Source of the DNA: an uncultured Selenomonadaceae bacterium
Lineage (GTDB): Bacteria > Bacillota > Negativicutes > Selenomonadales > Selenomonadaceae
NCBI GenBank assembly: GCA_902777615.1
Contig: CACYUQ010000002.1
Span: 1-32,062 of the forward strand
Direction of reading: 5' to 3'
DNA: 32,062 nt
Part shown: positions 1 through 32,062 of the stretch, one piece after another
Layout of the letters: each line of letters begins with the position of its first letter
Numbering within the stretch: position 1 is the first letter of the stretch
Translations under genes and position numbers: made by a program
The notes under the pieces: model-generated
Database searches by the model: none
Seen by the model: the letters and a program-made list of their open reading frames with translations, nothing else
Told to the model about the DNA's origin: nothing

Positions 1-60
1 TCCAGTAAGACTGGTAAGCACAGCAGGACACAGCATTACCAATCACCTAATATTAGGCGC
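1..60. other. Left edge of window, no gene assigned
   Basis: No coding region can be supported here. The stretch holds small inverted repeats: CCAGT/ACTGG at 2-14, GGTAA/TTACC at 13-40, and the 12-bp palindrome CCTAATATTAGG at 46-57. It lies directly before a terminator hairpin and could be the tail of an element or gene that extends off the left edge. Confidence 0.3.
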
Positions 61-63
61 CAT

Positions 64-97
64 AAAAAAGCCCCCGCTTTTGCGGGGGTCTTTTTTT
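64..97 (-). terminator. Bidirectional rho-independent terminator
   Basis: A 7-bp stem (CCCCCGC at 71-77, GCGGGGG at 82-88) with a 4-nt loop has an A-run on the left and a T-run on the right, so it can work both ways. On the minus strand it ends the ComK-like gene, whose stop codon touches it. Confidence 0.85.
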
Positions 98-650
98 ATG
101 GCTTTATTCTTCTCAGTACCGCTTCTTCTTCCTCCCGCACCAGTTCGGAGCAGATGTGGCGCGCCTCGCGGATATGCGCGAGGGTCGTCTTTTCGCTCCA
201 GAGCACCGGCAGCTCCGAGCCTCCGACCAGCGCGATAATCGCGGGCTTTTCTGCTCCGTCGACCGACATCCGCCGCTTTCGTTTCACGCGATCCGCATCG
301 TCGGCTTTGTGCCGGAACGTGCCGCGCGCGACGGCGGCGACGTTGACATGCGCCATCGTGCCGTCGCCTTCGACACGCGGGCGCCGGGTCTTGACCGGCA
401 CGAGCACGAGGTCGGCGGAAGCGGCGATCGGGTTGTTCAGCGTGCGGTGCGTGTAGCGCCGTGCCCAGCGGCGCAAGAGCGTCACGTCCTTGCAGCGGCG
501 CCGGGCGAGGCTTTGGAGCGTCGAGCGCATCGTGCGGCGATAGACCAGCTCCGTGCCGTTGGTCAGCAGGATGCGCGTCACGTCGCCTTCGCAGGTGTAC
601 GCCGGGAGCAGCGCGGCAATCTCGGCGTCTTTCGGGAGATTCTTTTCCAT
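96..650 (-). CDS. ComK-like transcription factor (remote match)
   Basis: The 184-aa basic protein resembles the ComK competence regulator family in layout. An N-terminal beta-rich part contains LLTNGTELVYRRT. An aromatic/basic stretch with RRWARRYTHR (about residues 60-69) parallels the CRFFGSSYAGR region of Bacillus ComK. It is followed by NPIAASADLVLVPV (73-86), which parallels the family's PP-x-n-FLFPT segment, and by ELPVLWSEKTTL near residue 150, which parallels the late ELPISYNSFENQ region. Family length is usually 160-195 aa. The ATG at 650 follows AGAAAGGA at a good distance, and a consensus promoter lies about 100 nt upstream. The neighbour across the divergent region is a sigma factor, which is suggestive for competence control. 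The assignment rests on visual similarity; a phage-derived regulator is the alternative. Confidence 0.5.
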   Translation of the reverse strand: MEKNLPKDAEIAALLPAYTCEGDVTRILLTNGTELVYRRTMRSTLQSLARRRCKDVTLLRRWARRYTHRTLNNPIAASADLVLVPVKTRRPRVEGDGTMAHVNVAAVARGTFRHKADDADRVKRKRRMSVDGAEKPAIIALVGGSELPVLWSEKTTLAHIREARHICSELVREEEEAVLRRIKP

Positions 651-756
651 TTTGTTTTCGTCCTTTCTAGGTTCTTTTTATTTTTCGTTTCCGCAAGAAA
701 GGAAGGAGCGCGCGAAACGGGGCTGTGTCCCTCGCGCTGGCCACAAACACAACCAC

Positions 757-785
757 AGTATAGAATATTTGTTCCTATTTGTCAA
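757..785 (-). promoter_or_regulatory. Sigma-A promoter of the ComK-like gene
   Basis: On the minus strand TTGACA (780-785) is followed after exactly 17 nt by TATACT (757-762). The predicted transcript starts near 750 and has a leader of about 100 nt. GAACAAA occurs twice in minus orientation, within the spacer and just upstream of the -35, and could be regulator half-sites. Confidence 0.8.
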
Positions 786-889
786 TAAACACAAATTTTT
801 GTTCGGCGTTCCTTTTGTCGAGTGAGGCGTCGCTCGTTTTTTGCGTGGCGGACGAAAAAATGGCAGACTGACGCTGCGCAAATTTGAAA

Positions 890-907
890 CGAGGAACCGG
901 TTCCTCG
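890..907. promoter_or_regulatory. 18-bp perfect palindrome before the sigma gene
   Basis: CGAGGAACCGGTTCCTCG is a perfect palindrome ending only a few bases before the AAAGGTGAGG ribosome site of the sigma-like gene. It could be an operator for a dimeric regulator or, in RNA, a hairpin next to the ribosome site. No convincing plus-strand -35/-10 pair was found upstream of it. Confidence 0.5.
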
Positions 908-923
908 CCGAAAGGTGAGGAAA

Positions 924-1472
924 TTGACACAGGAACATGATATCGAGGCCGCGAAGCGCGGCGACAAGGACGCGATGGCGAAGCTCGTCCGTGAGTACGA
1001 GGGGCTTTGCCGGAAAGCCGCGGGACAGGCGCATTTGGCGCCGCTGGGCGAGGACGCGCTTTCGGCGGCGCGGGAAAGTTTTCTCCGCGCGGTGCGGGAA
1101 TTTGACGGCGGGCGTGGCGTACCGTTCCCCGGCTTCGCGAAAGCGAAGGTCTACGGCGATCTGTACACCTTGTTCAAAAAATCACGGCGTCAATGGCAGC
1201 GCGAGGTGTTGCCGGAGGGCGCGGAGGAAGGCAGCGTGTTCGACGAAGTGCCGGACCGGCGGGACGAGATAGGCAGGATGGAAGCGGATGACGCGTTCCG
1301 CGCCATGCTCGCACCGCTGGCCGAAAAGCCGCGCCGCCTGCTGACAATGCTCTACGCGAACGGTCTGACACAAAAAGAAGCCGCCGCCCGCCTGGGCATG
1401 ACCCAGCAGACGGCGGCGGTGGTAAAGGCAAGAGCACTGAAAACGCTGCGAAAAACAGCGCACGTTGCTTGA
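924..1472 (+). CDS. Sigma-70 family RNA polymerase sigma factor (small, SigH/ECF-like)
   Basis: The protein of about 182 aa has a two-domain sigma layout. The N-terminal helical part (AKRGDKDAMAKLVREYEGL, then VPFPGFAKAKVYGDLYTLFKK) fits region 2. The C-terminal part has a region 4 helix-turn-helix, LTQKEAAARLGMTQQTAAVV, followed by a basic helix. No anti-sigma gene is adjacent. A GTG at 915 would extend the frame, but it lacks a spaced ribosome site. The TTG at 924 sits behind AAAGGTGAGG, so I place the start there. The gene ends in a clean terminator. Position next to a ComK-like gene suggests a ComX/SigH-type competence role, and position before an amidase suggests a phage-type late sigma; neither is proven. 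Confidence 0.75.
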   Translation: MTQEHDIEAAKRGDKDAMAKLVREYEGLCRKAAGQAHLAPLGEDALSAARESFLRAVREFDGGRGVPFPGFAKAKVYGDLYTLFKKSRRQWQREVLPEGAEEGSVFDEVPDRRDEIGRMEADDAFRAMLAPLAEKPRRLLTMLYANGLTQKEAAARLGMTQQTAAVVKARALKTLRKTAHVA

Positions 1473-1473
1473 C

Positions 1474-1505
1474 AAAAAAACCGCCCCTTCACGGGGCGGC
1501 TTTTT
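1474..1505 (+). terminator. Bidirectional terminator between convergent genes
   Basis: Stem CCGCCCC (1481-1487)/GGGGCGG (1493-1499) with loop TTCAC, preceded by an A-run and followed by a T-run. It can end both the sigma gene and the convergent amidase gene. Confidence 0.88.
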
Positions 1506-1514
1506 GTTGCTCGA

Positions 1515-2009
1515 TTATTGTTCACAATACCAGATCGCTTTTCCGATGATCTCGTCCATCCTCTCGTAGAGCGCGTCTCCGGGGCAGGCGGTCGCCATCA
1601 GGTCGCGGTGGCCGACGATGTGCGTTCGATCCGGCTCGACGCCGAAGGTTGCGGAGAGCATTGCCAGCAGCATCGCGGTGGACTCGATTTGCGCCGCGGT
1701 TGGCTCTTCCTCGCAGAAATTTCCGCAGAGCGCGACGCCAAGGCTTTGCGCGTTGACGCCTTCCGCATGCGCGCCGACGGCGAAGGCCGGGCGTCCCTCT
1801 TCTATCGTTCCGTCTTTTCGGATCAGGTAATGATAGCCGATACCGGACCAGCCGAGCCGCCGATGCATCGCGTCAATCTGCGCGGCGTCCGGGTCCTCGC
1901 CCGCTGCGCCCCCTGTGTGGTGCAGCACGACAAGGTTTGTTTTGGTCCTCGCGAGCAGACGGCCCGAAGGAAAGAACAGGCTGTGGTTTGTAATTTGGAT
2001 TGGTTCCAT
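1515..2009 (-). CDS. N-acetylmuramoyl-L-alanine amidase (PGRP/Amidase_2 fold)
   Basis: This 164-aa zinc amidase should cut the amide bond between MurNAc and L-Ala in peptidoglycan. The expected motifs are present: VVLHHTGG (zinc histidine at 30 or 31), GYHYLI at 58-63 and VGHRDLMATACPGD with the other zinc ligands H134 and C142. It consists of the catalytic domain only, with no signal peptide and no wall-binding module, as in T7-lysozyme-like phage endolysins. The frame is open to 2186, but the ATG at 2009 is preceded by AAAGGAGATGATC, a nearly complete anti-16S match, and starts just before the conserved domain; the extension only translates a hairpin repeat. The 54-aa membrane protein upstream could be its export partner. 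Confidence 0.88.
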   Translation of the reverse strand: MEPIQITNHSLFFPSGRLLARTKTNLVVLHHTGGAAGEDPDAAQIDAMHRRLGWSGIGYHYLIRKDGTIEEGRPAFAVGAHAEGVNAQSLGVALCGNFCEEEPTAAQIESTAMLLAMLSATFGVEPDRTHIVGHRDLMATACPGDALYERMDEIIGKAIWYCEQ

Positions 2010-2042
2010 AGAATGATCATCTCCTTTTGCAACATTATTTCC

Positions 2043-2118
2043 TTGAAGGGGCGTTGCCCCTTCAAACATCCCCACAAAGGGGACTACGTCCCCTTCTGGA
2101 TCCCCCGAAGGGCCCTGC
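2043..2118. repeat. Tandem hairpin repeat in the amidase leader
   Basis: Two near-adjacent perfect hairpins are present: TTGAAGGGGC/GCCCCTTCAA (2043-2065, 3-nt loop) and AAGGGGAC/GTCCCCTT (2077-2095, 3-nt loop). A GGCCC-rich dyad follows. There is no T-run, so this does not look like a plain terminator; it resembles palindromic intergenic repeats. It occupies most of the gap between the 54-aa gene and the amidase. Confidence 0.6.
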
Positions 2119-2223
2119 GGGGCCGATATGCCGCGGTTCTGTAACGTTATGCTTACTTCAACGTTTTCAAAGCCCGCGCTCCACATACTGGTTTGTTGGA
2201 CATCTAGCCATTTTTGCGTGTCT

Positions 2224-2388
2224 TTAAGGTCTCCGGCCCGCGATCTTCACGCCGCCGAGATAGCCGAGCAGGCCGCTGGCGATGCTCATTGAAAGTTCCT
2301 GCTGCTCGAACAGGATCGTCATGATCAGCCCTGCGCCCAACGCGCTTGCTACAAGAATATCGGCGAAGTTGACTCTATCCACTTGCAT
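2224..2388 (-). CDS. 54-aa membrane protein, possible holin-like
   Basis: This short gene encodes a 54-aa protein beginning MQVDRVNFADILVASALG. A hydrophobic segment covers about residues 11-27, a second, weaker small-residue-rich one (IASGLLGYLGG) covers 36-46, and the tail is basic (KIAGRRP). The ATG at 2388 is preceded by GGGGGTGA at 7 nt. It lies on the same strand just upstream of an amidase without signal peptide. A small membrane protein plus endolysin is the usual phage lysis layout, so a holin-like or accessory role is plausible but inferred only from context. No clear promoter was found upstream. Confidence 0.6.
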   Translation of the reverse strand: MQVDRVNFADILVASALGAGLIMTILFEQQELSMSIASGLLGYLGGVKIAGRRP

Positions 2389-2490
2389 CTTGCTTCACCC
2401 CCTTTCGGCGTTTAACATGACGAATGGGAGGAAAAACACGACGCGCGGCAAAATTTTTAATAAATTTTTGGACAAAAAAATAAATCCCTA

Positions 2491-2518
2491 TTGACAAGAT
2501 AGGAATTTGTGGTATGCT
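2491..2518 (+). promoter_or_regulatory. Promoter of metY
   Basis: TTGACA (2491-2496) is followed after 16 nt by TATGCT (2513-2518). The -35 sits inside an inverted repeat CCTAT...ATAGG (2488-2503), and further AATAGG/ATAGG copies lie in the leader, so a repressor site (for example of the cysteine-responsive Rrf2 type) is possible. The leader is about 50 nt, too short for a SAM riboswitch or T-box. Confidence 0.75.
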
Positions 2519-2574
2519 ATTAACCAATCCATAGGAAAATCTGATAAGAAATCAAAAAATAGGGGGAAATTATT

Positions 2575-3870
2575 ATGGCAAAGGAAAGACAGTACAAATT
2601 TGAGACGCTTCAGCTCCATGTCGGACAGGAGCAGGCCGACCCGGTCACGGATTCGCGGGCAGTGCCGATTTACCAGACGACTTCGTACGTGTTCCACGAT
2701 TTCCAGCACGCAGCGGATCGCTTCGGCCTGCGCGACGCGGGCAACATTTACGGGCGCCTGACGAACCCGACGCAGGACGTGCTGGAGCGTCGCCTGGCGG
2801 CTCTCGAAGGCGGCTCGGCGGCTCTGGCGGTGGCATCCGGCGCGTCGGCGGTGACCTACACGGTGCAGGCTCTCGCGAAGAAAGGCCAGCACGTTGTCGC
2901 GGCGAACACGCTGTACGGTGGAACGTACAACCTGTTCGAGCACACGCTGCCGGACTACGGCATCGACACGACCTTCGTGGACCCGGAGGGCGGCGCGAAA
3001 GCCTTTGAAGCGGCCATCAAGGACAACACACAGCTGATTTACATCGAATCCATCGGCAACCCGAACGCGAACCTGATCGACATCGCGGCGGTGGCCGAGG
3101 TCGCGCACAAGCACAAAATCCCGGTGGTCGTCGACAGCACCTTCGCGACGCCGTACCAGCTCCGCCCCTTCGAGTACGGTGCGGACATCGTCATCCACTC
3201 GGCGACGAAGTTCATCGGCGGTCACGGCACGACGCTGGGCGGCGTGATCATCGAGAGCGGCAAGTTCGACTGGGCGAAGTCGGGCCGCTTCCCGTGGCTG
3301 GTCGAGCCGAACGACAGCTACCACGGCGTGAAATTCTACGAGGCACTCGGCCCGGCGGCGTTCGTCACGTTCATCCGCGCGACGCTGCTCCGCGACACCG
3401 GCGCGGCCATCTCGCCCTTTAACGCTTTCCTGCTGCTGCAGGGCGTCGAGACCCTGTCGCTGCGCGTCGAGCGCCACGTCGAGAACGCGCTGAAAGTCGT
3501 CGAGTTCCTCGAAAAGAACCCGAACGTCGTGAAGGTCAACCATCCGTCGGTTGCAACCCACCCGGACCACAAGCTCTACAAGAAATACTGCCCGAACGGC
3601 GGCGCGACGATTTTCACCTTCGAGATCAAGGGCGGCGCGAAGGCGGCGGAGAAATTCATCAACCAGCTGAAAATCTTCTCGCTGCTGGCGAACGTCGCCG
3701 ACGTCAAGTCGCTGGTCATCCATCCGGCGTCCACGACCCACTCCCAGATGACGGAAAAGGAGCTCTTGGAGAGCGGCATCACACCGGGCACCATCCGCCT
3801 CTCCATCGGCACCGAGCACATCGACGACCTGATCTGGGATCTGGAGCAGGCCTTCAAAGCCGTGAAATAA
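2575..3870 (+). CDS. metY: O-acetylhomoserine sulfhydrylase (aminocarboxypropyltransferase)
   Basis: This 431-aa PLP enzyme of the Cys/Met metabolism family (family length about 425-435) makes homocysteine from O-acetylhomoserine and sulfide, feeding methionine synthesis. Visible features are the substrate-loop YGRLTNPT near residue 60, ASGASAVTY near 88, VVDSTFATPY before the active site, and the PLP lysine K212 in HSATKFIGGHGTTLGG. The C-terminal LVIHPASTTHSQMTEKE and GTIRLSIGTEHIDD are typical of MetY rather than shorter gamma-synthases. The ATG at 2575 follows a GGGGGAAA ribosome site. A small secreted-protein gene follows after 22 nt with no terminator between. OAH versus OSH specificity cannot be fixed by eye, but the length favours OAH. 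Confidence 0.93.
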   Translation: MAKERQYKFETLQLHVGQEQADPVTDSRAVPIYQTTSYVFHDFQHAADRFGLRDAGNIYGRLTNPTQDVLERRLAALEGGSAALAVASGASAVTYTVQALAKKGQHVVAANTLYGGTYNLFEHTLPDYGIDTTFVDPEGGAKAFEAAIKDNTQLIYIESIGNPNANLIDIAAVAEVAHKHKIPVVVDSTFATPYQLRPFEYGADIVIHSATKFIGGHGTTLGGVIIESGKFDWAKSGRFPWLVEPNDSYHGVKFYEALGPAAFVTFIRATLLRDTGAAISPFNAFLLLQGVETLSLRVERHVENALKVVEFLEKNPNVVKVNHPSVATHPDHKLYKKYCPNGGATIFTFEIKGGAKAAEKFINQLKIFSLLANVADVKSLVIHPASTTHSQMTEKELLESGITPGTIRLSIGTEHIDDLIWDLEQAFKAVK

Positions 3871-3892
3871 AATCTTTACAAGGATGTTGAAC

Positions 3893-4075
3893 ATGAAGAA
3901 AATGATACTGACAACCTTGGCGGCAATGGTGATAGCGACGTCGGCAACGGCGCTGGCTGCGCCGGTATGCGGAGGAGACAATCCGCAGGAATATGCAACC
4001 TATCCGGAAGCGCTCCATGCTTGCTGCTGCGGCGGCGAGACCCGCGACGAGCGCGGGAACGCTTCCAAGAACTAA
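3893..4075 (+). CDS. 60-aa Cys-rich secreted peptide
   Basis: The 60-aa product begins MKKMILTTLAAMVIATSA and has a clear signal peptide, with likely cleavage after ALA near residue 23. The mature peptide of about 37 residues has four cysteines: one in PVCGGDN and three consecutive in HACCCGGE. AAGGA lies 8 nt before the ATG at 3893; an in-frame ATG at 3884 overlaps that ribosome site and is less likely. It sits 22 nt behind metY and is probably cotranscribed. Family not recognised. A metal- or thiol-binding role is only a guess from the cysteines and the sulfur-gene neighbour. Confidence 0.65.
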   Translation: MKKMILTTLAAMVIATSATALAAPVCGGDNPQEYATYPEALHACCCGGETRDERGNASKN

Positions 4076-4100
4076 GTGGTTTTATCAATCCAAAATCTAA

Positions 4101-4256
4101 GCGCTCCCCTATGGGGAGGAGCGAAATGTGCCAGTGGCACATTTCGGTCGAAGCCAGTGGGTGAGGTGGTCGCCGAAACGATGTAACACCTCATCCGTCG
4201 CGCTTCGCGCGCCATTCGACAGTCCACTGGACTGTCTCGCCCCAGAGGGGAAGGCA
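4101..4256. repeat. Hairpin-rich intergenic repeat element
   Basis: A non-coding block is built from successive inverted repeats: CTCCCC/GGGGAG (4104-4118), CGAAATGTGCC/GGCACATTTCG (4122-4146, perfect 11-bp arms), TGAGGTG/CACCTCA (4162-4193), GACAGTCCA/TGGACTGTC (4218-4236, perfect) and CCCC/GGGG (4240-4250). The CACCTCATCCGTC...CCCCAGAGGGGAAGGC part resembles a dispersed intergenic repeat commonly seen in gut Firmicutes genomes. No ORF of note is inside. Confidence 0.65.
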
Positions 4257-4267
4257 AAATCAGACAT

Positions 4268-4301
4268 AAAAAATGCACCCGCGATTGCGGGTGCATTTTT
4301 T
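4268..4301 (-). terminator. Strong bidirectional terminator
   Basis: A 9-bp stem TGCACCCGC (4274-4282)/GCGGGTGCA (4287-4295) with loop GATT is flanked by an A6 run on the left and a T6 run on the right. It ends the minus-strand 451-aa gene and can also end the metY transcript. Confidence 0.9.
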
Positions 4302-4309
4302 GTTCTCGT

Positions 4310-5665
4310 TTAATATCCGACCGAGATGGCCCAGCCGTCTCCGACTTCGCGGTAATAGACGCGCTCGTTCGGGAACTCGATGTTGGCCTCGTCCTCGACC
4401 CGGTGGCTCTCGAAAATGTGGTAGATGCCGTTTTCATCGGGGAACGGCGACTTGAAACGCATCGCCTTTTTGCCCATCTCGTTTTGCAGGAACTGCTTCG
4501 CCATGCGCATCGCCATTTCCTGGGTCGCGTCCGAGGCTGCCGAGCCTGCGGCTGCCGCGTGCGGCTTCGTGTTCATCCGCGTGATGCGGCGGCGGCTCTC
4601 GTGCTGGACCGCACTGTATATCTGTTCCTTTTCCCGGTTGTAAGTCTCGCAGAGGGACTTGATGCCGCCCTCACCCATCTGCCCGGAAATCGTGCAGCTC
4701 ACGACCTCTTCCGTCAGGCTGGCCAAGAGCTTGTCGTCGAGGGCCTCCAGCGCTTCCTTCAACGTCAGGTCTTCGCGAATCTCCCAGGGCCAGACGATAT
4801 TTTCCGTCGTGGTCTGCACCGCGTAGCCCTCAGGCACGGTCATATCAATCAAGTGCTCGTCCTCCCCGTCGTCCTCCGGCTCCGCCGCTTCCACGCGGAC
4901 AGTAGACACCTTACGGATTTTTTCCAGCTTCGCACGGGTCATTTTCGCCAGCGGCTGATCCGAGATGAACCGCTTGTGCCAAAGCGACTTTTTCGGTACC
5001 GGCGGCGCGGGCTCGGCCTCGACGACCGGCTCGGGAACCATCGGCGCCGCCTCGATCATCGGCTCGGGAATCGCCGCCGTTTCCACTTCGATGATCGGTT
5101 CGACGACAGGCTCGACGTCAGCTTCGGGGGACGGTGTTTCCGTCACCGCCTCAATCTTGGGTTCAGACGTCAGATCGATGGGCTGAACGACGATTTCCGC
5201 TTCGGCGACAGGTTCCGGCTTTGTGAAAAGCGGTGACTCCGTCTCGACGACAGGATCCGGCTCCGTAAACATCAGCGGTGCCGTTTCTATGACAGTCTCC
5301 GCGAAAACCGGCGGTTCCGGTTCCTCGAAAACGGGCTTCGTTTCCTCGAAGATGGCCGCCGTCTGCTCGATGATGGTATCGGCGGGGTCAAAGGATGTAC
5401 GGACCGAAAAAACGGAAATATTTTCCGACGTCTCCAGCGGCGTCGTTTCGCGCGGCGGCGAGAAAAACGGCGCGCCGAAGCCGAGCAACGTGTCGGCATA
5501 CGCGAAATCGTCAAGCTGGGAAATCACGTCGTCCACAGAGATGCCCGTTTCCCCCGCGAGCTCGTGAAGGTCGAGCAGCGAGCACTCAGGCGGACGCGCT
5601 TCCCGGGGCTTTCGGAAAAAAAGCGCGCCGCCGTGAGAAACGCAATTGCTGACTGCAACAAGCAT
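4310..5665 (-). CDS. Unrecognised 451-aa protein with acidic Pro/Glu/Val linker
   Basis: I do not recognise this family. Three parts can be seen. Residues 1-75 are a small N-terminal region (ECSLLDLHELAGETGISVDDVISQ could be a short helical fold). Residues 80-228 are a low-complexity acidic linker of degenerate EPVVE/EPEP/ETA repeats. A basic segment (KKSLWHKRF, KMTRAKLEKIRKV) is followed by a folded C-terminal region of about 180 aa (EGYAVQTTTENIVWPWEI to the end). No signal peptide or membrane segment is obvious. The ATG at 5665 follows GAAAGGTAG at 8 nt. It has its own consensus promoter and terminator, so it is a single-gene unit. The linker suggests a scaffold or tether between two domains, but the function is unknown. 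Confidence 0.75.
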   Translation of the reverse strand: MLVAVSNCVSHGGALFFRKPREARPPECSLLDLHELAGETGISVDDVISQLDDFAYADTLLGFGAPFFSPPRETTPLETSENISVFSVRTSFDPADTIIEQTAAIFEETKPVFEEPEPPVFAETVIETAPLMFTEPDPVVETESPLFTKPEPVAEAEIVVQPIDLTSEPKIEAVTETPSPEADVEPVVEPIIEVETAAIPEPMIEAAPMVPEPVVEAEPAPPVPKKSLWHKRFISDQPLAKMTRAKLEKIRKVSTVRVEAAEPEDDGEDEHLIDMTVPEGYAVQTTTENIVWPWEIREDLTLKEALEALDDKLLASLTEEVVSCTISGQMGEGGIKSLCETYNREKEQIYSAVQHESRRRITRMNTKPHAAAAGSAASDATQEMAMRMAKQFLQNEMGKKAMRFKSPFPDENGIYHIFESHRVEDEANIEFPNERVYYREVGDGWAISVGY

Positions 5666-5683
5666 TTTCGTATCTACCTTTCA

Positions 5684-5705
5684 ATATATTGTGTATCCGC
5701 ATACA
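5684..5705. promoter_or_regulatory. Inverted repeat downstream of the 451-aa gene promoter
   Basis: TATTGT and ACAATA are arranged as perfect 6-bp inverted arms around a 10-nt centre, lying between the -10 (5720-5725) and the start codon (5665). The position suits a repressor site or leader structure. Confidence 0.4.
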
Positions 5706-5719
5706 ATAAACCACTAGAA

Positions 5720-5748
5720 ATTATACCAGAAAGGCGAGGAAGTGTCAA
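5720..5748 (-). promoter_or_regulatory. Consensus sigma-A promoter of the 451-aa gene
   Basis: On the minus strand TTGACA (5743-5748), a 17-nt spacer ending TGG, and TATAAT (5720-5725). This is a full consensus promoter with an extended -10, so strong expression is expected. Confidence 0.88.
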
Positions 5749-5800
5749 AACGCCCCCTTTGTCCCATGCCGCGCGAAACGGATTATCGGGGTGCGGCTGT

Positions 5801-5883
5801 ACCATTCGCGAAGGAAATTTATTTCGCGAATGGCAATCTTATTTCGTGAATGGTAAATTTTCGCCGCGAATGCACTTCGCGAA
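5801..5883. repeat. Cluster of TTCGCGAA palindromes
   Basis: TTCGCGAA occurs at 5805-5812, 5823-5830 and 5876-5883, with the variant TTCGTGAA at 5843-5850 and a partial CCGCGAATG near 5864. The first two form an inverted repeat, CCATTCGCGAA/TTCGCGAATGG. Several copies are about 18-20 bp apart. It lies in the 432-bp divergent gap between the 451-aa gene and the chemoreceptor remnant, upstream of the latter's promoter. Confidence 0.6.
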
Positions 5884-5963
5884 GGAAATTTTCGCCGTAA
5901 ACGTAATAAAATTTTAAAAAATATTCATTTTTTTCGGCGCGAAAGGCGTTTGTACCCAAATTA

Positions 5964-5992
5964 TTGACTTTTAGTCCTATCTTTAATAACAT
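5964..5992 (+). promoter_or_regulatory. Candidate promoter of the chemoreceptor remnant
   Basis: TTGACT (5964-5969), a 17-nt spacer and TAACAT (5987-5992). The rest of the 5666-6097 gap holds the minus-strand promoter and the TTCGCGAA cluster; I saw no gene in it. Confidence 0.5.
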
Positions 5993-6097
5993 GGCAGGGA
6001 ATGGAAACGGCATCTCCCCTCGACGGCTCCGCTTTCCGGCGCGTACAGAGGTTTATATAATTGGGAATTTTTGCAATATGTAAGGAGTTGTGCAAGT

Positions 6098-7228
6098 ATG
6101 AAGATCAAGCAAAAGTTTATCCTGTTGGCAGGCGTTATCGGAGCGGTGATGATCATCGTCTCCGCCGTCGGGTATCATACCGCCGCGAGCTCCGTGGAAG
6201 AAGCCGCGCGGAAAGAACTCCTGGCGAATATCGTCTCGAAGTCCGACGAGGCCGAGTCATGGCTGGCCTCGAAAGCGCAATACGCAAAATCCATGGCGGA
6301 AACCTTTACCAATACCGCCGACGACGCCAGCGTCAAACGCCCGGAGGTATTGAACGGGATCCTCGCCGACAAGGAATTGGGCGTCGGCGTCCTTCTCCTC
6401 GCCGGTTCCCTGTTCTTCTTCGCCAACGGCGTCGTACGCCGTCTTGGCCTTTTGAACGCCGGCCTGCATGAAATCGCGGAGGGAAATCTCCGAATTGCCC
6501 CGCTGGCGGCGGATTCCTCCGACGAGTTCGGCGAAATGGCTACGGAATTCAACCGCATGAAAGACAACGTCCACACCTTGATCGTCAAGATCAAGAACAG
6601 CTCGGATCAGGTCTCGGCGTCCAGCGAAGCGCTTGCGTCAAGCTCCCATCAGGCGGCGCAGAACGCAACCCATGTAGCGCAGACGGTAAGCGACGTCTCC
6701 GAGGGTATGGATAAGCAGCTTGCCAGCGTCGACGTGACGAAGCAGAATATCGACGAAGCCTTTACCGACATTGAGGCCATGGCGCGGAAAACCGACGACG
6801 TGGCCGAGAGCGCGCGGCAAATGGCCGACGCCGCCGAATCCGGCTCGGGCCTGATGCGCGAGGCCATCGCGAAAATGAGCGGCATCGAGACCAGCGTCGC
6901 GACCTCGGCGGACGTGGTGCGGAAGCTCGGCGCGAATTCGCAGCAGATCGGGCAGATTGTCGAAACGATTTCCCAGATTTCCCAGCAGACGAATCTCCTC
7001 GCGCTGAACGCGGCCATTGAGGCGGCGCGCGCCGGAGAGGCCGGGCGCGGCTTCTCGGTCGTCGCGGAAGAAGTCAGGAAGCTCGCCGAACAGTCCGCGT
7101 CGGCGGCGGAAAACATCTCCGAGCTTACGGCTATCGGAAGCAAGCGTCTTCCCATTTGGGAAGGCGCTTCTTTTGTATACATAATACATGCGCGGCGCAA
7201 TAGACTTTCGCTCTTTTGTCCCGTATAA
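6098..7228 (+). pseudogene. Truncated, internally deleted methyl-accepting chemotaxis protein
   Basis: The 376-aa frame carries pieces of a chemoreceptor: a first membrane segment (about 8-26), a stub of periplasmic domain ending near [14 protein letters not shown], an abrupt join to a second membrane segment ([19 protein letters not shown], about 95-112), a HAMP-like region, and the N-terminal half of the signalling hairpin with the conserved tip [20 protein letters not shown] and [10 protein letters not shown]. Normal receptors have a 200-residue or larger sensor between the membrane segments and about 130 more residues after the tip. Here the frame leaves homology just after ENISEL and runs through a terminator. 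Both the sensor and the returning helix are missing, so signalling is very unlikely. The ATG at 6098 has an AAGGAG site; a 9-codon upstream extension is less likely. Confidence 0.8.
7142..7175 (+). terminator. Terminator inside the end of the chemoreceptor remnant
   Basis: A 12-bp stem AAGCGTCTTCCC (7142-7153)/GGGAAGGCGCTT (7158-7169), with one T-G pair and loop ATTT, is followed by a T-rich run. The open frame reads through it, which marks the point where real coding sequence has been lost. Confidence 0.8.
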
Positions 7229-7229
7229 T
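7201..7229 (+). promoter_or_regulatory. Promoter of the DAACS transporter
   Basis: TAGACT (7201-7206), 17-nt spacer, TATAAT (7224-7229). The perfect -10 overlaps the stop of the chemoreceptor frame; the -35 is a 4/6 match. Confidence 0.65.
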
Positions 7230-7264
7230 AAAACCGTTCTATTTATTAAGGAGGGGTTTATCTC

Positions 7265-8476
7265 ATGAATTTGTCCGTTAAAATCTTTATCGGTCTCGTG
7301 CTGGCCGTCATCGTCGGGCTGGTCATGGGGCCGGAGGGGCTGCCGTTCATCAAGCTGTGGATTGCTCCGATCGGCACGATCTTCATCAACCTGATCAAGA
7401 TGATGATTGTCCCGGTAGTCCTCACGTCGCTGGTCGTCGGCATGACGAGCCTCGGTGATACGAATACGCTGGGCCGCATCGGCGTCCGCACCATCGCCAT
7501 CTATCTGATCACGACGGCCATCGCGATCCTGATCGGCTTCGCCGTCGCGGGGATCGGCCAGCCGGGCGCGGGGCTCCAAATGCTCGCCGACGGCAAGGTC
7601 GACGTCAAGGAAGCGCCGAGCATCATGCAGGTGTTTGTCGGCATGATTCCGACGAGCCCGGTGGACGCGATGGCGAAGGCGCAGATCCTGCCGATCATCG
7701 TATTCGCGCTGTTCGTCGGCGTCGGCATCATCCAGGTCGGCGGCGAGCGCGCACAGCTCTTAATCAAGTTCTCTGACGCGGCGGCGGAAGTCTGCTACAA
7801 GATCATCGCGCTGATCATGAACTTCGCTCCGATCGGCGTATTCGCATTGCTTCTGCCCGTAGTCGCGGCCAACGGCCCGAAGGTTCTCCTGCCGCTGATC
7901 TCGGTCATCGCCTGCCTGGCTATCGGCTGCGCGATCCATGCGGTGGCTGTCTACTCGACCATCGCACGCGTCGGCGGGCATGTTTCCCCGATGGACTTCT
8001 TCTCCGCCATGTCGGAGGCGATGCTGCTGGCCTTTACGACCTGCTCCAGCGCCGCGACGCTGCCGGTCAATATGAAGAACCTGCAGGAGAAGCTCGGCAC
8101 GTCCCGCGAGGTCACGAGCTTCGTGCTGCCGCTGGGCGCGACGATCAACATGGACGGCACAGCGCTTTACATGGGCGTCTGCTCGCTCTTCATCGCGAAT
8201 GTATTCAACGTCGATCTGACGGCGGGCCAGATGATGATGATCGTCTTCACCGGCACGCTGGCCTCCATCGGTACGGCGGGCGTCCCGGGCGCCGGTCTGA
8301 TCATGCTGGCGATGGTGCTCCAGTCCGTCGGGCTGCCGATTGAAGGGCTGGCGCTGGTAGCGGGCATTGACCGCGTGCTCGATATGTTCCGCACCTGCCT
8401 GAACATCACCGGCGACGGCGCCGTGGCAATCGCCATCGACTATGCGGAAAAAAAACACGTTGGCATCGAAGCGTAA
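7265..8476 (+). CDS. Dicarboxylate/amino acid:cation symporter (DAACS family)
   Basis: This 403-aa inner-membrane carrier of the GltP/DctA type takes up acidic amino acids, dicarboxylates or Ser/Thr using Na+ or H+ gradients. The diagnostic parts are the serine-rich hairpin TTCSSAATLPVN (about 258-269), GATINMDGTALYM with the NMDGT motif (about 295-299), and the second hairpin IGTAGVPGAG near 336-345. Many hydrophobic stretches match the eight-helix-plus-hairpins fold, and the length is typical. The ATG at 7265 follows AAGGAGGGG. It has its own promoter and terminator. The substrate cannot be told from motifs alone. Confidence 0.92.
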   Translation: MNLSVKIFIGLVLAVIVGLVMGPEGLPFIKLWIAPIGTIFINLIKMMIVPVVLTSLVVGMTSLGDTNTLGRIGVRTIAIYLITTAIAILIGFAVAGIGQPGAGLQMLADGKVDVKEAPSIMQVFVGMIPTSPVDAMAKAQILPIIVFALFVGVGIIQVGGERAQLLIKFSDAAAEVCYKIIALIMNFAPIGVFALLLPVVAANGPKVLLPLISVIACLAIGCAIHAVAVYSTIARVGGHVSPMDFFSAMSEAMLLAFTTCSSAATLPVNMKNLQEKLGTSREVTSFVLPLGATINMDGTALYMGVCSLFIANVFNVDLTAGQMMMIVFTGTLASIGTAGVPGAGLIMLAMVLQSVGLPIEGLALVAGIDRVLDMFRTCLNITGDGAVAIAIDYAEKKHVGIEA

Positions 8477-8490
8477 TTTCCTACAGACGC

Positions 8491-8519
8491 AAAATCCCCC
8501 GGCTGTCCGGGGGATTTTT
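8491..8519 (+). terminator. Terminator of the DAACS gene
   Basis: Stem ATCCCCCGG (8494-8502)/CCGGGGGAT (8507-8515), loop CTGT, T-run to 8519. Confidence 0.9.
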
Positions 8520-8583
8520 CTTTTGCCTTGTTTCTTGCATATTGTATTTTTTCCGAAAAACGCCGAAACGACGCGGTTTTCGC

Positions 8584-8612
8584 TTTACAAATCCGCGCCG
8601 TGTATCTATACT
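8584..8612 (+). promoter_or_regulatory. Promoter of the AGCS transporter
   Basis: TTTACA (8584-8589), 17-nt spacer, TATACT (8607-8612). The transcript would begin shortly before the GGGAGGGG ribosome site, giving a short leader. Confidence 0.82.
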
Positions 8613-8644
8613 ATGCTACAGATATGTTTTGGGAGGGGAACAAT

Positions 8645-10027
8645 ATGAACCTTGAACAAATGCTGAACGACCTGAACAATTTCGTTTGGGGACCGATCAT
8701 GCTGGCGCTCCTCGTCGGCACCGGCGTATTCCTGACGGTGCGGCTGAAATTCTTGCCCTGGCGCAATCTTTTCTACGCGATTGGCATGATTTTTGAAAAG
8801 AAGGAAAAACACGAGGGCGACATTTCGCCGTTCCAGTCGCTGATGACGGCGCTGTCCGCTACGGTCGGCACCGGCAATATCGTCGGTGTCGCGACGGCGA
8901 TGGTGCTGGGCGGCCCCGGTGCTCTGGTCTGGATGTGGGTCAGCGCGCTGTTCGGGCTGTCGACGAAGTACGGCGAATCGGTGCTGGCGGTCAAGTACCG
9001 CGAGACGAACAGCGTCGGCGAGATGGCGGGCGGCCCGATGTACGCGATGAAGAACGGCATCGGCGGCGCCTTCGGCAGCATCATGGCGACGCTCTTCGCA
9101 CTGTTCGCGGTATTCTCGTCCTTCGGCATCGGCAATATGACGCAGGCGCACTCGATCGCCTCGGCGATCCATACGAGCTTCGGCGTCTCGACGGCGGTGT
9201 CGGGCGGAATCATCATGATTTGCTCGTTCTTGATCCTCGTGCGCGGCATCCACAGCATCGGCATGGTGTCCAGCGTCATCGTGCCGTTCATGGCGGTGTT
9301 CTATTTCATCGCAGCGGTCATCGCGATCCTTACGAATATTTCTGCCGTTCCGGCGGGCATCGCCGAGATTTTCCGCATGGCGTTCTCCTTTGACGCGGTG
9401 GCGGGCGGCGTCGGCGGCTCCATCGTCGCCTCGATGCTTTCGGCGATGCGCTGGGGCGTGGCCCGCGGCGTCTTCTCCAACGAAGCCGGCATGGGCTCGG
9501 CTCCGATCGCGGCGGCGGCGGCGCGTACCGACCATCCGTCCCGGCAGGGTTATGTCAATATGACCGGCACCTTCTTCGACACGATGATCATCTGCATGCT
9601 GACGGGTCTCGTCATCGCCTCGTCGGGTGTGCTCGGCATGACCGACCCGGCCACGGGCAAGCTGGTCTCCGGCGCGAACCTGACCATTCTCGCGTTCAAG
9701 TCCGCCTTCGGCGAATCCGCGCCGATCATCGTCTCCGTGTCGCTGGCGATGTTCGCGTTCACGACGATCCTCGGCTGGGAGTATTACGGCGAGAAGGCGC
9801 TCGAATATCTCGTCAGCGCCCGGCCCGCGATCATGGCGTACCGCATCCTCTTCTCGCTGATCACCTTCGTCGGCGCGACCACGACCCTAGAAATCGTCTG
9901 GAACTTCTCCGACACGATGAACGGCCTGATGTCCATCCCGAACCTGATCTGCCTGATCTTGCTCAGCAAGGACATCGCGCAGGAATGTTTCGACTACGAA
10001 AAGAACGTCATCGAAAAAGAAAAATAA
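8645..10027 (+). CDS. Alanine/glycine:cation symporter (AGCS family)
   Basis: This 460-aa sodium:alanine/glycine carrier is of the AlsT/DagA type. The family signature TALSATVGTGNIVGVATAMV, followed by GGPGALVWMW (about 65-95), is present, as is the late NEAGMGSAPIAAAAA motif (about 281-295). The length and repeated membrane segments fit the family. The frame is open upstream to 8528, but the ATG at 8645 has a GGGAGGGG site 6 nt upstream, lies below the promoter, and matches the usual family start (EQMLNDLNNFVWGP). It is a monocistronic unit behind a second amino-acid carrier; together the two suggest reliance on amino-acid uptake. Confidence 0.93.
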   Translation: MNLEQMLNDLNNFVWGPIMLALLVGTGVFLTVRLKFLPWRNLFYAIGMIFEKKEKHEGDISPFQSLMTALSATVGTGNIVGVATAMVLGGPGALVWMWVSALFGLSTKYGESVLAVKYRETNSVGEMAGGPMYAMKNGIGGAFGSIMATLFALFAVFSSFGIGNMTQAHSIASAIHTSFGVSTAVSGGIIMICSFLILVRGIHSIGMVSSVIVPFMAVFYFIAAVIAILTNISAVPAGIAEIFRMAFSFDAVAGGVGGSIVASMLSAMRWGVARGVFSNEAGMGSAPIAAAAARTDHPSRQGYVNMTGTFFDTMIICMLTGLVIASSGVLGMTDPATGKLVSGANLTILAFKSAFGESAPIIVSVSLAMFAFTTILGWEYYGEKALEYLVSARPAIMAYRILFSLITFVGATTTLEIVWNFSDTMNGLMSIPNLICLILLSKDIAQECFDYEKNVIEKEK

Positions 10028-10030
10028 GCA

Positions 10031-10067
10031 CAAAAAAGCTGGCAGCTTCGGCTGTCAGCTTTTTTTA
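10031..10067 (+). terminator. Terminator with cUUCGg tetraloop, bidirectional
   Basis: 10-bp stem AGCTGGCAGC (10037-10046)/GCTGTCAGCT (10051-10060), with loop TTCG and A- and T-runs on the two sides. It ends the AGCS gene and the convergent restriction gene. Confidence 0.9.
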
Positions 10068-10070
10068 TGC

Positions 10071-10973
10071 TTATCCAAGCATTTTCCACATATCTTCAAC
10101 CAGGAACTTATCAAATTTGAAAATGTGCTTTGATAAATCCACGTCTTCTAGCATTATGGGACGCGGATCAAAATAATAAACACCGTCAAGAGGAGCCAAG
10201 GCCATAGTATATGCCTTAAAATGCCCAGGAAGAAACGTGGAATTGATGGAATAATTTCCATCCTTTTTAGATGCGCGTTGCACGTCGTTCAAGAATATAG
10301 CAAAATGAGGTATGTCTGTTTTCGTTAGCTTTTTGTACATATATTTATCAAGGAATATTTTATCTAACCGATCTTTTGAAGAAGTTTTTAACTGTCCTAT
10401 TCCAGCAACAGAGTCATCTTCACGTATTAAGATAACATCATGCTGAAATTTCATTTCTTTCCCACGCCCTTTTGGAATTTTGACTTTTTCATCGCAAGAT
10501 GCGCATGAAACACCCGCGGTAGATATTATATCCCGGATTAGCTTTTCAAAAAGCATACCATTCCGTTTTCTGGCTTTATTGGGATTATTGAATGAGTCCA
10601 ATGTACATCCGATGGATTGTTGGCAAGTGTAGATTACGCGATTTATATTGTTTCGCAAGACAATATTGTTGCATATAGATTTAGGATCGGATATGCTCTT
10701 CTTAAACTCAACAATAGCATTTCCAAATTCTTCTGCCGTCATAAATATTTCCATATTTATTGGCCTAGTAATACAATTTCTTCCATCATCTTTATACTGG
10801 AAAAAATGATATTTAGGTTCTTTACAAGAAACAATATCTGCTTGTATGTGGGGATGTATCATTTTTCCTGCATCTATGAAATGGAGGTATTCCTTGGTAA
10901 AGTCTATAAAATCATCATAGCTTGCCAAAGCTGAATCATCATCAACTTTGGATTGAAAATCATACAGTTTCAT
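10071..10973 (-). CDS. Type II restriction endonuclease (PD-(D/E)XK type)
   Basis: The 300-aa protein overlaps the end of the DNA methyltransferase gene by ATGA (4 nt), which indicates translational coupling in a restriction-modification operon. A probable PD-(D/E)XK core is visible: E143 in a helix (LFEKLIRDI), D179 in QHDVILI, and Q194-x-K196 in GIGQLKTSS, with Q in place of the second acidic residue as in some nucleases. AAGGAG lies 6 nt before the ATG at 10973. The DNA is clearly more AT-rich than the flanking genes, a sign of transfer. I do not recognise the specificity family. Confidence comes mainly from the operon partner and the core motif. Confidence 0.75.
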   Translation of the reverse strand: MKLYDFQSKVDDDSALASYDDFIDFTKEYLHFIDAGKMIHPHIQADIVSCKEPKYHFFQYKDDGRNCITRPINMEIFMTAEEFGNAIVEFKKSISDPKSICNNIVLRNNINRVIYTCQQSIGCTLDSFNNPNKARKRNGMLFEKLIRDIISTAGVSCASCDEKVKIPKGRGKEMKFQHDVILIREDDSVAGIGQLKTSSKDRLDKIFLDKYMYKKLTKTDIPHFAIFLNDVQRASKKDGNYSINSTFLPGHFKAYTMALAPLDGVYYFDPRPIMLEDVDLSKHIFKFDKFLVEDMWKMLG

Positions 10974-12067
10974 CGTATGCTCCTTCTTCTTATATCATTT
11001 TTTTGATCAAAATCAATCCACGACTCCACATCAAAATTAACAACAGCTTTAATTCGTTTATCCGCCCATGTATTATATTCCTCGTTCATATCATTAACAA
11101 GAAATTTTCTGCCTAACTGTGTACATACAACAGCAGTTGTCCCAGATCCCGAAAAAGGATCCACTACAACTTCATTTACATTCGTACTAGCTAACAATAG
11201 CCTCCGGATTAACTCTTCGGGCTTTTGTGTCGGATGTTTGGTTTTTTCGGCCATTCCATTGCACGTTGTCGGGATATTTATGACATCTTTGGGTTTGGCT
11301 CCGCGCGGATTAGGTTCCCATGTTGAAGATGCTATCTTTTCATTATAAAACTGGCTTGTCTTTCCGCTTTGGTTTCGCGTTGGGTATTTCCGCGTATGAG
11401 CGTTATAAGGAATACGAACATCATCTGTGTTGAATGTAAATGTGTCTGATTTTCTTAAACACAATATACTTTCATGGCTTCTGCCCCAATCATTGCGCAT
11501 ATTTGCTTTATTATCATAGTACCATATCAACCAGTGGCTTTTTTTGAAAAAATCCATAGCTGGCCGTCTAATGTCAGCTAAAATTTCTGTGTATCCACAT
11601 ACATAGAGAGTTCCCGTATCCTTAAGGATTCGGCTTGCTTCCTTAAGCCATGACAACGACCATGCAATGTATTCATCTTGTGAACCAATGTCGTCCCAAT
11701 TGGCTTTCCCGATATTATATGGAGGATCGGCAAATACTGTGTCAACACTTTCATTTTCTATATTTTGCAAGAACTCGATACAATCACAATTGAATATTTT
11801 CCCATTACTATATTCAAACTGCGGTAATAGCGTGGGATTGTACTTATTATTCGCTAATTGGCTATATATAACAGAACAATTATCTTTATGCATGGTTTCG
11901 TTGACAGCCCTAATCACAAATTGGCCTACCGATTCATTCATTGCATCAGCATGTAATTCTATATCAAGTTTTTTCCCTTTTGGAATCCGAACGCGTAATT
12001 GATCGGTATTTGAAGTATATTTCTTATCCGCTCTTCTCTGGGCTTCTGTGTAGCCATTCCTCGACAT
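10970..12067 (-). CDS. RHH-fused adenine/cytosine-N DNA methyltransferase (beta class)
   Basis: The 365-aa protein is a modification enzyme with an extra N-terminal DNA-binding domain. Residues 21-60 (DQLRVRIPKGKKLDIELHA, then ESVGQFVIRAVNETM) fit a ribbon-helix-helix domain of the Arc/CopG type. The methyltransferase follows: DPPY at 114-117 (catalytic motif IV), HPTQKPEELIRRLL near 278-291, and DPFSGSGTT (303-311, AdoMet motif). Motif IV precedes motif I, so it is beta class, making m6A or m4C. The ATG at 12067 has GGAGGTG 6 nt upstream; a GTG at 12076 overlaps it. It overlaps the nuclease gene by 4 nt. The promoter contains a palindrome over the -10, so autorepression by the RHH domain is likely. 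Base composition is AT-rich against the neighbours. Confidence 0.88.
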   Translation of the reverse strand: MSRNGYTEAQRRADKKYTSNTDQLRVRIPKGKKLDIELHADAMNESVGQFVIRAVNETMHKDNCSVIYSQLANNKYNPTLLPQFEYSNGKIFNCDCIEFLQNIENESVDTVFADPPYNIGKANWDDIGSQDEYIAWSLSWLKEASRILKDTGTLYVCGYTEILADIRRPAMDFFKKSHWLIWYYDNKANMRNDWGRSHESILCLRKSDTFTFNTDDVRIPYNAHTRKYPTRNQSGKTSQFYNEKIASSTWEPNPRGAKPKDVINIPTTCNGMAEKTKHPTQKPEELIRRLLLASTNVNEVVVDPFSGSGTTAVVCTQLGRKFLVNDMNEEYNTWADKRIKAVVNFDVESWIDFDQKNDIRRRSIR

Positions 12068-12085
12068 GAACAGCACCTCCCGATG

Positions 12086-12123
12086 TATAGTGCCACTATA
12101 TCATATATGAGTGCGTAAATCAA
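12086..12123 (-). promoter_or_regulatory. Restriction-modification promoter with palindromic operator
   Basis: On the minus strand TTGATT (12118-12123), 17-nt spacer, TATAGT (12095-12100). The 15-bp perfect palindrome TATAGTGCCACTATA (12086-12100) covers the -10 and TCATATATGA (12101-12110) lies in the spacer. A related imperfect dyad, GCGCTATATAGTGC, is at 12189-12202 further upstream. Confidence 0.7.
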
Positions 12124-12213
12124 CATAGCGAAGAGGACAGGATAAAGGCCGCTTGATAAGATTCCGCTGCACCATCGAAAACTACGGGGCGCTATATAGT
12201 GCCGCCTTAGGCA

Positions 12214-12248
12214 TAAAAAAACCGCGCCGTATCAATCACACAGCGCGG
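12214..12248 (-). terminator. Terminator of the bactofilin operon
   Basis: On the minus strand, stem CCGCGC/GCGCGG (12222-12227, 12243-12248) with a 15-nt loop, followed by a T-run (A-run 12214-12221 on the plus strand). Confidence 0.75.
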
Positions 12249-12281
12249 ATTTTAATTTGCAATTTTTCGTTCAGGTTTCCT

Positions 12282-12680
12282 TCAAACCGCCGGAGAAAGG
12301 GTCGACGTTGGGTCGGCGCCGCTTCGGGTGGCCATTTCGCTGCGGCCGCGGAATACGCCGCCGTCGGCGATATTCAGGCTGCGGACGCGGACGTCGCCGA
12401 CGAGCTGGCCCGTGGCGTGGATGCTGAGGTTGCCGTCGCAGTCCACATTGCCCGTCACCGTGCCCGCCACCGTCAGGCTGCCCGCCTTGATGTCGCCCTG
12501 CACTATGCCGCTCTCGCCGATGACCGCGTCGCCGGAAATGGTAACGCCGCCGTCGATGCGGCCGTCCACGCGAATATTGCCCTGGCTCGAAAGCTGGCCG
12601 GTGATCGTCGTTTCTTTGCCGATAATCGTCTCGATATCCCGCACGGGATTGTCGACGTTCTTCTTCATGCTGCCAAACAT
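12282..12680 (-). CDS. Bactofilin (polymer-forming cytoskeletal protein)
   Basis: The 132-aa protein is built from short beta-helix turns typical of bactofilins (DUF583): TTITGQLSSQGNIRVDGRID, DAVIGESGIVQGDIKAG and TVTGNVDCDGNLSIH. Flexible ends flank the core (about 18-113), which fits self-assembling filaments on the inner membrane. It lies 28 nt downstream of an M23 peptidase with an N-terminal anchor. Bactofilins are often encoded next to such LytM factors and guide them in shaping the wall. The ATG at 12680 is preceded by GAGGGCAGGAG; a second ATG four codons in is possible. The gene ends before a terminator. Confidence 0.93.
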   Translation of the reverse strand: MFGSMKKNVDNPVRDIETIIGKETTITGQLSSQGNIRVDGRIDGGVTISGDAVIGESGIVQGDIKAGSLTVAGTVTGNVDCDGNLSIHATGQLVGDVRVRSLNIADGGVFRGRSEMATRSGADPTSTLSPAV

Positions 12681-12708
12681 TCTCCTGCCCTCTTTTCTTC
12701 CCTCTATT

Positions 12709-13674
12709 TCATTCGCCGCCGAGATAGAGAATCGGGTTCACCATCTCGCCGTTCACGTGCACCTCATAATGGACGTGGGGACCGGTGGAAAAGCCGGTGC
12801 TGCCCATATAGGCGATAATCTGCCCCTTCTGTACCGTCTCGCCGACGGAAACCGCGACGGCTTCCGCATGCCCGTAACGGGTCCAGATGCCGTTGCCATG
12901 GTCGATGTCCACCATGTTGCCGTAGCCGCCGGAGTTCCAGCCCGCCGCCGTCACCGTGCCGCTGGCCGCCGCAATAATCGGCGTGCCGTAGTCGTTGGCG
13001 ATGTCGATGCCCGGATGGAAATCCGATCCGCCCCAGCGCAAGCCGTAGGGCGAGCTGACCTCGCCGCTGGCCGGCCAAAGGGACGGCAGATACGCCGAAA
13101 GGCGGTTGTTATAGCCAATCATCCGCTGCTGCTCCTGAAGCGCCTCGCGGATGAGATCCAGATTCGCCCGGCTTTTTTCGAGCCGCTGCCGGATGCTGTC
13201 CAGCGCGTTGTCCACGTGGCGCGCGTTCGGCTCGATCCACGGGCCGCCTTGCCCGTCAAAGCCCGCGCCGTCAATGGGCGACGTCGGCGTCGTCGACACA
13301 GCCGCGTCCTGCGGCTGCGGCTCCTCGGCGATGGGCTCGGCGCCCGCCATCTGGCGAAGCTCCTGCTCGATCTGGCTGACCTCTTCCATTTTGTCCTGCA
13401 GCTCGTTCGCCTTCTTGGCAAGACGCGAAAGCTGCTCCTGCTGGGCCGTGTTGACCGTGCGCAGGTCGCGCAGCTCCTGCGCGTCGCTGGCCGCGGTGAA
13501 CGCGCTGTGAACCGAGTACCCGAAAGAACCGACCAAAAGAACCGCGCCTGCTACGCAGGAAATAGCGGCATATTTAATAAGATGTCTCGGAAGGCGGATG
13601 CTGTGCATCGTGTCGCCCTGGTCGGGAATGATCTTGATAACGTATTCCCTGTCCGATTTCGACTGGCTGTCCAA
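12709..13674 (-). CDS. Membrane-anchored M23 (LytM) peptidase
   Basis: This 321-aa bitopic protein has a cytoplasmic N-terminus, a membrane segment at about 34-56, a coiled coil at about 64-110, a Pro-rich linker, and a C-terminal LytM domain (about 205-318). The zinc motifs are intact: HPGIDI (H220, D224) and HVHYE (H300, H302), so it should be an active DD-endopeptidase on peptidoglycan cross-links. The start appears to be TTG at 13674, with GGGGGAG 5 nt upstream; no ATG fits as well. It is the first gene of an operon with bactofilin, a known partnership for localised wall cutting. Confidence 0.9.
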   Translation of the reverse strand: MDSQSKSDREYVIKIIPDQGDTMHSIRLPRHLIKYAAISCVAGAVLLVGSFGYSVHSAFTAASDAQELRDLRTVNTAQQEQLSRLAKKANELQDKMEEVSQIEQELRQMAGAEPIAEEPQPQDAAVSTTPTSPIDGAGFDGQGGPWIEPNARHVDNALDSIRQRLEKSRANLDLIREALQEQQRMIGYNNRLSAYLPSLWPASGEVSSPYGLRWGGSDFHPGIDIANDYGTPIIAAASGTVTAAGWNSGGYGNMVDIDHGNGIWTRYGHAEAVAVSVGETVQKGQIIAYMGSTGFSTGPHVHYEVHVNGEMVNPILYLGGE

Positions 13675-13752
13675 AGTAACTCCCCCAAAAGTCTAAGAGC
13701 GGCGGGACGCTGCCCGCCAAAAAACAATCCTGATGTTTCGATAGGTAGATAT

Positions 13753-13758
13753 ATTATA
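13753..13758 (-). promoter_or_regulatory. Likely -10 of the M23/bactofilin operon
   Basis: TATAAT on the minus strand, about 80 nt above the TTG start. No good -35 sits 16-18 nt away; a TTGTCC lies too close (12 nt), so either the promoter is weak or it needs an activator. Confidence 0.45.
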
Positions 13759-13887
13759 GCAAAAAAAATAGGACAAGAAACTATGTCTTTTGCCCTATAT
13801 CCTGTATAAAAACGCAGCCGTGTTCTATATTTGTACAAGTCCGCTTGTCCCGCTTCCCGCTTTGCTTTTCCCTTTCCGCACGGCTTT

Positions 13888-14562
13888 TTAGAGGTCGGGG
13901 AGCTGCCAATCAATAGGCTTTTCTCCTATATTTTCGAGAAACGCATTCACCCGGGAAAAGGGGCGGCTGCCGAAAAAGCCGTAGTTGGCCGAAAGCGGGC
14001 TCGGGTGCGGCGACTCGACAATGAAATGGCGCGGGTTCGTGATCATCGTCTTTTTCTTGCGCGCAGGGCCGCCCCAGAGGATGAACGCCAGCGGCTTTTC
14101 CCTCTCATTCAACAGTGAGATGATCTTGTCGGTGAAAATCTCCCAGCCGCGGCCACGATGGGAGTTCGCCTGATGTTCGCGCACGGTCAGCACGGTGTTC
14201 AAAAGCAGCACGCCCTGTTCCGCCCATGGCTTCAGGCACCCGTTGTTCGGCATCTTGCAGCCGAGGTCAGAAGCCAGCTCCTTGAAAATATTGACGAGGG
14301 ACGGCGGCGGCGCGACGCCCGGCTGCACGGAAAAACTCAGCCCATGCGCCTGTCCCGGCCCGTGGTAAGGGTCCTGCCCGAGGATCACCACCTTCGCGTC
14401 GGCGTAGCTCGTGTAATGCAGCGCGTTGAAAATCGCGTACATATCGGGATAGATGCGCGTCGTGCGGTACTCGTTGATCAGGAACGCGCGCAGCTCGCGG
14501 TAATAGGGCTTGGTGAGTTCCTCGTCCAAATACTTCGCCCAATCGTTATGAAAAATCTCCAT
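13888..14562 (-). CDS. ung: Uracil-DNA glycosylase (family 1)
   Basis: This 224-aa base-excision repair enzyme removes uracil from DNA. All family-1 motifs are present: the catalytic water-activating loop [13 protein letters not shown] (D64, H67), [27 protein letters not shown], and the HPSPLSA leucine/DNA-intercalation loop. The frame is open to 14616, but the ATG at 14562 gives the usual length (about 220-230 aa) and begins at the conserved region; AAAGGA is upstream at a slightly long distance. It is monocistronic, divergent from the two-component genes. Confidence 0.95.
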
Positions 14563-14601
14563 AGAAATGACCCGTCCTTTTGTATCGTTGGGTAAAATTA
14601 T

Positions 14602-14650
14602 AACGCCTTCACTCAAAGTTTGCCATAGGCAAACTTTCCTTAGCGGCGTT
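14602..14650. repeat. Nested inverted repeat between ung and the two-component system
   Basis: A perfect 10-bp hairpin AAAGTTTGCC/GGCAAACTTT (14615-14637, loop ATA) sits inside outer arms AACGCC/GGCGTT (14602-14650) separated by 7-nt internal loops. There is no T-run, so it is not a standard terminator. It may shape the ung leader or be a small palindromic repeat. Confidence 0.5.
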
Positions 14651-14691
14651 TCAACAAGGCGAAGCCAAGTTACAGCACATTGGGAGGCTTT

Positions 14692-14709
14692 CTTAAAAAT
14701 CCCTTAAAA
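14692..14709. promoter_or_regulatory. Direct-repeat response-regulator box
   Basis: CTTAAAA occurs at 14692-14698 and 14703-14709, one helical turn (11 bp) apart. Read on the minus strand this is TTTAAG-N5-TTTAAG, the form described for CiaR boxes in streptococci. A TATAAT (14750-14755) lies 40 nt downstream, before the response-regulator gene, without an obvious -35, which suits activation by the bound regulator. Confidence 0.6.
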
Positions 14710-14780
14710 GTCGCGCAAATCCCTTCCCTTTTCCTCGCGGAAACGATAATATAATGGAAAAGGACCGGGGAGAGATTGTG

Positions 14781-15470
14781 ATGGAGGAAAAGACGCGGGT
14801 CTTGATCGTAGAGGATGAGAAGCGCATCGCACGCTTTTTGCAGATGGAGCTGGAGCACGAAGGCTTCGTCACGGCCACGGAGTCCAACGGACGGCGCGCT
14901 TACGAGCGAATCTTGCAGGAAAATTACGACCTCGTGCTGCTGGATTTGATGCTGCCGGAGATGGACGGGCTGACGATTTGCCAGAACGTCCGCAAACTGT
15001 CGGACATCCCGATCATCATGCTGACGGCGAAGGACGACCTTGAGGACAAGGTGCAGGGGCTCGACATCGGCGCCAACGACTATATGACGAAGCCCTTCGC
15101 CATCGAGGAGCTCTTGGCGCGAATCCGCGCGGTGCTGCGCGCGCACAAGCCCGCCGAGGCAGCGACGGACGGGGAAATCCTCGTGTCCCGCGACCTCGTT
15201 ATGTACCCGGAGCGGTTCGAGGTCAAGGTCAAGGGCGAGCCGGTGGAGCTGACGAAGAAGGAGTACCAGCTCTTGGAGTATCTTTTGCGAAACAAGCGCA
15301 CGGTGCTGTCCCGGGACCAGATTCTCTCGACGGTCTGGGGCTACGACTATATCGGCGACACGAACGTAGTGGACGTCTATATCCGCTATCTGCGCGCGAA
15401 AATCGACGAGCGCTTCGGCGAGAAATACATCCACACGATGCGGGGCGTAGGCTATGTCATTAAGGATTAA
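14781..15470 (+). CDS. OmpR/PhoB-family response regulator
   Basis: The 229-aa regulator has a receiver domain with acidic pocket VEDE (10-13), phosphorylation site D55 in LLDLMLPEMDG, the switch Thr in IIMLTAKDD and the lysine in MTKPF. A C-terminal winged helix follows (ELTKKEYQLLEYLLRN, VVDVYIRYLRAKI, GVGYVIKD). It resembles ArlR/CiaR-type regulators. The ATG at 14781 has GGGGAGAG 6 nt upstream; an ATG at 14754 would overlap the -10 and lacks a site. The kinase gene overlaps its end by 17 nt. A direct-repeat box suggests autoregulation. Confidence 0.93.
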   Translation: MEEKTRVLIVEDEKRIARFLQMELEHEGFVTATESNGRRAYERILQENYDLVLLDLMLPEMDGLTICQNVRKLSDIPIIMLTAKDDLEDKVQGLDIGANDYMTKPFAIEELLARIRAVLRAHKPAEAATDGEILVSRDLVMYPERFEVKVKGEPVELTKKEYQLLEYLLRNKRTVLSRDQILSTVWGYDYIGDTNVVDVYIRYLRAKIDERFGEKYIHTMRGVGYVIKD

Positions 15471-16983
15471 GAGCCTTCACGTCTCGACAAAGCTGATGCT
15501 GGTCAACGCGGCGATTTTGATCAGCATCTTGCTGCTGACGAGCCTGCTCACGATCGCGGGGCTGTATTTTTCCGTCTACCATCAGGCGGAAATGGACTTG
15601 CAGCACTGCATCACCGAAGTGCGTCGCTCCATGACGCGCTCGGAGGCCATGAGCGACGAGGAACTGCCCGAGCCGCTGCCGCCGGAGGCAAAGCAGTGGG
15701 CACTCAGGCAAAATCCCGATTGGGTGCCGCCGCCTCCGTTCCTGCGTCTCCTGTATCGCGAGGGTGTGCTGACACCGGGCGTGGTGCTGCGCGTCGTGAC
15801 CGCCGACGGGCAGAAAATCTTCGACAGTGCGCTGCATTATCCGACGGTGGAGGAAGTGGCGTCCCACACGATTTCCAACCCGCCGTTTTGGGCGAACGAG
15901 GAGATGCAGGTCTCGCGATTCGACAATTTCTATATGTACTATGAGCCGCTGACGCTGACCTGGCGCGGACAGGCGTACCATCTCCATTTCATCCGCATGA
16001 TTACGGCAGAGCGCGACTTCATGCGCTCGCTGGGACACGGTCTCTTACTGACGAACCTCCTCGGCGTCGTGCTGGCGCTCTGCGCCTGCTACTATGTCAG
16101 CCGCCGCGCACTCGCGCCGATTCGCGCGATCACCGAGGCGGCGCGCGCCATCGAGATTTCCGACCTCTCCCGCCGCGTCGAGACGCCGCCCGCGAAAGAC
16201 GAGCTCTCGGAGCTGGTGCAGACGATCAACCACATGCTCGACCGTTTGGAAGCGGGCTTCGAGCAGCAGCGGCAATTCGTCTCAGACGCGTCCCACGAGC
16301 TTCGCACGCCGGTCACGGTCATGCTCGGCTATTCGGATATGCTGAGCCGCTGGGGGCGTGAGGACGCGGAAACGCTGGACGAGGGCATCGCCGCGATCCG
16401 CACCGAGGCGGAAAACATGAAAGCGCTGATCGAACGCCTGCTGTTCCTCGCGCGGGCCGACCAGAAACGACAAGTGCTGAAAAAGGAACCGATCGATTTT
16501 CAGGCGCTGCTGGCGGACGTGGCGAAAAAAGCGGATCTCGTCAAAGGCGACCACGACCTGATCCTCGAAGCCAACGAGCCGGGCACGATTTTCGCTGACC
16601 CGGTCATCATGCGGCAGATGCTCCGCATCTTCATCGAGAACGCGTTCAAATACACGCCGTCGGGCGGCACGATCACGCTGTCCTCGCGGCGCGACGGAAA
16701 CGCGCTTGAGGTCGAGGTGCGGGACACCGGCGTCGGCATCGCCCCCGAGCATCAGGAAAAAGTCTTCGACCGCTTCTACCGTGTGGACAGCTCACGCGCG
16801 AAAACCGGTGAAGGTGCCGGTGCAGGCGGCACCGGCCTCGGCCTCTCGATCGCACGCTGGATCGCCGAGACCCACGACATCGAGATCGCGCTCGAAAGCG
16901 AGCCGGGCGTGGGCACGACGATACGCCTGACGATTCCGCTGGCGGAAAAAACGAAACAGACGGAACAGGCAGAACAAGCTTAA
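15454..16983 (+). CDS. Sensor histidine kinase (HAMP-HisKA-HATPase)
   Basis: This 509-aa membrane kinase pairs with the overlapping OmpR-type regulator. The order is membrane segment 1 (about 14-39), an extracytoplasmic sensor of about 150 aa, membrane segment 2 (about 195-215), HAMP (216-270), HisKA with H281 in SDASHELRTPVTVMLGY, and HATPase with N-box IENAFKYTPSGG, G1-box DTGVGIAPEHQEKVFDRFYR and G2-box GAGGTGLGLSIA. It ends in a Glu/Gln/Thr-rich tail. The Gly-rich insertion EGAGAGG before the G2 box is slightly long. The signal sensed is not evident. A strong terminator follows directly. Confidence 0.93.
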   Translation: MSLRIKSLHVSTKLMLVNAAILISILLLTSLLTIAGLYFSVYHQAEMDLQHCITEVRRSMTRSEAMSDEELPEPLPPEAKQWALRQNPDWVPPPPFLRLLYREGVLTPGVVLRVVTADGQKIFDSALHYPTVEEVASHTISNPPFWANEEMQVSRFDNFYMYYEPLTLTWRGQAYHLHFIRMITAERDFMRSLGHGLLLTNLLGVVLALCACYYVSRRALAPIRAITEAARAIEISDLSRRVETPPAKDELSELVQTINHMLDRLEAGFEQQRQFVSDASHELRTPVTVMLGYSDMLSRWGREDAETLDEGIAAIRTEAENMKALIERLLFLARADQKRQVLKKEPIDFQALLADVAKKADLVKGDHDLILEANEPGTIFADPVIMRQMLRIFIENAFKYTPSGGTITLSSRRDGNALEVEVRDTGVGIAPEHQEKVFDRFYRVDSSRAKTGEGAGAGGTGLGLSIARWIAETHDIEIALESEPGVGTTIRLTIPLAEKTKQTEQAEQA

Positions 16984-16995
16984 ATAAACAAAGCG

Positions 16996-17037
16996 ACAAA
17001 AAATCCCAAGACGCAAACGTTCACGTCTTGGGATTTT
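16996..17037 (+). terminator. Terminator of the two-component operon
   Basis: 12-bp stem AATCCCAAGACG (17002-17013)/CGTCTTGGGATT (17024-17035) with a 10-nt loop and a T-run. Confidence 0.88.
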
Positions 17038-17046
17038 TCCTCTTCC

Positions 17047-17114
17047 GCATTTCGCGCCGGAAAAATCGCCGTTCGCGCCTTACGGCGTTTTTTTGCCCCG
17101 TTTTATGGTATAGT
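17047..17114 (+). promoter_or_regulatory. Shared regulatory segment, copy A, with -10
   Basis: The core TTTCGCGCCGGAAAA (17050-17064) is followed by TCG..GTTCGCGCC and GGCG plus a T-run, then by TATGGTATAGTA with -10 TATAGT at 17109-17114. No acceptable -35 is present. The same arrangement stands before the GHKL kinase gene (copy C, 19179-19247), so both promoters are probably activated by one regulator, plausibly the LytTR protein encoded here. Confidence 0.65.
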
Positions 17115-17134
17115 AGAAAATGGAGGGGGATTGC

Positions 17135-17884
17135 ATGGACGAACGGAGGATTTCGGACGCGCGGACGGGGCTTGCCATCGCGGTCTGCGAACCAAACGAG
17201 GACTTACGCGCCGAGCTTGTCCGTATGATTGAAACGGAAAAGCCGGAAGCGCAAGTCGCGGCCTTCGATTTTGGGGACGCGCTTTTGGCGTCGGAGGAGG
17301 ATTTCGCGATTTTCTTTCTCGACGTCCAGGGCGCGGACGGGCTGGAAACGGCGCGGGAACTGCGCGTGCGGGAACGGGGCTGCGCCAGCAGCGTCATCGT
17401 TTTCGTGACCGGCTATCGCGACTATATGGAGGATGCCTTCGACGTCCATGCGTTTCAATATCTGGTGAAGCCCGTGGAACCGAAAAAGTTTGCCGAGGTG
17501 CTCGCCGCCGCGTGGACGGAAGCCGAGGCCATCCGCAGGCGCGAGGGTCGCCATCTCCTGCTGAAGTTGGACGGCCTGACGCGAAAGGTCGCGCTGAACG
17601 ACATTCTCTATCTGGAGAGCCGGAACAAAAAAGTCGCGATCCACACGACGGAAGGCGCCCACGAAATCCGCCGCTCGATGGAAACGATGGAAGCCGCGCT
17701 GGGCGAGGGATTTTACCGCTGCCATCGCTGCTACCTCGTCAATCTCGCACGCATCGCCGACTACGGCCCGAGGAACATTCGCCTGGAAAACGGCGAGCGC
17801 CTGTTGCTGGCGGAAAAGAAATACGCGGACTTCGTAAAAACCTATCTGCGCTACGCAAAGGACGGCGGCGTGGTGCATGTGTAA
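17135..17884 (+). CDS. LytTR-family response regulator
   Basis: The 249-aa regulator is of the AgrA/LytR class. The receiver half has D63 in IFFLDVQGADGLE, the switch VFVTGYRDY, and the lysine in YLVKPVEP. The first acidic patch reads CEPNED, an atypical form of the usual DD pair. The C-terminal LytTR DNA-binding domain (about 150-245) shows ILYLESRNKKVAIHT, FYRCHRCYLVNL and the late KYADFVKTYLRY. The ATG at 17135 has GGAGGGGG upstream, while the ATG at 17120 overlaps that site. The likely cognate kinase is the GHKL protein 1.4 kb downstream, now separated by an antisense rhuM-like gene. Confidence 0.92.
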   Translation: MDERRISDARTGLAIAVCEPNEDLRAELVRMIETEKPEAQVAAFDFGDALLASEEDFAIFFLDVQGADGLETARELRVRERGCASSVIVFVTGYRDYMEDAFDVHAFQYLVKPVEPKKFAEVLAAAWTEAEAIRRREGRHLLLKLDGLTRKVALNDILYLESRNKKVAIHTTEGAHEIRRSMETMEAALGEGFYRCHRCYLVNLARIADYGPRNIRLENGERLLLAEKKYADFVKTYLRYAKDGGVVHV

Positions 17885-17912
17885 CGTCGAGCATAGGCAG
17901 CGAGTACATCGC

Positions 17913-17949
17913 ATAAAAGGAGCGTCGAAATTCTCGGCGCTCCTTTTAT
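17913..17949 (+). terminator. Terminator of the LytTR regulator gene
   Basis: Long stem ATAAAAGGAGCG (17913-17924)/CGCTCCTTTTAT (17938-17949), extended by CGA/TCG across a T/G pair, with a 5-nt loop. It would stop read-through towards the kinase gene. Confidence 0.8.
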
Positions 17950-17980
17950 CTGTGCAAAACGACCTCAAAAATCATTTGCG

Positions 17981-18015
17981 TTCTTTTTGCGTTTCACGCC
18001 GGAAAAGTCGTTGTT
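17981..18015 (+). repeat. Shared regulatory segment, copy B (partial)
   Basis: GCGTTTCACGCCGGAAAAG (17989-18007) with TCGTTGTT after it and a CCTCAAAA block before it repeats the layout seen at copy C (19157-19205). It lacks the following T-run and -10. Copies B and C bracket the minus-strand rhuM-like gene. Confidence 0.6.
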
Positions 18016-18033
18016 GCGGTTTCCGAAAGGTTC

Positions 18034-19074
18034 TCATGGCTTCGATTCCTCCGCGTTCTCCAGTACAAACCTGTCAAAGTCGGAAACATACTCTTTGTCT
18101 TGTATTACCCGATACTTTTCAAACTCGCTCAAAGCATGAAGTCTCGCAATTTCGGCGGTAACTTTCCCGGCGTCCTTGAGCAAGCCGTATTCAAACATCT
18201 CAATAAAACGATTGAGGCGCGTTTCCCAATCCGCCATGGTGAGGGGGATTTTGCGCTGCGCCATGTCCTCGGCATAGTCGAGGTAGGCTGACACCATGCG
18301 GTTGAGCTGCTTCATTTCCTCCTCGTTCAAATAATTCTTCGCCACAACGACGTCAGATGGCTTGATTTTCCCATTCGGCGCGTCCTGCCAAGTGCTCAGC
18401 CCCATGTGTGGCTTTTCGCTGTCCGCACGGTCTACGATCAGTTCTGCCGCCGTGTGTCCGTGGACGGCGAAGTGCATCTTGTTTTGTACAGTGGCATAAA
18501 AGCGACGAGTGGATTTCGCCGTGCTGTCATAGTCCACCGCCGTGGCGTAAATATCCGTGACCTTTTGGTAAAACTTGCGCTCGCTTGCGCGTATCTCGCG
18601 GATTCTTTCGAGTTGTTCCTCGTAATATTTGTCGGTAAGATACGTTCCGCGCTTCAGCCGCTCATCGTCCATCACCCAGCCCTTGATGGTATATTCCTTG
18701 GCAATATGGTTCACCCATTTGCGGAACTGTACCGCCCGCTCAGAGTTCACCTTGAAGCCCACGGCAATAATCATTTGCAGATTATAATGGGATACGTTGC
18801 GGCGAACTTCTCGTTTCCCCTCCTCTTGAACTATCTCATATTTTCGGATAGTTGCTTCGGGGAGCAATTCGTTGTCCTTGAACACTTTTTGAATATGATG
18901 GTTGATGGTTCGCACATCCATATCGTAGAGCTTAGCCATCGCTTTTTGGGTAAGCCAGATATTCTCTTCCTCGTAACGGAGCTCGACAAAATTTTCTTCG
19001 TTGCCGACGGAAGCAATGTATGTCAAATATTCTGCCGCCCCGGAGCGGATAAGCGATTTCTTTTCTTTTCCCAT
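18034..19074 (-). CDS. rhuM: RhuM-family protein
   Basis: The 346-aa protein matches the RhuM (virulence-associated) family in length and motifs: WLTQKAMAKLYDMDVRTINHHI near residue 40 (a KilA/Bro-like DNA-binding segment), RRNVSHYNLQMIIAVGFKVNSERAVQFRKW near 93-122, and the family core NKMHFAVHGHTAAELI plus GLSTWQDAPNG. The biochemical role is unknown. Members are widespread on mobile and accessory DNA and often linked with restriction systems. GAGGA lies before the ATG at 19074. It stands alone, in opposite orientation, between a LytTR regulator and its kinase, flanked by repeated regulatory sequence, which suggests insertion. Confidence 0.88.
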   Translation of the reverse strand: MGKEKKSLIRSGAAEYLTYIASVGNEENFVELRYEEENIWLTQKAMAKLYDMDVRTINHHIQKVFKDNELLPEATIRKYEIVQEEGKREVRRNVSHYNLQMIIAVGFKVNSERAVQFRKWVNHIAKEYTIKGWVMDDERLKRGTYLTDKYYEEQLERIREIRASERKFYQKVTDIYATAVDYDSTAKSTRRFYATVQNKMHFAVHGHTAAELIVDRADSEKPHMGLSTWQDAPNGKIKPSDVVVAKNYLNEEEMKQLNRMVSAYLDYAEDMAQRKIPLTMADWETRLNRFIEMFEYGLLKDAGKVTAEIARLHALSEFEKYRVIQDKEYVSDFDRFVLENAEESKP

Positions 19075-19156
19075 AATTAGTCCTCAATTCTCGCAACAAT
19101 CATGTCGATCGGGGCAATGACTTTGATTTCCTCATAACAATTATTCTCCCTTTCCC

Positions 19157-19247
19157 TCAAAATTCCTCTTTCTTCCCTGCATTTCACGCCGGAAAAGGCG
19201 TCGTTCGCGCCGGTCGGCGGTTTTTGCCATTCTTCCTATGGTATAGT
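19157..19247 (+). promoter_or_regulatory. Shared regulatory segment, copy C, with -10
   Basis: The core TTTCACGCCGGAAAA (19182-19196), then GCG..GTTCGCGCC, GGCGG plus a T-run, and TATGGTATAGTA with -10 TATAGT (19242-19247). The order and spacing match copy A before the LytTR gene, again without a usable -35. A GGAGGGG ribosome site and the kinase ATG follow. Confidence 0.65.
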
Positions 19248-19273
19248 AATATTAGGCGCGGAGGGGATTTTTG

Positions 19274-20731
19274 ATGTCCGATTTTACGATGGACGCGCTG
19301 GATTTTCTCGTACAATGCGTGGCGGGGGCGCTGGCGTTTTGGTACGCGGGGCGGTTCCTGCCAGCGGATTTCGAGAGCCGCGGATGGGCGGCGGTTCGCT
19401 GGTCGATCATTTACGCGCTGGTACAGTTTGCCGTTTCGACGCTGACGACGGATTGGAAGTCTTACGAACGTTTCCTCGCGATAGTGCCGCAGTTTGCGTT
19501 GCTGTTTTTCCTTTCCGGCGCGTTTTTTACAAAGGATAAGTTTCGCCAAACGTTCGTCGCCGCGAGCTTCGCTTCCGGCTGGGACATCCTGCGGTTCGCG
19601 GTCAGTCCGCTGGCGCACGCGGCTTTTGTCGCCTGGGGCCCGGCTTGGGCATGGGCGGTGAACGAAGCCGTCGCGCGTGGCGTCCCGGCGGAAACGGTGA
19701 TGTTCCTGATGCAGGCGACGAACGACGCGGCGGTGCTTTTGATTATCGCGGGCTGCCGCGCCGTGCAGCTTGGCCTGCTCGCGCTGTACCTCTCGGGGAT
19801 TGTCAGGTTTTTCCCGCCGAAGGATTACGCCCTTCGCTTCCACGACAGCCTGTTCCTGCTTTTCCCTTGCACCGTCGCGATGGCACTCGATCTGACGGTG
19901 CGGATGCTGACGCTGTCGGCGGACAATTCCGCGCTGATGCTGATATACGACCGCGTGCCGGAAACACTTTTGCTGCTGCCGCTGGCGAGCCTTTTGCTGC
20001 TGGGCATGGTCGTCTCGTCGGTAGCGCTGTTCCGGGGCCTGGTGCAGGCGAAGGACGAGGAGCAAAAGCGGCTGCTCTTGGAGCAAAGCGTCGCGGGCGT
20101 ACACCGCGAGGTCGAGGAGCTGCAAAACGTTTACGCCGACCTCAAAGGGCTGCGCCACGACCTCAGGAACCATATCGCGAGCCTCGCCGCCTATGTGCGC
20201 CGTATCGCGCCGCAGGGCGACGCGCAGATGGACGCGTACCTCGGGCAAATGACGGACGCCGTCGCGCAGCTCGACTTCGCCGACGACACGGGCCATCCGA
20301 TCACCGACGTGATCGTCCATCAGGCGCGCCGCGACGCGGAGAAAAGAGGCGTGGCCTTCTCCGCCGATTTCCACTGGCCGAAAGACGGACGGCTCGACAT
20401 CTACGACGTCAGCGTGATTCTAAGTAATGCGCTGGCAAACGCGCTGGAAGCGGCGGCGCGGGAAATCTCGATTCGTTCCTATGAAAAAGGCCGCCTGTTT
20501 TTCATCGAGGCGGCAAACGACTTCACAAGGGAACTGCACTGGGACGGGGCAACGGGACTGCCCGCGACGAGCAAGCCAAACGAGGCTATGCACGGCATGG
20601 GCCTTGCAAACATCCGGCGCACGGCGCAGAAGTACAAGGGCGAGATGGATATTCAGATAAAGGAAGAAAACGGACAAAAGAAGTTTGTGCTGACGGTTAT
20701 GTTGTACGAAAAGGGAAACGGGGAAGGCTAA
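19274..20731 (+). CDS. GHKL-family sensor histidine kinase (AgrC-like)
   Basis: This 485-aa kinase has about six or seven hydrophobic N-terminal segments (residues 8-255), a coiled linker, and a cytoplasmic kinase part with phospho-acceptor H295 in GLRHDLRNHIASL. It has the N-box VILSNALANALEAA and G-box MHGMGLANIRRTAQKY. This is the AgrC/ComD/BlpH class, which usually reads a peptide signal. No short peptide precursor or AgrB/ABC exporter is seen nearby, so the ligand gene is elsewhere or absent. The ATG at 19274 has GGAGGGG upstream. Its promoter resembles that of the LytTR regulator gene. Its stop overlaps the convergent thioredoxin-like gene by 4 nt. Confidence 0.9.
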   Translation: MSDFTMDALDFLVQCVAGALAFWYAGRFLPADFESRGWAAVRWSIIYALVQFAVSTLTTDWKSYERFLAIVPQFALLFFLSGAFFTKDKFRQTFVAASFASGWDILRFAVSPLAHAAFVAWGPAWAWAVNEAVARGVPAETVMFLMQATNDAAVLLIIAGCRAVQLGLLALYLSGIVRFFPPKDYALRFHDSLFLLFPCTVAMALDLTVRMLTLSADNSALMLIYDRVPETLLLLPLASLLLLGMVVSSVALFRGLVQAKDEEQKRLLLEQSVAGVHREVEELQNVYADLKGLRHDLRNHIASLAAYVRRIAPQGDAQMDAYLGQMTDAVAQLDFADDTGHPITDVIVHQARRDAEKRGVAFSADFHWPKDGRLDIYDVSVILSNALANALEAAAREISIRSYEKGRLFFIEAANDFTRELHWDGATGLPATSKPNEAMHGMGLANIRRTAQKYKGEMDIQIKEENGQKKFVLTVMLYEKGNGEG

Positions 20732-21327
20732 TTAAACAATACCTTTTGTATTTTCTTCAACGCGAGATTGCGTGGGGAATCTTTTTCCATGACACGAAAA
20801 AATTCTTTTTTCACCAACTCCGGCTCGTCGCCGACCACAGGCTGGCCGACGAGCCGCCCCGCGCCGTCAATGAAAACGACCGTCGGCGCGCTGCGAAGCT
20901 GCGTCAAGAACGGCATGAAGTCGTCGTTTATCATCAGGTGAGGAAAGGACGCGGGCAGCCCCGCGGCAATCTCGTTCGCCAGCGCACGCTTTTCCGCGTC
21001 GTCGCTCTCTTTCAGATCGCCAACGAGCCCGACGAATTGCGCGTTATCCGGCAAGGCCGTCAAAGTCGCGGCGAGCTTTCGCAGTGCTGTGCGGCTTAGT
21101 CCCGCGTCGCGCACGGTCCATACACAGACCGCCGTCGTTTTCCCGGCGAAGATTTCGTCCGTCGCGGCGTGCCCATCCAGCGTCACCGTCCGAAACGAGG
21201 GAAACGGCTGCCCCGCGCCGCGCACATGAATCGCGCCGTCCCGCCCGAGCAAAAAAGCGTCGGCGACGAGCAGCAAAAGCGTAAAAATCGGAAAAAGCCA
21301 TAGTTTCTTTTGGCGAATCGTCGGCAT
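20728..21327 (-). CDS. Thioredoxin-fold protein lacking the CxxC motif
   Basis: The 199-aa protein has an N-terminal signal anchor (about 9-27) followed by a TlpA/redoxin-like domain: GQPFPSFRTVTLDG, KTTAVCVWTVRDAG, and RSAPTVVFIDGAGRLVG with the cis-proline loop (AP-T). The place where W-C-x-x-C should stand reads VWTVRDAGLS, so both catalytic cysteines are missing; one Cys just before it (VCVW) remains. It is therefore probably not an oxidoreductase and may bind or scaffold instead. The ATG at 21327 follows GGGGGA. It is convergent with the kinase and divergent from the DUF6033-like gene. Confidence 0.7.
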   Translation of the reverse strand: MPTIRQKKLWLFPIFTLLLLVADAFLLGRDGAIHVRGAGQPFPSFRTVTLDGHAATDEIFAGKTTAVCVWTVRDAGLSRTALRKLAATLTALPDNAQFVGLVGDLKESDDAEKRALANEIAAGLPASFPHLMINDDFMPFLTQLRSAPTVVFIDGAGRLVGQPVVGDEPELVKKEFFRVMEKDSPRNLALKKIQKVLFN

Positions 21328-21441
21328 AAAAATCCCCCTTCGTGTTTATCATATCATGAAGGGATAGAAAACAACAAGGAAAGGAGGATAGAAGGAATTT
21401 TTGTGAGATAAGGATTGTTTGCAGTCAAGGAGGAGATCAAA

Positions 21442-22653
21442 ATGCCGGTAAAAGTAGGAAACAGTTACGTCTCGGAAGCGGCGCTGGCCTTCGCGCAGAA
21501 GTCGGCGGCGGAGAGCGTGGACAAGGAAAAGACGAAGAGCAAGGGCGCAAACGGCGTACTGGCCGAGCTTGCGGAGAAATTCCCGAAGCTGAAATTCACC
21601 GTCGGCACCCAACCGTTCTCGGGCAGCGGCAAAGGCAACGTCGCCATTTCGCCGAAAATTTTGCGCGAGATGGAGAAAGACCCGGCCAAGCGCGAGGAGT
21701 ACGAGGCGCTGCTTTACGATGTGCAGCAATGTACCGACGAGATGTCGATGACGCGTCCCAACGGGAACAAACTCAAAGCGCACGGCTGGATCATTCACGA
21801 AGACGGCGGCCTCAGCGCTTGGAGCATGGGCGTGTCCGAGGGCGGCGACAGGTCGGGACGTGTCAATCGTTCGTCGAAAAAGGCGTGGTGGCAGGAGCTG
21901 CTCGACGAAGTGAAGAAGCGGAAGGAAGAGCGCGACAAACGCTTGAAAAAAAGCAAGATCGGCGAAGCGAAAAAAGCGACGAGCCTGACGGAAGCATTGA
22001 AGGCGGAACAGGAAGAGGCGGCGCGCATCTTGAAAACGAACGCCGAGAAAATCGTCAGTTTGCCGAACCGGGGGAACCCGGCGCTGGCGAAAGCGTATCT
22101 CGCCGGGCAAACGGACGCAGTCAAGGTGCAGGAGTTTTCCAATACGAATGACCTGATGAAGTATCTGGAGGACCAGTTCAACGTCGTCCGCCAAGGGATG
22201 ACCTCGATTTCGTCGAAGCACTTGAAGGCGTGTCTCGGCGACGAGGAAAAGCGAGCGAAGCTCCTCGACAATCTGCGCGTCGCCGACGAAATGTTGGAAA
22301 GCCGCAAAGACGAAATCGGTTTCCAAGGCATGACGGTGGAAATCGACGAGAACGGCGAAATGACGGTCACTTCGTCCAAAAGCACCGTCACCTTCAACGG
22401 GGAAAAACGCGCACGTCAAATTGCGGCGGCGCAGACGCAGGGCGATCTAGAAACGGTCATGCGGCTGCTTCAAGTTGATTTGGAGCAGTGCGAAGCGGGT
22501 TGCAAGAACAACGCGTGCGATGAGGCCGAGGTGCAGAAGGTCAAAGACATGATCGCCCGCGCCGAGCAGCGCAAAGGCGAACTGGGCGACACCTCCGACA
22601 AAGAAAACGATCCCGCCGCGAAAGCCGCGTTCGCCGTGAATATGCTGATTTAA
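21442..22653 (+). CDS. DUF6033-like protein
   Basis: The 403-aa, highly charged protein opens with PVKVGNSYVSEAALAFAQ, then FTVGTQPFSGSGKGNVAISPKIL and REEYEALLYDVQQCTDEM, which I recall as the conserved start of DUF6033 proteins from gut Firmicutes. After about residue 140 it has a long Lys/Glu-rich, probably helical region with WW (KKAWWQELLDEVKK), followed by a less charged C-terminal part with a Cys cluster (QCEAGCKNNACDE). No signal peptide or membrane segment is present. AAGGAGGAGATC stands before the ATG at 21442; the frame opens earlier at 21415. The function is unknown. The DUF name is from memory. Confidence 0.6.
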   Translation: MPVKVGNSYVSEAALAFAQKSAAESVDKEKTKSKGANGVLAELAEKFPKLKFTVGTQPFSGSGKGNVAISPKILREMEKDPAKREEYEALLYDVQQCTDEMSMTRPNGNKLKAHGWIIHEDGGLSAWSMGVSEGGDRSGRVNRSSKKAWWQELLDEVKKRKEERDKRLKKSKIGEAKKATSLTEALKAEQEEAARILKTNAEKIVSLPNRGNPALAKAYLAGQTDAVKVQEFSNTNDLMKYLEDQFNVVRQGMTSISSKHLKACLGDEEKRAKLLDNLRVADEMLESRKDEIGFQGMTVEIDENGEMTVTSSKSTVTFNGEKRARQIAAAQTQGDLETVMRLLQVDLEQCEAGCKNNACDEAEVQKVKDMIARAEQRKGELGDTSDKENDPAAKAAFAVNMLI

Positions 22654-22697
22654 TAAATCTATTGCATTTTCGTGCAAAGAACAGCACAACAGACAAC

Positions 22698-22736
22698 AAA
22701 AAACGCCGACTGCGAAATTTTCCCGCAGCCGGCGTT
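22698..22736 (-). terminator. Terminator of the ychF end of the long operon
   Basis: 13-bp stem (AACGCCG..CTGCG 22702-22714, CGCAG..CGGCGTT 22724-22736) with one mismatch, followed on the minus strand by a T6 run. It lies 13 nt after the ychF stop. Confidence 0.85.
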
Positions 22737-22749
22737 AATTTATGCCCTT

Positions 22750-23856
22750 TTACACGTTGAAACGGAAATACGTTACGTCTCCGTCCTGCATCACATAGTC
22801 CTTGCCTTCGAGTCGGATTTGTCCTTTTTCCCGCGCCGCGGTCATGCTACCCGCGGCGATCAGGTCGTCGTAATTGACGATCTCGGCGCGGATGAAGCCG
22901 CGCTCGATGTCGGAATGGATCTTTCCGGCGGCCTTCGGCGCTGTCGTTCCCTTCGTGATGGTCCATGCGCGGCACTCGTCCGGCCCCGCCGTCAGGAACG
23001 TCAACAGGCCGAGCAGTGAAAACGCCGCTTTAATCAGTCGGTCGAGCCCCGACTCTTCCAATCCAATCGTCTCCAGAAATTCCTTCGCCTCATCGGCGGA
23101 AAGCTCCGCGATCTCCGACTCGACCCGCGCGGAAATCACTGTGACCTCGGCGCCTTCTTCGGCTGCATGGGCCTTGACCTTCTGCACGAACGGATTTTCC
23201 GCATCCGCCGTCGCCGCTTCGTCCTCGGCCACGTTCGCCACGTAAAGTGTCGGCTTCATCGTCAAAAGGTTCAGGTCGCGGAGCAGCGCCCGCTCCTCGT
23301 CGGACAGCTCCGCCTTACGCGCGGGCTTCGCGTCGCCCAAGAGCGCGGCGATTTTTTGAAGTGCCGCTTCCTCGGCCTTCGCTTCCTTGTTGCCGCTTTT
23401 CGTCAGTTTCTGCGCTTTGACCAGCCGCTTTTCCACCGTATCAAGGTCGGCGAGGCAAAGCTCCGTGGTGATGATCTCGATGTCGCGGATCGGGTCGATG
23501 GCGCCCTCGACGTGAGTGATGTCCTCGTCCTCGAAGCAGCGCACCACATGGGCGATGGCGTCCACCTGACGGATATGCTCAAGGAACTGGTTGCCAAGGC
23601 CCTCGCCCTTCGACGCGCCGCGCACCAGTCCGGCGATGTCGACGAAGCGCACCGACGCCGGCGTGGTCTTCTTCGATTGGTACATCTCATGCAAAACGCC
23701 GAGCCGCGCGTCCGGCACATCCACGACGCCCACGTTCGGCTCGATGGTGCAGAACGGATAATTGGCGGCCTCCGCCCCGGCCTTCGTGATCGCGTTGAAC
23801 AGCGTGCTTTTGCCGACGTTCGGCAGCCCGACGATTCCTACTTCCAAATTGCTCAA
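22750..23856 (-). CDS. ychF: Ribosome-binding ATPase/GTPase YchF
   Basis: This 368-aa Obg-like P-loop protein has the usual length (about 363-367). GIVGLPNVGKSTLFNAIT (7-24) is the Walker A region, VDIAGLVRGASKGEGLGNQFL carries the G3/hydrophobic switch typical of the HAS-NTPases, and YVANVAEDE stands in place of NKxD, explaining ATP preference. A coiled-coil region and a C-terminal TGS domain (TITKGTTAPKAAGKIHSDIERGFIRAEIV) follow. The start is TTG at 23856 with GGGAG 8 nt upstream; no ATG fits. It is last in the long minus-strand run, followed by a terminator. Confidence 0.95.
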   Translation of the reverse strand: MSNLEVGIVGLPNVGKSTLFNAITKAGAEAANYPFCTIEPNVGVVDVPDARLGVLHEMYQSKKTTPASVRFVDIAGLVRGASKGEGLGNQFLEHIRQVDAIAHVVRCFEDEDITHVEGAIDPIRDIEIITTELCLADLDTVEKRLVKAQKLTKSGNKEAKAEEAALQKIAALLGDAKPARKAELSDEERALLRDLNLLTMKPTLYVANVAEDEAATADAENPFVQKVKAHAAEEGAEVTVISARVESEIAELSADEAKEFLETIGLEESGLDRLIKAAFSLLGLLTFLTAGPDECRAWTITKGTTAPKAAGKIHSDIERGFIRAEIVNYDDLIAAGSMTAAREKGQIRLEGKDYVMQDGDVTYFRFNV

Positions 23857-23891
23857 TGTAATGTCTCCCTTTGATTATGTTTTTCCATATT

Positions 23892-24794
23892 CTATCGAAT
23901 TACGCCGGTCCCGTCAAATTTCGGCACGAACTCCTCCGACGCCGCGCCGCGTTCCTGCACATAGCAGCGCGTAATCCCGAGGTCCAGCGCGTAATCGACC
24001 ACGGATTGATACTCGAAGGTCGTCAGCCTCCGGCTCAGCCCTTTGACCTCCGCCGCGCGGTACATCGGCGTATACTGCCCCATCAGTGACAGCATTATCT
24101 TGTCGCCGAAAGTTTTCCAAAGCCAGTCGAGGATTTTCATGCTTTCTTTTCGCTTGCCCGGCAAAATCAAATGACGCACCAACACGCCCCGCGTCAAGAT
24201 CCCATCCCCGCGCAGTACCGGCGCGCCCTTTGCCTCGATCATCGCCTCGAGCGCCGCCGAGGCGAACGAAAAATAATCCCGCGCGTCCGAGCACTCGGCC
24301 GCGCTTTTTTCGTCGATATATTTCAGGTCGGGCAGGAACACGTCGATTTCGTCCGCGATTGCGCGGATCATTTCCGGTCGCTCGTAGCCGCTGCTGTTCC
24401 AGACCACGGGCAGCGTCAGCCCGCGCGCTTTCGCCATGCGAAGCGCCGCCAAAATCTGAGGGGCGAAATGCGACGGCGTCACGAGATCCAGCGTCGCCGC
24501 GTCGCGCTCCTGTTGCTCTAAGAAAATCTCCGCCAGCCGCTCCTCGGTCACGTCCAGTCCGTTTTCCTCGTGACTGATGACGGCGTTCTGGCAAAACAGG
24601 CAGCGCAGGCTGCAATGCGAAAAAAACACCGTGCCCGCGCCGACACTTCCGGCGATGCACGGCTCCTCCCACGGGTGCAGCGAAACCAGCGCGACGCGGG
24701 CCAGCCGCCCCGCCCCGCAATACCCGCGCGCGCCCGCGAGACGATTCACGCCGCACCGCCGAGGACAAATCTCGCACCGCGCCAGCGCGTCCAT
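23892..24794 (-). CDS. PflX-like radical SAM protein
   Basis: The 300-aa protein fits the uncharacterised PflX family (COG1313). An N-terminal cysteine cluster CEICPRRCGVNR..GYCGAG stands before the radical-SAM cluster CSLRCLFCQN (CxxxCxxC for the AdoMet-bound 4Fe-4S). Further conserved parts are VTPSHFAPQI, WNSSGYE, DVFLPDLKY and LILPGK..S. It is related to glycyl-radical-enzyme activases, but its substrate is unknown. I choose the ATG at 24794 (GAAAGAG 6 nt upstream, 11 nt after the previous gene); an ATG at 24836 would overlap that gene by 31 nt. Confidence 0.85.
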   Translation of the reverse strand: MDALARCEICPRRCGVNRLAGARGYCGAGRLARVALVSLHPWEEPCIAGSVGAGTVFFSHCSLRCLFCQNAVISHEENGLDVTEERLAEIFLEQQERDAATLDLVTPSHFAPQILAALRMAKARGLTLPVVWNSSGYERPEMIRAIADEIDVFLPDLKYIDEKSAAECSDARDYFSFASAALEAMIEAKGAPVLRGDGILTRGVLVRHLILPGKRKESMKILDWLWKTFGDKIMLSLMGQYTPMYRAAEVKGLSRRLTTFEYQSVVDYALDLGITRCYVQERGAASEEFVPKFDGTGVIR

Positions 24795-24805
24795 CGAAAA
24801 CTCTT

Positions 24806-25165
24806 TCACGTTCGTCTGTCCCCGTTCTTGTCCCATTCCATCCCCGTAGCGACAAGCGGCAGCACATTGATCAGCGGCTCCTCATACGGATGCACGGCCT
24901 TGACCGCGCGCATCACCGTGTCCAACGTCTCCGCCCGAATCGTCACCTCAACTTTCAGCTCCGGCTCCTCGCTGACCTCGCCCTCCGTGCCGATGAAAGG
25001 CTTCGTCCCCGCCAGCGGCCGCCAAGTCCCGGTCACCCGGCTATAGGAAAGGCAACTGTCGTAATTCCCGATATGCCCCGCATCCGCGTCCTGCAAAGCC
25101 TTTTGCAGCGCGTGAAAATGCGTCTCGGGGATGAAAATTTCGAGCTTGTAATACTGTATGTCCAT
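24806..25165 (-). CDS. YqfO/CutA-like stand-alone domain protein
   Basis: The 119-aa protein matches the PII/CutA-like domain found inserted in YqfO/NIF3 proteins and also alone (COG3323). Markers are YYKLEIFIPETHFHALQKAL at the start, AGHIGNYDSCLSYS, TWRPLAGTKPFIG and AVHPYEEPLINVLPL at the end. It probably forms trimers, and its role is unclear. AAAGGA precedes the ATG at 25165. It sits 11 nt behind the UDP-galactopyranose mutase gene and 11 nt before the radical SAM gene. Confidence 0.85.
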   Translation of the reverse strand: MDIQYYKLEIFIPETHFHALQKALQDADAGHIGNYDSCLSYSRVTGTWRPLAGTKPFIGTEGEVSEEPELKVEVTIRAETLDTVMRAVKAVHPYEEPLINVLPLVATGMEWDKNGDRRT

Positions 25166-25176
25166 GTTGCCGTCCT

Positions 25177-26289
25177 TTATGCTGTCAGCGACCGCGCCAA
25201 CGCCAGCGCCCGTTCCACCGTCTTGTCCATATCGTAATACTTGTACTCGCCGAGCCGCCCGCCGAAAATCACGCGCTCCGACGCGGCCTGCGCCGCATAT
25301 TTTTCGTACAGCGCCTGATTCTTCTCGTCGTTCACCGGATAATACGCGTCGTCGCCGCGGCGCCAATCCGCCGGATATTCCTTCGTGACCATCGTGACCG
25401 GCTGCTCCAGCAGCGCCGGGTTCCCAACCTCAAAATGCTTATGCTCGATCCGACGCGTGTACGGCGTTTCCCGGTCGGTGAAATTCATCACCGCGACGCC
25501 CTGGAGGTTCGCCGTCTCCAGCCGCTCGTGCTCGAACCGCAGCCCCCGATACTCCAATTCGCCCAGCTCGTAATCGAAATACTCGTCGATGGCGCCGGTG
25601 TAAATTACCTTTTCCGTTTTTTGCAGGAAATATTCCCTGTCGCTCAGGAAATCCGTTTCCAGCGACACCTCGACGCCTGCCAAAAGCTTCTCGATCAGCC
25701 CGTTGTAGCCGCCCGCCGGGATGCCCTGCCAACGGTCGTTGAAATAATTGTTGTCATAGGTGAAACGGAGCGGCAGCCGCCGGATGATGAACGCCGGAAG
25801 CTCCCGGCAGTCGCGTCCCCACTGCTTTTCCGTATAGCCCTTGATCAGCTTCTCGTAAATATCCCGCCCGACAAGCGCGATCGCCTGTTCCTCCAGATTT
25901 CGCGGCTCGGACGTAACCGCGCCGCGCTGGGAGTCGATCTTTTCCCGCGCCTCCGCAGGCGTCCGGACGCCCCACATCTGATAAAACGTGTTCATATTGA
26001 ACGGCAGATTGTAAAGCTCGCCTTTGTAATTCGCCACAGGGCTGTTGATGAACGGCTGAAAATCGGCGAATCGGTTCATATAGTCCCAGACCTCGCGGAT
26101 GCTCGTATGAAAAATATGCGCGCCGTAAAAATGCACGGGAATCCCGTCGCGAATCTCGCAGCGGATATTCCCGCCCACCGCCGCGCGCCGCTCCACAACC
26201 AGCACACGCCGCCCCGCCGCATGAAGCTCATGCGCCAGAACCGCGCCAAAAAGTCCCGCCCCGACGATGACAAAATCATATTGCGCCAT
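25177..26289 (-). CDS. glf: UDP-galactopyranose mutase
   Basis: This 370-aa flavoenzyme converts UDP-Galp to UDP-Galf for surface polysaccharide. Visible features are the FAD-binding YDFVIVGAGLFGAVLAHEL with VVERR, HFYGAHIFHTS near residue 60, the active-site WGRDCRELP and RLPLRFTYDNNYFNDRWQGIPAGGY, and C-terminal GRLGEYKYYDMD. The length is typical. The ATG at 26289 has GGGAG 9 nt upstream and overlaps the end of the epimerase gene by 14 nt. Its presence implies galactofuranose in an O-antigen, capsule or other glycan. Confidence 0.95.
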   Translation of the reverse strand: MAQYDFVIVGAGLFGAVLAHELHAAGRRVLVVERRAAVGGNIRCEIRDGIPVHFYGAHIFHTSIREVWDYMNRFADFQPFINSPVANYKGELYNLPFNMNTFYQMWGVRTPAEAREKIDSQRGAVTSEPRNLEEQAIALVGRDIYEKLIKGYTEKQWGRDCRELPAFIIRRLPLRFTYDNNYFNDRWQGIPAGGYNGLIEKLLAGVEVSLETDFLSDREYFLQKTEKVIYTGAIDEYFDYELGELEYRGLRFEHERLETANLQGVAVMNFTDRETPYTRRIEHKHFEVGNPALLEQPVTMVTKEYPADWRRGDDAYYPVNDEKNQALYEKYAAQAASERVIFGGRLGEYKYYDMDKTVERALALARSLTA

Positions 26290-27271
26290 TATGAGCAACT
26301 CCCGCCTCTTCCAAGCTTTCCTTCAAGTCAAGGAACATCTGCCGTAAATCTTTGGTTGGTTTCCAACCCAAATCCCGTAATTTTTGAGAAGAAAGGCGCA
26401 GCCCCGTATCTGCCGCATAACCATATCTATTGTCAGCGGGAATATCTACCGTCACACGTACTTGCCCTTTTGCTATCGCATCTGCCGCCAATTCAGCCAT
26501 TTCGCGTATAGTCATCGTGGTTGCCTCATTTGCCACATTATACGCCTCGCCGTCCCGTCCCTTTTCCAAGATAAGAAGCAAGCCCGCCAATGTATCTTCA
26601 ATGGCGCAATAATTCCCCATCGATTTGCCTTCCGTATGCAGGACAATATCCTCGCCTTTGGCAGCCGAACGAGCGAACTGGGCGAAAACGCGTCGATCGT
26701 CGGGCAATACCCCATGCCCGAAGGTCTGGGCCAAACGTGCAATCTTCACCGGCACCTTATACTCCATCGCATAAGCCGCGCAAATATTTTCCGCCATTCT
26801 TTTCCCCAATGGATAACAACTGCGGGCCGCCAGCACGTCAACTTTGCCGCATCCAGCCTCGTCCTCAAGTGCCCGATGCCCATCCGAGCAATCAAGATCG
26901 CCATAAACCTCCATGGAAGATATATACACCACGCTTTTAGGGCGCAAACGGCGTGCCATCTCCAAGACATTCTGCGTCGCGTTGACAATACTCTGCGTAA
27001 CTTCTGCTGGATGTGCCCGCATCTCTGCCGAGACTGTTATTGAAGCAAAATGGACAATATAATCACAGAATATATGCAAATCCCTCATCGCATCATCATC
27101 GGTCAAATCAACCGCAAGGATTTCCGCCTCCTCCGGCAATAATATCCGTGCCTTCGCCTTGCTGCGCACCAACGCGACAACTTGATGGCCTTCATGGATC
27201 AACCTTCGTACCAGCATGGAACCGATATATCCCGTTGCCCCTGTAACAAGATATGTTTTCCCCACTTCCAT
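26276..27271 (-). CDS. NAD-dependent epimerase/dehydratase (extended SDR)
   Basis: This 331-aa nucleotide-sugar enzyme has an N-terminal Rossmann motif GATGYIG, a VHFASIT segment, YISSMEVYGD with the active-site Ser, and YPLGK as the YxxxK catalytic pair. C-terminal NVANEATTMTIREMAELAAD and DTGLRLSSQKLRDLGWKP are typical of sugar epimerases/dehydratases. The ATG at 27271 begins at the conserved KTYLVTGATG region and has GGGAG close by. An upstream start at 27325 would overlap the aminotransferase gene. The exact substrate cannot be fixed; a dTDP- or UDP-hexose is likely from context. Confidence 0.88.
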   Translation of the reverse strand: MEVGKTYLVTGATGYIGSMLVRRLIHEGHQVVALVRSKAKARILLPEEAEILAVDLTDDDAMRDLHIFCDYIVHFASITVSAEMRAHPAEVTQSIVNATQNVLEMARRLRPKSVVYISSMEVYGDLDCSDGHRALEDEAGCGKVDVLAARSCYPLGKRMAENICAAYAMEYKVPVKIARLAQTFGHGVLPDDRRVFAQFARSAAKGEDIVLHTEGKSMGNYCAIEDTLAGLLLILEKGRDGEAYNVANEATTMTIREMAELAADAIAKGQVRVTVDIPADNRYGYAADTGLRLSSQKLRDLGWKPTKDLRQMFLDLKESLEEAGVAHNGAI

Positions 27272-27302
27272 TGACTCCCGCCCCACATAAACGATTCGAT
27301 TA

Positions 27303-28436
27303 TTAATTGTTTTGATAAAACGCAAATACGCATTCCGTAATGAAACGGACTTGCTCCTCTGTCAAACCATAAAACATCGGTAAACGAATCAATCGCTCGC
27401 TTTCCCGCGTCGTGAACCCATCTTCACCGTGGAATCGTCCGTATTTACGTCCCGCTATGGACGAATGGAGCGGCACATAATGGAACAGCGCAATAACCCC
27501 CTGTTCCTTTAAGTATGCTATCAATGCGGTGCGCTCTTCGATATCTTTCGCTTTGATATAGAATAGATGGGCATTGTGTTTGCATCCTTCCGGTACAGAC
27601 GGCATCTCGATCCGTCCGGTTTCGGCCAACGGGCGCAGCAATTCATAATACAAATTCCAACTACGAAGGCGATCGTCATTGATTTCATCCGCTATCTCCA
27701 GTTGCGCATAAAGATACGCCGCCGCAAGGTCGCTCGGCAAATAGGACGAGCCAATATCCACCCAGGAATACTTATCAACTTGCCCCCGCAGGAACTGTGA
27801 TCGGTTCGTCCCTTTTTCCCGGATGATCTCGGCCCGCTCGACAAGCTCCGAACGATTTACAAGCGTCGCTCCGCCTTCGCCCATGCTGTAATTCTTTGTT
27901 TCATGGAAGCTGTAGCAACCGATATCGCCAATCGTGCCGAGCGCTTTGCCCCGATATTCGCTCATGACGCCTTGGGCCGCGTCCTCGACCACAAAAAGAT
28001 TGTGCCGACGCGCAATCTCCATAATCGTGTCCATCTCGCAAGCCACGCCGCCATAATGAACAACGGCAATACCTTTTGTACGATTCGTAATCGCGCTCTC
28101 AATCAAAGTTTCGTCAATATTCATCGTATCGGGACGAATATCAACAAATACAGGAACGCCCCCACGGAGAACAAAAGCGTTTGCCGTAGAGCAAAACGTA
28201 AACGATGGCATAATGATTTCATCGCCCGGCTGGACATCAAGAAGCAACGCCGCCATTTCAAGGGAATGGGAGCAGGAAGAGGTAAGGAGCACTTTTTTCG
28301 CGTGAAAGTGTTTCTCCATCCATACACTGCATTCATTGCAGTATGTCCCCTCGCCACGCAAGAACTTCCCACCAAAACCGGTTTTAATATAGCGGAAGAT
28401 ATTTTCATTTTTTATCGGTTGGTTGAAAGGAATCAT
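27303..28436 (-). CDS. wecE: dTDP-4-amino-4,6-dideoxygalactose transaminase (WecE-like)
   Basis: This 377-aa PLP aminotransferase of the DegT/DnrJ/EryC1 family is strikingly like enterobacterial WecE/RffA: MIPFNQP start, VLLTSSCSHSLEMAALLLD, MPSFTFCSTANAFVLRGG, VEDAAQGVMSEYRGKALG, the PLP lysine K181 in SFHETKNYS, and EKGTNRSQFLRGQVDKYSW. It should make dTDP-Fuc4N from dTDP-4-keto-6-deoxyglucose using glutamate. GGGAAG precedes the ATG at 28436. Neighbouring acyltransferase and WbqC-like genes suggest that the amino group is then acylated. Confidence 0.93.
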   Translation of the reverse strand: MIPFNQPIKNENIFRYIKTGFGGKFLRGEGTYCNECSVWMEKHFHAKKVLLTSSCSHSLEMAALLLDVQPGDEIIMPSFTFCSTANAFVLRGGVPVFVDIRPDTMNIDETLIESAITNRTKGIAVVHYGGVACEMDTIMEIARRHNLFVVEDAAQGVMSEYRGKALGTIGDIGCYSFHETKNYSMGEGGATLVNRSELVERAEIIREKGTNRSQFLRGQVDKYSWVDIGSSYLPSDLAAAYLYAQLEIADEINDDRLRSWNLYYELLRPLAETGRIEMPSVPEGCKHNAHLFYIKAKDIEERTALIAYLKEQGVIALFHYVPLHSSIAGRKYGRFHGEDGFTTRESERLIRLPMFYGLTEEQVRFITECVFAFYQNN

Positions 28437-28473
28437 GATTCACACTTCCCAATTAATGCTTCAACATATCAAA

Positions 28474-29427
28474 TCAATACAACGCCTTGTCCTTCTCATA
28501 CACCCTATCCCGCGGATTTCCGTTTTCATCAAAACGTTTTTCACCAACCAGCTGCCAGTCTTGGCAACTGCGGCACGGCTCCGGCAAATGCTCCCAATCG
28601 TGATCCAAATGAAGCTGTGCCAATTCGCGACTGTGCCGTGCCCATATTGTTTTGATAGATTCTTCCCGTACATTCCCGAATATTTTTCGTGCCGCACCAT
28701 CCCAACCGCAGGAAACAACATTTCCATCCCACGTGATCGCGCACACACCGATGGCATGGCCGCAAGCATATCGCTCGGACGGTTTCTCTGTCTTGTCCTC
28801 CATCGTCCCCGCCCAATGCCCGGAACGCCTGACTGCCGTCCATGCCCCCTTGCCGCGCCAATAGTCCAAAACCTGCTGCACCTCGGCGTGGTTTTGCGAC
28901 ATATCAATGATTTTTACGTCAATGATTGGCTTCTCCAAACCTCGTTCCTTTTTGCGCCGCAATATGTATTCCACGTTCTGAAAAAACACATCCCGCTTGG
29001 CGCCAACACGGATGGATTCATACACTTCAGCACTAAAGCCGTCGCAATCTGTGCTCAGATAATCCAACCCCGAATCCAAAATCATTTCTGCCATTTCCGG
29101 GCTCAGGAGCGTCCCGTTCGTATTCATGTCCACATTCTGCAATCCCTTTTTCTTCGCGTAGTCAATCATATAGTAGAGCTTGAACCCGGCAAGCAGCGGC
29201 TCCCCGTAAAAATCCAGCCAAATGCGCGTGGACGGGCTTTCCGCCGCCACTTCGTCCACGATCTTCTTGTAAAGGAACATGTCCATATAGCCGCGTTTCC
29301 GTGTGATCGCGTTTTGCGTACACATCACGCAATTCAAATTGCAGAACGCATCCACTTCCACCACCACATTCAGCGGGAATGCTGTGAGCTTGTAATTCTT
29401 TTCCACTTCTTTTATATTCGCGTACAT
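28474..29427 (-). CDS. Radical SAM/SPASM enzyme in a sugar operon
   Basis: This 317-aa radical SAM enzyme has CNLNCVMC (CxxxCxxC, about 29-36) for the catalytic cluster, MNTNGTLLS and STDCDGFSAEVYE in the barrel, and a C-terminal SPASM region with cysteines in YACGHAIGVC, SCGWDG and CRSCQDW for auxiliary Fe-S clusters. SPASM proteins in polysaccharide clusters have been linked to sugar modification, but the substrate here is unknown. AAAGGAGATG stands before the ATG at 29427. It lies 37 nt upstream of wecE and 16 nt downstream of the 547-aa gene. Confidence 0.88.
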   Translation of the reverse strand: MYANIKEVEKNYKLTAFPLNVVVEVDAFCNLNCVMCTQNAITRKRGYMDMFLYKKIVDEVAAESPSTRIWLDFYGEPLLAGFKLYYMIDYAKKKGLQNVDMNTNGTLLSPEMAEMILDSGLDYLSTDCDGFSAEVYESIRVGAKRDVFFQNVEYILRRKKERGLEKPIIDVKIIDMSQNHAEVQQVLDYWRGKGAWTAVRRSGHWAGTMEDKTEKPSERYACGHAIGVCAITWDGNVVSCGWDGAARKIFGNVREESIKTIWARHSRELAQLHLDHDWEHLPEPCRSCQDWQLVGEKRFDENGNPRDRVYEKDKALY

Positions 29428-29443
29428 AGAATCCGCATCTCCT

Positions 29444-31087
29444 TTATGTGTCTCTGGTATCTAAATGGTGCGGCAAATTTCCAATTACCACAGCGTCACT
29501 TTTATCATCCCAAAGAAAGTATATCCGCATACAATGCCGGGCATCCCTTGAATTTCCTTTTTTCAGGTGGTAGTCCATTTTTCTTCGCTTGCCCCGGTAC
29601 ATGAAATAATACGTATCCTTTTCTTCCCCTGCTCTCGTGTCAGTAATCGAACCGCTATATTCCACGCCAATTTGTCGGCACTTGTTTTCAAAATCCTGCC
29701 GCTCGATTGCTCCTTGTCGCATTTGGCGATAGTCGGTTGCCAACAGCTGCAAGCATTTGTAAACCAATTCTATATCCTCAAATTGGGCATCTTTCAAGCC
29801 GCCCAATGCACGTTTGGAAAAAAACAATTCGCCGGGATAATTGCGACTAAACCAATCCGGAATCTCATCATAGGTTGTTCCGAAAGGAACCTCTAAGGAA
29901 GCAGATGTCCCTCCGTTAATATTTTTTCGTTGCCGTAATGAATCAATCAAATATTTCTGCTTTTTGACAACATCGCGCAATTCCTCCAGCTCTTGTACCC
30001 ATTTTTCCTGTTCTTCCAAGCACTGCAATACTTCATTATTTAAGTTTTCAACTTGCTGTTTGTATTGATCAACCTCTTGTGAATACAAATCCGCCAAATC
30101 TGTAGAATTTTGTATAGCATCTTTTTGTTTTTGGAACTGCTCTACATGCGCTACATCCATAAACTTATGACCACAATTTTTCCAATCGACTCTCAGGAGT
30201 GTATTAGCATGCTTGAGTTTTTCTATAAGAAGTTCATGAAAAATATCTTCACCATTATAGGATTTTCCATTTTCATCCGTGAATCCATACGCCAGAATTC
30301 GTTTTACTATCACCAGTGGATGAAGATATTCATTGCCCGGCAAAAAATCGACATTCTTATAGTAGGTTCGAATCGCACCATTGTATGCACCATAATTTGT
30401 TCCAACCATATCAGTCCATTGATAGCACAGTTCTCCGGGGATATGCACAATATGCGCGAAAATCCCGACGGTAGAAAGGAGCAATTCAGGTTTTATCAGC
30501 GGCGCAAGGGTGGTTTCTGCTCCTAAATCATACTTGTAATCGGTAATAACGACTACCGGAAACAATCGCTTAGGATTCACAATAAGGTCGCGCAAATTTT
30601 CCAATTCTTTAGCATTTTCAATACGATAAACGGTTTCGTTCAAATGACGCACATCCGAAAAACCGTTCTTCTTGGCGATGTTAATGACGAACTTCGGTAT
30701 GCTGAATAAATCTTGTGGATAATCAACATTTTTGGGAGTTGTATAGGAAACTTTGACTCCTAAGATTAAATCATCACCACGCTGAATAATTTCGACATCA
30801 GTGATCCATGTGCGCCCAGCCAATTCTCCATCTGGATGTTCCACCAAGCAACAAAAATAATTTCCGTAATCATAAATGATTTGGATGCTATTCCCCGCCG
30901 TATGCTTTGTCATATTCACGGCACTTTTCGGCAACCGCATAGAGGGGAATTTTTCCTTTATCCAGTTATATACAATATTAGCATTGTATATAACTGCACT
31001 TCGCAGATCCTTTTTGACAACCAATTTAGCAGAAAGCTGAAATGCGCGGTTCGTATATTTTTCATCAACGATATATGTTGTTGCCAT
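29444..31087 (-). CDS. Unrecognised 547-aa coiled-coil protein with a possible RelE-like end
   Basis: I do not recognise the family. Residues 1-310 form a globular region; NGAIRTYY with a following HP pair (about 236-257) looks conserved-site-like. Residues about 312-388 are a heptad-rich coiled coil (QVENLNNEVLQCLEEQ). Residues about 395-547 form a basic C-terminal domain ending in HCMRIYFLWDDKSDAVVIG and LPHHL, which recalls the last strands of RelE/HigB-type toxins; this is only a resemblance. No signal peptide is present. The ATG at 31087 has GGGGGA 5 nt upstream, while the frame is open to 31204 inside the previous gene. It lies in a tight sugar operon (25 and 16 nt gaps) but is more AT-rich than the downstream genes. 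It could be a defence or toxin-type cargo gene or a glycan accessory factor. Confidence 0.6.
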   Translation of the reverse strand: MATTYIVDEKYTNRAFQLSAKLVVKKDLRSAVIYNANIVYNWIKEKFPSMRLPKSAVNMTKHTAGNSIQIIYDYGNYFCCLVEHPDGELAGRTWITDVEIIQRGDDLILGVKVSYTTPKNVDYPQDLFSIPKFVINIAKKNGFSDVRHLNETVYRIENAKELENLRDLIVNPKRLFPVVVITDYKYDLGAETTLAPLIKPELLLSTVGIFAHIVHIPGELCYQWTDMVGTNYGAYNGAIRTYYKNVDFLPGNEYLHPLVIVKRILAYGFTDENGKSYNGEDIFHELLIEKLKHANTLLRVDWKNCGHKFMDVAHVEQFQKQKDAIQNSTDLADLYSQEVDQYKQQVENLNNEVLQCLEEQEKWVQELEELRDVVKKQKYLIDSLRQRKNINGGTSASLEVPFGTTYDEIPDWFSRNYPGELFFSKRALGGLKDAQFEDIELVYKCLQLLATDYRQMRQGAIERQDFENKCRQIGVEYSGSITDTRAGEEKDTYYFMYRGKRRKMDYHLKKGNSRDARHCMRIYFLWDDKSDAVVIGNLPHHLDTRDT

Positions 31088-31112
31088 GCTTATCCCCCAT
31101 TTCGCCAACCTC

Positions 31113-31805
31113 TTATCTTCGCCAACCCCAAATATAACAGGGAGCATCTTCTCCCGTATTGAACAATAAATCCAGCACCGAAACTTGGTGGGCAAAGGTT
31201 TCACTCATCTGCGGATATGCCGGATAACCTGAATAATCCTTCCAACCGATTGCAATCCCAGCCTCTTCGTAATCCTCCGCAATGATATAGTCCTTCGCGG
31301 CGGGGCCGGATATATAGACATCCGCCCCTGCCGCTTGCACAAGGCTCAACAGCTTTTCATGCTTTGCGCCATGCGTCGGATAGTCCCGGCTGTCCGCAAA
31401 TTCTGTTTTGATTCCAAGGAACTCATGGGAAATAGTCATTATGAGATAACGATTCAGCTCATATAAATATTCCCATTCCTTTTCCATATAGACGTGAAAG
31501 AAAAAATCCTCGTATTTCTTGAAACATGAGGCACGCCCATAGGCCATGCACAATGTCTGCCAATGCTTTTTTTGCCATGATTTATCCGGCATGGTCACAT
31601 CCAATATTTGCCGATGCTCATTTGTACCCACGGGGATCGTCAGCCATTGCAAGCGGCCATTCACCAAAATTTTATTCCGGTTGCGCCAGTCATTTTTCGT
31701 GTACTGCAAGTCGTCATAAAAAATGAATAAATCCACATCATGGATGATGTCAAAATATCCTTTCCACGGAATGTAGTTGGATTGGAGGACTGCTACTTTT
31801 TTCAT
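31113..31805 (-). CDS. WbqC-like family protein
   Basis: The 230-aa protein matches the WbqC-like family found in O-antigen clusters: KKVAVLQSNYIPWKGYFDII at the start, DLFIFYDDLQYTKNDWRNRN, LTIPVG, and late YISGPAAKDYI plus GYPAYPQ. The reaction is not established; members usually accompany amino-sugar genes, as here (WecE and an acyltransferase). GAAAGG lies 8 nt before the ATG at 31805. It is soluble, with no signal peptide. Confidence 0.9.
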   Translation of the reverse strand: MKKVAVLQSNYIPWKGYFDIIHDVDLFIFYDDLQYTKNDWRNRNKILVNGRLQWLTIPVGTNEHRQILDVTMPDKSWQKKHWQTLCMAYGRASCFKKYEDFFFHVYMEKEWEYLYELNRYLIMTISHEFLGIKTEFADSRDYPTHGAKHEKLLSLVQAAGADVYISGPAAKDYIIAEDYEEAGIAIGWKDYSGYPAYPQMSETFAHQVSVLDLLFNTGEDAPCYIWGWRR

Positions 31806-31859
31806 AGTATGCGGCCTTTCTATTACAAATATAGCTATACAAACTCACAAAAAACTCTT

Positions 31860-32062
31860 TCAAAGATTAACCTGCGTACTAAAGCTGGAAATTTTTATAG
31901 CTTTTGGAGAAGCATACACTTCGCCTAAAGAGGCGACATTAGAATCCATATAACATCCTGCTCCCACCAATGTCTGATCGGCAATTTGAATATGATCTTT
32001 CGTACAGGAGTTATTGCCAAAAAAACACGAATCGCCGATTTGAACTCGCCCGGCAATAGATG
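31860..32062 (-). CDS. Partial hexapeptide-repeat acyltransferase (C-terminal end)
   Basis: An open frame enters from the right edge and stops at 31860. The visible 67 codons read like a left-handed beta-helix acyltransferase: IAGRVQIGDSCFFGNNSC, HIQIADQTLVGAGCYMD, then a tail with VYASPKAIKISS. It resembles NeuD/PglD/WecD-neighbour type sugar O- or N-acyltransferases. The N-terminal part is outside the window. Being first in line before WbqC-like and WecE-like genes, it could acylate the 4-amino sugar. Confidence 0.75.
   Translation of the reverse strand, partial: SIAGRVQIGDSCFFGNNSCTKDHIQIADQTLVGAGCYMDSNVASLGEVYASPKAIKISSFSTQVNL

Follow-up and report, generated by a model that had tools for sequence, protein, structure and literature searches.

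We put the probability at about 0.7 that a type II restriction–modification operon in the window (the whole stretch of 32 062 nt analysed here) was acquired horizontally and that its methyltransferase, which carries a ribbon–helix–helix (RHH) domain at its N terminus, doubles as the repressor of the operon. The two genes occupy 12067–10071 and are read on the minus strand, methyltransferase before nuclease, in the layout of a single operon; the nuclease start codon and the methyltransferase stop codon share a 4-bp overlap (ATGA). The coordinates given for the methyltransferase frame in the original prediction were correct (Table 1). The GC content is 35–38 % inside the 2.1-kb restriction–modification block and about 58 % around it, and similarity to genomes of the same genus ends at about 10028 and 12325, with both neighbour genes kept in those genomes. 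Because similarity stops near its edges, the block appears foreign to them, in agreement with the earlier claim of foreign, AT-rich DNA. A clean empty site was sought in the same-genus genomes and none was found; the two flanking genes are not adjacent there. One flanking gene is presumably bactofilin-like, with a terminator at 12248–12222, and the other presumably amino-acid-carrier-like, with a terminator-like hairpin at 10032–10065.

Table 1. Features of the operon and its promoter region (positions in the window).
Feature	Position	Strand	Basis
RHH–methyltransferase gene, 365 aa	10970..12067	(-)	ORF with PF01555 and phrog_13890 matches; ATG with GGGAGGT ribosome-binding site
N-terminal RHH (Arc-like) domain, residues 1–63	11879..12067	(-)	Arc profile E 5.5e-5; AlphaFold2 pLDDT 87; Foldseek Arc/AmrZ/AtaR; phrog_13890
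Linker, residues 64–83	11819..11878	(-)	most orthologues without similarity before about residue 84
Beta-class N6_N4 methyltransferase domain, residues 84–365	10973..11818	(-)	Pfam PF01555 9e-51; MboIIA 1g60 2.7e-39; 49–60 % identical orthologues
Restriction endonuclease gene, 300 aa, Kpn2I-related	10071..10973	(-)	PADLOC REase_II 1.2e-71; 6ekr E 1.8e-20
-35 hexamer TTGATT	12118..12123	(-)	consensus match only
-10 hexamer TATAGT, extended TG	12095..12100	(-)	consensus match only
Putative operator O1, perfect palindrome TATAGTGCCACTATA over the -10	12086..12100	.	shuffles, half-site count, assembly search
TCATATATGA, palindrome in promoter spacer abutting O1	12101..12110	.	5-bp arms, chance level in shuffles
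Possible auxiliary operator O2, imperfect palindrome GGCGCTATATAGTGCC	12188..12203	.	exact copy of O1 half-site, TATAGTGCC, at 12195–12203; post hoc
Candidate internal nuclease promoter TTGTTA-17-TATAAT	11072..11100	(-)	about 100 nt before nuclease start; such matches equal the shuffled expectation

The original prediction had claimed an RHH domain at the N terminus of the methyltransferase and proposed structure prediction as a check. Pfam and NCBIfam searches returned no named domain in residues 1–84. Residues 1–63 matched the phage family phrog_13890 (E 1.3e-7) and the Arc-like phrog_582 (E 0.012) in PHROGs, and a profile built from the head and 19 viral relatives matched the PDB entries of the Arc repressor (E 5.5e-5), AvtR (8e-5) and AmrZ (6e-4) as well as CopG-type antitoxins; alignment of the head to Arc with hhalign gave a probability of 86 %. 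A joint alignment of the full-length enzyme with stand-alone RHH proteins was misaligned, and the head was therefore modelled alone. In the resulting AlphaFold2 model (pLDDT 87) a non-helical segment (residues 21–31) is followed by helices at 32–42 and 47–62; the RHH strand is unpaired in a monomer model, so that DSSP assigns none, and its place was taken from the alignment. The top Foldseek matches of the model were Arc, AmrZ, AtaR/KacA and CopG-type proteins (TM 0.53–0.62 by query length), with E-values all above 1, as is expected for so small a domain. Residues Q23, R25 and R27 of the head align with Q9, N11 and R13 of Arc, the base-contacting positions of that repressor, and these polar strand residues would fit a two-stranded sheet that enters the major groove as a dimer. 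By its relationship in sequence and by the strand–helix–helix unit of the model, the head is confirmed as a genuine RHH domain.

The catalytic part belongs to the beta class, as had been predicted: residues 108–333 match N6_N4_Mtase (Pfam PF01555) at 9e-51, the nearest solved relative is MboIIA (1g60, 2.7e-39), and the DPPY motif precedes DPFSGSGTT, a motif I of the FxGxG type, which is the beta-class order. The DPPY motif, together with kinship to MboIIA, RsrI and CcrM, suggests N6-adenine as the target base. The second protein matches the PADLOC type II nuclease model REase_II (1.2e-71), and a profile of 22 nuclease orthologues matched PDB entry 6ekr (E 1.8e-20), which bears the record title of a type II site-specific deoxyribonuclease and which we take to be Kpn2I; the invariant K-T-x-S-K-D-R block of the orthologues aligns with K-I-T-T-R-E-R of 6ekr. 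The adjacent cognate nuclease marks the pair as a type II restriction–modification system, and a nuclease homologue adjoins the methyltransferase in most of 80 orthologous loci; the nuclease partner in a plasmid of L. plantarum is 40 % identical. Since the nuclease is related to Kpn2I, a CCGG-containing target is likely; Kpn2I (TCCGGA) belongs to the CCGG family (PMC6344858).

The operon promoter and the perfect palindrome over its -10 hexamer were found exactly where the original prediction had placed them. The promoter (TTGATT-17-TATAGT) agrees with the consensus at 9 of 12 positions, which alone is not above chance in a 2.3-kb scan. The palindrome TATAGTGGCACTATA (arms 7+1+7; O1) reached p=0.015 in shuffles of the 70 bp upstream; a repeat test of wider scope, covering 130 bp, gave p=0.04. 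Searched with up to two mismatches, the 2.1-Mb assembly (a draft, about 92 % complete) yielded no other copy. Three copies of the half-site 9-mer TATAGTGSC, a pattern picked post hoc, are present in the 32-kb window, all in the region of the methyltransferase promoter, against 0.09 expected. The second palindrome that had been predicted, TCATATATGA in the spacer, is at its predicted position, but its arms are no longer than chance. At the level of sequence, the enzyme has the inverted repeat overlapping its own promoter that is looked for in a regulatory methyltransferase. An internal promoter of the nuclease gene is speculative.

Orthologues of the methyltransferase comprised the best 80 of 150 from the genome collection, one from the L. 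plantarum plasmid and one from a viral contig (82 in all); orthologues 49–60 % identical to the window enzyme have nuclease partners of the same family. No RHH head was found among these 82, and in RHH searches of 398 genomes of the phylum, 380 of the class and 391 of the sister class (sets partly overlapping) the window held the only RHH domain on a frame of methyltransferase size; a frame of 896 aa from the same searches gave a marginal RHH match of 35 residues (E 0.009). The fusion is real; the search for further RHH–DPPY fusions that the original prediction had proposed turned up no second one, and the RHH-headed form is a singleton so far. The viral contig (L223, IMG/VR) holds this restriction–modification pair without a head (56 % and 43 % identical), which suggests that the family travels on mobile elements.

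Among the 78 orthologous rows analysed, 54 had no recognised head (termed headless here), with methyltransferase then nuclease as the usual order, and 24 carried a MerR-type head, with the nuclease gene convergent; Pfam matches of up to 2e-11 identified MerR in the three N-termini scanned. The MerR-headed loci are L058, L070, L071, L073, L078, L081, L083–L086, L088–L091, L095, L096, L098, L099 and L101–L106. Because the MerR-headed rows form a clade of their own (support 100/100) and the window methyltransferase groups with the headless rows, on a long branch of uncertain exact position, the two kinds of head were probably gained separately.

The element TTGTNTAA was found within 120 bp of the start in all 24 MerR-headed promoters (shuffles: mean 2.1, maximum 7), about 10–60 nt upstream of the methyltransferase ATG and often just past a Bacteroidota-type TATATTTG box. 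Pairs of the element phased by 10 bp were present in 17 of the 24, against 0.03 in shuffles, by a pair pattern that was fitted after the repeats had been seen and that allowed variants. None of the 54 headless promoters contained the element, many of these being from GC-rich genomes. The MerR-headed rows are of common descent and span four phyla (Bacteroidota, Balneolota, Ignavibacteriota and Calditrichota), and the remainder of their upstream DNA is unconserved by eye. Palindrome scores at the 54 headless and 24 MerR-headed promoters were about those of chance; the MerR signal consists of direct repeats. Taken together, the MerR-headed promoters strongly suggest, on circumstantial grounds, that a head on a methyltransferase of this family is used at its own promoter. 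The clade amounts to many natural replicates and is possibly more fruitful for study than the window itself.

Stand-alone relatives of the RHH head, 60–120 residues long, are mostly phage genes; others were found in genomes of the same phylum. Strong palindromes lie over the -10 region of the free RHH genes L022 (ATATACTACCGGTAGTATAT), L116, L117 and L021. A significant direct or inverted repeat was detected in 15 of 37 RHH promoters of the genome and phage set (window included). Among 22 RHH promoters from viral contigs, direct repeats reached significance in 14; TATATTTGCGCAAGTATA is one example, and the usual form is multiple copies of a TATATTTGCGCAAATATA-like element. Significance was taken per promoter from shuffles at p 0.05, at which about one in 20 passes by chance per test, and related promoters are not independent. 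The 130 bp upstream of the phage RHH genes at L137–L163 contain multiple TATATTTGCGCAAATATA-like elements as an iteron-like operator array, the sequence of which varies among relatives.

By analogy with these systems, the most likely use of the head is negative autoregulation by an RHH–methyltransferase dimer that lies over the -10 hexamer and excludes RNA polymerase. Two heads would pair into an Arc-like DNA-binding dimer, which would occupy O1, possibly with help from O2 some 100 bp farther upstream, so as to keep the polymerase off. When a restriction–modification system enters a new cell, protection must precede attack: in an unprotected cell the promoter would be free and the methyltransferase made fast, and as the enzyme accumulated its own transcription would be lowered to a steady level, with compensation for gene copy number. 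The nuclease would come after it, as the second product translated from the shared mRNA, with a weak internal promoter perhaps adding to its supply. The head most likely originated from a phage-type RHH autorepressor gene, which would have been captured by in-frame fusion to a methyltransferase, most relatives of which are headless.

In kind the original interpretation is largely borne out: as a proposal, its self-repression has good support by analogy, from the stand-alone RHH promoters and the MerR-headed clade. The role in timing that was claimed with it is weaker than stated. The nuclease lies in the same operon, with its gene overlapping by 4 bp, and repression alone would therefore not delay it; because the two genes share the operon, both would be lowered unless the nuclease has an internal promoter.

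Points against autoregulation are the modest significance of O1 by itself, the finding of no second RHH–methyltransferase fusion whose operator could be compared, the presence of promoter repeats at only part of the stand-alone relatives (15/37), the shared operon, in which repression alone would not delay the nuclease, and a uniqueness count that comes from a draft assembly, not a whole genome. The head might instead mainly serve the enzyme through dimerisation or extra affinity for the target DNA, the palindrome being a coincidence of an AT-rich -10 region. Many beta-class methyltransferases act as dimers, which an RHH pair would enforce, and the p values of the palindrome are just 0.015–0.04. 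Yet orthologues that are 49–60 % identical and have the same nuclease family do without a head, every promoter of the MerR-headed sister architecture holds a conserved element, and no other copy of the palindrome was found in the assembly; we consider such a mainly enzymatic role unlikely. Still less probable is a palindrome that serves some other repressor, of host or phage, as its operator, with the RHH head binding elsewhere. The operator-like repeats of the stand-alone RHH family are very diverse, so that a sequence by itself names no binder, and the 44 viral contigs in which the exact O1 palindrome was found hold no RHH gene of the head's family in the stretch examined. The palindrome sits, however, at a gene that encodes a repressor-type domain, and a search of the assembly allowing two mismatches found it nowhere else, which gives no sign of a regulon under another factor. 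We give very little credence to the head being a functionless leftover of a fused phage gene: its status as a singleton in a family whose other members have no RHH head would agree with this, but the canonical residues Q23, R25 and R27 are kept on Arc Q9, N11 and R13, the helices agree with the RHH family consensus and the frame is intact.

Negative autoregulation by the head would have precedents in the regulatory methyltransferases. In M.SsoII, a regulatory head of 71 residues acts as repressor of the enzyme's own gene and has a 15-bp quasi-palindrome as its binding site (PMC3978073), and reviews describe the class with helix–turn–helix (HTH) heads only (PMC12707154, PMC3874152). M.SsoII, M.Ecl18kI and M.EcoRII share with the window enzyme an N-terminal DNA-binding head of ∼70 residues and a 15-bp (quasi)palindrome at their own promoter (PMC3978073, PMC12707154, PMC3874152); negative feedback is shown for these three and would be expected for the window enzyme. 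They differ from it in having an HTH head on a C5-cytosine enzyme, in place of an RHH head on a beta-class DPPY enzyme (N6-adenine type), and SsoII and Ecl18kI have divergent promoters where the window has a single co-directional operon. The window enzyme has an N-terminal DNA-binding domain, as enzymes of the SsoII/Ecl18kI type do, without the HTH-on-C5-cytosine combination and, because head and catalytic class both differ, lies outside that class in its strict sense. The control design, originally predicted to be unusual, is thus known in principle, as self-repressing methyltransferases with an N-terminal DNA-binding domain have been described (PMC3978073, PMC12707154); it is the pair of domains that differs.

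Arc/CopG-type RHH autorepressors, including phrog_13890 and phrog_582, have the same strand–helix–helix unit and a palindrome or repeats over their own promoter, but are free proteins of 60–90 residues, whereas the putative repressor in the window forms the N-terminal part of an enzyme that modifies DNA. The MerR-headed methyltransferases have in common with it the methyltransferase/nuclease family, an N-terminal DNA-binding head and promoter repeats; they differ in the type of head, in tandem direct repeats phased by 10 bp instead of a palindrome, in the convergent nuclease and in forming a single separate clade. The Kpn2I system (TCCGGA), with its related nuclease (E 1.8e-20), uses a separate controller (C) protein (PMC6237814), whereas the window operon is without a separate controller gene. 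No description of an RHH- or MerR-headed methyltransferase autorepressor was found in the literature searched, most subscription journals and REBASE lying outside the search.

We consider it rather probable that this family independently acquired unrelated repressor heads, MerR in one clade and a phage-type RHH on a different branch, and that each head has an operator of its own. If so, autorepressing methyltransferases would be built from an enzyme and a ready-made module of repressor plus promoter, the control head would prove a swappable part, and such enzymes would not be limited to C5 methyltransferases with HTH heads. Few solutions to the problem of establishment are known (free controller proteins, promoter methylation, antisense RNA and HTH-headed C5 enzymes). 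Through an Arc-like head on a beta-class enzyme, together with a MerR sister clade with conserved operators, the regulatory methyltransferases would come to include further types of enzyme and of DNA-binding fold.

Further fusions and regions were noted. At L112, an ORF starting at 1483 joins the same RHH family to an apparent minimal nucleotidyltransferase (GSRARGDYRADSDFDF), an antitoxin-type domain, and at L145 an ORF starting at about 1713 has an RHH domain downstream of an HNH/AP2-like phage segment (YGGRGI...CDEW...LTIDRID) in one open frame. Within the window, the minus-strand gene at 18034–19074, which presumably encodes a RhuM-family-like protein, lies in a stretch of locally lower GC content and is possibly a second acquired gene. 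Across the gene set at 29000–32062 the GC content falls to 38–46 %; we take these genes to include radical-SAM-like and WbqC-like proteins, perhaps of a surface-polysaccharide region.
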